From an uncultured Chlorobiaceae bacterium (GTDB lineage: Bacteria; Bacteroidota; Chlorobiia; Chlorobiales; Chlorobiaceae): a stretch of 45,982 nt of DNA. Below, piece by piece: positions 1 to 45,982 of the stretch (positions are counted from its first letter, which is position 1; every line of letters starts with the position of its first letter). The notes beneath the pieces were generated by a model, which did no database searches, was not told where the DNA came from, and saw nothing but the letters and a program-made list of their open reading frames with translations. Position numbers and translations under genes: made by a program. Location: contig CAISRC010000047.1 in the NCBI GenBank assembly GCA_903887845.1, positions 1-45,982 on the forward strand. Direction: 5' to 3'.

Positions 1-74
1 ATCATCAGTTCAACGGCATCAACCTTGAACTCTTTGCTGTACTTCCTGCGACTCTCGTTGCCTGTCGGTGTCAT
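1..74 (-). CDS. IS3-family transposase OrfA, N-terminal fragment (runs off window)
   Basis: The first 24 codons are visible, starting MTPTGNESRRKYSKEF and continuing KVDAVELM. This is the typical opening of IS3-family OrfA, whose helix-turn-helix begins with a basic RRKYSKEFK-type stretch. A GGAG ribosome binding site lies about 9 bases before the ATG at 72-74. OrfA would bind the IS ends and, through frameshifting with OrfB, form the transposase. The frame stays open to the window edge, so whether the element is intact cannot be judged. Confidence 0.7.
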   Translation of the reverse strand, partial: MTPTGNESRRKYSKEFKVDAVELM

Positions 75-121
75 GTCTCATGTCTCCTTTTGATTGAAGA
101 TATGACTTCTCACACTGTCCA
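1..121 (-). mobile_element. End of an IS3-type insertion sequence (partial)
   Basis: Reading the minus strand, a terminus beginning TGGACAGTGTGAGAAG at about 121 is followed by a ribosome binding site and the start of a transposase OrfA. IS3-family elements usually begin with TG and place OrfA shortly inside the left end. The rest of the element lies beyond the left window edge. The exact end is inferred, because no second end or target duplication can be seen. It abuts the truncated 3' end of the fic gene. Confidence 0.6.
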
Positions 122-137
122 CGAAAATATAGCAAGT

Positions 138-965
138 TCAATCGGATAGTGAACGCAGGAAAAACACCAACCACGGCTGCCAGTTCGGTGCATCGGTACG
201 GATCGTCCCCTGGGTATGGCGCAGAGCCAGATAGTAGGCTTCCTTGTTGTGTTCGATGACACTTTCCAATGAACTGTATGGTACGTAGGTATACCCTGCC
301 TGAAGTAACAGTAAGGTGGTCAGCACACGACTGAGCCGACCGTTGCCATCCTGGAATGGATGAATTGCCAGAAAGACCACCACAAAGATAGCGATGATCA
401 GCAACGGGTGCAACTGCGCCTGCTCACGTTCATCCTTCACCTAGGTCACCAGTTCAGTCATGAGCCGAGCGGTGTCGAAGGGGGTCGCTGTCTCGAACAC
501 GATACCGAGTTGCTTGCCATTTTCATCAAAGGCGGCGACGCTGTTCGAGCTGGTTTTATACTGTCCCCTGTGCCGGGAATCCTTCTCACTGTGGCGTAGC
601 AAGATTTGATGTAACTGCTTGATGTGGTTTTCGTTGAACGGGATGCTCGGCCATGTGTCGAACACCAAATCCATCACCTCTGCATAACCGGCAACTTCCT
701 GCTCGTCACGCGTTTCGAAAGAGTGAATCGCCAGATTGGAAAGCAGGCGCTCCACCTCCCGATCGGATAGTTTGGAGCCCTCTATTCGGGTTGATGATCC
801 GATGCTCTCGATGGTGGCCACCCGACGTAAGGCTGAAAGACGATCAGGGGCAAGCGTGCCCAAAGCACGCCAGGCACCTTTGAACTCGTCGATCTGAGCG
901 ATCAGGTTCAGGATCTCCGGGGTAATGTGAAGTGTGTCTGTTCGAAGCATAAACCAATAATACAC
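138..965 (-). pseudogene. Fic family protein, broken by an in-frame TAG and truncated at the IS border
   Basis: Two pieces in the same frame make one Fic protein. Codons 965 to 444 carry the N-terminal part with an inhibitory-type motif SSTRIEGS (pattern [S/T]xxxE[G/N]). After a TAG at 441-443 the frame continues with the Fic core motif HPFQDGNGRLSR, which keeps the catalytic His and the phosphate-binding GNGR. Fic enzymes usually transfer AMP from ATP onto a target hydroxyl. A tryptophan codon (TGG to TAG) would fit the broken position. The protein ends shortly after WLVFFLRSLSD, only about 17 bases from the IS end, so the C-terminal winged-helix part expected in 340-380 aa relatives is missing. 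The start may be 965 or an internal ATG at 950. Both lesions argue for a dead gene, although the downstream piece has its own GTG at 440 and could in principle be made alone. Confidence 0.8.
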
Positions 966-1109
966 CCATTAACACCCATTTGCAAGTCAAACCACCATTT
1001 CGCCTGATTCCGTTGTGGCATTGACACAAGGCTTGTTGTACAACAGCTTCTCTCATTCAACGTTATTATCGAACGACAAATCTCTCCGCAGAGATCGTCA
1101 GCACCCCTG

Positions 1110-1433
1110 CTACAACGCTTTGTTATGAGCACTCTTCTGCAACGTAGCTTCGGAGGCCTCATACTCGCCCAAGTGGACGCGCATCAGGCTTTTCCAGAGT
1201 TTGCCGTGGTTGGGCACAAAGAAGTGCAGCAGTTCATGCACAATCACGTAATCCCGGACCTTTTCGTCCATCTCCATCAATTCGGCGTTGAAATTCAGAT
1301 GGCCCTCCGTGGAGCAGGAGGCCCACTTGTTCTGCATGGGTCGAACGCCGAGCCACACAATTTGAACGTCCAGTTTGGCGGCCCAATCGCGAACGCGCTG
1401 CTTGAATCGAATCTTTGAGTTCGTGTCGGTCAT
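1110..1433 (-). CDS. YgjP-like metallopeptidase domain protein (DUF45 type)
   Basis: This 107-aa protein has the family signature. A WASCS motif is followed by a zinc-binding HELLHF helix (HExxH) and a third ligand His in VPNHGKLW about ten residues on. YgjP/DUF45 proteins are small zinc-dependent peptidase-like proteins often found inside type I restriction-modification loci, where their role is not established. Full YgjP proteins are about 230 aa, and this one carries little more than the catalytic half. Its ATG follows the hsdS fragment's stop codon by three bases, so it is probably translated from the same transcript. It may have been brought next to the truncated hsdS by a deletion. The motifs look intact, so the gene itself may still be functional. 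Confidence 0.75.
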   Translation of the reverse strand: MTDTNSKIRFKQRVRDWAAKLDVQIVWLGVRPMQNKWASCSTEGHLNFNAELMEMDEKVRDYVIVHELLHFFVPNHGKLWKSLMRVHLGEYEASEATLQKSAHNKAL

Positions 1434-1436
1434 GGC

Positions 1437-1802
1437 TTACATCCGGTTGTTGCCTTTTGCTCGAAGGCGATGTAGGTGGTTTTGGTATAAGCATCCTTCG
1501 ACATCATTGTTCCAAAGAGCCGTTCGCCCAATCGAGCCACCTTCACAGACAAGCAAATCGTTCGCATGAAGTTCAAGACGTGATTGCTCTGCCTCGCTGA
1601 AATGCATCTGATCAAGATCGGTCAGTTCGAGACAATTCCAGAAAACGTTTTTGGTTCTGAGAAAAGGCCGTTGATGTTCGCCGTCGCGATTTCTCTTTGA
1701 AACCTGTTTTCCTTGCTGAATGTCAAATGCGGAATCAAGGCGACCAATTTCCCAAGAAGATGGAAATTCGCCAATCTCTGATTGCTGGAGTTCCACGCTC
1801 AT
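1437..1802 (-). pseudogene. hsdS: Type I restriction specificity subunit HsdS, N-terminal remnant
   Basis: The 121-aa product starts MSVELQQSEIGEFPSSWE and has the opening of an HsdS target-recognition domain, with motifs such as SIGRTALW and the CLYQNHLHRLRAK strand that usually leads into the rest of the domain. Full HsdS proteins are about 400 aa with two recognition domains separated by long helices. Here the frame stops at TAA just after the first recognition motif, and no second half is seen before the next gene. Its ATG overlaps the stop of the DUF4062 gene (ATGA at 1799-1802), which shows translational coupling. It is too short even for a half-S subunit, because the conserved dimerisation helix is absent. 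A deletion or frameshift is the likely cause. Confidence 0.8.
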
Positions 1803-3364
1803 GACCGACCTCCATCCTTATCCAACTGCTCCAGCAATCTACGACCTTTTTCCGTGAGCCGGTATTTCTGGAAACGACTGGTTGGTTTTTCGGGTATGGT
1901 GCGCTCCACCAGTCCTTCGGCAAGAGCGGGGTCGATATAGCGCTCACGGAGATGGGTGCGATCGCTAAGATCAAAATTAGCAAGGATTTCCGAGTTTCCA
2001 AGAGTTCCAGTTGAGCCAATCAGACGAATCAGTACCACCACTGCGACTGGTGGAGTGACTGGTGGGGTGACTGGTGCCGTGGCTTGCGACTCTGGCTGCG
2101 ACTCTGGCTGTTGTCCAACTTGGGCCTTGACTTGGGCCTCATCTTGGCCCCCCGACTCAGACTTTTTCCTCTTGATCGTCAACACAAAACAGCCGCCATC
2201 AAGCCTGATTTCAGGTTCAGGGAGCCCGGCATTTTTGCATCGCCGAATCATGTCGCGGATACCGGTTCCCATGCGCTCGATGTACTTGGTCAGATACATG
2301 GGCTCCGCAATCAACGGATTATGAGGGACGGAGGCATGTGGCTCGCGCAATTTTTCAAGAGTCAGGGTCGGAGGCAGAGTGCCGGGATTCCAGACTTCAA
2401 GCCGATCTTTGAAGAGCATGACCTGTACGCTGGCATTGCTGGTGTAGTCGCGATGCACAATGGCATTGACGATGGCTTCAGCGACAACTTCCTGCGGGAT
2501 TTCGTATTTCGTCGGCACTTGGGTGCTTTCCGCCCTTGTTCCTACCCAAAGGTCTATCTTGGAGAGTACAAAATCCTTGGCCTGATCCACGAGTTGGAAG
2601 ACCGTCCCTTTGTACACCTGATAAGATGGAATGGGTTTTTCAACTTCATAGCCGTGGAAATGGGCGCATTTCACTTCGGAGGTGATCAGAAAACGCTGCG
2701 GTTGTTTGCCGAACAACAAAATAGCGGCATTGGTCGGCCGTCCTTTGTCGAGCAGGTTAAGATGCTCCAGTACCTCATGGGGCGGCGTATCTGCTGCCAA
2801 TGGGAAATTGCGGCCACGCCGGGCAAGCACAAGAAAACGGGTGATCTTCTCTTCGTCAAGGTTATCGAACGAAGCATTTCGGCAGAATGTGGCATCAAAC
2901 GGTCCAAAACGGAGCAGTTCGCGCTCTTCGAGAATCCTGACAAGACTCGCATACACTGCGGGAATAAGCTCCTCGGAGGAGTTGACCCGACGACGGATAA
3001 GGGTGCTGGCGGCATCATGTATCAGGGCTCTCATTTTCGGATGCCGAGCGTTATCATCGGTTCCCTTGACATAGATCAGACGGCTCTTGCCCTTTTCGGT
3101 GGCCCGATTGAACTCACGGTGTGTCGGTGAAAGCCCCTCGGCATCTTCCCAACCATAATCATTGCCGAAAATACCGAGATAGATATCGCAACGATCCACC
3201 TCGTCGAGGTAGCACTGGTCAGGACGCTGATCGGCCGCTGGCTGATCTTCGAACAGAAAGTATTCAAAAAAACGGTGCAGCATCGGGTCACCGGAAAGGT
3301 ACCCGGTCAGAGCTTTGCGCTCCATGGTAAACTCCTTTTGCACACTGCTGATAAAGATCTTCAT
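1799..3364 (-). CDS. DUF4062 and GHKL-type ATP-binding domain protein in a type I RM locus
   Basis: This 521-aa protein begins MKIFISSVQKEF, the hallmark of DUF4062, spanning roughly residues 1-90. The middle resembles the RecG/Schlafen-associated ATP-binding family. IPQEVVAEAIVNAIVHRDY at about 290 is the N-box of a GHKL ATPase, and ERMGTGIRDMI at about 365 is a later nucleotide-binding motif. Residues about 410-445 form a low-complexity Gln/Pro/Thr-rich linker with short repeats (PES, TPPV). The C-terminus (about 445-521) looks like a winged helix. The gene overlaps hsdM upstream and hsdS downstream by ATGA four-base junctions, so it is a built-in member of the hsd operon. Related genes are common accessories of type I restriction loci, but no mechanism is established. 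Of the large genes here it is the only one without a visible lesion. Confidence 0.75.
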   Translation of the reverse strand: MKIFISSVQKEFTMERKALTGYLSGDPMLHRFFEYFLFEDQPAADQRPDQCYLDEVDRCDIYLGIFGNDYGWEDAEGLSPTHREFNRATEKGKSRLIYVKGTDDNARHPKMRALIHDAASTLIRRRVNSSEELIPAVYASLVRILEERELLRFGPFDATFCRNASFDNLDEEKITRFLVLARRGRNFPLAADTPPHEVLEHLNLLDKGRPTNAAILLFGKQPQRFLITSEVKCAHFHGYEVEKPIPSYQVYKGTVFQLVDQAKDFVLSKIDLWVGTRAESTQVPTKYEIPQEVVAEAIVNAIVHRDYTSNASVQVMLFKDRLEVWNPGTLPPTLTLEKLREPHASVPHNPLIAEPMYLTKYIERMGTGIRDMIRRCKNAGLPEPEIRLDGGCFVLTIKRKKSESGGQDEAQVKAQVGQQPESQPESQATAPVTPPVTPPVAVVVLIRLIGSTGTLGNSEILANFDLSDRTHLRERYIDPALAEGLVERTIPEKPTSRFQKYRLTEKGRRLLEQLDKDGGRS

Positions 3365-4926
3365 ACCCCAACTCCCAGTTGCTTGAGAATCTTCCGCAGG
3401 GCTTCGTCGGTCTCCTTGGCCTCCAGCTCAATCGCATTAAGCTCCTCGACAATCTCGGCAATGGGTCGGTAGGTTTCGGCATCGCTGGTGTGGATGTAGC
3501 GGCTGGGGGATATGTTGTAGTCGTTCTTTTTCAGCTCGGCGTGATCGACGATGCGGCTGAGTTTTTCCTCCTCCTTCAAGCCCGTGAGGGTCTCGGCAAT
3601 GCGCTGTATGCCTTCGTCCGGGATAAAGTTTTTGGGATCGCCCTTTGCGAAAATCTGACTTGCGTTGACGAGCAGTACGCGGTGCGCTCTCTCTTTTGCC
3701 TTCACCTTGTTCAGGAACAACACAATGCCCGGGGCGGTGGTGTTGTAGAAAAGGTTTTCGGGCAGATAGAGCAAAGCCTCAATGAGATCGTGATCGACAA
3801 ACCAATGGCGGACGCTCTTTTCCTTGTTGGTGCCGGCATTGCCCGACCCTCGTGAGGCGGCACCGGTATCGAGGACGACGGCGGCGCGGCCTGTGGCATT
3901 GAGACTGGCATGGATGTGCTGCACCCAACCCCAATCGGCAGAGGATTTGCCGGGGAAACCTGCCCCTGCGGGAAAGCGGTCGAGTTCATCGTTGTCGTAG
4001 TCTGCCTCGATGAACCAGTCCTGGTTCCACATGGGATTGGCGACGACGCAATCGAAGGTGCGGAGTTTGCCCTATCTGTTGCGGAACTTGGGGTTCTTGA
4101 AGGTGTCGCCAATCTCGATCTGCCCCTCCATGTCGTGGATGATCATGTTCATGTTGGCCATGGCCCAGGTCTCGGGGGTGAACTCCTGGCCGAACAGTTT
4201 CAGGGGTGCGACGGTACGCTGTTTACCCTTGGTAATCTCCTCCATGGCGAACTCGCATTTCACGAGGAGACCGCCGGAGCCGCAGGTGGGGTCGTAGATC
4301 TCCATGCCGGGCTCAGGCTGGAGCACCCGCGACATGATGGTGCCGACCTCAGGCGGGGTGTAGAACTCACCGGCGCTTTGGCCGCCGCCTTCCGCGAACT
4401 TGCGGATCAGGTATTCATAGCTTTTGCCGATGATGTCGGCCTCAACGTCATCGAGCCCCAGCCGTTTGGTGCTGATGGCCTCAATGAGGTTGGAGAGGCG
4501 GTCGTCGTCAAGATCACGCTGACCATGGGTGGTGGCATTGAAATCGACGCGGTCGATGATACCCTGCAGGAGTGGATTCTCTTTGGCGATGGCCCGCATG
4601 TTGGTGGTGACGCCTTCGCCGATCTTGTCGGAAAGCTTGCGGATGACCGACCAGACAGGCTGCTCGGGATCGGCCGGCAAAAGGGGGAGATAGAATCGGA
4701 CCAGCTTGTGATCGGCCTTGACCAACTGGAATGCCTTCAGGCGTGAGCCGACCTCCCCTGCAATTCGGTTGACCTCATCATCGAAAACGTCGCAGAGACG
4801 CTTGGTGAAAATGAGCGGGAGGATAAAGTCCTTATACTTCGGAGCATCTTTGGCTCCACGGATGGAACATGCCGCATCCCAGATCCAGGATTCGAGGGAT
4901 TTTCCGTTACCGTTATTATTGGCCAT
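3361..4926 (-). pseudogene. hsdM: Type I restriction DNA methyltransferase HsdM, split by an in-frame TAG
   Basis: The frame from 4926 to 4075 encodes an HsdM N-terminal helical domain, then the methyltransferase fold with the S-adenosylmethionine motif DPTCGSGGLL and the upstream GEFYTPPEV stretch. A TAG at 4072-4074 interrupts it. In the same frame the protein resumes with TFDCVVANPMWNQDWF, which contains catalytic motif IV (NPMW, the NPPY equivalent), and continues to GVGV at 3364. A one-base change from GAG or CAG would explain the stop. The downstream piece has an internal ATG at 4032, but this would leave the active-site motif split between two chains. The ATG at 4926 has an AGGAC ribosome binding site nine bases upstream. 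The enzyme would have methylated adenines with HsdS. Joined length is about 521 codons, normal for HsdM. A sequencing error is the alternative explanation. Confidence 0.85.
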
Positions 4927-4947
4927 CAGTGTTATGTCCTTTATTTT

Positions 4948-4987
4948 CTATGCGAATAACAATATTTTAATGTAGTTATTCGCATAG
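4948..4987. promoter_or_regulatory. Perfect 13-bp inverted repeat upstream of hsdM
   Basis: The arm CTATGCGAATAAC at 4948-4960 is repeated in exact inverse at 4975-4987, around an AT-rich 14-base spacer. The near arm lies 21 bases upstream of the hsdM start codon, where an operator or the hsd promoter would be expected. The arm length and symmetry suggest a dimeric repressor site, or a hairpin in the 5' leader. No dedicated regulator gene is visible next to it. Confidence 0.55.
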
Positions 4988-5136
4988 ATTTTTCAGTATT
5001 TCAGTGCATAAAAGTACGCCGAAACCGCAAGCATTTGAACTCGGCGGAGGGCTGATCGCAAGCTTTTCGCTTTAGTCAGGATAAGGTATGTTATATTATC
5101 CCTTTCCATTCACTCAACACCAAACAAAACACCACC

Positions 5137-5319
5137 ATGGCCATGACAGTTGAAATCAAGAACGGCAAGCTCTGCATAGAAATTGACCTCGAAACGCCTA
5201 CTCCCTCTTCATCAGGCAAGACGCTTGTTGTGGCAAGTACTCACGGCAATACGGTGACCTCGGTGATGGTTGAAGGCAAACCGGTAACGATCGGGCTTAA
5301 CGCTTATATCAAGAAATAA
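5137..5319 (+). CDS. Small conserved protein of unknown function (60 aa)
   Basis: The product is short and mixed in charge. It opens MAMTVEIKNGKLCIEIDLE and closes with GKPVTIGLNAYIKK. A central SGKTLVVASTHGN stretch resembles short proteins I recall being widespread in bacteria as hypothetical proteins, but I cannot name a function. There is no signal peptide or membrane segment, and the pattern is of alternating beta strands. No good ribosome binding site precedes the ATG. A start at the second Met (5143) is possible. It is transcribed away from the hsd operon with a 210-base gap and is not clearly linked to the SDR gene 78 bases downstream. Confidence 0.65.
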   Translation: MAMTVEIKNGKLCIEIDLETPTPSSSGKTLVVASTHGNTVTSVMVEGKPVTIGLNAYIKK

Positions 5320-5397
5320 CAGGTCGCTTCGCTGATACCATTTATACTCGGGTCTCAAAGCTGAAATTTTTAGACAACAAATGGAGGGTTACTGGAT

Positions 5398-6141
5398 ATG
5401 AAAGGCAAAGTTGCATTGGTTACGGGCGCAAGCCGGGGCATAGGTCGGGCTACGGCCAAACTTCTCGCTGCTGAAGGCGCTGCTGTCGGGGTGAACTATT
5501 TTCAGAGTGAAAGCGCGGCGATCGCTGTTGTCGAGGAAATTTTGAATGCAGGCGGAAGGGCATATCCCGTGAGGGCGGATGTCCGCGACGAGGAGCAGGT
5601 GCGGTTGATGGTCGGAGAGGTGGAAAAAAGCCTCGGCCCGGTTGACCTTCTGGTAAGCAATGCCGCGATTGGTTTTCCGGTAAAACCTTTCACACAATTT
5701 TCCTGGAATGAATTTGAAGCGAAGCTTTGCGGAGAGCTCAAGTCGATATTTTTCAGTTGTCAGGCGGTGCTTCCGGGCATGATCGAAAGAAAGGCGGGAA
5801 ACATCATTGCCATTTCAAGCACCCTTTCGCGTCACCCTTCCCCGGGTTTCATTGCCCACTGCACGGCGAAATCGGGCCTTGACGCCTTCGTCCGCTCTCT
5901 TGCGGAAGAGGTTGGCCCCTTCGGTATACGTGTCAATGTGATTGCCCCCGGCCTTACCTTGACCGACGCCACCTCCTGGTTGCCTGAGGAACAGAAAGGG
6001 ATGGTGGCGGATATGGCTCCCCTGAAGCGGGTTGGCTTCCCGGAAGATGTTGCCGGTGCCGTGGTGGCAATGGTTTCAGACCACAACCGTTTCGTGACGG
6101 GATGCTATATCCCGGTTTCAGGCGGGATGCTGATGCTGTAA
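5398..6141 (+). CDS. Short-chain dehydrogenase/reductase (FabG-like) with His at the catalytic Tyr position
   Basis: This 247-aa classical SDR has the nucleotide-binding motif TGASRGIG at residues 9-16, an SNAA motif at 87-90 (NNAG equivalent) and an active-site Ser pair at 140-141. The usual YxxxK motif is AHCTAK, with His154 where Tyr is expected and Lys158 kept. Spacing from Ser141 to His154 is 13, as between Ser and Tyr in FabG, so the alignment is firm. The C-terminal PVSGGMLML is typical. A GGAGG ribosome binding site supports the ATG. SDRs of this type reduce or oxidise carbonyl/hydroxyl groups with NAD(P)H. The Tyr-to-His change makes normal activity uncertain, although some SDR subgroups may have adopted other residues. 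No neighbour suggests a substrate. Confidence 0.85.
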   Translation: MKGKVALVTGASRGIGRATAKLLAAEGAAVGVNYFQSESAAIAVVEEILNAGGRAYPVRADVRDEEQVRLMVGEVEKSLGPVDLLVSNAAIGFPVKPFTQFSWNEFEAKLCGELKSIFFSCQAVLPGMIERKAGNIIAISSTLSRHPSPGFIAHCTAKSGLDAFVRSLAEEVGPFGIRVNVIAPGLTLTDATSWLPEEQKGMVADMAPLKRVGFPEDVAGAVVAMVSDHNRFVTGCYIPVSGGMLML

Positions 6142-6163
6142 TCAAAAAAAAAGGAGAACGAAA

Positions 6164-6766
6164 ATGAAAAAAAACATCACCAGGGCAATGCTCACCGCTG
6201 TAATAATGATCTTGCCGTCACTTGCTACAGCGACCCAGTGGAACATTGACCCCGATCATTCAACTGTTGGATTCAGTGTCAGTCACCTCATGGTGTCGCA
6301 CGTCAAGGGTAACTTCAACAAGTATAGCGGTGTTGTTGATATTAACGACAAAGACATTACAAAATCGAACGTCGATGTCACCATTGATGCCTCTTCCATC
6401 AATACCAATGTTCAAAAACGGGATGAACATTTGAAGAGCGCTGATTTCTTCGATGTCGCCAAATATCCGACCTTGACCTTTGTTTCAAAAAAATGGACAA
6501 AAGCGGCTAAAGGGGCATTGACGGTTACCGGAGATTTGACGATCCATGGTATTACCAAATTGGTGGTTCTTCATGTCGCCCCGTTCTCCAAAGAAAGCAA
6601 GGATCCCTGGGGTGGCACAAGACGCGGAACTTCGGCTAACACAACAATCAACCGAAAGGATTTCGGGCTTGTCTGGAATCAGGCATTGGAAACAGGGGGA
6701 GTGGCTATTGGTGCAGAGATCAACATCTTGCTGGACGTTGAACTGATCAAGTCGCAGCCCAAATAA
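6164..6766 (+). CDS. YceI family periplasmic protein
   Basis: The 200-aa protein has a Sec signal peptide (MKKNITRAMLTAVIMILPSL, likely cleaved near TATA/TQW). The YceI lipocalin-like domain follows, recognisable from WNIDPDHSTVGFSVSHLMVS, then SADFFDVAKYPTLTF and GDLTIHGITK. YceI barrels bind long isoprenoid or other lipids in the periplasm. In several bacteria they are linked to quinone or polyisoprenoid handling or to stress. AAGGAG sits eight bases upstream of the ATG. It lies 22 bases after the SDR stop and 56 bases before the dioxygenase gene, all on one strand, so the three may form a small operon. Confidence 0.9.
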   Translation: MKKNITRAMLTAVIMILPSLATATQWNIDPDHSTVGFSVSHLMVSHVKGNFNKYSGVVDINDKDITKSNVDVTIDASSINTNVQKRDEHLKSADFFDVAKYPTLTFVSKKWTKAAKGALTVTGDLTIHGITKLVVLHVAPFSKESKDPWGGTRRGTSANTTINRKDFGLVWNQALETGGVAIGAEINILLDVELIKSQPK

Positions 6767-6822
6767 GAGGCGTACCCTGGGAGTGGGAGTTAAGGAGATA
6801 ACCACCATAATGGAGGACTGCA

Positions 6823-7602
6823 ATGAAAGAGGTAATGCCTGCTGTTTTTTTAGGTCATGGCAATCCGATGAACGCGATTCAGTCGAACGCCTACACCGAA
6901 AGCTGGCAAAAATTCGGGCAAAGCATCCCGCCTCCAAAAGCAATACTTGCCATATCGGCCCACTGGTACGTGCCTGACATGGCGGTTTCAGGAAGCCCCT
7001 CTCCCGAAACCATACACGATTTCTACGGGTTCCCTTCTGAACTTTTCGAGTATGCCTGGCCAGCTCCGGGCAGTCCTGAACTTGCGCGGCGTGTGCAAAA
7101 ACTCCTTCAGCCGCTCAATGTCCGTTTCGATGAAAATCGAGGACTTGATCACGGCATTTGGTCGGTACTCTGCCACGTTTTTCCTGACGCAGATATCCCT
7201 GTTGTTCAGCTCAGTATTGATGACACGAAACTCCCTGAGTTTCATTATGAAACCGGAAAGCTTCTCCAGCCGCTTCGGGATGAAGGAGTACTGATTGTCG
7301 GAAGCGGCAATATTGTGCACAACCTGCGTGCTTATGTTTGGGGAAATGAGAAGAGACCGCCGTTCGACTGGGCCCTTCGATTTGAATCCGCAACAAGAAA
7401 ACTCATTCTTGAAGGAAAAGATCGTGAACTTGCTGATTACAGAAATATGGGAGAGGATGCGCGGCTTTCCGTGCCATCGCCTGACCATTTTCTCCCTCTG
7501 CTCTATGTTCTTGGTTTACGCAAAGAGCACGAGCAGGTCAGCTTTCCTGTCGAGGGAATAGATGGCGGGGCGCTCTCCATGCTCTCTGTTCGTATCGGCT
7601 GA
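6823..7602 (+). CDS. ygiD: Class III extradiol ring-cleavage dioxygenase family protein (YgiD/DODA type)
   Basis: The 259-aa product matches the YgiD/LigB-like family. It has FLGHGNPMN near the N-terminus (metal-ligand His12), AISAHWYVP (second His), GLDHGIWSVL, and GSGNIVHNLR before the C-terminal PDHFLPLLY. Family members use a metal ion to cleave catechol rings such as DOPA, and bacterial YgiD has 4,5-DOPA dioxygenase activity. The physiological substrate in this organism is unknown. A GGAGG ribosome binding site precedes the ATG. Oxygen dependence would be odd in a strict anaerobe, so an oxygen-protection role is possible but unproven. Confidence 0.85.
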   Translation: MKEVMPAVFLGHGNPMNAIQSNAYTESWQKFGQSIPPPKAILAISAHWYVPDMAVSGSPSPETIHDFYGFPSELFEYAWPAPGSPELARRVQKLLQPLNVRFDENRGLDHGIWSVLCHVFPDADIPVVQLSIDDTKLPEFHYETGKLLQPLRDEGVLIVGSGNIVHNLRAYVWGNEKRPPFDWALRFESATRKLILEGKDRELADYRNMGEDARLSVPSPDHFLPLLYVLGLRKEHEQVSFPVEGIDGGALSMLSVRIG

Positions 7603-7738
7603 TCAGAAAAATCAGACGATGCGAATCCTGCAAAATCTGTCAAGCGGCTGAGGCGGGAAATAGGTGAGGCTGACGGGCGGCTCTTGATTTTTGGTTCCAT
7701 GATTGCATGCCAGGGCTTAAGCAAAGTCGATACTCCTC

Positions 7739-8191
7739 TTATAAAACAGGTGATTCGGGAGAGGTATTTTCCGGGCTTGAATTTATTTTGGAGGTCATAT
7801 ACAGTATGGCCGCTTTTACATCTTCATCGCTCAGAGATGTGTTACCGCCTCTTGGAGGCATCATGCCGATCTTGCCATCGATTCCTGTAATTGCTTTTTT
7901 AATCATGACATCTTTTCCTTCTGCCATACGTCCATGCCAGGCCTCCTTGTTGCCCAGTTTCGGAGCTCCGGATGACCCTGAATCATGGCAGGAGGCGCAA
8001 TTGGATTCATAGAGAGTCTTGCCTGCAGCAAGCTTCAGGTTGAGTGCGGATTCTTTTGTGGTTTTTGAAGCACTCTCATTATCGGACTGATTTTGAGTGC
8101 TGCACGCACCGAGAAAGAAAAGCCCTGCTATAACAAGTGGCTGAATATGCTTTCGGGATCTGGAAAAATCGTGTTGAGTCGAGGAGGTCAT
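7739..8191 (-). CDS. Class I cytochrome c lipoprotein
   Basis: The 150-aa precursor has a lipobox FLGAC with the acylated Cys30, so it is expected to be anchored to a membrane facing the periplasm. A single haem c site CASCH is at residues 65-69. The axial Met is probably Met111 in GMMPPRGG, as in cytochrome c5/c555-like proteins. A Ser/Glu-rich linker separates the anchor from the haem domain. The start overlaps the stop of the upstream transporter gene by four bases (ATGA at 8188-8191), so the two are coupled. It probably acts as a small electron carrier. The link with a transporter is not explained by known pathways. Confidence 0.85.
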   Translation of the reverse strand: MTSSTQHDFSRSRKHIQPLVIAGLFFLGACSTQNQSDNESASKTTKESALNLKLAAGKTLYESNCASCHDSGSSGAPKLGNKEAWHGRMAEGKDVMIKKAITGIDGKIGMMPPRGGNTSLSDEDVKAAILYMTSKINSSPENTSPESPVL

Positions 8192-10182
8192 ACCTTGATC
8201 GGTAAAATTATAAAGGGAATGCCATGAAGATAGAGGTTCTGCTGTATGGCAAAAACCGTGTAGTTATGGAGCCACCGATCCATCATTGACTCTCTGGAAA
8301 AGACAAGCTGACCCCCGAAAAAGACGATATCCGGAAATTTTTCGGTAATAATAGGAACAAGTTTGTTGACTTCATCAACCACATCGGTACCGATAGAAAA
8401 GTATGCATCGGCATAGTGGCCATGATCTTTCATATAGTCCATATATTTTGAGGTCTCATTCCGAACAAAGCTGCCGAGATTGTCAATTTCATCTGCCCCC
8501 TTGAAGTTTCCGGCATCAATAGAACCTATTTCAACAAAAACATAATTTTTGTAGTTGTTTCCGAAAAGACGGAACACACTGAACAGCGTATGCAGGCCGA
8601 GTCCGTTAAAGCCGTTCACCAGTATCGCTGCGGTTTTGCCTTTCGGGTCATACACCGGGGCCGGACTGGATTGATCGCTCTCCCGGTCGTGAACGTCCGA
8701 GCCGCTCAGCACCGCTGCTTCAACAATAACATCAAGCCGTTTCAGAATATGTTCGGTCTTGTTGTAATGATTCTTGATATAAAAAGCACCCATGACCAGA
8801 AGACCGGTAATCAGAATGGTCATCCACCCCCCTTCATTAAACTTGAGAATCAGCACTGAAATCAAAATAAAGGTCGTCAGTGTCAATCCTATGCCATTGA
8901 TCATCAGCTTGCGCAGCCACCTCTTTTCCGAATTTCGTTTCTCCCACCAGTGCTTGACCATGCCGAGCTGTGAGAGCGTAAAGGTGATAAACACATTGAT
9001 ACTGTAAAGCACGATCAGAAAATCAACGGATCCATGAGAGGCAAGCATCATGATGAGAGAGGCAAAGCCCATGACTAAAATGCCTTTTTCTGTCACCAGC
9101 CGGTCACTCAGCATGGCAAAGCGTGTGGGCAGCCATTTGTCGAGCGCCATATTTGCCAGCACTCTCGGCCCGTCAAGAAAGCCGGTCTGTGCGGCAATAA
9201 AGAGCAGAACTGCTTCTGAGAACAGAGTGACCCACACAAACGCAACGCCGCTATAGCCGCCCCATGACGAGGTTATACCCTCGAACAAAATGGCATTCAT
9301 GGTCTTGCCCGGCGTATCCTGGACATCAAACAGAATATAGGCGAGCATCAGCCCCATAACCGTGAGGGAGAGAGAGAGCGCCATGTATTTCATGGTTTTT
9401 TTTGCCGTCTCAACTTTCGGGTCACGCAAAACAGGAAGACCGTTACTGACCGCTTCAATACCGGTAAAGGTACCGGCACCGAGACTGTAGGCTTTCAGAA
9501 CCAGAAAAAGCACCCCGAAAACGCCGAGGGTGTTAAATGAACTGGTGAGCTCACGACCCGTCTCATGATAGACCATGCCAAAGTTTGCAAGATGGGTAAT
9601 GACCGCATAAACAATAACAATGAGGTGTGTCGCCACAAAAAGCAGGAAAACAGGAACAAGGGGCATAACAGCCTCCTTGATTCCCCGAAGGTTCAGAATA
9701 AGCAGCACACCAACCCCGAACACGGCAAACCAGAGTTTATAACCGATAAGGCTGATGGGAAGAAAGCTGAAAATGGCGTCGGCACCGCTGGCAATCGATA
9801 TGGTAATGGTCAGGATGTAATCGATCAGTAAAGCGCTACCTGAAATAACTCCCATTTCAGGAGAAAGGAGTTTGCTGGCCACGAGATAACCTCCGCCGCC
9901 ATGAGGAAAGAGTTCGATGATATGAGAATAACTTGCCGCGATAATCAGAATGGTGATTCCTGTTCCTATGGCGACAAAAATGCCAAGTGTCGGATGTCCC
10001 TGAAGAGCCTTGAAGGCTTCAGCAGGTCCATAACAGGATGAGGAAAGGCCATCTGAACCGAGTCCCACCCATGCAAGAAAAGCGGAGAGTGCGAGTTGGT
10101 GGAAAATGTTGCGCTCACGAAAATCTCTCGCCCCGCCAAGAAGAAATGTTTTAACCGGTCTGAATGCCTTATTGACAGCCAT
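8188..10182 (-). CDS. APC-superfamily transporter, KimA-like (amino acid or potassium permease)
   Basis: The 664-aa protein has about twelve hydrophobic segments in the first 470 residues. APC motifs include GLGSDGLSSSCYGPAEA near the N-terminus and PHGGGGYLVASKLL. A soluble C-terminal domain of about 180 residues follows, starting near NGFNGLGLHT. This layout resembles the KimA/YdaO group of high-affinity potassium importers and related amino acid permeases. The ATG at 10180-10182 is preferred over the upstream TTG, though neither has a clear ribosome binding site. It is the first gene of a two-gene unit with the cytochrome c lipoprotein. Substrate specificity cannot be assigned from sequence alone. 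Confidence 0.75.
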   Translation of the reverse strand: MAVNKAFRPVKTFLLGGARDFRERNIFHQLALSAFLAWVGLGSDGLSSSCYGPAEAFKALQGHPTLGIFVAIGTGITILIIAASYSHIIELFPHGGGGYLVASKLLSPEMGVISGSALLIDYILTITISIASGADAIFSFLPISLIGYKLWFAVFGVGVLLILNLRGIKEAVMPLVPVFLLFVATHLIVIVYAVITHLANFGMVYHETGRELTSSFNTLGVFGVLFLVLKAYSLGAGTFTGIEAVSNGLPVLRDPKVETAKKTMKYMALSLSLTVMGLMLAYILFDVQDTPGKTMNAILFEGITSSWGGYSGVAFVWVTLFSEAVLLFIAAQTGFLDGPRVLANMALDKWLPTRFAMLSDRLVTEKGILVMGFASLIMMLASHGSVDFLIVLYSINVFITFTLSQLGMVKHWWEKRNSEKRWLRKLMINGIGLTLTTFILISVLILKFNEGGWMTILITGLLVMGAFYIKNHYNKTEHILKRLDVIVEAAVLSGSDVHDRESDQSSPAPVYDPKGKTAAILVNGFNGLGLHTLFSVFRLFGNNYKNYVFVEIGSIDAGNFKGADEIDNLGSFVRNETSKYMDYMKDHGHYADAYFSIGTDVVDEVNKLVPIITEKFPDIVFFGGQLVFSRESMMDRWLHNYTVFAIQQNLYLHGIPFIILPIKV

Positions 10183-10706
10183 AATGAACAAAATGGATTA
10201 AAGCCGGGAATATGATGTAATTCTCTGCACGCCGGTATCATACTCCTGCAAAAAAAATGCAAAACGCGGGCAATTTAAACCGCCTTCGAGTGAAAAAGAT
10301 AACGAATGAACGCTAAAGAACATCTTGCAAAAAACAAGGGTATAGTAGAAAAAGTATTGAATTTTGCAAAGGTACATTCCTTTTTCTCCAGCATGTTGCC
10401 TCACCAATAGCGAGAATATCAGCGGCTTCATGAAGAGATTTCGATGAGGCGAGAATCCCTCAAATATGAGTTTCTTCAATCAGATCAAGGGTTATGGGAT
10501 CACCAATGCGCTACCGGATGAGTTTTAGAAGACTATGGAATCCGGAAGAAGAGTCATACTGTTTAAATTTTTTAGCGATTCACCAAAAATAATTGTAGTT
10601 TTTTAATAGTTGTGAATTGTTAGTATCCTTGCGAGAGTTGTTCATGAGTTGCAGCGTTAATTTATTTTCTGCGGGATACTAATGGAAAGGGGTATCTTAT
10701 AGTACA
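10183..10706. other. 524-base intergenic region, AT-rich, with a possible decayed reading frame
   Basis: No intact gene is visible. At 10466 a short plus-strand frame opens with MSFFNQIKGYGITNALPDEF, is stopped by TAG at 10526-10528 and continues as KTMESGRRVILFKFF. It reads like protein and may be the remnant of a lost gene. It is not assigned to a family. The region also holds the promoters of the divergent transporter and secreted-protein genes, but no convincing promoter pair was identified. Confidence 0.35.
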
Positions 10707-11168
10707 ATGAAAAAAGTTTTCACTATTGTAATTTTAAGCACCTTCATTCTACTTCGCTACGTATCCGCCAGCGCTGAGTTTCTTACAGGGAATATTGGGT
10801 CGAGCGGGGGTAACATCTCTCTTGCCGGTAACTTGTGGTATTCCAGCTTTCTGGACTTGAAAACACCTCGTGACTTTAAGAAGGGTGAGGAAATAAAGAT
10901 TAAACTGTTGGGCAGAGCCCAGTGGGTTTATGTCAGATTGCTTCCCTGCGGTGTAGCTTCCACCTGTTCAACCGGGATGATGGATAATAAATTTTATGTT
11001 CCACCAGGAAGAGTGATCACTATAAAACTTCATCGGGATTACCCGCACACCCAGCAAGTATCTGTCCACTCTGGATTCGAAGTGTTTGATAAATTCCTGA
11101 ATATTTTCAATGGCCATGCCGACATTGCCAGTGTAGAGGTCTCGATGGAAAAAATAGTGCCCCCCTGA
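10707..11168 (+). CDS. Secreted protein of unknown function (153 aa)
   Basis: The N-terminus MKKVFTIVILSTFILLRYVS is a signal peptide, probably cut near SASA/EF. The mature part of about 130 residues is mostly predicted beta strand and contains two Cys in LPCGVASTC that could form a disulfide. I do not recognise the family. The composition fits an exported beta-sandwich protein. It stands alone on the plus strand, with unrelated genes on both sides. The ATG is the only good start. A purine-rich AAAGGGG lies rather far upstream. Confidence 0.6.
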   Translation: MKKVFTIVILSTFILLRYVSASAEFLTGNIGSSGGNISLAGNLWYSSFLDLKTPRDFKKGEEIKIKLLGRAQWVYVRLLPCGVASTCSTGMMDNKFYVPPGRVITIKLHRDYPHTQQVSVHSGFEVFDKFLNIFNGHADIASVEVSMEKIVPP

Positions 11169-11244
11169 ATACATTCCGGCCCGGTGCTCAATTTCTTTAC
11201 TCCAGACTTGACAACACCTCTTCTGCCGCCTCTCCTCCTCCTGC

Positions 11245-11356
11245 CTATACGACTCAGTGAACCAGTAAAAACAAGTCGTTCAGCTTCACCGATCTCATAC
11301 AAAGAGAACTTTATACGTGATGAGCCGATATAAAGGGATATGATTTTTATTGCCAC
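11245..11356 (-). pseudogene. ackA: Acetate kinase N-terminal remnant
   Basis: On the minus strand, a frame starting at GTG 11354-11356 reads AIKIISLYIGSSRIKFSLYE and then AERLVFTGSLSRIG. This matches the start of acetate/propionate kinases (pattern ILVINxGSSSxKxxLxE...GxxxRIG) over about 35 residues. After that the frame becomes a Gly/Arg-rich stretch with no similarity, and no other part of the kinase is seen. It is probably the leftover of a deleted gene. The match is short, so chance resemblance is not excluded. Confidence 0.45.
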
Positions 11357-11476
11357 AAAATATTTGCTTTAATAATTAAAGTTACTTTAAAAAATAAAGT
11401 ATATTGATTTTAAGGAAAAATGGTAACAATCAGCATAACAGAAACGATTTTTCCGTTATCTGAAGTAATACCAGTA

Positions 11477-11501
11477 GTAACGTTTGATCTTCTTACGTTA
11501 C
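11477..11501. promoter_or_regulatory. Perfect 7-bp inverted repeat, candidate operator
   Basis: GTAACGT at 11477-11483 is matched by ACGTTAC at 11495-11501 across an 11-base spacer, giving an 18-base centre-to-centre distance. That is typical of a site contacted by a dimeric helix-turn-helix protein on one face of the helix. It lies 30 bases upstream of the small Nif11-like gene. Confidence 0.4.
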
Positions 11502-11531
11502 AACATGCGAACAAATAAGGCGGGGTGGATT

Positions 11532-11774
11532 ATGTCACTTGATCATGCAAAAAAATCTCTCACCGAAAAGCTGAAATCTGACGAAGATTTTCGGGCGCGT
11601 GTAGCAAACTACATCCTTTACCACGGCTTTTCTGACGATTTGAAGAATATCAAGAAAGAAAATCTGACGCAACGCCATGACGAAAATGGATATTTCTCTT
11701 CTTTATCCACGCATAATGGTGATAAAAGTTACAATTCCGACAGCTTGCAGGGATATGAGTTTTGGGCTGGCTAA
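11532..11774 (+). CDS. Small Nif11-like protein (80 aa)
   Basis: The ATG at 11532 is chosen because GGGGTGG lies five bases upstream. Earlier starts lack such a site. The N-terminal part, MSLDHAKKSLTEKLKSDEDF followed by RARV and HGFSDDLKNIKKENL, resembles the Nif11 domain (a short helical unit ending in a GF/GY hydrophobic turn). Nif11 proteins occur near nitrogen fixation genes or as leader peptides of ribosomal natural products. The C-terminal 35 residues are Ser/Asn/Tyr-rich and end GYEFWAG. No double-Gly cleavage site and no modifying enzyme are visible nearby, so the leader-peptide idea is only suggestive. The gene is followed after 59 bases by another small gene. Confidence 0.5.
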   Translation: MSLDHAKKSLTEKLKSDEDFRARVANYILYHGFSDDLKNIKKENLTQRHDENGYFSSLSTHNGDKSYNSDSLQGYEFWAG

Positions 11775-11833
11775 ACGTTATTATTTCGACTAACTACATC
11801 TCTGCTGCGGGGATGCTTTATTTGGAGAACATT

Positions 11834-12055
11834 ATGAACAAAAAAATCTGGTTGACCTTAGGTATTGCAGGGATGCTTCTCGGTAGCCCCTCTGTTGATG
11901 CCCAGGCGAAAGTTGATGTTCGTGTTGGCATTAATCTGGGGAACAGCAGGACGCACCATTATCATCGCAAACATTGGAACAAGAGGAATTGGCACAGTGA
12001 CGCAAGAAAGCGGCACCACGATATCAAGCATCGGAAATCTGCATCGAGACGATAG
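11834..12055 (+). CDS. Small secreted His/Arg-rich protein (73 aa)
   Basis: Translation from ATG 11834 (GGAG seven bases upstream) gives a signal peptide MNKKIWLTLGIAGMLLGSPS, probably cut after VDAQA. The mature peptide is about 50 residues. Its second half is strongly basic, with clusters such as HHYHRKHW and KRHHDIKHRK, and it holds nine His plus many Arg and Lys. This composition suggests metal or polyanion binding in the periplasm, but no family is recognised. It lies downstream of the Nif11-like gene on the same strand and may share its transcript. Confidence 0.55.
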   Translation: MNKKIWLTLGIAGMLLGSPSVDAQAKVDVRVGINLGNSRTHHYHRKHWNKRNWHSDARKRHHDIKHRKSASRR

Positions 12056-12160
12056 TTAAACAAACAACGAAACCCGCTGATCAGGAATCTTTCGTAGCTT
12101 CAGGAATCATTTCTGTGCCACGGAAGATTTACTGAGTTAAACCTTTATCAACAGAGTCCC

Positions 12161-15085
12161 ATGATCAAAAAGAAGCTTCAAAGTAATGCCCTCCTGCAGG
12201 CAGTTGAGCCCTCTTTCCCGATCGTTGGTATCGGTGCTTCAGCAGGAGGGCTTGAAGCACTTGAAATTTTGTTGAGAAATATTCCGGATAAATGTGGTGC
12301 CGCCTTTGTGATTGTTCAGCATCTTGACCCGACACACAAGGATATGATGGTTGAATTGCTTCAGCGGGTTACAGCTATGCCGGTCGTTCAGGTCTGCGAT
12401 CGCCTGAAAATTAAGCCGGATCATGTTTATGTGATTCCTCCGAACAAGAATATGTCTCTGCTGCACGGAATATTACATCTGCTTGATTCTGGAGAGCCTC
12501 GAGGTCTTCGTCTGCCCATTGATTTCTTTTTTCGCTCGCTTGCTGATGATCTGCATCAGCAAAGCATTGGTCTCATTCTTTCAGGCATGGGTTCCGATGG
12601 AACTCTTGGATTGCTTGCTATAAAAGAGAAAGGTGGCGGAATTTTTGTGCAGGATCCCTCATCAGCCAAATTTGACGGAATGCCTCGAAGCGCCATTGCT
12701 GCCTGTACGCCTGACATCATCGCACCTGTTGAAGAACTGCCGCGCAAACTCCTTGCCTATCTCGGGCATGTTCACTTTGTTGTAAAAAAGGATATTCCGT
12801 TGGCAGAAAAAGTACTGAGCGGTCTTGAGAAAGTGGTGATTCTTTTACGACTCCAGACGGGTCATGATTTTTCGCTTTATAAAAAAAGCACCATCTACCG
12901 CCGTATTGAACGACGCATGGGTATTCATCAGATTGAAAAAATTGCTGACTATGTCCATTTTCTGCAGGAAAACCCCCATGAAACTGATCTGCTGTTCAAG
13001 GAACTGCTGATAGGGGTTACGTGTTTTTTTCGCGATCCGGCAGTGTGGGAATCGTTGAAACTCAAGGGAATCCTGTCACTTCTGGCAGCCCGACCAGCCG
13101 GAGGTGCCATACGGGCCTGGGTGGTCGGCTGTTCTACGGGTGAGGAAGCCTTTTCCCTGGCAATCATATTCAAGGAGGCTATTGAAACACTCACACCTTC
13201 CGGAAATTTTAAACTGCAGATATTTGCAACAGACCTTGATAACGATGCTATCGACAAGGCCCGCTCAGGATGCTTTCCCCTGAAAATTGCAACTGAAGTT
13301 TCTGACGAAAGGCTGCGACGATTCTTTGAACTGGATGATCATGGCTACAGGATATCGCGCGAGATCCGTGAAATGGTAGTCTTTGCTCATCAGAATGTTA
13401 TCATGGATCCCCCTTTCTCCAAGCTTGATATTCTGGTTTGCCGGAATCTGCTGATTTATTTGGAGCCGGAGCTGCAGAAAAAGCTTTTTCCTCTTTTTCA
13501 TTACAGTCTGAATCCCGGAGGTATTCTTTTGTTGGGGAATGCCGAGAGTCTGGGTTCATTTACCCATCTGTTTAAGCCGCTTGACAGTAAAACACGACTT
13601 TTCAGTCGCCTTCAAGGGGTTCGTACGGAGTCCGCTGCTTTATCCTTTTCGTTTGCTCACACGCAACCCGCACTTTCGGATGTTACCGTCGATCAACCCA
13701 TGCCAAAAACTTCCGCACTCAATTTGCAGACCTTGACCGATCAGCTCCTCCTTGAATATTATACTCCTGCCGCAGTGCTGACCAATGATAAAGGCGATAT
13801 CATCTATATCAGTGGTCATACGGGTAAATATCTTGAGCCCGCAGCAGGAAAGGCCAATTGGAACATTTTTGCCATGGCGCGCGAAGGGCTTCGCTTTGAA
13901 CTGAGTATCATGTTCGGGAGTGTGCTCCGTCACAAAGGAACTGTTACCAAAAGAGGTCTGAATGTCATTGCGAGCGGAGTAACACAAACGTTTAATCTGT
14001 CGATTACGTTGCTTGAAAAACCTGATGCTTTGCAGGGACTCGTTTTGATTGTTTTTATTGATGTCGAAAGCCTTGCCTCTGCGACATTACAATATCCGGC
14101 CTCTTCTGCGGAGATTGGAAAAACCAGTCAGGAATTGCTTGAGCAGGAACTGAGTCAGGCAAGGGATGAGATTGTGTGTATCCGGGAAGAGATGCAGACT
14201 TCTCAGGAAGAGCTTAAATCCAACAATGAAGAGATACAGTCGACTAACGAAGAATTACAGAGCGCTAACGAGGAGCTGACCACCTCCAAGGAGGAGATGC
14301 AGTCCATGAATGAGGAACTGCAGACAGTGAACCACGAACTACAGTCGAAGGTGAGTGACTTGTCGCAGGCGAACAATGATTTAAAAAACCTGCTGAACAG
14401 TACTGACATTGCGACACTGTTTCTTGATGATGAACTCAACATTCGACGTTTCACCACAAGGACGGCATCCATTATAAAACTGATTGCCAGTGATGTAGGA
14501 CGTCCCATAACCGATATTGTGACCGATTTACAGTATCCTGCTTTGGCTGAAGATGCCAGTGAGGTTCGTCGTAGCCTGGTGTTTAGTGAAAAAGAGGTTC
14601 CGGCAAGTGACGGCCGCTGGTTTACGGTAAAAATTATGCCCTACCGTACCCATGAAAACCAGATTGACGGACTGGTGATCACCTTCAGCGATATTAGTGT
14701 CGCCAAAAAGCTTGAAGAGAGTCTTCGGGAAACTGAAAACCGTTTCCGGGCTGCAATTGAAAGTTCGGGTATCATCGTTGCGGCTGTTGACAAGGAGTTC
14801 CGCTATATCTGGCTTGACGATCCTCAGCATGAGTTTCATGCACCGGATTCGATTGGAAGACGGGATGATGAGCTTCCTGATATGCAGAACGCGGCTGAAC
14901 TTATGGAGGTCAAGCGAAAAGTGCTGGCGACAGGTGATACGGTACACCGGGATTTGACCGTAACAGTGGCAAACGGTTCTCTCCGCTACTATGAACTCAT
15001 TGCCAGGCCGCAGCGAAATGCAGGAGGTGAAATAATTGGCGTGATCACTGTTGCTGCCAGACAACACAGCCCGCAAAGAGGCTGA
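12161..15085 (+). CDS. CheB-CheR fusion with coiled coil and two PAS domains
   Basis: This 974-aa protein joins a CheB methylesterase domain (about 18-205) to a CheR methyltransferase domain (about 215-485). The esterase has catalytic Ser27 in GIGASAGG, His54 in VQHLDPTH and Asp146 in GMGSDGT. The methyltransferase has the SAM motif GCSTGEEA at 323-330 and VCRNLLIYL near 430. A long Glu/Gln/Asn-rich coiled coil (about 655-745) with repeats like EELQSANEEL follows, then two PAS domains (about 745-850 and 855-965). CheB and CheR remove or add methyl groups on chemoreceptor glutamates. There is no C-terminal kinase, unlike many larger fusions. No receptor, CheA or CheW is in the window, so the substrate is unknown. 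A PAS-winged-helix gene follows 124 bases downstream and may be a partner. Confidence 0.85.
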   Translation: MIKKKLQSNALLQAVEPSFPIVGIGASAGGLEALEILLRNIPDKCGAAFVIVQHLDPTHKDMMVELLQRVTAMPVVQVCDRLKIKPDHVYVIPPNKNMSLLHGILHLLDSGEPRGLRLPIDFFFRSLADDLHQQSIGLILSGMGSDGTLGLLAIKEKGGGIFVQDPSSAKFDGMPRSAIAACTPDIIAPVEELPRKLLAYLGHVHFVVKKDIPLAEKVLSGLEKVVILLRLQTGHDFSLYKKSTIYRRIERRMGIHQIEKIADYVHFLQENPHETDLLFKELLIGVTCFFRDPAVWESLKLKGILSLLAARPAGGAIRAWVVGCSTGEEAFSLAIIFKEAIETLTPSGNFKLQIFATDLDNDAIDKARSGCFPLKIATEVSDERLRRFFELDDHGYRISREIREMVVFAHQNVIMDPPFSKLDILVCRNLLIYLEPELQKKLFPLFHYSLNPGGILLLGNAESLGSFTHLFKPLDSKTRLFSRLQGVRTESAALSFSFAHTQPALSDVTVDQPMPKTSALNLQTLTDQLLLEYYTPAAVLTNDKGDIIYISGHTGKYLEPAAGKANWNIFAMAREGLRFELSIMFGSVLRHKGTVTKRGLNVIASGVTQTFNLSITLLEKPDALQGLVLIVFIDVESLASATLQYPASSAEIGKTSQELLEQELSQARDEIVCIREEMQTSQEELKSNNEEIQSTNEELQSANEELTTSKEEMQSMNEELQTVNHELQSKVSDLSQANNDLKNLLNSTDIATLFLDDELNIRRFTTRTASIIKLIASDVGRPITDIVTDLQYPALAEDASEVRRSLVFSEKEVPASDGRWFTVKIMPYRTHENQIDGLVITFSDISVAKKLEESLRETENRFRAAIESSGIIVAAVDKEFRYIWLDDPQHEFHAPDSIGRRDDELPDMQNAAELMEVKRKVLATGDTVHRDLTVTVANGSLRYYELIARPQRNAGGEIIGVITVAARQHSPQRG

Positions 15086-15209
15086 GAGTGCTTTGTCCCT
15101 TGATGCTCATGGAAAAATTAGTAAGGGAAATTGGCAAACGGAAAGTATTTTTTGTTTTTTATACGGACGTCTGAGTGTTATAAATCTGCAGAAATAAGAA
15201 AAGCGTTTC

Positions 15210-16190
15210 ATGACAAAGAACAGAGCCCTTTTGGAGGATTTAACCGCATTGCGCCATCAGGCAGAGACGCACCTCAACACAGAGCAGAAGAAAAAAGATA
15301 TTGATTTCTCCAGTTCGCCTGAGGAGATGCAGCGGGTTATTCATGAACTTGCGGTTCACCAGATTGAGCTTGAGATGCAGCAGGATGAACTGCTTCAGAC
15401 AAGGGCTGAGCTGGAAGAAAGTCTGGAATGCTACACTGATCTTTATGACTTTGCGCCGCTCGGCTATCTGACGCTTACCAGGGAGGGGACGATACGGCAA
15501 GTCAATCTGACAGCGACAAAACTGCTTGGTATAGAACGATCCCTGCTGATAGGCGATCGTTTCGGAAGGTTTGTTTCCCCTGAAGGTCTTCCTGCTTTTA
15601 ACGATCTGCTGGCGAGGGTGTTCAGCAAGAGAGAGCACCCATTCTGTGAGGTTATGCTCCTGATTGAAGGAAAGCCTTCCTCTTCTGATACTATGGTATC
15701 TCATGATACCCCTGTTGTACTCATCCATACCGTTCGCATTGATGCAATCCTCAGCAATGACGCTCTGGAATGTCGTGTCGTTGTATCGGACATCAGTATG
15801 CAAAAAAAATTCGAACAGGAGAATACTGTCCTTAAAGCCCGATTAGCTCAAATAGGCATATCAGAGCCAATCGACAAGCCAGTCGGCAGTGCTACTCCCG
15901 ACTTTAACCACCAACTGCTCAATAAAGTTATTCATGCAAGGATACGGTTTGCAGCACTTTCATTTCTTTATTTTGTCAATAAGGCAAGTTTTTTGGAGAT
16001 CAAAAAGCAGGTCAGGACAACGGACGGTAATTTAAGTGTTCACATGCGGATGCTTGAGTCTGCCGAGTATATAAGTTGTGACAGGGAAATTCAGGATCGC
16101 AAGCCTCAAACTATTTACAGCATTACGCCGAAAGGCCATGATGCCTTTTTCAGGTACAAGGCTTCTCTCAGAGCTTTTCTCGGGGCATAA
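15210..16190 (+). CDS. PAS domain protein with C-terminal winged-helix (HTH_34-like)
   Basis: The 326-aa protein starts with a helical segment (HELAVHQIELEMQQDELLQT, about 45-65) of the kind that precedes PAS domains in signalling proteins. A PAS domain follows at about 75-200 (FAPLGYLTLTREGTIRQVN). The last 95 residues resemble a MarR-like winged helix, with FLEIKKQVRTTDGNLSVHMR as the recognition region and a wing ending in YSITPKGHDAFF. It could therefore be a one-component transcription regulator in which PAS senses a signal and the winged helix binds DNA. This pairing is uncommon, since HTH_34 units usually occur alone. It lies downstream of the CheB-CheR-PAS gene on the same strand. Confidence 0.7.
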   Translation: MTKNRALLEDLTALRHQAETHLNTEQKKKDIDFSSSPEEMQRVIHELAVHQIELEMQQDELLQTRAELEESLECYTDLYDFAPLGYLTLTREGTIRQVNLTATKLLGIERSLLIGDRFGRFVSPEGLPAFNDLLARVFSKREHPFCEVMLLIEGKPSSSDTMVSHDTPVVLIHTVRIDAILSNDALECRVVVSDISMQKKFEQENTVLKARLAQIGISEPIDKPVGSATPDFNHQLLNKVIHARIRFAALSFLYFVNKASFLEIKKQVRTTDGNLSVHMRMLESAEYISCDREIQDRKPQTIYSITPKGHDAFFRYKASLRAFLGA

Positions 16191-16247
16191 TCCGCCCTTA
16201 TTACCAAAGACCATTTTAACAAACACGAAAAAAAGGAGAACGTGTAT

Positions 16248-16709
16248 ATGCCTGGTCAGGGACTATTCAACGAGATGAAAAGGACGTTTCTGTTTCATGC
16301 CGTTGCTGCACATTTCAGCAACGGTCTGATCCCGGTTGCCGTGCTGTACTTGATCTTGACACTTTCAACCGCCAACAACTATTTCGAGCATACCGTTGAA
16401 CATCTTCTTCTCATTGTCGTCCTGGCTGTTCCGGCCTCCTTTTTTTCTGGTATCCACGATTGGAAAACAAAATATCGTGGTGCCAAAGCGCCAGTCTTTA
16501 TAAAAAAAATCAGACTCTCCTGCCTGCTTTTTACACTCTGTGTTTCTGCTGTTTTTATCAGACTCAGCTCTCCAGATGTGATGAACAACAAAGGTATTGA
16601 GCACTGGCTCTATCTTGCTCTACTTTTTTCCATGCTGCCGGTCGTGACGCTTCTCGGTCATTACGGTGGAAAGCTTTCCGCCCAAAAACCGCTGGCCAAA
16701 TCGGTCTGA
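16248..16709 (+). CDS. Small integral membrane protein, possibly DUF2231-like
   Basis: Starting at ATG 16248 (AGGAG nine bases upstream, better than the GTG at 16242) the product is 153 aa with four hydrophobic segments near residues 23-42, 50-68, 90-107 and 120-138. His residues lie at or near segment ends (FHAVAAHFSNG, FEHTVEHLL, GIEHW, LLGHYGG), an arrangement seen in DUF2231-like and some b-type cytochrome membrane proteins. Haem binding is a guess. It follows the PAS-winged-helix gene by 57 bases and may be its target or partner. Confidence 0.5.
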   Translation: MPGQGLFNEMKRTFLFHAVAAHFSNGLIPVAVLYLILTLSTANNYFEHTVEHLLLIVVLAVPASFFSGIHDWKTKYRGAKAPVFIKKIRLSCLLFTLCVSAVFIRLSSPDVMNNKGIEHWLYLALLFSMLPVVTLLGHYGGKLSAQKPLAKSV

Positions 16710-16825
16710 CTCATACCCTGACGGCATGTACATCTTGAACAGTTCTTGTCTGCAGCGAGCAGCACATGCAACTTGATACTCGTCTGCAGAGGGGATATTG
16801 AAATGGAGTTCGAACGATGCCTCTC

Positions 16826-17734
16826 TCAGGAGAGCTTCGCCGTCAGAGCCGGAACAAACTGCAGCACATCGGCGACAACAAGAACATCGGCTACTTCGCC
16901 GATAGGGGCATTCTTGTCTTTATTGATGGCCAGAATAAACCCTGACTTCTTCATTCCGGCAAGGTGCTGGATAGAACCTGAAATACCGCAAGCCACATAG
17001 AGCTTTGGGGTAACAGTCTGGCCGGTAGAACCAACCTGATGACCATGATCGATCCAGCCGGCATCGACCACGGGACGGCTCGCCCCAAGCTCGCCGCCAA
17101 AAGCCTTTGCGAGACTGCGGACCACCTCGATATTCTCTTTTTTCCCGATCCCGCGTCCGGCGCTGACAACAATCTCGGCTTTTGCCAGATTGACATCCCT
17201 GGCTTCGGCGGGCTCGTAACCCATAAATTCAGTGGTCGACGCTGCGTCAGTCGAGAGAACCTTCACTGAAGGGCTACCTTCCGCCTGAAGGGCCGGAAAG
17301 GCTCCTGCCTGAATGGTGATGACCGCTTTCGATGTCGAAGGAGTGACGTTACGATGCATTTTTGCATTGCAGCATCCCACCTCATAGGCGTTACCGGCAA
17401 AACCGATCACCTCTGAGACCTGCGCCAGCTTGAGGCTTGCGGCAACGCGGGGGGCAAGATCCCAGCCGTAGGAGGAGTGGACAAATACGACAAGATCAGG
17501 GTTTTCCTCCTGAACGGCCTTTAACAACAGTTGTTTATGTACTTCAGGGTTGTATTCGCCGTAAACCTTCGCATCGGCCAGATAGAGTGAGCCGCTGAAT
17601 GCCGGAACAGCTTCAGCGCTCCCGACAAGAAACAGGGAGGCCTCTCCGCCGATTGCTGCTGCAAAACCCAGGAGTTCTGCGGTGGTATCGAGAAGTCTGC
17701 CTTCCCTGTATTCGCCAACAAGTAATAGCTTCAT
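16826..17734 (-). CDS. etfA: Electron transfer flavoprotein alpha subunit
   Basis: The 302-aa protein has the conserved FAD-binding C-terminal domain, with SAGRGIGKKENIE near 200, PVVDAGWIDHGHQVGSTGQT near 232 and GISGSIQHLAGM then INKDKNAPIGEVADV toward the end. EtfA and EtfB form a soluble heterodimer that takes electrons from acyl-CoA dehydrogenases and passes them to a membrane quinone reductase. The gene starts 12 bases after etfB with a GAGGAG ribosome binding site. It is the last gene of the acyl-CoA oxidation cluster. Its tail faces the convergent membrane-protein gene with no clear terminator between. Confidence 0.95.
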   Translation of the reverse strand: MKLLLVGEYREGRLLDTTAELLGFAAAIGGEASLFLVGSAEAVPAFSGSLYLADAKVYGEYNPEVHKQLLLKAVQEENPDLVVFVHSSYGWDLAPRVAASLKLAQVSEVIGFAGNAYEVGCCNAKMHRNVTPSTSKAVITIQAGAFPALQAEGSPSVKVLSTDAASTTEFMGYEPAEARDVNLAKAEIVVSAGRGIGKKENIEVVRSLAKAFGGELGASRPVVDAGWIDHGHQVGSTGQTVTPKLYVACGISGSIQHLAGMKKSGFILAINKDKNAPIGEVADVLVVADVLQFVPALTAKLS

Positions 17735-17746
17735 TTATGTGTCTCC

Positions 17747-18523
17747 TCAGCGCAGAACCGCCGTTTTATCTTTTAGAATGACAAGCACCTTTTCGACCAG
17801 TTCATCGACACTCCCTTCAAGCACAACGCCACTGCCCCGCTTTTCCGGATGGCGAAAGGCTGCTGAACCAGTAAGCGGCTTCTCTGAGGAGAGTTCTCCT
17901 GCCTGAAGCATGGTAATCTCTTTTTTCCTGGCCTTCATGATGTTCGGAAGGGTGGGATAGCGCGGAGAGTTGAGTCCAAGCTGGCAGGTCACGAGCGCAG
18001 GGGTCTTCAGTCTGACCTTGCTTTTCACTCCCCCTTCAAGCTCCCGCGTTGCCGTCACCACGCCGTCGGCCCAGGCGAATCCAACCAGAGTCGTTGTCGA
18101 AGGGATGCCCAACAGCTCGGCAACAAGAACTCCAACCTGTGCTGAACCACGATCCTGCGACTGCATGCCGGTGAAGAGAAGATCAAACTGCTTGTCGCGG
18201 GCATAAGCCGCAATAATTGAGGCAATCTGCCAGGGCTCTCTGGATGCGACCTCCGGCTCAAGGATGTGAACAGCACGGTCGCATCCTATGGCGAGCGCCT
18301 TTTTGATGGCCTCGATGACCCGGTCGGGTCCGATTGAGAGTACCGTGATTTCGGGCTCGCCACCAAGCTGCTCCTTCAGCCTGACCGCCTCCTCCACCGC
18401 ATATTCATCGTATTCATTCATCCGAAACGCAAGGTCCGACTCATCGAACCAGGTGGCGGATCCATTGGGCCTGAAATGTGACTCCATGTCAGGAACCTGC
18501 TTAATGCAGACAAGTATCTTCAT
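17747..18523 (-). CDS. etfB: Electron transfer flavoprotein beta subunit
   Basis: The 258-aa protein opens MKILVCIKQVPDMESHFRP, the standard EtfB start. It has the nucleotide-binding region FTGMQSQDRGSAQVGVLVAE near 122 and the LELEGG-type loop as ATRELEGGVKSK. EtfB binds AMP or a second FAD depending on the ETF class. Which class applies is not certain here, but association with a membrane quinone reductase favours a non-bifurcating electron carrier. The gene lacks a strong ribosome binding site. A 125-base gap separates it from the upstream quinone reductase gene, and that gap holds a predicted promoter, so etfBA may be expressed both with the cluster and alone. Confidence 0.95.
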   Translation of the reverse strand: MKILVCIKQVPDMESHFRPNGSATWFDESDLAFRMNEYDEYAVEEAVRLKEQLGGEPEITVLSIGPDRVIEAIKKALAIGCDRAVHILEPEVASREPWQIASIIAAYARDKQFDLLFTGMQSQDRGSAQVGVLVAELLGIPSTTTLVGFAWADGVVTATRELEGGVKSKVRLKTPALVTCQLGLNSPRYPTLPNIMKARKKEITMLQAGELSSEKPLTGSAAFRHPEKRGSGVVLEGSVDELVEKVLVILKDKTAVLR

Positions 18524-18528
18524 GATTG

Positions 18529-18541
18529 TTTACGTTTACGT
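18529..18541. promoter_or_regulatory. TTTACGTTTACGT motif upstream of etfB, candidate MerR operator
   Basis: TTTACG is repeated directly twice, followed by T, just upstream of the etfB start codon and downstream of its predicted -10 box. The heptamer TTTACGT is shared with the palindrome TTTACGTAAA in the icmF promoter. The position in the 5' leader would fit repression. The link to the MerR protein is an inference. Confidence 0.4.
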
Positions 18542-18562
18542 GCATGTCAATTAACAATACAA

Positions 18563-18591
18563 ATTCTACGAAAATGAATTGTATGATGCAA
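18563..18591 (-). promoter_or_regulatory. Predicted sigma-70-type promoter for etfBA
   Basis: On the minus strand TTGCAT (-35, 18591-18586) is followed by a 17-base spacer and TAGAAT (-10, 18568-18563). The start codon lies about 40 bases beyond the -10. This is within the only sizeable gap inside the cluster. Confidence 0.45.
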
Positions 18592-18648
18592 TACCTTGCT
18601 GTAAAATAAATTGCCAAAATGCCCGGAAAAGCTGCTTTAAACCGCCTG

Positions 18649-20634
18649 TTATTGTACTATTCGCTCAGCAACAATCTCAGCCAGATCGCGAACCTTCAGC
18701 TTGCCCTCAAATCCACCGGTCTTGATGCCATCTTCAAACATCGTCAGGCAGAAGGGGCAGTTTGAGGCGAGGATCGGCATACCGGTCTCGCTGGCCATGG
18801 TGACTCTCTTCACGTTGATGCGACTGCCGAGCTTCTCCTCGGCAAAGATCCTGCCGCCGCCGGCACTGCAGCAGAAGCTGTCGTACCCTGAGCGGCTCAT
18901 CTCGGTGAGCTTGCCGCCAGCCGACTTCAGAACAGCGCGAGGCTCTTCGAAAATGTCCTTGTACCGGCCGAGATAGCAGGAGTCGTGATAGGTGAACTCG
19001 AACGGCTCCGGCTTAAGCTTCAGCCGCTTCTCCACGATCAGCCTGTTGATGAAGGTGCTGTAGTGCTCGACCGGAACATCAAACTTGAGATCCCGGTAAT
19101 CACGACTGAGCGTATTGAAGCAGTGGGGGCAGGTGGTCACGATGCGCTTGACCTTGTAACCCTTGATGGTCTCAATATTCTCCGCAGCCACCATCTGGTA
19201 GAGGTACTCGTTGCCAAGCTTCCTCACCGGCTCGCCGCAGCACTTCTCCTCCTTGCCAAGGATGCCAACCTTCACACCGGCAGCCGCACAGATACGCAGG
19301 AAGTTTGCGGCAACATCACGGTTGCGTCTGTCGAACGACGCATAGCAACCGGCGAAATAGAGAATATCGACATCACTGTTCTCCTGCATGATGCTGACCG
19401 GGAGCCCCTTCGCCCAATCTCCCCTCGAAGCGTAGGCCATACCAAACGGATTGCCGTTCACCTCGATGTTGTTCGTGGCGGTGCGAACCTCGTCACCCGG
19501 GAATTCGCCCTCCATCAGGGTCAGGTTCCGGCGCATTTCGAGGATCTTGTTGACGTGCTCGATATTGGCCGGGCAGATGTCCTGGCAGGCGCCACAGGTC
19601 GTGCAGGACCAGAGCGCATCAGCCGTCACCGCCTCAAGCAGACCTTTTTTGGGTGACGTTTCGGCAACACTGCCTATCGTCTTGATCACCTTCATCGGAG
19701 AGAGCGGCTTGTCGGTGCTGTATGCCGGGCAGCGATCCTGGCATCGCTTGCATGAGGTACAGGCATCGCTGTCAAAGAGGTCTTTCCAGGTCAGGTCGGT
19801 GATTTTCGAGGCACCGAACTGTTCAATGCTCTCATCTTCAAGATTGATGGTGCCGATCGTCCCTTTCGGTTCAAAGGGGGCAAGGAAACTGTTCCCGCTC
19901 GTCGTCAGGATATGACGCAGCTTTGTCCGGGGAATAACTGAAATAAAGCCAAGCCCAAGGAGAAGATGGAACCACCAGAGCCCCTTGTGCAGGCCAGAGA
20001 GGGCACCGTCGCCAAGAGAGGAGAGCGCCTGGGCAAAGACGTAGCCGACAGGAGACCACAAGGCGAGAGCAGGGTTCTGCTTCAGCTCGGTAACGGCCAT
20101 GCGACTCCCCTCAATGAGAAAGCCGGTGATCAAAATGGTGAAGAGCAGGGCGTGAATACGGTAGTCGTCGGTGACCGTTTCGAGCCCCTTCGGCTTGATG
20201 AAGAATCGGCGCACAAAGAGTCCGCCGAGCATCACGATGGCGACCAGACCGGCAACGTCAAGCACAAGGGAAAAGTACCTGTAGAAGTTCCCTTGCAGTA
20301 TGTTAACCTTGAAGAGCGGCATGAGGAGATCGGCCTGCACCATAATGAGCATCGTGCCCGCAAGCAGGGTGAGGAAGCCCCAGAAAAAGAGCGAATGGAA
20401 CAACCCTCCATCCTTGACCCTGGAGACGCGGGTCTGGCCGAAGACGGTCGCGAGCATACGCTGTACGCGGTCGCCGCGCCGGTCAAAACGATCCAGAGAC
20501 TTCCCCTGACGCCAAATCTCCAGCCTCTCTTTGAAGCCGAAGGCCGCGCCGGTTACTGCCGCGATGGTGAGCAGGTACATGACGGCAACGACCCCGTGGC
20601 CGACGTTCCAGTATATTTCACGAGTTGCATCCAT
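18649..20634 (-). CDS. Membrane-bound ETF:quinone oxidoreductase, FeS/CCG type (EMO-like)
   Basis: This 661-aa protein has an N-terminal membrane domain of about six helices (10-235) related to the haem b-binding nitrate reductase gamma subunit. Two ferredoxin-type 4Fe-4S sites follow (Cys292/295/298/302 and Cys344/347/350/354). Two CCG (DUF224) domains come next, with CCGEPVRK near 465 and FCCSAGGGR near 590, which in heterodisulfide reductase-type proteins hold noncubane clusters. Proteins of this build in fatty-acid-oxidising anaerobes pass electrons from EtfAB to menaquinone. It sits between the acyl-CoA dehydrogenase (26-base gap) and etfBA, exactly as expected for that role. The haem ligands are probably His in the membrane helices (for example His161 and His223), but I cannot assign them firmly. 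Confidence 0.85.
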   Translation of the reverse strand: MDATREIYWNVGHGVVAVMYLLTIAAVTGAAFGFKERLEIWRQGKSLDRFDRRGDRVQRMLATVFGQTRVSRVKDGGLFHSLFFWGFLTLLAGTMLIMVQADLLMPLFKVNILQGNFYRYFSLVLDVAGLVAIVMLGGLFVRRFFIKPKGLETVTDDYRIHALLFTILITGFLIEGSRMAVTELKQNPALALWSPVGYVFAQALSSLGDGALSGLHKGLWWFHLLLGLGFISVIPRTKLRHILTTSGNSFLAPFEPKGTIGTINLEDESIEQFGASKITDLTWKDLFDSDACTSCKRCQDRCPAYSTDKPLSPMKVIKTIGSVAETSPKKGLLEAVTADALWSCTTCGACQDICPANIEHVNKILEMRRNLTLMEGEFPGDEVRTATNNIEVNGNPFGMAYASRGDWAKGLPVSIMQENSDVDILYFAGCYASFDRRNRDVAANFLRICAAAGVKVGILGKEEKCCGEPVRKLGNEYLYQMVAAENIETIKGYKVKRIVTTCPHCFNTLSRDYRDLKFDVPVEHYSTFINRLIVEKRLKLKPEPFEFTYHDSCYLGRYKDIFEEPRAVLKSAGGKLTEMSRSGYDSFCCSAGGGRIFAEEKLGSRINVKRVTMASETGMPILASNCPFCLTMFEDGIKTGGFEGKLKVRDLAEIVAERIVQ

Positions 20635-20660
20635 TGGTAGCCTCGACTTCAGTCATCAGG

Positions 20661-21800
20661 TTAAGAAAGCAGTTGTTTGGCAATGACGATGCGCTGCACC
20701 TCACTCGTCCCTTCATAGATCTCGGTGATCTTGGCGTCGCGGTACATGCGCTCGATTTCGTAGTCTGCAATGTAGCCGTAACCACCATGAATCTGCATGG
20801 CCTCTTTGGTTACGAACGTAGCGGTCTCCGATGCGTGGAGCTTGCAGAGAGCAGACTCGAGGGAGAATTTTTTCTTGTGGTCTTTGAGCCAGGCAGCCTT
20901 GTAGATCAGCAGCTTGCTTGTCTCAATACGAGCATACATATCGGCCAGCTTGAACTGAATGGCCTGGAACGCGCTGATGGTCTGACCAAACTGCTTGCGC
21001 TCCTTTGCATAGGCGACGGAACGTTCAAAGGCACCTTCGGCGATACCGAGAGCCTGCGAGGCAATACCGATACGACCGCCATCGAGAGTATCCATGGCAA
21101 CATTGAACCCCTTGCCCTCCTGTCCGAGCAGGTTCTTGAGCGGCACGCGCACGTTGTCGAGCGCAAAGGCGGTGGTGTAGCTGCCGCGAATGCCCATCTT
21201 GTTTTCGTTTTTCAGGATAATGACACCCGGCGACTGCAGGTCGACGATAAAAGCTGTTATCCCTTTATGCTTCAGACTGCGGTCGAACGAGGCAAGCACG
21301 ATGCCTGTGCCGAGATATCCGCCGTTGGTGATGAAGTTCTTGGCTCCGTTGATAACGACCTCATCGCCTTCGATGCGGTAGGTCGTGGCCGTTCCACCTG
21401 CATCGCTGCCGGCATCAGGCTCGGTGAGGAGGAAGCAGCCGATCTTTTGACCGGTGAGAAGGTCAGGCAGCCACTGCTGCTTCTGCTCTTCGGTACCGTA
21501 GGCGTAGATGGGGTTGCAGCAGAGTGATGTATGGGCCGAAACAAGAACGCCGGTCGATGCACAGGCTTTGGAAATCTCTTCGACCAGAATGGCGTAGGAC
21601 ATCATGTCGAGGCCTGCGCCGCCGTACTCTTCGGGAAAGTAGCTGCCGAGGAACCCCATCTCTGAAATATGTTCGACAAGCTCATCGGGAATCCTGTGCT
21701 CTTCGTCGATTTTGGCTGCTATCGGCTTGATCTCGTTTGCAACGAAGTCGCGCACTGCGGACTGCAGCACTTTCTGGTCGTGAGTCAGTTCAAAATTCAT
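20661..21800 (-). CDS. Short-chain (butyryl-CoA-type) acyl-CoA dehydrogenase
   Basis: The 379-aa flavoprotein has the family signatures LTEPDAGSDAGG in the middle domain and IHGGYGYIADYEIERMYRDA near the end. The catalytic base is Glu363 in IYEGTSEVQR, the position used in short- and medium-chain enzymes rather than the isovaleryl type. It would oxidise butyryl-CoA to crotonyl-CoA and pass electrons to EtfAB. Neighbouring thiolase, hydroxyacyl-CoA dehydrogenase and crotonase genes favour a C4 substrate. The length is normal. A GGAG site precedes the ATG. It lies 14 bases downstream of the crotonase gene, so the two are almost certainly cotranscribed. Confidence 0.92.
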   Translation of the reverse strand: MNFELTHDQKVLQSAVRDFVANEIKPIAAKIDEEHRIPDELVEHISEMGFLGSYFPEEYGGAGLDMMSYAILVEEISKACASTGVLVSAHTSLCCNPIYAYGTEEQKQQWLPDLLTGQKIGCFLLTEPDAGSDAGGTATTYRIEGDEVVINGAKNFITNGGYLGTGIVLASFDRSLKHKGITAFIVDLQSPGVIILKNENKMGIRGSYTTAFALDNVRVPLKNLLGQEGKGFNVAMDTLDGGRIGIASQALGIAEGAFERSVAYAKERKQFGQTISAFQAIQFKLADMYARIETSKLLIYKAAWLKDHKKKFSLESALCKLHASETATFVTKEAMQIHGGYGYIADYEIERMYRDAKITEIYEGTSEVQRIVIAKQLLS

Positions 21801-21814
21801 AGTTTCACTCCGGT

Positions 21815-22597
21815 TTATTTTCCTTTGAATTCAGCTTTGCGCTTCTGGGCAAACGCCCCCATCCCCTCTTTCTGATCTTCACTTGAAAAGAGCACGCCGA
21901 AGAGCGAGGCTTCGTAACGGAAGCCATCCTCCTTGCTCATGTTCAAGCCATTGACAATGGCATCCTTGCTGTAACGAACGGCAAGGGTACCGACCGATGC
22001 AATGGCCCTGGCGCTCTCCAGCGCTTTCGGAATCAACTCGCCCGGCTCGAAAATCTCGTTGACAATTCCCCACTCGCAGGCCTTCGCCGCAGTGATCATC
22101 TTGCCGGTGAAGATCATCTCGCTCGCTCGCCCACGACCGATAAGGCGAGGCAAATTCTGGGTGCCACCGAACCCCGGAATGATACCGAGGGTAACTTCGG
22201 GAAACCCTACCTTCGCGTTTTGCGAGGCGTAGATAAAATCGCACCCGAGCGCCAGTTCCAGTCCGCCGCCGAGCGCATAGCCATTAACGGCCGCAATGAC
22301 CGGCGTGGCCATCTTTTCGAGCTGCAGCATCACCCGCTGTCCGGCCTTTCCGAAGCGGTGCCCTTCGAGCGAACTCATGGTTGACATCTCGGTGATGTCG
22401 GCTCCGGCCACAAAGGCCTTTTCACCGGCGCCAGTGATGACGATGGCTCTCACTGAACTGTCCGCCTCAAGTTCCGTAAAGGCACCGAGCAGTTCGGCAA
22501 GCACCTCGCTGCTCAGCGCGTTCATGGTACGGGGGCTGTTGATGGTCACAAGCGCCACGCCGTCCGTCGTTTCAATCAGGAGTTTACTGTATTCCAT
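21815..22597 (-). CDS. Enoyl-CoA hydratase (crotonase)
   Basis: The 260-aa enzyme has the oxyanion-hole motif GAGEKAFVAGADITEM near 57-71. The two catalytic glutamates are Glu114 in YALGGGLELALGCD and Glu134 in GFPEVTLGIIPGFGGTQ. It adds water to crotonyl-CoA to give 3-hydroxybutyryl-CoA. Its place between the acyl-CoA dehydrogenase and the 3-hydroxybutyryl-CoA dehydrogenase matches the reaction order. The 65-base gap to the upstream gene is the second largest in the cluster but shows no promoter I would trust. Confidence 0.93.
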   Translation of the reverse strand: MEYSKLLIETTDGVALVTINSPRTMNALSSEVLAELLGAFTELEADSSVRAIVITGAGEKAFVAGADITEMSTMSSLEGHRFGKAGQRVMLQLEKMATPVIAAVNGYALGGGLELALGCDFIYASQNAKVGFPEVTLGIIPGFGGTQNLPRLIGRGRASEMIFTGKMITAAKACEWGIVNEIFEPGELIPKALESARAIASVGTLAVRYSKDAIVNGLNMSKEDGFRYEASLFGVLFSSEDQKEGMGAFAQKRKAEFKGK

Positions 22598-22662
22598 ATC
22601 GGTTTTCTGTCAGATTGGTTGTCGTTCTGCTGAAAAGTTTTCCCTGATACCCTCTTGATATT

Positions 22663-23508
22663 TCAATAGATAAAGAAGCCGCGTCCCGACTTTTTACCCA
22701 GATACCCCGCATTGACCATCTTGACGAGGAGCGGGCACGGACGATATTTCGGATCCTTGAACCCTTCATAGAGCACATGAGCAATGGCAAGCACCGTGTC
22801 GAGGCCGATAAAGTCGGCAAGCGCCAACGGGCCCATCGGCTGGTTGGTTCCAAGCTTCATCCCCTTGTCGATATCTTCAGCCGTTGCAATACCTTCATAG
22901 AGAGCAAAAATAGCCTCGTTGATCATCGGAATCAGGACGCGGTTGACAATGAAGCCGGGATAATCCTGCGACACGGCCATCTGCTTGTCGAGCACGCCAA
23001 CAAGCCGTGACGTCGCCTCGAAGGTTTCGTCACTGGTGGCATGGCCGCGAATGATTTCGACCAGCTTCATGATCGGCACCGGGTTCATGAAGTGCATACC
23101 AATCACTTTGTCAGGGCGTTTGGTCGCAGAGGCAATTTTGGTGATCGGGATTGACGAGGTGTTGGAGGCAAGGATTGAGCCAGCCTTGACAATGTTGTCG
23201 AGCTTGCGAAAGATCTCAAGCTTGAGCGGCTCGTGTTCGGTCACCGCCTCAATGGCAAAATCGACATTGGCAAGATCCGTCATCTCTGTCGTTGTGGTGA
23301 TGCGGTCAACACTTTCGGCAACAAGCGACTCGGAAATCACCCCTTTCTTTGCCTGGCGCTCAAGGTTCTGGCGTATGGTGCTCACCGCTTTTTCAAGCTG
23401 CGTCTCCGAGATGTCGAACAACACGACATCGTACCCCTGCTGTGCAAAAACATGGGCAATACCGTTGCCCATCTGGCCGGCGCCGAGGACGCCTATGGAT
23501 TTGATCAT
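22663..23508 (-). CDS. hbd: 3-hydroxybutyryl-CoA dehydrogenase
   Basis: The 281-aa protein has an N-terminal Rossmann motif GVLGAGQMGNGIAHVFAQ (residues 6-23). The catalytic His is in VIGMHFMNPVPIMKLVEII, and the C-terminal domain has GFIVNRVLIPMINEA. It oxidises 3-hydroxybutyryl-CoA to acetoacetyl-CoA, or runs in reverse, with NAD(P). The length and the C-terminal KKSGRGFF are typical of the monofunctional clostridial type rather than the FadB fusion. It follows the thiolase by 26 bases. The presence of separate Crt and Hbd genes suits a C4-specific pathway. Confidence 0.93.
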   Translation of the reverse strand: MIKSIGVLGAGQMGNGIAHVFAQQGYDVVLFDISETQLEKAVSTIRQNLERQAKKGVISESLVAESVDRITTTTEMTDLANVDFAIEAVTEHEPLKLEIFRKLDNIVKAGSILASNTSSIPITKIASATKRPDKVIGMHFMNPVPIMKLVEIIRGHATSDETFEATSRLVGVLDKQMAVSQDYPGFIVNRVLIPMINEAIFALYEGIATAEDIDKGMKLGTNQPMGPLALADFIGLDTVLAIAHVLYEGFKDPKYRPCPLLVKMVNAGYLGKKSGRGFFIY

Positions 23509-23534
23509 GGTGTAACTCCGCTTTGGATTTTGGT

Positions 23535-24713
23535 TCAGATTCGTTCAAAGATAACCGCCACGGCTTCGCCTCCACCAATGCAAAGGGTCGCAAGGCCGTA
23601 TCGTTTGCCGCTGCGATGCAGCTCGTTAATCAGTGTCATGGCGATACGTGCACCGCTGGCACCGATCGGGTGACCGATGGCACAGGCTCCACCGTTGACG
23701 TTGACCTTGTCAAGAGAAAGACCAAGCGCATTGATTGCCAACAAGGGTACCGTGGAGAATGCCTCGTTGATTTCAAAGAGGTCGATATCGGAGACCGAGA
23801 GACCGGCACGGCTGCACGCCTTTTGGATCGATCCGATCGGGGCCTCCGGAAAATTGTCGGGATGCCGACTTTCGGTCGCCGAAGCCAGAATGCGCGCTCT
23901 CGGCACAAGACCGTTTGCCTTGACCGCTGCTTCACCGGCAAGCACAAGCATGGCGCAGCCGTCACTGATGGTTGAGGCGTTGCCTGCGGTGATGGTGCCA
24001 TCCTTCTGAAATGCCGGCCTCAGTTGAGGTAACTTCGAGGTGTCGCCCCGGAATGGCTCCTCATCGGTATCGAAGATTTCATCACCCTTCTTGCCTTTCT
24101 TGACGAACGGCACGATTTCGTCGACGAAGACTCCTCCACTGATTGCTGCCCGGGCACGATCGTAAGAGCGAGTCGCAAACGCGTCCTGTGCTTCACGGGT
24201 GATGTTTCCGGCGGCGGCGCGCTCCTCACCGATCTCGCCCATGTGGCGCCCGGTAGAGGGATCCTGCAAGCCGTCATAAATCATCAGATCGAGCAACTGG
24301 CTGTGCCCCATACGGTAGCCGCCGCGGGCTTTTCTGAGAAAATAGGGTGCCATCGACATGTTCTCCATGCCACCGGCGACCACAACCTTCGATTCGCCAA
24401 GTCTGATGCTGTCGGCACCGAGCATGACAGACTTCAATCCGCTTCCGCACACCTTGTTGATCGTCAGTGCATGGGCGCTGTCCGGGATTCCGGCAGCCCG
24501 CATCGCCTGGCGGGCGGGTGCCTGGCCGCATCCGCCTGAGAGTACCTGCCCTACAATGACCTCATCCACGCTTGTCCCGTCGATACCGGCGGCGGCAAGC
24601 GCACCTCTCATTGCTGCCGCACCGAGCTGCGTCGCCTCAATTTCGGCAAAGATGCCGTTCAGTGATCCGAAAGGAGTCCTTTTGGCCCCTACAACAAAAA
24701 CTTGTTCACTCAT
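23535..24713 (-). CDS. Acetyl-CoA C-acetyltransferase (thiolase)
   Basis: This 392-aa thiolase has all three catalytic residues at the expected positions: Cys89 in NKVCGSGLK, His348 in CAIGHPIGASG and Cys378 in CIGGGEAVA. It splits acetoacetyl-CoA with CoA into two acetyl-CoA, or condenses them in the other direction. Length and motifs match the biosynthetic/acetoacetyl-CoA class. A GGGAG site lies upstream of the ATG. It follows icmF by 25 bases and precedes hbd by 26, so it belongs to the operon headed by icmF. Confidence 0.95.
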   Translation of the reverse strand: MSEQVFVVGAKRTPFGSLNGIFAEIEATQLGAAAMRGALAAAGIDGTSVDEVIVGQVLSGGCGQAPARQAMRAAGIPDSAHALTINKVCGSGLKSVMLGADSIRLGESKVVVAGGMENMSMAPYFLRKARGGYRMGHSQLLDLMIYDGLQDPSTGRHMGEIGEERAAAGNITREAQDAFATRSYDRARAAISGGVFVDEIVPFVKKGKKGDEIFDTDEEPFRGDTSKLPQLRPAFQKDGTITAGNASTISDGCAMLVLAGEAAVKANGLVPRARILASATESRHPDNFPEAPIGSIQKACSRAGLSVSDIDLFEINEAFSTVPLLAINALGLSLDKVNVNGGACAIGHPIGASGARIAMTLINELHRSGKRYGLATLCIGGGEAVAVIFERI

Positions 24714-24738
24714 TGTTCAACTCCCTGGATAGTTTCTC

Positions 24739-27700
24739 TTACATGTTTCTTCTGTACTTTCCGCCAACCTCGTAGAGCGCATGGGTGATCTGACCGAGGG
24801 AGGCGACCCGGACGGTATCCATCAGCTCGGCAAAGATATTGCCGCCCGATACCGCAACATCCTTGAGTCTTTTGAGCGCCACCCCGGCAGCTTCACGGTT
24901 TGCCTCCTGGAATGCCCGCAGGTTCTCGATCTGTTGCTGCTTCTCCTCCTTTGTCGCTCTTGCAAGCTCCCCCGGCATCTGACAGCCATCCTCATCCGCA
25001 CGAGGTTTGAGGAAGGTGTTCACCCCGATAATCGGCAGTTCACCACTGTGCTTTTTGTGCTCGTAAAGCATGGACTCGTCCTGAATCTTCGCTCGCTGGT
25101 ACTGTGTCTCCATCGCCCCAAGCACGCCACCGCGCTGATCGATGCGCTCAAACTCGGCAAGCACAGCCTCTTCGACAAGGTTGGTCAGCTCCTCAATGAT
25201 AAACGAGCCCTGCTGCGGGTTCTCGTTCCTGGCAAGCCCGAACTCCCTGTTGATGATCATCTGGATCGCCATGGCCCGGCGCACCGACTCCTCGGAAGGG
25301 GTCGTCACCGCCTCGTCGTAGGCGTTCGTATGGAGCGAGTTGCAGTTGTCATAGATCGCCATCAGCGCCTGCAGGGTGGTGCGGATATCGTTGAAATCCA
25401 TCTCCTGGGCATGCAACGAGCGACCCGAGGTCTGGATATGGTATTTGAGCTTCTGGCTTCTTTCGTTGGCACCGTACTTGTCACGCATGGTGACCGCCCA
25501 CAGGCGACGTGCGACGCGCCCGATCACCGAATATTCCGGGTCAAGACCGTTGCTGAAGAAGAAGGAGAGGTTCGGTGCAAAATCGTCGATGTTCATGCCT
25601 CTCGACAGGTAATACTCAACGTAAGTAAAGCCGTTGGAGAGGGTGAACGCCAGTTGGCTGATGGGGTTGGCCCCGGCCTCGGCGATATGATAGCCGCTGA
25701 TTGAGACCGAATAGTAGTTGCGCACCAATTTGTCGATGAAGTACTGCTGAATGTCGCCCATCATCCTCAGGGCAAACTCAATCGAGAAAATACAGGTATT
25801 CTGCCCCTGGTCCTCTTTTAAAATGTCGGCCTGAACCGTGCCTCGCACCGTTTGCAGGGTGCAGTCACGAATCTTCAGATACTCCTCGGTCGAGGGCTCA
25901 CGGCCGTTCGTTTCCCGGAAGATAGCGGTCTGCTGATCGATGGCCGCATTGAAGAAGAAGGCGAGCATCATCGGCGCAGGGCCATTGATGGTAATGGAGA
26001 CGCTGGTGTTTGGGGCGCAGAGGTCGAAACCGGCATAGAGCTTCTTCATGTCGTCAACCGTACAGATCGACACGCCGCTCTCCCCCACCTTGCCATAGAT
26101 GTCGGGCGGAAAGTCGGGATCTTCGCCATAGAGCGTAACACTGTCGAAGGCCGTGGAAAGGCGCTTGGCATCATCGTCCTGGCTGAGGTAGTGGAACCTG
26201 CGGTTGGTCCGTTCGGGCGAACCCTCTCCGGCAAACTGGCGCTTGGGATCCTCTTCGGTACGCTTGAACGGGAAAACACCCGCTGTAAACGGAAAGTAAC
26301 CCGGAGCGTTCTCAAGCATGCTCCATCTCAGAATTTCGCCAAAATCGGCAAAGCCGGGTAAACAGACCTTTGGAATGCGGGAACCGGAGAGAGAGAGCGT
26401 ATAAAGGTCACTCCGGATTTCGCGCCCTCTGACCACCGTCACGAGCTGATCGCGCTTGTAGGCATCTTTCAGCGCTGGCCACTCATTGAGAATCGACTTC
26501 GACTCCAGCGTCAGCTTTGAGCCGAACGCCGCAATCTTCCGGTCAATCTCGACCCGGGTCGCCTCGCCGGGGAGCACCTCCCTTGCCCCTTCGAGCTGGA
26601 AAAGACGGCGTGCGACGCTGGACTGCTCCTTGACCTTTGCATGGTAGTTCCGTACGGTATGAACGATTTCACCAAGATAATGGACTCTGTCGGCGGAGAT
26701 GACCGAGCGCTTCAGGCTGTTGCTCTCGTCAACAACAAATGATGAACTCCAGCCTGAGTTTTTCTTTCTGTTGACCGTCTCGATCAGTGCCTTGTAGAGG
26801 GTATTGGTTCCGGGATCATTGAACTGGGAGGCAATGGTGCCAAAGACCGGAAGCGCCTCGTCGGATCCCTCGAAGAGGTTGCGGTTGCGTCGATACTGCT
26901 TGCGAACATTGCGCAACGCATCTTCAGCGCCCTTCCGTTCAAACTTGTTGATGACCACCAGATCGGCAAAATCGAGCATATCGATCTTCTCGAGCTGTGT
27001 CGGCGCACCAAACTCACTGGTCATCACATAGATCGCAACATCGCATATAGTGACGATGCCGGCATTTCCCTGCCCGATGCCGCTTGTTTCAACGACAACG
27101 AGATCATAGCCTGCAGCCCGCACAACGTCAAGAGCATCCTGTATGGCCGCCGACAACTCGGTCTGCGAATCCCGTGTAGCGAGAGAACGCATATAGACCT
27201 TCTTCGAATTGATGGCGTTCATCCTGATGCGATCGCCAAGCAGGGCGCCTCCGGTCCGCTGACGGGAAGGGTCAACGGCAAGGATGGCAACGCTCTTGTC
27301 CGGGAAGTCAATGGTGAAGCGGCGCACCAGCTCATCGGTCAGCGAGCTCTTACCCGCGCCACCGGTGCCGGTGATGCCGATAACCGGCACCTCCCTGCCA
27401 AGCTCCTGAATTCGCTGACGAAGCGATCCGTAGCTCTGGGTGTGATCACGTACATCCTGCTCCGCAAGTGAGATCAGCGTATTGACCGCCCTGACATCCT
27501 GTCCGGCCAGTTGGGCAATTTGCTCTTCCGGGTCACGCTCAATGCTAAAATCGCACTCCTCAAGCAGCACATTGATCATCCCCTGCAACCCCAACCGGCG
27601 CCCATCCTCTGGAGAAAAGATTTTCCGCACACCGTACGCTTCAATCCCGGCGATCTCCTCTGGCACAATCACACCGCCGCCACCGCCAAAGACCTTGATA

Positions 27701-27984
27701 TGCCCCTCACCCCTCTCCTTCAGAAGGTCGATAATATATTTGAAGAATTCGACATGTCCTCCCTGATAGCAGCTCACGGCAATCCCCTGGGCATCCTCCT
27801 GAATGGCCGCCGTCACAATCTCTTCGACCGAACGATTGTGGCCTAAATGAATCACCTCGGCCCCGGAAGCCAGCAACATCCGACGAATAACGTTGATGGT
27901 AGCGTCATGGCCGTCGAAAAGACTGGTAGCCGTCACAAAACGAACCTTTTTTCTGGTTTTGTATGGCGCAATTGCTGCAGACAT
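24739..27984 (-). CDS. icmF: Fused isobutyryl-CoA mutase IcmF (B12-dependent)
   Basis: This 1081-aa protein has the IcmF domain order. A B12-binding domain comes first, with the cobalamin His26 in [11 protein letters not shown] MeaI-type GTPase chaperone follows, with P-loop [10 protein letters not shown] near 206-215. The acyl-CoA mutase TIM barrel fills the C-terminal half, with [36 protein letters not shown] and [19 protein letters not shown]. IcmF interconverts isobutyryl-CoA and n-butyryl-CoA using adenosylcobalamin, and its GTPase part loads and repairs the cofactor. The ATG at 27984 follows AAGGAG, and the TTG one codon earlier is less likely. It heads the operon of butyryl-CoA oxidation genes, so isobutyryl-CoA is the probable entry substrate. 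Methylmalonyl-CoA mutase is excluded by the fused G-domain arrangement. Confidence 0.93.
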
Positions 27985-28066
27985 CAATATCTCCTTGAAG
28001 ATCGTTTCAGATTTTTATTGGTATAGTGAACTCCCTTGCGCACCAGAACTCTTCCGGCCTCTTTCT

Positions 28067-28100
28067 CCGGGAATGCCGAGCTGGAGCTCGGCGTTCCCGG
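28067..28100. repeat. REP-like palindrome, copy 1
   Basis: A 34-base near-perfect palindrome has the core GCCGAGCTGGAGCTCGGC, flanked by CCGGGAA on one side and TTCCCGG on the other, with a single T/G mismatch in the arms. It is the same element as at 28260-28325 and 29733-29757. It lies in the leader of icmF, upstream of its start codon and downstream of the predicted promoter. Confidence 0.8.
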
Positions 28101-28123
28101 ACATATTCCGCAACAGGTTTGGC

Positions 28124-28142
28124 CTGTCTGACTATCAGACAG
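28124..28142. promoter_or_regulatory. Perfect 8-bp inverted repeat between icmF and merR
   Basis: CTGTCTGA (28124-28131) and TCAGACAG (28135-28142) flank a three-base centre. It lies in the transcribed leader of icmF, about 23 bases past the predicted -10 box. It could be an operator or an RNA hairpin. It differs from the TTTACGT motif, so it may serve a different regulator. Confidence 0.4.
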
Positions 28143-28164
28143 AGTAAACCTTGTGCCAGGAACA

Positions 28165-28194
28165 AATATAATATATCGTTTACGTAAAAGTCAA
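28165..28194 (-). promoter_or_regulatory. Predicted icmF promoter with TTTACGTAAA palindrome in the spacer
   Basis: On the minus strand TTGACT (-35, 28194-28189) and TATATT (-10, 28170-28165) are 18 bases apart. A perfect palindrome TTTACGTAAA lies at 28179-28188 inside the spacer. MerR-family proteins typically bind within long promoter spacers, and a MerR gene starts about 150 bases away in the opposite direction. TTTACGT-type palindromes resemble sites described for LiuR-type MerR regulators of acyl-CoA and branched-chain amino acid catabolism. The assignment is an inference. Confidence 0.5.
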
Positions 28195-28259
28195 GACGCA
28201 AGCAGAATTATTTTTTTATATTTTATGGCAAGAGCAGGATGTGCATTACATCTTGCTCC

Positions 28260-28325
28260 GGGAACGCCGAGCTCCAGCTCGGCAGAGAAGATGAATAATA
28301 TGCCGAGCTGGAGCTCGGCGTTCCC
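28260..28325. repeat. REP-like element pair in head-to-head arrangement (25-bp perfect inverted repeat)
   Basis: Two copies of the GCCGAGCTSSAGCTCGGC element, at 28260-28284 and 28301-28325, are oriented oppositely around a 16-base spacer. The two 25-base arms are exact reverse complements, each including the asymmetric GGGAAC/GTTCCC flank. As RNA this would fold into a long hairpin just upstream of the merR start. Paired inverted units are the usual arrangement of REP doublets. Confidence 0.85.
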
Positions 28326-28346
28326 AGAATGCCTCAAACGAAAGAG

Positions 28347-28772
28347 ATGAAAGATAAAGAGCAGATAAAAGAGGAGATTGTACCGATAAGCCAGCTTTCG
28401 AAACAGCTTGGCATCACCACAAGGACACTTCGCTACTGGGAAGAGATGGGCATCATTGAATCAGTGGAAAGGGCAGAAGGCGCAAACCGTGGCTACACAC
28501 CCTATATCGTTCGACGCATCAAGTTCATCATCAAGCTCAAGGAACTGGGCTTGAGCATCCAGCAATTTCAGGAGCTCTACAAGGTTTACGGTGACGCCAG
28601 GAGGACAGATATCATGGTACCGAAGCTTATCGCAATTCTGGACAATCATATCAACCAGATTGACAGCAAGATCGCGAGGCTGGCCTCTCTTCGAAACGAA
28701 ATCGTTGAATACCGCGAAAAGATGACGGCAAAGCTTGACGCTGTTGCCTCAACCGACGATCAGAGCCTCTAA
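28347..28772 (+). CDS. MerR family transcription regulator (probable regulator of the acyl-CoA cluster)
   Basis: Translation from ATG 28347 gives 141 aa. The N-terminal winged helix is typical of MerR: ISQLSKQLGITTRTLRYWEE then GIIESVERAEGANRGYTPYI. A dimerisation helix follows, with no Cys-rich metal site and no clear ligand-binding domain. Such short MerR proteins often sense acyl-CoAs or redox signals through the C-terminal tail. It is transcribed divergently from icmF and is the nearest regulator of the isobutyryl/butyryl-CoA genes. An alternative ATG at 28329 would sit next to the REP-like element and is less likely. Its 5' leader contains the REP doublet. Confidence 0.8.
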   Translation: MKDKEQIKEEIVPISQLSKQLGITTRTLRYWEEMGIIESVERAEGANRGYTPYIVRRIKFIIKLKELGLSIQQFQELYKVYGDARRTDIMVPKLIAILDNHINQIDSKIARLASLRNEIVEYREKMTAKLDAVASTDDQSL

Positions 28773-28858
28773 CCAATGTTGATCCTGAGTCACCGTTTGG
28801 ATTCGTTTTCTAAAATCGCAGAGAGCTGCGTCCTCCGAAGTTTTAGTTTTGATTGCCG

Positions 28859-29686
28859 CTATAAAGCCCTATGTATCAAGGCTGGACCATGCTGGACCGT
28901 GCGAAAATAGTGAACAGCAGGTTTGCCAAATGCCATGACATAGCCTATCAAATGGTCATCCGGAATTCCGAGGAGATGCCGAGTTTCCGGCACAAGATCG
29001 TTGATGGCCGATTTTGCTAGACCATTCCATACGGTGCCGATTCCGTTGGACTGGGCGAACAGCTCGAAGTATGAAAGGGAAATCATGCAGTCCGGCATAG
29101 GTGATGCTACGTTCATTGGTGCCGAGGCGATCAGCAGATGAGGAGCGCCACGAAAAATAACATCAATATGACGATCCTCCCATATCCTGACAAAGTTGGC
29201 AAAAAATTCCATGCCTTGCGGCAGAACATTTTCTTTAACCAGTCTAACCAGTCCGACCATTACTTCATCACGCAATTGTGCAACCTTTTCCTTGCTATCC
29301 AACACGGTGAAACAAACCTTACGAGAGTTCACGCCGGTAGGAGCGTGCCATGCAACCTCCAACAGCTTTTGTAAAAGCGCCGGGGCAATATTTTCATGCT
29401 TGTAGCGCCGCACAGACCGCCGCCCTTTGATCAGAATCTCAAGTTTGTCCGGATCAGGAAATCCGCCGACAACCGAACGACTGTTTGCCGGATCCAAGCC
29501 AAATATAGAGACCGATTCAGTTGGACAGATCGCCAGGCAATGCTGGCATTTTATACACAAGGCTTCTTTATCAACAGGAATGAACGGGTATCCATCCTCT
29601 TCCATAGAGATGATACTTGCAGTGCAATCAGCAACACATTGGCCACAATGAATGCAGTTCTGTTCGTTTATTTTGAAATTGAGCAT
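28859..29686 (-). CDS. Ferredoxin-nitroreductase fusion protein
   Basis: The 275-aa protein starts with two 4Fe-4S motifs, CIHCGQCVADC at 11-21 and CIKCQHCLAIC at 44-54. A nitroreductase (FMN) domain follows from about 85, with RRSVRRYKHENI and WHAPTGVNSRK. This fusion is widespread in anaerobes and is thought to let ferredoxin-level electrons reach a bound flavin. Its substrate is unknown. No ribosome binding site of note precedes the ATG. It lies between the convergent merR and a REP-like element, and shares its direction with the bacterioferritin gene but with a gap of 118 bases. Confidence 0.9.
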   Translation of the reverse strand: MLNFKINEQNCIHCGQCVADCTASIISMEEDGYPFIPVDKEALCIKCQHCLAICPTESVSIFGLDPANSRSVVGGFPDPDKLEILIKGRRSVRRYKHENIAPALLQKLLEVAWHAPTGVNSRKVCFTVLDSKEKVAQLRDEVMVGLVRLVKENVLPQGMEFFANFVRIWEDRHIDVIFRGAPHLLIASAPMNVASPMPDCMISLSYFELFAQSNGIGTVWNGLAKSAINDLVPETRHLLGIPDDHLIGYVMAFGKPAVHYFRTVQHGPALIHRAL

Positions 29687-29732
29687 TTTTGTTTCTTGTA
29701 ACTTTCAGTATTTATTTTCTAAAGGGGTACAA

Positions 29733-29757
29733 TGCCGAGCTGAAGCTCGGCGTTCCC
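29733..29757. repeat. REP-like palindrome, copy 4
   Basis: The same 25-base unit as near merR, with GA replacing GG in the centre (GCCGAGCTGAAGCTCGGC, then GTTCCC). It lies between the bacterioferritin stop and the nitroreductase start. The central change still allows the hairpin arms to pair. Confidence 0.75.
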
Positions 29758-29804
29758 AGGTATTGGTAGATGTTGTAACGCTGCTGCAGAGCTATGGCAG
29801 AACA

Positions 29805-30272
29805 TTATACAAGCTTGTCGGCAAGATAGTTCTGGATACCCATCTGGCTAATCTGCTCAAGCTGTGCCTCAAGCCAATCGAGATGCGCCTCTTCTTCCTT
29901 GAGGATTGAGCCCAGCAGTTCCCGTGTACCATTATCACCACACTCAACAGCGATCTTTATAGCTTCATTGTATGATGCAACAGCATCAAGTTCGGAATTC
30001 AAATCGTTTTGGTGCTGAGATGCAACTTCTGAACCAATCGTGATTTTTTTAAGATTACTGACAATCGGAATTCCTTCAAAAAACAAAATTCGACCGATAA
30101 GCTTTTCTGCATGCCTCATTTCATCAATTGCTCGCTTTTCAGCAGCCTTGTGAATTTTTTCGTAGCCCCAATTACTGCACATTTCAGAGTGCACCATATA
30201 CTGGTTAATGGCAGTAAGTTCATCACTAAGCAGGCTGTTCAGTTTTTCAATCATTTTAGGATTGCCCTTCAT
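29805..30272 (-). CDS. bfr: Bacterioferritin
   Basis: The 155-aa protein matches E. coli Bfr in length and register. Glu18, Tyr25, Glu51 and His54 of the diiron ferroxidase centre are in place, and Met52 (in AIDEMRHAE), the haem ligand shared between two subunits, is kept. The C-terminal ligands lie in EEEAHLDWLE. Twenty-four subunits form a shell that oxidises and stores iron and detoxifies peroxide. AAGGAG precedes the ATG. It ends before REP-like copy 4, and its upstream region holds two inverted repeats. Confidence 0.95.
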   Translation of the reverse strand: MKGNPKMIEKLNSLLSDELTAINQYMVHSEMCSNWGYEKIHKAAEKRAIDEMRHAEKLIGRILFFEGIPIVSNLKKITIGSEVASQHQNDLNSELDAVASYNEAIKIAVECGDNGTRELLGSILKEEEAHLDWLEAQLEQISQMGIQNYLADKLV

Positions 30273-30316
30273 CGTTATCTCCTTGATGTTTTGATTACTT
30301 TATAGAGAATACCAAG

Positions 30317-30353
30317 CTCAACTTACATGAGTAATGTACAAAAGGAAGTTGAG
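30317..30353. promoter_or_regulatory. Nested inverted repeat upstream of bfr
   Basis: CTCAACTT (30317-30324) pairs with AAGTTGAG (30346-30353). Inside it TACAT (30324-30328) pairs with ATGTA (30334-30338), giving a bulged hairpin. It lies about 45 bases upstream of the bfr start codon, between bfr and the end of the sensor kinase gene. It could be a regulatory site for bfr or a weak terminator of the kinase gene. Confidence 0.3.
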
Positions 30354-30371
30354 TGGGTGAACCCTTTCGCT

Positions 30372-30391
30372 TAATAATCAGCAGATTATTA
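30372..30391. terminator. AT-rich hairpin after the sensor kinase gene
   Basis: TAATAATC and GATTATTA form a perfect 8-bp stem with a 4-base loop, 30 bases past the kinase stop codon. It lacks a G+C-rich stem and a clear T run, so it is a poor intrinsic terminator and may instead be an operator. Confidence 0.25.
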
Positions 30392-30421
30392 GCCGAAGAA
30401 GTCAATAAATGCCCGGTGCTG

Positions 30422-33277
30422 TTAATTCCGGGGAAACAACAATGCATTAATTGCTAAAGCCACCTCTGTCAGTTTAACCGGCTTTTTCAGGAATTGGCTG
30501 ATTCCATAACAATTGGAAAGCAGCGATGGATCAAGATCCTTGCCATAACCAGTCATAAGGATAACCGGCATCTGAGATTTGATTTTTTGCAGTTCTTCAG
30601 CAAGCTCGATTCCGGTCATTTCCGGCATAATCAGGTCGGTAATGAGAAGATCAAATTTTTCAGGATTCTGCCTGAACAGTTCAACTGCCTCCAGCGGCAA
30701 GTTAAGGGCTTGAACTGTGAAACCGATTTTGGTGATCATTTTCGTCACCACCCGGAGCAAGGCCAGGTCGTCATCAACCAGAAGTATGCGACCATGTCCA
30801 TGTCCCGGAGTTTCTTTAATTGCGGGTTTCACAATCTGGTCGTTAACTACAGGCAGATATACCCGGAATGTAGTCCCTTTGCCCTGCCGGGTTTCAACAA
30901 CAATCTTTCCATTACAACTTGTAATAATGCCGTGAACGACGGAAAGTCCAAGCCCGGTCCCTTTATTGACAGATTTTGTCGTAAAAAACGGTTCAAAGAT
31001 ACGTTCGAGGGTAGCATCATCCATGCCTGTGCCAGTATCGGAAATGCTGAGCTGTACATACGTTTCTGCTGGAAGATCAAGATGCTGTGCCTGAAGGTCA
31101 GTGCCCGGAGTAATCTCTTTAAGCTCAATGGTCAGCGTTCCTCCGGAATCTTCCATTGCCTGGAATGCATTGGTGCAAAGATTGACAATCACCTGATGGA
31201 TTTGTGATGAATCGGCAAGAATATTCCTGCAACTCTTTTCAATATGCTGTTCAATGGTGATCGTGACAGGTATTGAGGGACGAAGAAGCTTCAGCGCTTC
31301 AGCAAGAACAGCCTGAACACTGACGATAGTCGGAGTACTTTCCTGTGCCCTGCTGAAGAGAAGGATTTGTGAGACAAGGCTCTGGGCTCGCATGACTGCC
31401 TGACTGATTTCACTGAAATAGTCATGCAGCGACTCTTTTTCTGTCAGCTCTAACATCCCGAGTTCAGCATAGCCGAGTATGGGAGTGAGAATGTTGTTAA
31501 GATCATGCGCAATACCGCCAGCAAGTGTTCCAATGGTTTCCAGACGCTGGGATTTACGAAGATGCGATTCCAATTGCTGCTTTTTCTCTTCCGCCCTTTT
31601 TCGCTCAGTAATGTCAAGAACTATTCCAGAATAGCGGGATATTATCTTGCCCTCGAAATCTTTAACCGGATTTCCTTTGGACATCAACCAGCGAATTTTT
31701 CCATCAGCATCACGAATTCGCCATATACTATTGAACTCACCACCTGATTTTAATGCTTCCATAACAGCTTGTTCAACCTTCTCCCTGTCTTCCGGAATAA
31801 TGGTTTTCAGCCAGTTTTCCAGTGAAGGCTCACAACTCTGCGGTTTGAGCCCAAAAAGTTTCCATAATTCATCTGACCAAATACTGATATCCGGGCTCAT
31901 TTCACTCTCCCAAATACCTGCATTGGTCGCAGCCATGACGAGACGCATCCGTTCATTGCCGGCAAGAAGGGCCTCCTGAAACTCCTTGCGTTCGGTAACA
32001 TCATTAATGATGGAATAAAGCAAAGATCTGCCGGCAATTATAATAGGAGCGCTGAAAACTTCGACATCGCGAACTGATCCGTCGGCACGGCAATGGCGGA
32101 AGGTAAAAAAATTACGTTTTTCCTGGCGGGCAAGCTCCATTTCTGATTGTACCTCCTGCTCTGTCAACATGTTGATCTGACTGATTTTCATCTGGCAGAG
32201 TTCAGCCTGATCCCATCCATAGAATGTTTCTGCTGCCGGATTGGCATCAACAATCCAGCCATCCCTGGGGTCAATGATCAGCATCACGGTTTGCTTGTTC
32301 TGAAAAAGGCTCCTGTAGCGGGCCTCACTTTGACGCAGCTCTTCTTCAGCCAGTTCCCGTGCCTTGCGATTTCGCAACATCGTAATTCCATACGCCAGAT
32401 TGTCAGCCAGAGCCGTAAGCAGTTTCGTCTCCTCAGCATTAAAAGCCTCCAGGAACGGAGAATAAATAGTTAATGCACCAAACACTTTATCATCTGCTTT
32501 CAGCGGCACACTTTCAGCGGAAGTATAACCCCGCTTTATTGCCTCCTGACGCCAGGGCGCAAATTGCGGATCTACTAACATGTTCTTGGTAGAACATGGT
32601 TTGCCGGTACGAATTGCACTTCCTGTTGGGCCTCGCCCACGCTCAACATCTGCCCAGGAGATCATAAGGGTTTCAAGATAACCATCCTCAAAGCCGGCTT
32701 GAGCAACTGGACGTACACTTTTTTCCTCATCATTTTCAGTATAACCGACCCAGGCCATACGATATCCACCGGCATCAACGACAATGCGACAGATATCACG
32801 CAATAATTCCACTTCATTATCAGCATGAAGAAGCGCCTGATTGCAATTGCTGATCGTCAAAAGTGTACGGTTTAACTTGTGAAGTTCATCCTCAGCCTCT
32901 TTTCGCTCAGTGATATCAACAACGGTACCAACCATTCGTACAACGTTTCCATCTTTATCATGTTCAACGATGCTTCCTCTGCTTTCTATCCAGCGAATAG
33001 TGCCACTCTTCGAGATCATCCTGCAGACGATGATCGACAACATCTCTTTTTTATCCTGAAAAGAATCTTGTGTCGTAAAGAAAAATTTATGATGATCATC
33101 GGGGTGAATAATCATTTTCATAAATGCGGTATCAAATTCCGCAGCATCGGAAGAGTAACCGGTAAATTCCAAAAACCGTGGGCTCAGGTAAACCCTATCT
33201 GCAGGCAGATTCCAGTCCCAATACCCTTCATTTGCAGTACTAAGGATCAGTTTCAGTCTATCCGTATCTGTATTCAT
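30422..33277 (-). CDS. Hybrid sensor histidine kinase (PAS-GAF-PAS-PAS-HisKA-HATPase-REC)
   Basis: With the ATG at 33275-33277 (AGGA about 7 bases upstream; the TTG at 33313 is weaker) the product is 951 aa with no membrane segment, so it is cytoplasmic. Domains in order are PAS (about 1-130), GAF (about 140-310), PAS (320-440), PAS (450-570), a HisKA domain with phosphoacceptor His591 in GGIAHDLNN, an ATPase domain with NLCTNAFQAM and GTGLGLSVVHG, and a C-terminal receiver with Asp881 in LITDLIMPEMTG and Lys in LKKPVK. It senses an unknown cytosolic signal and would relay phosphate within itself or to a partner. No response regulator with a DNA-binding domain lies next to it, so the output is not visible here. 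Confidence 0.92.
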   Translation of the reverse strand: MNTDTDRLKLILSTANEGYWDWNLPADRVYLSPRFLEFTGYSSDAAEFDTAFMKMIIHPDDHHKFFFTTQDSFQDKKEMLSIIVCRMISKSGTIRWIESRGSIVEHDKDGNVVRMVGTVVDITERKEAEDELHKLNRTLLTISNCNQALLHADNEVELLRDICRIVVDAGGYRMAWVGYTENDEEKSVRPVAQAGFEDGYLETLMISWADVERGRGPTGSAIRTGKPCSTKNMLVDPQFAPWRQEAIKRGYTSAESVPLKADDKVFGALTIYSPFLEAFNAEETKLLTALADNLAYGITMLRNRKARELAEEELRQSEARYRSLFQNKQTVMLIIDPRDGWIVDANPAAETFYGWDQAELCQMKISQINMLTEQEVQSEMELARQEKRNFFTFRHCRADGSVRDVEVFSAPIIIAGRSLLYSIINDVTERKEFQEALLAGNERMRLVMAATNAGIWESEMSPDISIWSDELWKLFGLKPQSCEPSLENWLKTIIPEDREKVEQAVMEALKSGGEFNSIWRIRDADGKIRWLMSKGNPVKDFEGKIISRYSGIVLDITERKRAEEKKQQLESHLRKSQRLETIGTLAGGIAHDLNNILTPILGYAELGMLELTEKESLHDYFSEISQAVMRAQSLVSQILLFSRAQESTPTIVSVQAVLAEALKLLRPSIPVTITIEQHIEKSCRNILADSSQIHQVIVNLCTNAFQAMEDSGGTLTIELKEITPGTDLQAQHLDLPAETYVQLSISDTGTGMDDATLERIFEPFFTTKSVNKGTGLGLSVVHGIITSCNGKIVVETRQGKGTTFRVYLPVVNDQIVKPAIKETPGHGHGRILLVDDDLALLRVVTKMITKIGFTVQALNLPLEAVELFRQNPEKFDLLITDLIMPEMTGIELAEELQKIKSQMPVILMTGYGKDLDPSLLSNCYGISQFLKKPVKLTEVALAINALLFPRN

Positions 33278-33380
33278 AGTATATCCTGATACACCCTGGT
33301 ATTTCGATATCAAGTGGTTATGATTCAGTTCTCTAAACAGTGAGTGTGCTGCGGAGAAGAGCGGTTGCAGTTAAGAAAAC

Positions 33381-35756
33381 CTACTCTATAACAAGATCTA
33401 TGGTACGTCGCTGCATATCCACACTGTTCACCTTGACTTTGACCCGTTGACCTATCTGCAACCGTTTTTTGCGACGTTTTCCTACAAGGGAATAGGTCGC
33501 CTCATCATACTCATAGTAATCATCAGTGAGGTTGCGCATGTGTACCATCCCTTCGATAGCAAAGTCAACCATTCTCACATAAATACCGTAATCGGTTGCC
33601 CCTGAAATAACTCCAGGATAGACTTTACCGACATGGCTTGCCATATATTCAACCTGCTTGAGTTTGATCGACTCACGCTCAGCCTCAACCGCGCTCTTTT
33701 CGCGCTCGTTGGAGATCTGGCAGACGGTCTGGATTTTATCGGTCAGCTCAGCAAGCCTTGCTGGAGTAATCTTGCGGCGCTTCTTGCGGAGATTCTCATA
33801 TTCAAAGAGCATACGATGAACAATCAGATCAGGATAACGCCTGATCGGAGAGGTAAAGTGCGTGTAGTGCTCAAATCCAAGACCGTAATGGCCGACATTG
33901 TCGCCAGTATAGATCGCTTTCGACATGGAACGCAGTACCAGCTCGCTGACGAGAAATTCAACATTGGTACCCTTCACCTGTTGCAGGAGCTGACGAAGCA
34001 CCTGTGCCGAGACAATTGGCCCCTCTTTGCCCCGGTTCAACTTGAGGTCAAAGCCGAGCCTCTTGACAAAATTGGCAAGAATAAGCACCTTCTCCTGCTG
34101 CGGAGCGCCATGGATCCTGTAAATCACGGGCTGCGGTTCTTTCTTGTTCTCCCTGAAAGTCTTGGTCAGATATTTGGCCACCTTGCGATTGGCGAGCAGC
34201 ATGAACTCCTCAATAAGACGATGACTGCCGAGACGCTCTTTCTTGATCACTTCCAGCGGTTCGCCCTTCTTGCCAAGCTTGAATCGCACCTCCTCGGTAT
34301 CAAAATCAAGCCCTCCATGTTTGAAGCGTTTTTCACGAAGAATAATGCTGAGACGGTCAAGTGATTGCAGCTCAGTCACATAATCACCTTCACCCCGCTT
34401 CAGTATCTCCTCGACATCTTCGTAGGAAAAACGACGTTTGGAATGAATAACCGTTTTATGGAACTCGTGCTTGCGAACTTCGCCTTCAGGGGTTATCAAC
34501 AGGAAAACTGAAAACGCCATCCGGTCAACACCAGGATTGAGACTGCAGATCTGTTCAGAAAGTCTGGCAGGCAGCATGGGAATCACCCGATCGACAAGAT
34601 AAACTGATGTGGCCCGTTTCAAAGCCTCACGGTCAAGGGGAGAATTTTCTGGCACATAGTGCGAAACATCGGCGATATGCACGCCAATTCTGTAGAGCCC
34701 GTCATCAAGAAGTTCCACCGACAAGGCGTCATCAAAATCTTTTGCATCGACCGGATCAATGGTAAAGACAACTTTGTCACGAAGATCAAGCCGGCCTTTT
34801 ACCTCTTCTTCAGTAATACCCTCACGGACAGAGGCGGCAAAATCGAGCAACGCGGGATCAAATGTTTCATCAATCCCCTTGCTGCGGGCAATGGCGCTCA
34901 CCTCGACGGCGGAATCGCCTGCTTTCCCAAGAATCTCCAGTACCTTTCCCTGGATCACTCCCTCCTTGCTGAAATCAAGCGCACCGACAAGAACCTTCTG
35001 GCCATCGCCAGCCTTGGCAGAATTTTTTATGGAGACAATAATTTCAGGAAGCAGTTTCCGGTCATCAGGTTTGAGCAAAAACCTGCGGTTTGCCTTGGTC
35101 AGCGTACCAACGATAGTTGTAATACGACGGGTAATCACGTTCTGCACCGCACCTTCACACCGCTGATGGGGAGTAGATTTCGAGGCGTAAGTCTCTGGTA
35201 CCTTTGAAACCAGAACTTCTACTTCGTCTCCATGAATAGAGAAGCCCATATCTCCAGCTTTGATAAAGATATCATCATCGAACCCCTCTACATCAACAAA
35301 GCCGTAACCATTGGGATGCGTGGAGATATGGCCAGTATAGCTCTTGGCAACCGTATACTGCTTTTTGCCGGGAAGAGGAAAGGGCTTGGCAAGCTCAAGA
35401 TGGTCTTCATAGGTGGAAGCATCAGTGCCGGACATCCCGTAACAGCGGTTGGAATCCTTGTCCAGAGTCCCCTCTTCCTGCAGTTTATGCAAGACATACC
35501 AGAAACCCGGGAGCTGCTTTGATTCAGTATATCCGAGAGCTTTTGCCAGCTCTACAGACTTGAAGCGCTCACCTTCATGATCGGCAAAAAAGGTAACAAT
35601 TTCGGCAGCAAGTGAACTTTCACCCCGCCTGAAGAGAAACTCGTTGATCAGAATATGATCATTCGGTCTCACCCTCTCCCCGGTAAACTGGGACGGCTGC
35701 CGATTACTCTTATTGCCGGGGGTTTTGGATTTTCGGTTAAAACGCTGTCTTGCCAC
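33381..35756 (-). CDS. rnr: Ribonuclease R
   Basis: This 791-aa exoribonuclease has a basic N-terminus, a winged-helix segment (about 30-105), cold-shock/OB domains, the RNB catalytic domain with active-site aspartates in [16 protein letters not shown] near 335-350, the [15 protein letters not shown] motif near 640, and a C-terminal S1 domain (about 710-791). It degrades structured RNA 3' to 5'. The start is GTG at 35754-35756, because an in-frame stop lies just upstream. It stands alone between the kinase gene and the secretion locus. Confidence 0.95.
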
Positions 35757-35978
35757 TACAGTAACTCATTTATATTAAAACGTTTAAAACTCACTACACT
35801 ATAACACGCAAAGAAAAAAAACTGCGGCTTGCATCACGATGATTTCAGGGTAATTCCGCTGATAGAGACAATCATCAACAACACCCTTATACGTATATTA
35901 ACATAATGAAAAGAAGCAAGAAACAACCATAATGACTACAACAAGCAACATAATTAACGATAGTGTTTGAGACCGTAT

Positions 35979-37328
35979 TTATGGCTTTATGCCGGCAAGC
36001 CAGCCATTCACCTCGTCAATGTCGGTTGCTGAAAGGATTCCTGCGGTTTGCTTGAGCATGAGACGATTGAGAATGTACTGATAGCGAGATTTTGCAAGAT
36101 TTCTCCGGCTTGCAAAGAGCTTCTGCTGGGCATCAAGAACATCAACATTACTGCGCAACCCTGCCTCATACCCTTTTTGGGTACCGATCAAGGCAATTTC
36201 ATGAGAGTGAACAGCCTGTTCATAAGCTTTAACCTGTTCAACACTGCTGACAATACCGTTATAATACTTTCTTACATCCGATTCAACCCCATGTTCCTGC
36301 CAGTTGAGCTGCTCTCCCGCTTTCAGCCACTTTGCGTGAGCCTGACGTACCGAAGCACTGACATAGCCACCGGTATAAACCGGCACACTCATCTGCAGGC
36401 TGATTGAATAGGTATCGTAGGTTGAACCGATTGAATAATTGTTTTCACTCTCGGAATAGTTTCTCCCTGCAACAAGATCAATCGTTGGATATCGGGCAGC
36501 CTTCTGCTTTTCTATCTCCCTTTTTGCAATAACAATTTCCTGACGCGCGCCAACCACTTCGGGATTAGCAGAATGAGCAAGTTCGATCCACGATTCTACA
36601 TTGTTGGGCTGCGGCCGCTGAAGCAGCAGCTTCTCCGACACCACTCTGCAAAGCTGATCCGGGTAGACCCCTGTAAGATTTTCCAGCTCCTGGCGACTGA
36701 ACTCCACGCTGTTCATAATGTCTACACCCTCTGCCTGGGCATTATCGTAGCCTGCCTGCGCCTCCTCCACTTCGGTGATCGTACCAAACCCCTTATCCAA
36801 TCGTTGTTTAGCCTGCTCAAGCTGCTCCAGTGTTGCCTTTATCAGTGCTTTGCTGAAAGCAAGATTGTCCTCGGCATACAAAGCATTACAATAGGCTTCT
36901 GATATTCTGACAATCAGACTCGCTTCTTCTTTCTCCAGGTCAACATCGCTTTTTTCTGACACGACCCTGGCCTGTTTGTAGCTTGCAACATTAGATAAAT
37001 TGAGCAGCGGCTGACGAACCGATACACCATAATTTACTGTATTATAGTAATCAGGAACATAAATTCGCCCCAAATAACCATGCTGGGTCGCGCTGCGTCC
37101 ACGCGCAGCGTTCATGCGGATGTTTGGCCGAAACTGTGACCTCGCCTTGCCGATCTCCTCTTTATAGATCAGATTATCAGCTTTTGCCGAACGCAGCCTG
37201 GCATCATTCTGCACGGCCTTTTGATAAGCTGTTGCTAAATCGAGCGGAGCAGCATAAAGAGGCAATGCAAAAGCTATCACCGCCGCAACTGTCATAAGCA
37301 CCAATAGCTTCATGATCGACCTATACAT
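35979..37328 (-). CDS. tolC: TolC-family outer membrane channel of a type I secretion system
   Basis: From ATG 37326-37328 (AGGGA about ten bases upstream) the 449-aa product has a signal peptide ending near LPLYAAP. It has two repeats of the TolC coiled-coil/beta structure, for example LRSAKADNLIYKEEIGKARS and RSNVDVLDAQQKLFASRRNL in the second half. TolC trimers span the outer membrane and periplasm and dock onto an HlyD-type adaptor. The gene lies directly downstream of hlyD, and the upstream GTG at 37352 would overlap the hlyD stop. It is the last gene of the secretion operon. About 220 bases of AT-rich sequence without a gene separate it from rnr. Confidence 0.9.
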   Translation of the reverse strand: MYRSIMKLLVLMTVAAVIAFALPLYAAPLDLATAYQKAVQNDARLRSAKADNLIYKEEIGKARSQFRPNIRMNAARGRSATQHGYLGRIYVPDYYNTVNYGVSVRQPLLNLSNVASYKQARVVSEKSDVDLEKEEASLIVRISEAYCNALYAEDNLAFSKALIKATLEQLEQAKQRLDKGFGTITEVEEAQAGYDNAQAEGVDIMNSVEFSRQELENLTGVYPDQLCRVVSEKLLLQRPQPNNVESWIELAHSANPEVVGARQEIVIAKREIEKQKAARYPTIDLVAGRNYSESENNYSIGSTYDTYSISLQMSVPVYTGGYVSASVRQAHAKWLKAGEQLNWQEHGVESDVRKYYNGIVSSVEQVKAYEQAVHSHEIALIGTQKGYEAGLRSNVDVLDAQQKLFASRRNLAKSRYQYILNRLMLKQTAGILSATDIDEVNGWLAGIKP

Positions 37329-37351
37329 AATGTTTAGTTCCCTGCACACCA

Positions 37352-38533
37352 CTATTCCTCTTTCATTGAAACCGTAATCCTTTTAATCAGCGGATCGACA
37401 AGATAGGTCAACAATGAACGTTCACCTGTCTTGATGACAACCGTCACAGGCATCCCCGGCTGCATTTCACGCTTTCCCAGTGACTTCATCCCTTCCGGAG
37501 TTACTGAAATTCGAGCAAGATAATATGAGACGCCGGGCTGAGCCGGATTCACCTGGGGATCGGTCACAATGTCTTTCGAAAGCGACTCTACCATACCCTG
37601 CACCACAAGCTGTGGAGAGTGTGCAAACGAAGAAAAACTCACATCGACCGGCAACCCCTTGTGAATGCTGTCGATCAGATGGGGCGCTACCCTGGCGTCA
37701 ATCAGAAGACCTTCCTGGAGTGGCACAATATCCATCATCTTCTGGCCCGGCTGAATCACCGCTCCTACCGTCTGCACCTGCAAACCCACTACCTGCCCTG
37801 AAGCCGGTGAGCGCACTTCGGTATCAGCAAGCTCTGCGGCAAGCGCCCTGCTCTTTTCAGCATCAGCCTCCACTTCGAGCTGAACCTGTGCCAGTTGGGA
37901 TGCAGTGCCGCTCCTGAACTCCGCAATCTTGAGTTCAAGCTCATGCTGCTGACTCAACGGGGCGTATCCCTCCTTAACCAGCGATGTAATGCCCGCCAAC
38001 TGCTCACCCAGAATTTTCAGCATTGTCCGTCGCGACAAAAAGAGCTGCCTCTGATTCTGCATATTCTGTTCGGCAATTTTGCGTTCAGGATCATGCAACA
38101 GATCTTTATGAAAAGAGATCGAAGAGGCGCCGCTCATCTCCGCCTGCAAACGGTCTGCTGTAGCCCGCATGCCGATATAGTGCTGATGAATTTCGTCATA
38201 GCGTGCCCTGGCCGTCTGACTGTCGAGAGTGATAAGCACATCCCCCACATGAACCATCTGCCCCTCCCTGACCTTAACCTTCTCAATTCGGCCACCATGA
38301 AGGTTCTCCACCACCTTGCGTTTGGTCGCAATACTTACCAGCCCCTGGCAGGGCACCCCCTCATCAAGCGGCGCGAAACCTGCCCAGAGCAGAAATCCCC
38401 CGAATCCAACAAGCAGGATCCAGATACCAAGCCGGACAGGGCTGCGGGTATCACGATACGCTTCTCCCTTACTTGCCGTTGTCTTTTCACCAGGAACACG
38501 CTTCATCTGTGCCATATCATCAGGAATACCCAT
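37352..38533 (-). CDS. HlyD-family type I secretion membrane-fusion protein
   Basis: The 393-aa protein has a short cytoplasmic N-terminus, one membrane helix (IWILLVGFGGFLLWAGFAPL, about 38-57), a lipoyl-like half motif (GGRIEKVKVREGQMVHVGDV near 100), a helical hairpin and the second half RSPASGQVVGLQVQTVGAVI near 245. The C-terminal barrel ends with PGMPVTVVIKTGERSLLTYL, the HlyD/PrtE secretion signature. It connects the ABC transporters to TolC. The start at 38533 has no clear ribosome binding site, and an internal ATG at codon 7 is possible. Confidence 0.92.
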   Translation of the reverse strand: MGIPDDMAQMKRVPGEKTTASKGEAYRDTRSPVRLGIWILLVGFGGFLLWAGFAPLDEGVPCQGLVSIATKRKVVENLHGGRIEKVKVREGQMVHVGDVLITLDSQTARARYDEIHQHYIGMRATADRLQAEMSGASSISFHKDLLHDPERKIAEQNMQNQRQLFLSRRTMLKILGEQLAGITSLVKEGYAPLSQQHELELKIAEFRSGTASQLAQVQLEVEADAEKSRALAAELADTEVRSPASGQVVGLQVQTVGAVIQPGQKMMDIVPLQEGLLIDARVAPHLIDSIHKGLPVDVSFSSFAHSPQLVVQGMVESLSKDIVTDPQVNPAQPGVSYYLARISVTPEGMKSLGKREMQPGMPVTVVIKTGERSLLTYLVDPLIKRITVSMKEE

Positions 38534-38583
38534 TACAATACTTTAAAACATTTTTAAAAACACAAAATAATATCACCGGATAC

Positions 38584-40281
38584 TCAAGCGCGCCGTGGAG
38601 TCTCAGAATGCAATACCGCCAACACCTCATCACGCAGCCCGCAATGCACCATCCGCCCGCCCTGCATCACAACCAAAAGATCGGCCGCGGCAAGAACACT
38701 GGGACGATGCGTCACAAGAATGACCGTTTTACCTGCACTCCTTAAATCCTTGACGGCATCAAGCAGCGATCGCTCACCAGCATCATCAAGGTTGGCGTTC
38801 GGCTCATCAAGCACAAGAATAGCCGGATTGCCGTACATTGCACGGGCAAGTCCAAGCCGCTGCCGCTGCCCGCCAGAAAGCATTCCACCAGCCTCACCAA
38901 TCTCCGTATCGTATCCGTGAGGAAAGCGCAAAATCATCTCATGAATACCTGTTCGCTTTGCCGCCTCAATAACCTTCAAAGAGTCAACCTCGGCAAACCG
39001 GGCAATATTTTCTGCGATGGTGCCATCAAACAACTCAATATCCTGTGGAAGATAACCAAGATGGGGTCCGAGTTCCCCCCTGTCCCAGCTTTCAACCGGC
39101 TCGCCGTCAATCAGTACCCGACCTTCCCGTTTCGGCCACACCCCGACGATACAGCGTGCAAGCGTTGACTTGCCCGACCCGGAGGGGCCAAGCACTACAG
39201 TAACTTTGCCTGCGGGAAACATGGCGGTAAGATTATCAAGAATTGGCGTCTCACGCCCTTCCGCAGTCGCAGTGAGTCCCTCAAGGCGTATCTCGCCGAA
39301 CGGATCCTGATGTTTGGCTCCAGCCTCCCGCTCCGGAAACTCCTCAAGCAGTTTCTCAAGACGCTGAAATGCCGTACGCGCCTGAACAAAAGGCTTCCAT
39401 GTAGCGACAACAAGATCAAGAGGCTGAAGCGCCTTCGACATCAAGACGTTTGCCGCAATCATCGACCCGACTGCCATCTTCCCCTCAATAACCATGAGGG
39501 CGCCAGCCCCGAGTGTCAACGACTGCATGCTGTAACGCACAAACTTTGCAAAAGCCTGCTGACGGTGCTGCCTCTCAAGGGAAGACTCGGCTGTGGCCAG
39601 CGAAGCTTCGAGCAGCCTGAACCACTGCCGACGAAGGTTTCCCGTCATGCCCATTGCATGTACCGGCTCAATATTACGAAGCTTGCTCTGCACATAACGA
39701 TAACTGTCATTACCGGACTCTGCTGCGCTCTCTATCTCCCTGACCGAAAGACGATGGATCTGCCAGGTCACAAGAAGCTGAATAATCGCAAACAAGATTG
39801 AAAGCCATCCAAGAAAGGGGCTGAGTAAAAAAATCACAGCAATATAGACCGGTGTCCATGGTGTGTCAAAAAACGCAATCATACCGTTCGCCGTCAGAAA
39901 CTGGCGGATATTGGTCAAATCCGAGAAGGCCTCAAGCACATTTTGCCGTGCACGGTTCAGATACGCTTCAAAACTCGCCTTGAACACCAGGGAATTCAGC
40001 GCTTCATCAAGCCGGACACCTGCCCTTACCAGTATCCGCGAGCGAAGCCACTCAGCAAACGCCATCACAACATAAAACAAGACCAGAAACAAAGTAACCA
40101 TGAGAAGGGTAAGCTCACTGCCGCTCTTCATGACACGACCATAGAGCTGCAGCATGTAGATCGTCGGCGTCAACATCAGCACATTGGCAATCAGGCTGAA
40201 AATACCAACCCACAGAAATTCCCTTCGAAAAACCCAGAGTTGTCGGGAAAGGACACTGCGATCAAAAAAATCAGGTTTCAT
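38584..40281 (-). CDS. Type I secretion ABC transporter, PrtD type (second of two)
   Basis: The 565-aa half-transporter has a membrane domain (about six helices in residues 20-300) and a nucleotide-binding domain. The latter has Walker A GPSGSGKSTL near 365, signature LSGGQRQRLGLARAMY near 470 and Walker B LVLDEPNANLD near 495. There is no N-terminal peptidase-like domain, as in PrtD/HasD exporters. It powers export of a large substrate through HlyD and TolC. It lies 24 bases downstream of a second, different ABC gene, so the pair may form a heterodimer. All motifs are intact. Confidence 0.92.
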   Translation of the reverse strand: MKPDFFDRSVLSRQLWVFRREFLWVGIFSLIANVLMLTPTIYMLQLYGRVMKSGSELTLLMVTLFLVLFYVVMAFAEWLRSRILVRAGVRLDEALNSLVFKASFEAYLNRARQNVLEAFSDLTNIRQFLTANGMIAFFDTPWTPVYIAVIFLLSPFLGWLSILFAIIQLLVTWQIHRLSVREIESAAESGNDSYRYVQSKLRNIEPVHAMGMTGNLRRQWFRLLEASLATAESSLERQHRQQAFAKFVRYSMQSLTLGAGALMVIEGKMAVGSMIAANVLMSKALQPLDLVVATWKPFVQARTAFQRLEKLLEEFPEREAGAKHQDPFGEIRLEGLTATAEGRETPILDNLTAMFPAGKVTVVLGPSGSGKSTLARCIVGVWPKREGRVLIDGEPVESWDRGELGPHLGYLPQDIELFDGTIAENIARFAEVDSLKVIEAAKRTGIHEMILRFPHGYDTEIGEAGGMLSGGQRQRLGLARAMYGNPAILVLDEPNANLDDAGERSLLDAVKDLRSAGKTVILVTHRPSVLAAADLLVVMQGGRMVHCGLRDEVLAVLHSETPRRA

Positions 40282-40305
40282 GAAAAATCTGTTTGCTGAT
40301 ACTTG

Positions 40306-42024
40306 TTAACCCTGAGACTTCGGGTTTGGAGACTGCTGGCCTTCGGGCGGCGACTGAAGAGCCTCCATGACCTCCTGACAGGTACCGAAGCGCTGCACCT
40401 GACCATCAACCAGTACAAGCATGTGCTCTATTGCACCAAGAATATTCAGTCGATGCGTGATGACTATCACTGTTGAACCCTTTGTTCTCAACAAACTGAT
40501 TGCATTGAGCAGGGCAGCATCACCTGCTTCATCAAGACTGGCGTTCGGTTCATCAAGCACCACAAACTTCGGCATATCGTAGACTGCACGGGCAAGAGCC
40601 ACCCGCTGCCGCTCTCCACCCGAAAGAAATGAACCATCATCACCAATCTGGGCCTCATACCCCTTTGGAAGCTGCTCAATAAAACCATCAAGACCCACCA
40701 TCCGGCAGGCTTCTTTCACTTTTTCAGGATCAGGTTCACCGAAACGAGCCACATTTTCGGCAATGGTACCCTCAAAAAGCTCGACATTCTGCGGCAGATA
40801 GCCTATATATTTCCCAAGCTCCTCCTTGTTCCACTGATAAACATCATTCCCGTCAAGCCGAACCTTGCCCTGCATTGCAGGCCATATTCCCATAAGCAAT
40901 CGTGCAAGAGTCGTTTTACCAGAAGCCGAAGGACCTACAATAGCAAGCGAACCGCCAGGAGCCAGCCTGAAATTTATACCTTTAAGAATCTGAACCGGAC
41001 TTCTTGGAGCACCGGCAATGACCCCTTCAACCGAAAGCATACCAGTGGGCGCAGGCAATGCCATACCCTTCAATGGTATTGGAAGTTCCTTCAACATGCC
41101 CTCCAGACGGCTATACGATTCCAGCGCACCATCCACCTGCCGCCAGCTTCCGATAATCTGAACCAGAGGCGCAAGCACCTTACCGCCAAGAATTGAGGCG
41201 ACAATCATCCCTGAACCATGTATCTCTCCCTTCAGCGTCAGCCAGCAACCCATGCCAAGCAGGAGAGAACTCAAAAGGCTCTGTACCAGCTTGGAAAGTG
41301 CTGAATTGGTTCCTGCATGGTCAGAGGCTTCGGCCTGCTGGACAAGAAACTCCTGCTGGCGCCCCATCCAGCGTTTGTGAATATGAGCAAGCATCCCCAT
41401 AGACTCAATAACCTGCGCATTGCGTATCACCCCGTCAGCATAGCTCTGCGCCCCCGCAGCACTCCGGTTTGCCGCCAGAAGAGGCTCACGAATGCGACGT
41501 TCATTGAAAAAACCAATTCCGAACTGCACCAGAGCGCCGGCAACAGCAAACCAGCCAAGAGCAGGGGCCATCAGAAAAAGCAGCACCAGCACCATCAGAG
41601 CGAGAGGAGTATCGACAACAGCAAGCAGAGCCGGGGAAGGAAGAAACTCCCGAATGACTTTAAGATCACGCAGTGCCTGAGCACCCCCAGCCGGAATGTT
41701 CTGAACACGGGCGGTAAAAATCGCACTGAAGACATGCTCACGCAGCGACCTGTCGAGCTGCATGCCCGCATCATGCATCACCTGCCTGCGTACCCATTCA
41801 AGCGCCTCAAGCAGCACATAGAGACCAATCACAAGAAGAGTAAGCATCAACAGCGTCGAATGACTGCGGCTGTTGACGACGCGGTCGTACACCTCCATCA
41901 TGTAAGCACTCGGAGCAAGCACCAGAACATTGACGACAATGCTGAAATAAAACGTATGCTTGAGAAAAGGAAAAAGCGACACAAGCGCTTCGCGCAACGG
42001 GGATTTTACTTTATTTCCTTTCAC
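40306..42024 (-). CDS. Type I secretion ABC transporter, PrtD type (first of two)
   Basis: The 572-aa protein has the same layout as its downstream neighbour, with Walker A GPSASGKTTL, signature LSGGERQRVALARAVY and Walker B FVVLDEPNASLD. Its sequence is clearly diverged from the other, so this is not a recent duplication. The start is GTG at 42022-42024, since no in-frame ATG exists before an upstream stop. A 179-base gap with a hairpin separates it from the TPR gene, so the exporter genes may have their own promoter. It may pair with the second ABC protein. Confidence 0.9.
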   Translation of the reverse strand: MKGNKVKSPLREALVSLFPFLKHTFYFSIVVNVLVLAPSAYMMEVYDRVVNSRSHSTLLMLTLLVIGLYVLLEALEWVRRQVMHDAGMQLDRSLREHVFSAIFTARVQNIPAGGAQALRDLKVIREFLPSPALLAVVDTPLALMVLVLLFLMAPALGWFAVAGALVQFGIGFFNERRIREPLLAANRSAAGAQSYADGVIRNAQVIESMGMLAHIHKRWMGRQQEFLVQQAEASDHAGTNSALSKLVQSLLSSLLLGMGCWLTLKGEIHGSGMIVASILGGKVLAPLVQIIGSWRQVDGALESYSRLEGMLKELPIPLKGMALPAPTGMLSVEGVIAGAPRSPVQILKGINFRLAPGGSLAIVGPSASGKTTLARLLMGIWPAMQGKVRLDGNDVYQWNKEELGKYIGYLPQNVELFEGTIAENVARFGEPDPEKVKEACRMVGLDGFIEQLPKGYEAQIGDDGSFLSGGERQRVALARAVYDMPKFVVLDEPNASLDEAGDAALLNAISLLRTKGSTVIVITHRLNILGAIEHMLVLVDGQVQRFGTCQEVMEALQSPPEGQQSPNPKSQG

Positions 42025-42156
42025 GAAGAAGCAAACATGTAGAGTATCAATTATGAATCTTCAATTTTTTATAGCCGCACATTATAACACATAAAAGATT
42101 GTATTCATAACGTATAGCTCTATAAACCAGCAAAAAGGTTAACCCACTCAAGCTGA

Positions 42157-42182
42157 CGGGGCAGGAAACCTGAACTGCCCCG
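42157..42182 (-). terminator. Hairpin downstream of the TPR gene, possible terminator or attenuator
   Basis: CGGGGCAG and CTGCCCCG form a perfect 8-bp G+C-rich stem with a 10-base loop, about 22 bases after the TPR stop codon. In the direction of transcription the T run is not immediate, so termination may be partial and could lower expression of the exporter relative to the adhesin. Confidence 0.5.
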
Positions 42183-42203
42183 GAACATTCTAGTTAAAAC
42201 ACT

Positions 42204-43523
42204 CTACCAGCTTAAGCCTTTCTTTTTTAACACATCCTGTGCACTGAGCAATCCTGATTTTGCCGCTTGCCGCATATCCTCAATGGCTCCTTTTTCATCA
42301 CCAAGCTGACTTTTGGCAACTCCTCGTTTATAAAAAGCTTTGGCATATTGAGGATTACATTCAATTGCCCTGGTGTAGTCAGCAATGGCTCCCTTGTTAT
42401 CTTTTTCATCAGCCTTAACAAAGCCGCGATTGAAGTACGCATCGGCATTTTTCGGATCAAGAGAAATTGCACTGGTATAATCATCAAGAGCTCCCTTTTT
42501 GTTCGCAAGCCTGATGTTGGCATTCCCACGGTTGAGGTATGCCAATGCTGATTGTGGATTGAGCTTGATTGCTTTCGTATAATCAGTTATCGCTTTCTGG
42601 TAATCGCCGAAAGTCGCTTGTGCAAGACCACGGCTGAAGTAGAGATCGGCAGATTTTTGATTAAGCTCAATAGCTTTGGAATAATCTGCAAGTGCGCCCT
42701 CTTTGTCGCCAAGACCCGTTTTCACAAACCCGCGATTATTATAGGCAAGGCTATGCTTTGGGTTGAACTCGATAGCTTTCGAATAATCGGCAAGAGCTCC
42801 CTCTTTGTCGCCAAGATTATTTTTTGCATTCCCCCTATTATTGTATGCATCGGCATTTTTGGCATTGATCCCGATTACTTTCGTATAGTCAGCAACAGCT
42901 CCCTTATTGTCGCCCTTCTCAGCTTTGGCAAGACCATTCTTGAAGTATATGGTAACCGCCTGAACTAAATCTGAAATCGCTCCCTTCTTGTCTTCCAGTT
43001 TATTTTTTGTCACACCGCGGTTATTATATGCGTCAGCATTGTTGGGATTTGACTCAATGGCTCTGGTATAATCGGCAAGAGCACCCTCATTATCACCAGC
43101 ACGGCTTTTTGCTACTCCACGGCTGAAATAGATGTTTGTTAAACGGGGATCAAGTTCAAGCGCTTTCGTATACCCGGCAATGGCTCCTGTGTAATCGCCA
43201 AGCTCACTTTTGACAATTCCAGAGTTAAAGAAAGCCTCGGCATAGTCCGGCTTGAGTGAGACCGCCTTTTCGTAGTCCGCCAAGGCACCCTTGCGGTCAC
43301 CGATCCCCAATTTTACAGCTCCCCGGTTATTATACGCTTTAGCATCTTTCGAATTTTGTTTGATCGCTTTCGAGTACTCTTTGATGGCAGCATTATAATC
43401 TCCCGCAGCAGTCTTTTCATTTCCCTGTGTATAATAATTTGCCTTCTCCCCGGCAACAATGGCGCCCGGTTGTAACAGTAATGTAACTACAAGAAAAGCA
43501 GAGAGATATCGGATAACGTTCAT
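42204..43523 (-). CDS. Exported TPR-repeat protein (12 units)
   Basis: The 439-aa product has a signal peptide MNVIRYLSAFLVVTLLLQPG, then twelve TPR-like 34-residue units with the pattern AxAYNNRGxxKxxLGDxxGA. One junction, between the fifth and sixth units near residue 195, is seven residues short (LVQAVTIYFKNG lacks the usual linker), as after a 21-base in-frame deletion. TPR arrays form superhelices that bind other proteins. Its place between the adhesin and exporter genes suggests a periplasmic or surface role in handling the adhesin, but this is inferred. Its DNA repeats could recombine. Confidence 0.85.
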   Translation of the reverse strand: MNVIRYLSAFLVVTLLLQPGAIVAGEKANYYTQGNEKTAAGDYNAAIKEYSKAIKQNSKDAKAYNNRGAVKLGIGDRKGALADYEKAVSLKPDYAEAFFNSGIVKSELGDYTGAIAGYTKALELDPRLTNIYFSRGVAKSRAGDNEGALADYTRAIESNPNNADAYNNRGVTKNKLEDKKGAISDLVQAVTIYFKNGLAKAEKGDNKGAVADYTKVIGINAKNADAYNNRGNAKNNLGDKEGALADYSKAIEFNPKHSLAYNNRGFVKTGLGDKEGALADYSKAIELNQKSADLYFSRGLAQATFGDYQKAITDYTKAIKLNPQSALAYLNRGNANIRLANKKGALDDYTSAISLDPKNADAYFNRGFVKADEKDNKGAIADYTRAIECNPQYAKAFYKRGVAKSQLGDEKGAIEDMRQAAKSGLLSAQDVLKKKGLSW

Positions 43524-43557
43524 AGTATTGTTCTTTGGGGTTGCGTCCTTTAAGACA

Positions 43558-45982
43558 TTACTTAATAATATTGTTGACTAAAGTAAGCTCGTCATCATCT
43601 GCAGCGGGAAGGTTCGGAGATGGCAAAAGCAGATCACCGAAAATAACCGGGTGTTGCATCTGGAATTGATATGCATCAATCTCAGCCTCGGCATTGAGCA
43701 AGCCGTCGATTTGATCTCCACCAATAATCCTGGAGTTAAAGACAAGCAAAGCCGGAAGATGAGCACGATCAATGATCATTCCTTCAGGTAATTCATTAGG
43801 CAACAACGAAGCCGCAGTCCCATTCAAGTCAACATAACTATTTCCTTCAGGGTTATCAACAATCAGTTCCGGTGAACTGATTTCGAGCATGTTTTTGGAG
43901 CCACCAACAGATGAGCCTCCCTGTGTATTTATAACAAGGATCACGGATTTACCGACGACATCAGGTTCCGGATCATTACCTGATTCAGTGATGCCGCCAT
44001 CAGTTACAATCAGATAGACTTCACCACCATCTTTACCACCGGCATCAATCAATCCAATCGATGCATTTCCCAGGATCTCGTTCAGATAAATGCTGCCACC
44101 TGCCGTTTTCATATTCAGAGTATTTGAGCCCGAATCAACCTCCAGTATGTTATCTACCGAGCCAATGGTGCTTGTCGGGCCTGTGACTTCAAGGTTCAAT
44201 GTTTCTCCGACAATATCAGCATCCGGATCACTGCCCCACTCAAGGATGCTTCCATCGATTGCCGTCAGGTTCACGGTACCACTGGTGGTACCTCCTGTTG
44301 TCACCAGACCGACTGCCACGCCACCACCAATATCGCTCAGGTAAATGTTACCACCTTCAGTTGAAGCATTGAGATTCACCGCATCAATTTTCAGGGTATT
44401 TACTGCCGTACCAATGGAGCTTGTCGGACCTGTAACGGCAAGGTTCAATGTTTCTCCGACAATATCGGCATCCGGATCACTGCCCGACTCGATGATGCTG
44501 CCATCGGTTGCTTTCAGGTTAACGGAACCGCTTGTAGCTCCTCCCGTAGTTACCAGTCCAACCGCGATACCTCCAGCCATATCGTTCAGATAGATGTTGC
44601 CACCTTCAGTTGAAGCATTGAGGTTCACGGCATTAATCTCCAGTGTATTAACTGCCGTACCAATAGTGCTTGTCGTACCTGTGACGGTAAGGTTCAATGT
44701 TTCTCCGACGATATCAGCTCCCGAATCACTCCCCGATTCGGTGATGCTTCCATTGGTTGCTGTCAGGTTTACTTCGCCGCTGGTAGTACCTCCCGTTGTT
44801 ACCAGGCCAACAGCTACACCTCCGGCAATATCGTTCAGGTAGATGTTCCCGCCTGCAGTTGAGGCGTCCAGATTCACTGCATTGACATCTATCCAATTAT
44901 CACTGCTACCAATACCTTCCGGTGCATTAAGACCAAGAGATGTGGCTATAATGTCTACACCACTGCCATCGTCAGAAATGCTCCCCGTATCGGCTGTTAC
45001 ATTTACATTTCCAGTGGTTGTTATGACGCTGTTAAGCATCACATCAGTTCCTGCATGTAAAGAAATGTTACCGCTGCTACTCGTCACATCGGCATTGGCA
45101 GTGATACTCCCGGCTGCATTGAGCACAATGTTGCCTGAACCATTTGCTGTAACAACACCCTCTACCGTCATGGCGCCAGCAACGTCAATATTGATATTGC
45201 CATTACCACCGGTGGTGAGTACTCCACCACCTCCAAGAATCAATCCACTGGTATCCTGCACAAAGATGTCACCACTCGTGTTGTTTGTTGCAACCAAAGT
45301 GCCTATTGCCATATCAATATCACCCGCACCAGATGCACCAATGCCGGTTGCGGCGACAAGAGTTGCCGTTTCGCTTGTCGTAATATTCGGATTTTCGTCC
45401 GAGGTGTTGTCCGTGATTGCTCCTGCCGTTGCTGTCACGTTCACCGCGCTGCTTGTGGTGGTAACTTGACCAAGTTTTACATTCGTTGCAGCAAGGAGAT
45501 CAACCTGACCACTGCCGGCGGAATACACCGTGCCATTTGCCATCGTGATGTCGTTTGTTGTCGCCGTCACACTGATTGTTCCAACACCGGTGGTAGTCAA
45601 GTCCCCCGCATCGGTATGCGTTACGCCCGTTCCTCCCGTCAGAATCAGATTACCTGTGCCGGATGATATTGCATTGTTGGCAGTCAACAGGCCTGAGGTG
45701 TTCAACGTTATCGAACCAGAACCATTCGCTGTAACAACGCTGTTTACCATCAGAGCACCAGCAACGTCTATGTTGATAGTACCATTGCCGCCTGTGGTGC
45801 GTACTCCAGCTCCCCCAATAATCAACCCACTGGTCTCCTGTACAAAAATGCCGCCACTTGTGTTGTTCGTTGCGACCAGAGTGCCAATGGCCGTGTCAAT
45901 ATCACCCGCACCTGTTGCGCCGATGCCGGTCTCTGCCGTAAGTGTTACCTGGCCTGTCGTCACCAGATTGGCATTTTCAAGC
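43558..45982 (-). CDS. Giant repeat-rich adhesin, C-terminal part (5' end beyond the window)
   Basis: At least 808 codons are visible and the frame is open to the window edge. The sequence is very rich in Gly, Thr, Asn, Val and Ala, and almost free of Cys and Lys in the repeats. This fits a beta-helical filamentous haemagglutinin-like surface protein. Two repeat scales are present: a 194-residue unit with AGDIDxAIGTLVATNNTSG and an 83-residue unit with ASTEGGNIYLND and ADIVGETLNL. The last 100 residues are non-repetitive and end DDDELTLVNNIIK, possibly a secretion signal. The TolC-HlyD-ABC genes downstream point to type I secretion. No TpsB-type partner is seen in the window. Confidence 0.8.
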   Translation of the reverse strand, partial: LENANLVTTGQVTLTAETGIGATGAGDIDTAIGTLVATNNTSGGIFVQETSGLIIGGAGVRTTGGNGTINIDVAGALMVNSVVTANGSGSITLNTSGLLTANNAISSGTGNLILTGGTGVTHTDAGDLTTTGVGTISVTATTNDITMANGTVYSAGSGQVDLLAATNVKLGQVTTTSSAVNVTATAGAITDNTSDENPNITTSETATLVAATGIGASGAGDIDMAIGTLVATNNTSGDIFVQDTSGLILGGGGVLTTGGNGNINIDVAGAMTVEGVVTANGSGNIVLNAAGSITANADVTSSSGNISLHAGTDVMLNSVITTTGNVNVTADTGSISDDGSGVDIIATSLGLNAPEGIGSSDNWIDVNAVNLDASTAGGNIYLNDIAGGVAVGLVTTGGTTSGEVNLTATNGSITESGSDSGADIVGETLNLTVTGTTSTIGTAVNTLEINAVNLNASTEGGNIYLNDMAGGIAVGLVTTGGATSGSVNLKATDGSIIESGSDPDADIVGETLNLAVTGPTSSIGTAVNTLKIDAVNLNASTEGGNIYLSDIGGGVAVGLVTTGGTTSGTVNLTAIDGSILEWGSDPDADIVGETLNLEVTGPTSTIGSVDNILEVDSGSNTLNMKTAGGSIYLNEILGNASIGLIDAGGKDGGEVYLIVTDGGITESGNDPEPDVVGKSVILVINTQGGSSVGGSKNMLEISSPELIVDNPEGNSYVDLNGTAASLLPNELPEGMIIDRAHLPALLVFNSRIIGGDQIDGLLNAEAEIDAYQFQMQHPVIFGDLLLPSPNLPAADDDELTLVNNIIK
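44090..44900. repeat. Tandem 249-bp repeats inside the adhesin gene
   Basis: Consecutive units start at about 44090 (255 bases), 44345 (249) and 44594 (249), and a fourth, diverging copy starts at 44843. They encode the 83-residue unit containing GGNIYLND, GLVTTGG, SGSDPDADIVGETLNL and TIGTAVNTL. Unit length is kept while sequence drifts, which indicates old in-frame duplications. Confidence 0.8.
45100..45982. repeat. 582-bp higher-order repeat inside the adhesin gene
   Basis: The stretch around 45293 recurs around 45875, exactly 582 bases (194 codons) apart. Both encode AGDID[TM]AIGTLVATNN and continue through GGNG and VVTANGSG. The second copy runs off the window, so more copies may follow. 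Confidence 0.7.

Follow-up and report, generated by a model that had tools for sequence, protein, structure and literature searches.

A CheB-CheR-PAS fusion paired with a PAS-winged-helix protein in Chlorobiaceae: a candidate methylation-based sensor without chemoreceptors

The stretch of DNA analysed here (the window, 45,982 nt) covers positions 1-45,982 of the forward strand of contig CAISRC010000047.1, from an uncultured Chlorobiaceae bacterium (GCA_903887845.1) whose draft genome (G000) is 98.8% complete; all features described below lie on the plus strand. Three consecutive genes were found at the coordinates given for them in the original prediction. The first encodes a CheB-CheR-(PAS-like)-coil-PAS_10-PAS_4 fusion of 974 aa, named CheBR (12161-15085; defined by its ORF, Pfam and a 115-sequence alignment); the second a partner protein of 326 aa, PAS-wHTH (15210-16190; ORF, Pfam and a predicted model); and the third a membrane protein of 155 aa (16242-16709; ORF, Pfam and gene order), which gave only a sub-threshold Pfam match, to DUF2231. 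Upstream lie two small ORFs: that of cluster c4 (11484-11774, probable ATG at 11532; gene order and Pfam) had no Pfam match over the cut-off and also adjoins PAS-wHTH in six relatives read, and that of cluster c40 (11762-12055) is secreted-protein-like, its N-terminus resembling c3 proteins.

Regarding the domains of CheBR, Pfam placed a CheB methylesterase domain at aa 22-197 (12224-12751; E 2e-56), a CheR methyltransferase domain at aa 222-478 (12824-13594; CheR_N, E 7e-17, and CheR, aa 286-478, E 2e-47), PAS_10 at aa 741-845 (14381-14695; E 6e-33) and PAS_4 at aa 867-965 (14759-15055; E 6e-13), all within one chain that also holds the active-site residues from which enzyme activity is predicted. 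In the CheB half, S27, H54 and D146, the catalytic triad, fall within blocks aligning to a solved CheB, and they are conserved in 115, 115 and 113 of the 115 aligned sequences, respectively; in the CheR half, G327, E329, D358, R428, N429 and Y433 are each found in 115/115. Both enzyme halves thus keep their catalytic residues and the Pfam scan of CheBR detected no kinase domain, both as first proposed from the sequence. The AlphaFold model of CheBR (pTM 0.47) was set aside as a guide to domain arrangement, the reach of CheR to the coil not being readable from it, and only the helix at aa 656-747 was read.

This single long helix (14126-14401; for most of its length the block pLDDT is about 80-93) runs into PAS_10 and includes a Glu-Glu heptad core (aa 683-726; 14207-14338), situated between CheR and PAS_10, where Glu pairs recur at seven-residue intervals. 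The core is the most conserved region of the alignment, with 59% of its columns at least 95% constant, versus 16% in CheB, 21% in CheR and 17% in PAS_10. Glu occupies the inferred outer heptad positions b and c in 100% and 99.5% of cases, and position a is 98% constant; at least six consecutive acidic pairs at seven-residue spacing occur in 113 of the 115 CheBR proteins, whereas 4000 shuffled coils contained at most three. The CheBR loci from other groups (the best 80 of 591 confirmed stretches) were retrieved with two peptide patterns, and coil conservation in these 80 loci is inflated because one of the patterns lies inside the coil. In the 39 sequences obtained by whole-protein search alone, b and c stood at 100% and d at 88%; for the five of them below 50% identity, d reached 100% too.

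Within the coil the motif [EQ][EQ]xx[AST][AST] reaches 6.70 per 100 aa, versus 0.05 elsewhere. In a control on methyl-accepting chemotaxis proteins (MCPs), whose ORFs were recognised by their tip motif, 12 of the 13 so recognised carried the same Glu-pair motif in the hairpin, and its density in the hairpins examined was 0.80 per 100 aa; seven of the 20 loci, with no ORF recognised in this way, were left out. When 121 genomes were searched for the heptad pattern, all 48 Chlorobiaceae genomes with the fusion were positive, as counted in the results table, as were four of the 25 without it, each through an Ala/Pro repeat. The 152 positive ORFs include pattern-fetched loci and the same gene repeated in overlapping loci; 143 of them carry a CheB or CheR motif, and the other nine are four pieces of CheBR, four Ala/Pro repeats and one PAS kinase, L234. 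From the alignment, the heptad statistics and the pattern search, we propose that the coil may be an in-cis methyl-accepting helix, the putative target of CheBR's own CheR half; in the open literature searched, no description of in-cis methylation of a CheB-CheR fusion was found.

As for chemotaxis genes, the source genome had no match to MCPs (PF00015) or to the CheW domain (PF01584) of CheA and CheW, while seven of the 14 named control genomes gave hits in the same searches. In these searches the lack of a chemoreceptor or CheA, first noted for the neighbourhood, extended to the draft genome; receptors elsewhere were looked for as well, and MCPs were found in none of 73 Chlorobiaceae genomes. 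CheW-domain proteins were missing from 44 of the 45 genus genomes tested, the remaining one (G040) having four.

The second protein, PAS-wHTH, begins with a conserved partner helix (aa 36-72; 15315-15425) common to PAS-X partners elsewhere. Its PAS region scored just under the curated cut-offs (PAS_8, 19.5 versus 21.8 bits; TIGR00229, 22.0 versus 22.9), but the region is folded like a PAS domain in the predicted model, which matches PAS structures. The HTH_34 winged helix (aa 245-323; 15942-16178) is well above threshold (100.8 bits versus a cut-off of 27; E 5e-29), and the order of elements in the model is that of a winged helix, so that the uncommon joining of PAS to an HTH_34-like domain, as originally described, holds. 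The segment at aa 200-232 (15807-15905) is a relic of a histidine kinase H-box: its identity with kinases is 33-36% in register and 3-13% when slid, and the acceptor His, found in 10 of 11 kinases, is kept in one of 25 PAS-wHTHs (among the matches listed), the window copy having Pro. Pfam found no HisKA or HATPase in PAS-wHTH. This sequence comparison shows kinase ancestry for PAS-wHTH, and its winged helix is predicted to bind DNA in a sequence-specific manner. Among 103 upstream stretches of neighbouring genes from 24 loci, a search for 7-base dyads yielded no usable shared operator, the best dyad arm occurring in three loci versus at most two in five shuffles. A fold search for a ligand was abandoned: the model (pLDDT 74, pTM 0.44) matched many PAS structures at only 10-19% identity, and hence no cofactor can be deduced. 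Near 13 of the 25 PAS-wHTH copies (among the matches listed) lies at least one member of clusters c3, c5, c6, c9, c12, c13, c14 or c26; of two c3 proteins scanned, one has a WXXGXW match, c5 is weakly similar to sigma-70, c12 is OmpA and c14 is OMP-like. As regulated genes, these clusters are a lead only.

CheBR and PAS-wHTH form a conserved unit. CheBR is directly upstream in 18 of the 25 PAS-wHTH copies read, which are those among the matches listed in the genome scan; the pair is thus not scattered in relatives, although seven copies stand apart from any CheBR, and G003 (99% complete) has PAS-wHTH with no CheBR match. CheB-CheR-PAS fusions occur in archaea as well as in many groups of bacteria (best 80 of 591 confirmed stretches), and outside Chlorobiaceae 61 of the 75 testable loci of that set have a next gene that shares the N-terminal PAS module, scored as a match to PAS-wHTH with E no higher than 1e-5 and a start within -200 to +600 nt; by these criteria 14 loci had no partner. 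Two loci ended too early for this test, and the split genes L165 and L209 were left unmended, L209 being scored as partnerless. The outputs of the 61 partners include HATPase (26), GGDEF (8), EAL (6), sigma-54 activator (2) and GerE, of LuxR-type regulators (2). Since a PAS-X partner adjoins CheBR in so many loci and X is here a winged helix, a link of the pair to transcription is plausible.

Among the matches listed, a PAS-kinase-like gene, not mentioned in the original prediction, lies upstream of CheBR in six relatives (Pfam was run on two). Such PAS kinases exist elsewhere in the source genome (G000:C129 and C136), and the kinase-less locus of the window is for both reasons a derived state. 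In four of five distant CheBR proteins scanned, from related phyla or orders, the same chain continues into HisKA and HATPase.

The reading we favour, with a probability of about 0.48, is that CheBR and PAS-wHTH are an MCP-independent sensing pair, in which the coil is methylated in cis and its state is passed to a DNA-binding partner. CheBR would be a sensor carrying its own adaptation enzymes, with the PAS domains sensing a cue; the CheR half would methylate the coil glutamates of the same protein and the CheB half would demethylate them, and the level of methylation would thereby set or store the signalling state. This state would reach the protein of the next gene by contact, with the PAS module and N-terminal helix common to CheBR partners as the receiving part. 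In the partner, descended from a histidine kinase, a winged helix would have taken the place of the catalytic core after the H-box, and its predicted output would then be DNA binding and not phosphorylation. A wider proposal, held at rather less than even odds, is that CheB-CheR-PAS proteins generally are self-contained methyl-accepting sensors (writer, eraser and tandem Glu array in one chain) that require no chemoreceptor and drive a dedicated partner of interchangeable output, the kinase having been rebuilt in Chlorobiaceae as a transcription factor that wires methylation memory to promoters.

In the strongest of the alternatives, which we consider unlikely, CheR and CheB act in trans, on the N-terminal helix of the partner or on a distant PAS kinase, and the EE coil merely holds the complex together. 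RsbM modifies RsbK in this way, as a separate enzyme that, according to the paper, has no cognate methylesterase (PMC4574943); the N-terminal helix of the partners is highly conserved, the source genome has a PAS kinase (L101) with the same module as the partner, and L234, from genome G094, is a PAS kinase without CheB or CheR that bears five EE heptads, CheR and CheB matches being present there in separate frames. Against it, the long and regular EE array is within CheBR itself, and it tracks the fusion among Chlorobiaceae genomes. It is rather improbable, too, that the coil serves just for signalling as a helix, or for docking of the partner's helix, and that methylation, if any, occurs elsewhere. 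A parallel dimer coil is suggested by N at a and L/M at d (register inferred), and the prevalence of partners with a conserved helix in the testable loci fits docking; constancy of the outer face alone leaves room for such a role, because position a, and d in the five most distant sequences, are highly constant too. Docking, however, leaves unexplained both the intact catalytic residues of two enzymes where MCPs were not found and the exact EExx[ST] repetition.

There is little to recommend the view that the window copy is a decaying, non-functional remnant of a split operon with its kinase elsewhere. CheBR of the window is indeed shortened, having neither the third PAS domain of its relatives nor the 4-nt overlap; an out-of-frame relic of the region leading into that domain persists at 15060-15119, where the residues that follow in relatives can be read in another frame, and the domain was, on this evidence, lost through a frameshift. 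There are also two CheBR remnants, one in G028 directly after the PAS kinase and one in G000 where a contig begins. Yet all 974 codons are open, with 95% identity to the G028 copy and a dN/dS of 0.13 (0.22 for PAS-wHTH), and both genes are under purifying selection. Finally, the three-gene switch first proposed, whose genes are neighbours in both the window and G028, is highly improbable, and gene order rules out the membrane protein as a partner: among the matches listed, its gene adjoins the pair in two of the 16 genomes having both, while in the other 14 it is 256 kb distant or lies on a different contig, and it lies near etf genes without the pair in G018 and G013 and elsewhere in G019. 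What stands of that proposal is that the pair is not a chemotaxis system, given the lack of MCPs in the 73 family genomes, and the plausible tie to transcription; the membrane gene is a neighbour outside the unit.

In conclusion, the favoured sensing pair would offer, in the conserved Glu array, a concrete in-cis candidate target for CheR and CheB where chemoreceptors are absent; the Chlorobiaceae pair appears as a kinase partner rebuilt into a DNA-binding one with gene order retained, and through such a rebuilt partner the chemistry of adaptation would come to switch transcription. With MCP adaptation CheBR shares the CheR/CheB enzyme pair and a Glu-pair motif on a coiled region, but no receptor, CheW or CheA was found in the source genome and the motif is far denser than in the MCP hairpins examined. 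RsbM is a CheR-type methyltransferase. In Bacillus cereus its substrate is the S-helix, the signalling helix of the non-MCP sensor RsbK (PMC4574943), a case of helix methylation unconnected with chemotaxis. The likeness is that a methyltransferase is encoded together with a signalling helix; in CheBR both are in one chain, along with a methylesterase, and, unlike RsbK, this helix-bearing protein is not a histidine kinase, Pfam finding no HisKA or HATPase in either member of the pair. Azospirillum sensor kinases have CheB methylesterase and methyltransferase domains among their sensing domains (PMC4618731). CheB-CheR-PAS hybrids, stand-alone or fused to a histidine kinase, have the domain order and coil of CheBR, and the HisKA/HATPase-fused forms come from related phyla or orders; the window protein differs in having no in-cis kinase, in a third PAS domain lost in its lineage and in a partner with a winged helix as its output, placed after the relic of a kinase. 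That winged helix matches the HTH_34 regulator PH1061, of solved structure (1ub9; E 1e-6), but unlike PH1061 it follows an H-box relic and a PAS module in the same chain, encoded by a gene that adjoins CheBR.

The ORFs of the original prediction are present in the 2.65 Mb draft genome, of which the window is contig C47, and encode CheBR (12161-15085, + strand; 974 aa), PAS-wHTH (15210-16190, +; 326 aa) and a membrane protein with weak DUF2231 similarity (16242-16709, +). Regarding their domains, comparisons with Pfam and the PDB bore out that CheBR is a fusion of CheB, CheR and two PAS domains with no kinase, and that the second gene joins a PAS domain, here weak, to an HTH_34-like winged helix; the nearest solved structure by sequence to this winged helix is PH1061 (1ub9), with an E value of 1e-6.

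CheBR and PAS-wHTH are a real, conserved, non-chemotactic pair. Among the matches listed, 26 PAS-wHTH copies that extend into the HTH were counted, spread over 22 of the 65 genus genomes, with one additional, broken copy in genome G031; in 18 of the 25 listed copies whose neighbourhoods were read, CheBR lies immediately upstream on the same strand, and 12 of these 18 pairs overlap by 4 nt, judged by the chosen ORF starts. The gap reaches 418 nt in G008 (contig C75), and in G062 the two are separated by a PAS-only gene. The other seven copies (G003, G007, G015, G027, G053, one of two in G030 and one in G048) have no CheBR immediately upstream, and the genome search of G003 gave no CheBR match anywhere. 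In G009, G019, G029, G031, G041 and G042, CheBR is itself preceded by a longer protein that shares the PAS module, and Pfam finds HATPase in those of G019 and G042.

As for the membrane gene, it was found in 58 of 73 family genomes and adjoins PAS-wHTH in just 2 of the 16 genomes with both, among the PAS-wHTH matches listed; the expectation that all three genes stay together thus held for the pair but not for this gene, which was dropped from the unit. It lies near etf genes, with the pair absent, in G018 and G013, and away from etf genes in G019. Because of the former placement and its rare adjacency to PAS-wHTH, the pair appears to occupy a new site in the window lineage. Other genes recur near PAS-wHTH (loci L076, L087-L090, L093 and others): secreted-looking proteins of cluster c3 (WXXGXW match in one of two scanned), small c5 proteins with weak sigma-70 similarity, a small coiled c6 protein, and glycosyltransferase, OmpA and OMP-like genes.

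The absence of a chemoreceptor or CheA nearby, part of the original prediction, extended further when the receptor search was widened: neither an MCP nor a CheW-domain protein was found in the whole genome, and none of the 73 family genomes had an MCP, the 30 MCP-positive genomes among the 121 searched all lying outside the family. CheW had no match in 44 of 45 genus genomes searched; the sole positive, G040 (82% complete, 520 contigs), has four. Strong CheBR matches (E ≤6e-299), some clipped by contig ends, were seen in 47 of the 65 genus genomes and in one of eight sister-genus genomes; another sister-genus genome, G066, had a CheB-length match alone. Because CheBR is widespread in the family while MCPs were not found, its enzymes are kept without detectable receptors. 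In G040, which has no MCP, contig C220 carries, besides the CheW matches, a diverged CheB-CheR match interrupted by two stops, either contamination or a relic.

The association extends beyond Chlorobiaceae. Among 80 named bacterial and archaeal CheBR loci, the best 80 of 591 confirmed stretches, 77 are from elsewhere and two of these end too early, leaving 75 testable; in 61 of these, an ORF placed -157 to +231 nt relative to the CheBR stop carries the N-terminal module of PAS-wHTH, with a 4-nt overlap in 21 of the 61, and 14 had no partner detectable in this way. Pfam assigned to the 61 partners, some clipped by locus ends, HATPase (26), HisKA (17), response regulator (10), HisKA_3 (9), GGDEF (8), EAL (6), sigma-54 activator (2) and GerE (2). 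Since the PAS module is constant and the output variable, CheBR is usually accompanied by a PAS front end of interchangeable output. Four of five distant CheBR proteins scanned (G114, G074, G110 and G101) themselves continue into HisKA and HATPase; the fifth (G102) does not. In three Bacteroidales loci (L148, L152, L163) the partner, of ~183 aa, matches the PAS module only, leaving no space for an output domain.

Alignment of 25 PAS-wHTHs, among the matches listed, with 11 PAS kinases indicates that PAS-wHTH is a rebuilt kinase. Identity runs beyond the PAS domain through the H-box, at 33-36% in register, and drops to 3-13% when the register is shifted by 1-5 columns. Of the 11 kinases 10 retain the acceptor His; of these 25 PAS-wHTHs one does, another has a gap at that position, and the window protein has Pro. 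The exact junction is uncertain because the final stretch of the kinase match already touches the beginning of HTH_34. In G042, the PAS kinase that precedes CheBR (L076:9252-10571) has Asp at the expected phospho-acceptor His, so this protein may likewise be losing its kinase function.

The evolutionary history of the pair is well supported. In most close relatives CheBR has ~1130 aa and a third PAS; in the window and in G028, whose copies are 95% identical, the frame stops at 974 aa, and another frame still reads residues that come next in relatives. A short CheBR remnant directly follows a PAS kinase in G028, and a second remnant starts a short contig of the window's genome; because of these, the former site of kinase and CheBR has apparently decayed, with the moved pair surviving. 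Between window and G028, CheBR has a dN/dS of 0.13 and PAS-wHTH one of 0.22, values indicating purifying selection on both. The corresponding dS values are 0.16 and 0.11, and those of five downstream genes measured (16245-21800) are higher, 0.22-0.43, as though the pair (12161-16190) had a recent history of its own.

The most conserved part of CheBR, in an alignment of 115 sequences, is a helix of Glu-Glu heptads at residues 683-726. In the inferred register, which puts N at a and L/M at d, the Glu pairs fall at outer positions b and c, 100% and 99.5% constant, and the core positions a and d are 98% and 84% constant; for the 39 sequences retrieved independently of coil patterns, constancy is 100% at both b and c and 88% at d, and in the five most distant of them it is 100% at d. 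Since the core is no more constant than these outer residues, some kind of constraint beyond packing is suggested. At least six consecutive acidic pairs at 7-residue spacing occur in 113 of 115 proteins; 4000 shuffled coils gave at most three, reached 39 times. A DNA pattern of five such Glu pairs matched every one of the 48 family genomes that carry the fusion and 4 of the 25 that lack it, these four proving on inspection to be Ala/Pro repeats; plain Glu repeats in G012 (C15) match it too. As a control, the Glu-pair motif of the MCP methylation consensus lay within the hairpin in 12 of 13 recognised MCPs. One PAS histidine kinase outside the family (L234, G094), without CheB/CheR, has five EE heptads and is a possible trans substrate; CheR and CheB matches of G094 lie in separate frames.

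Beyond the established pairing, residues, conservation and ancestry, the favoured mechanism, testable but unproven, is that the coil would be methylated in cis and its state relayed to the partner, in this case to the DNA binding of PAS-wHTH. Regarding known systems, the available text of an archaeal survey (PMC5847659) and of a Methanosarcina study (PMC11784639) contains no CheB-CheR fusion. The locus is unlike the CheR-TPR fusions, which, in the portion of the source at hand, are mostly encoded within clusters for chemosensory pathways that serve alternative functions (PMC3447774). The RsbM-RsbK system, in the accessible part of its description, differs in that RsbM acts in trans and, according to the authors, without a cognate methylesterase, whereas the CheBR model works in cis; it is alike in that methylation of a signalling helix there controls a non-chemotaxis output, an experimental precedent (PMC4574943).
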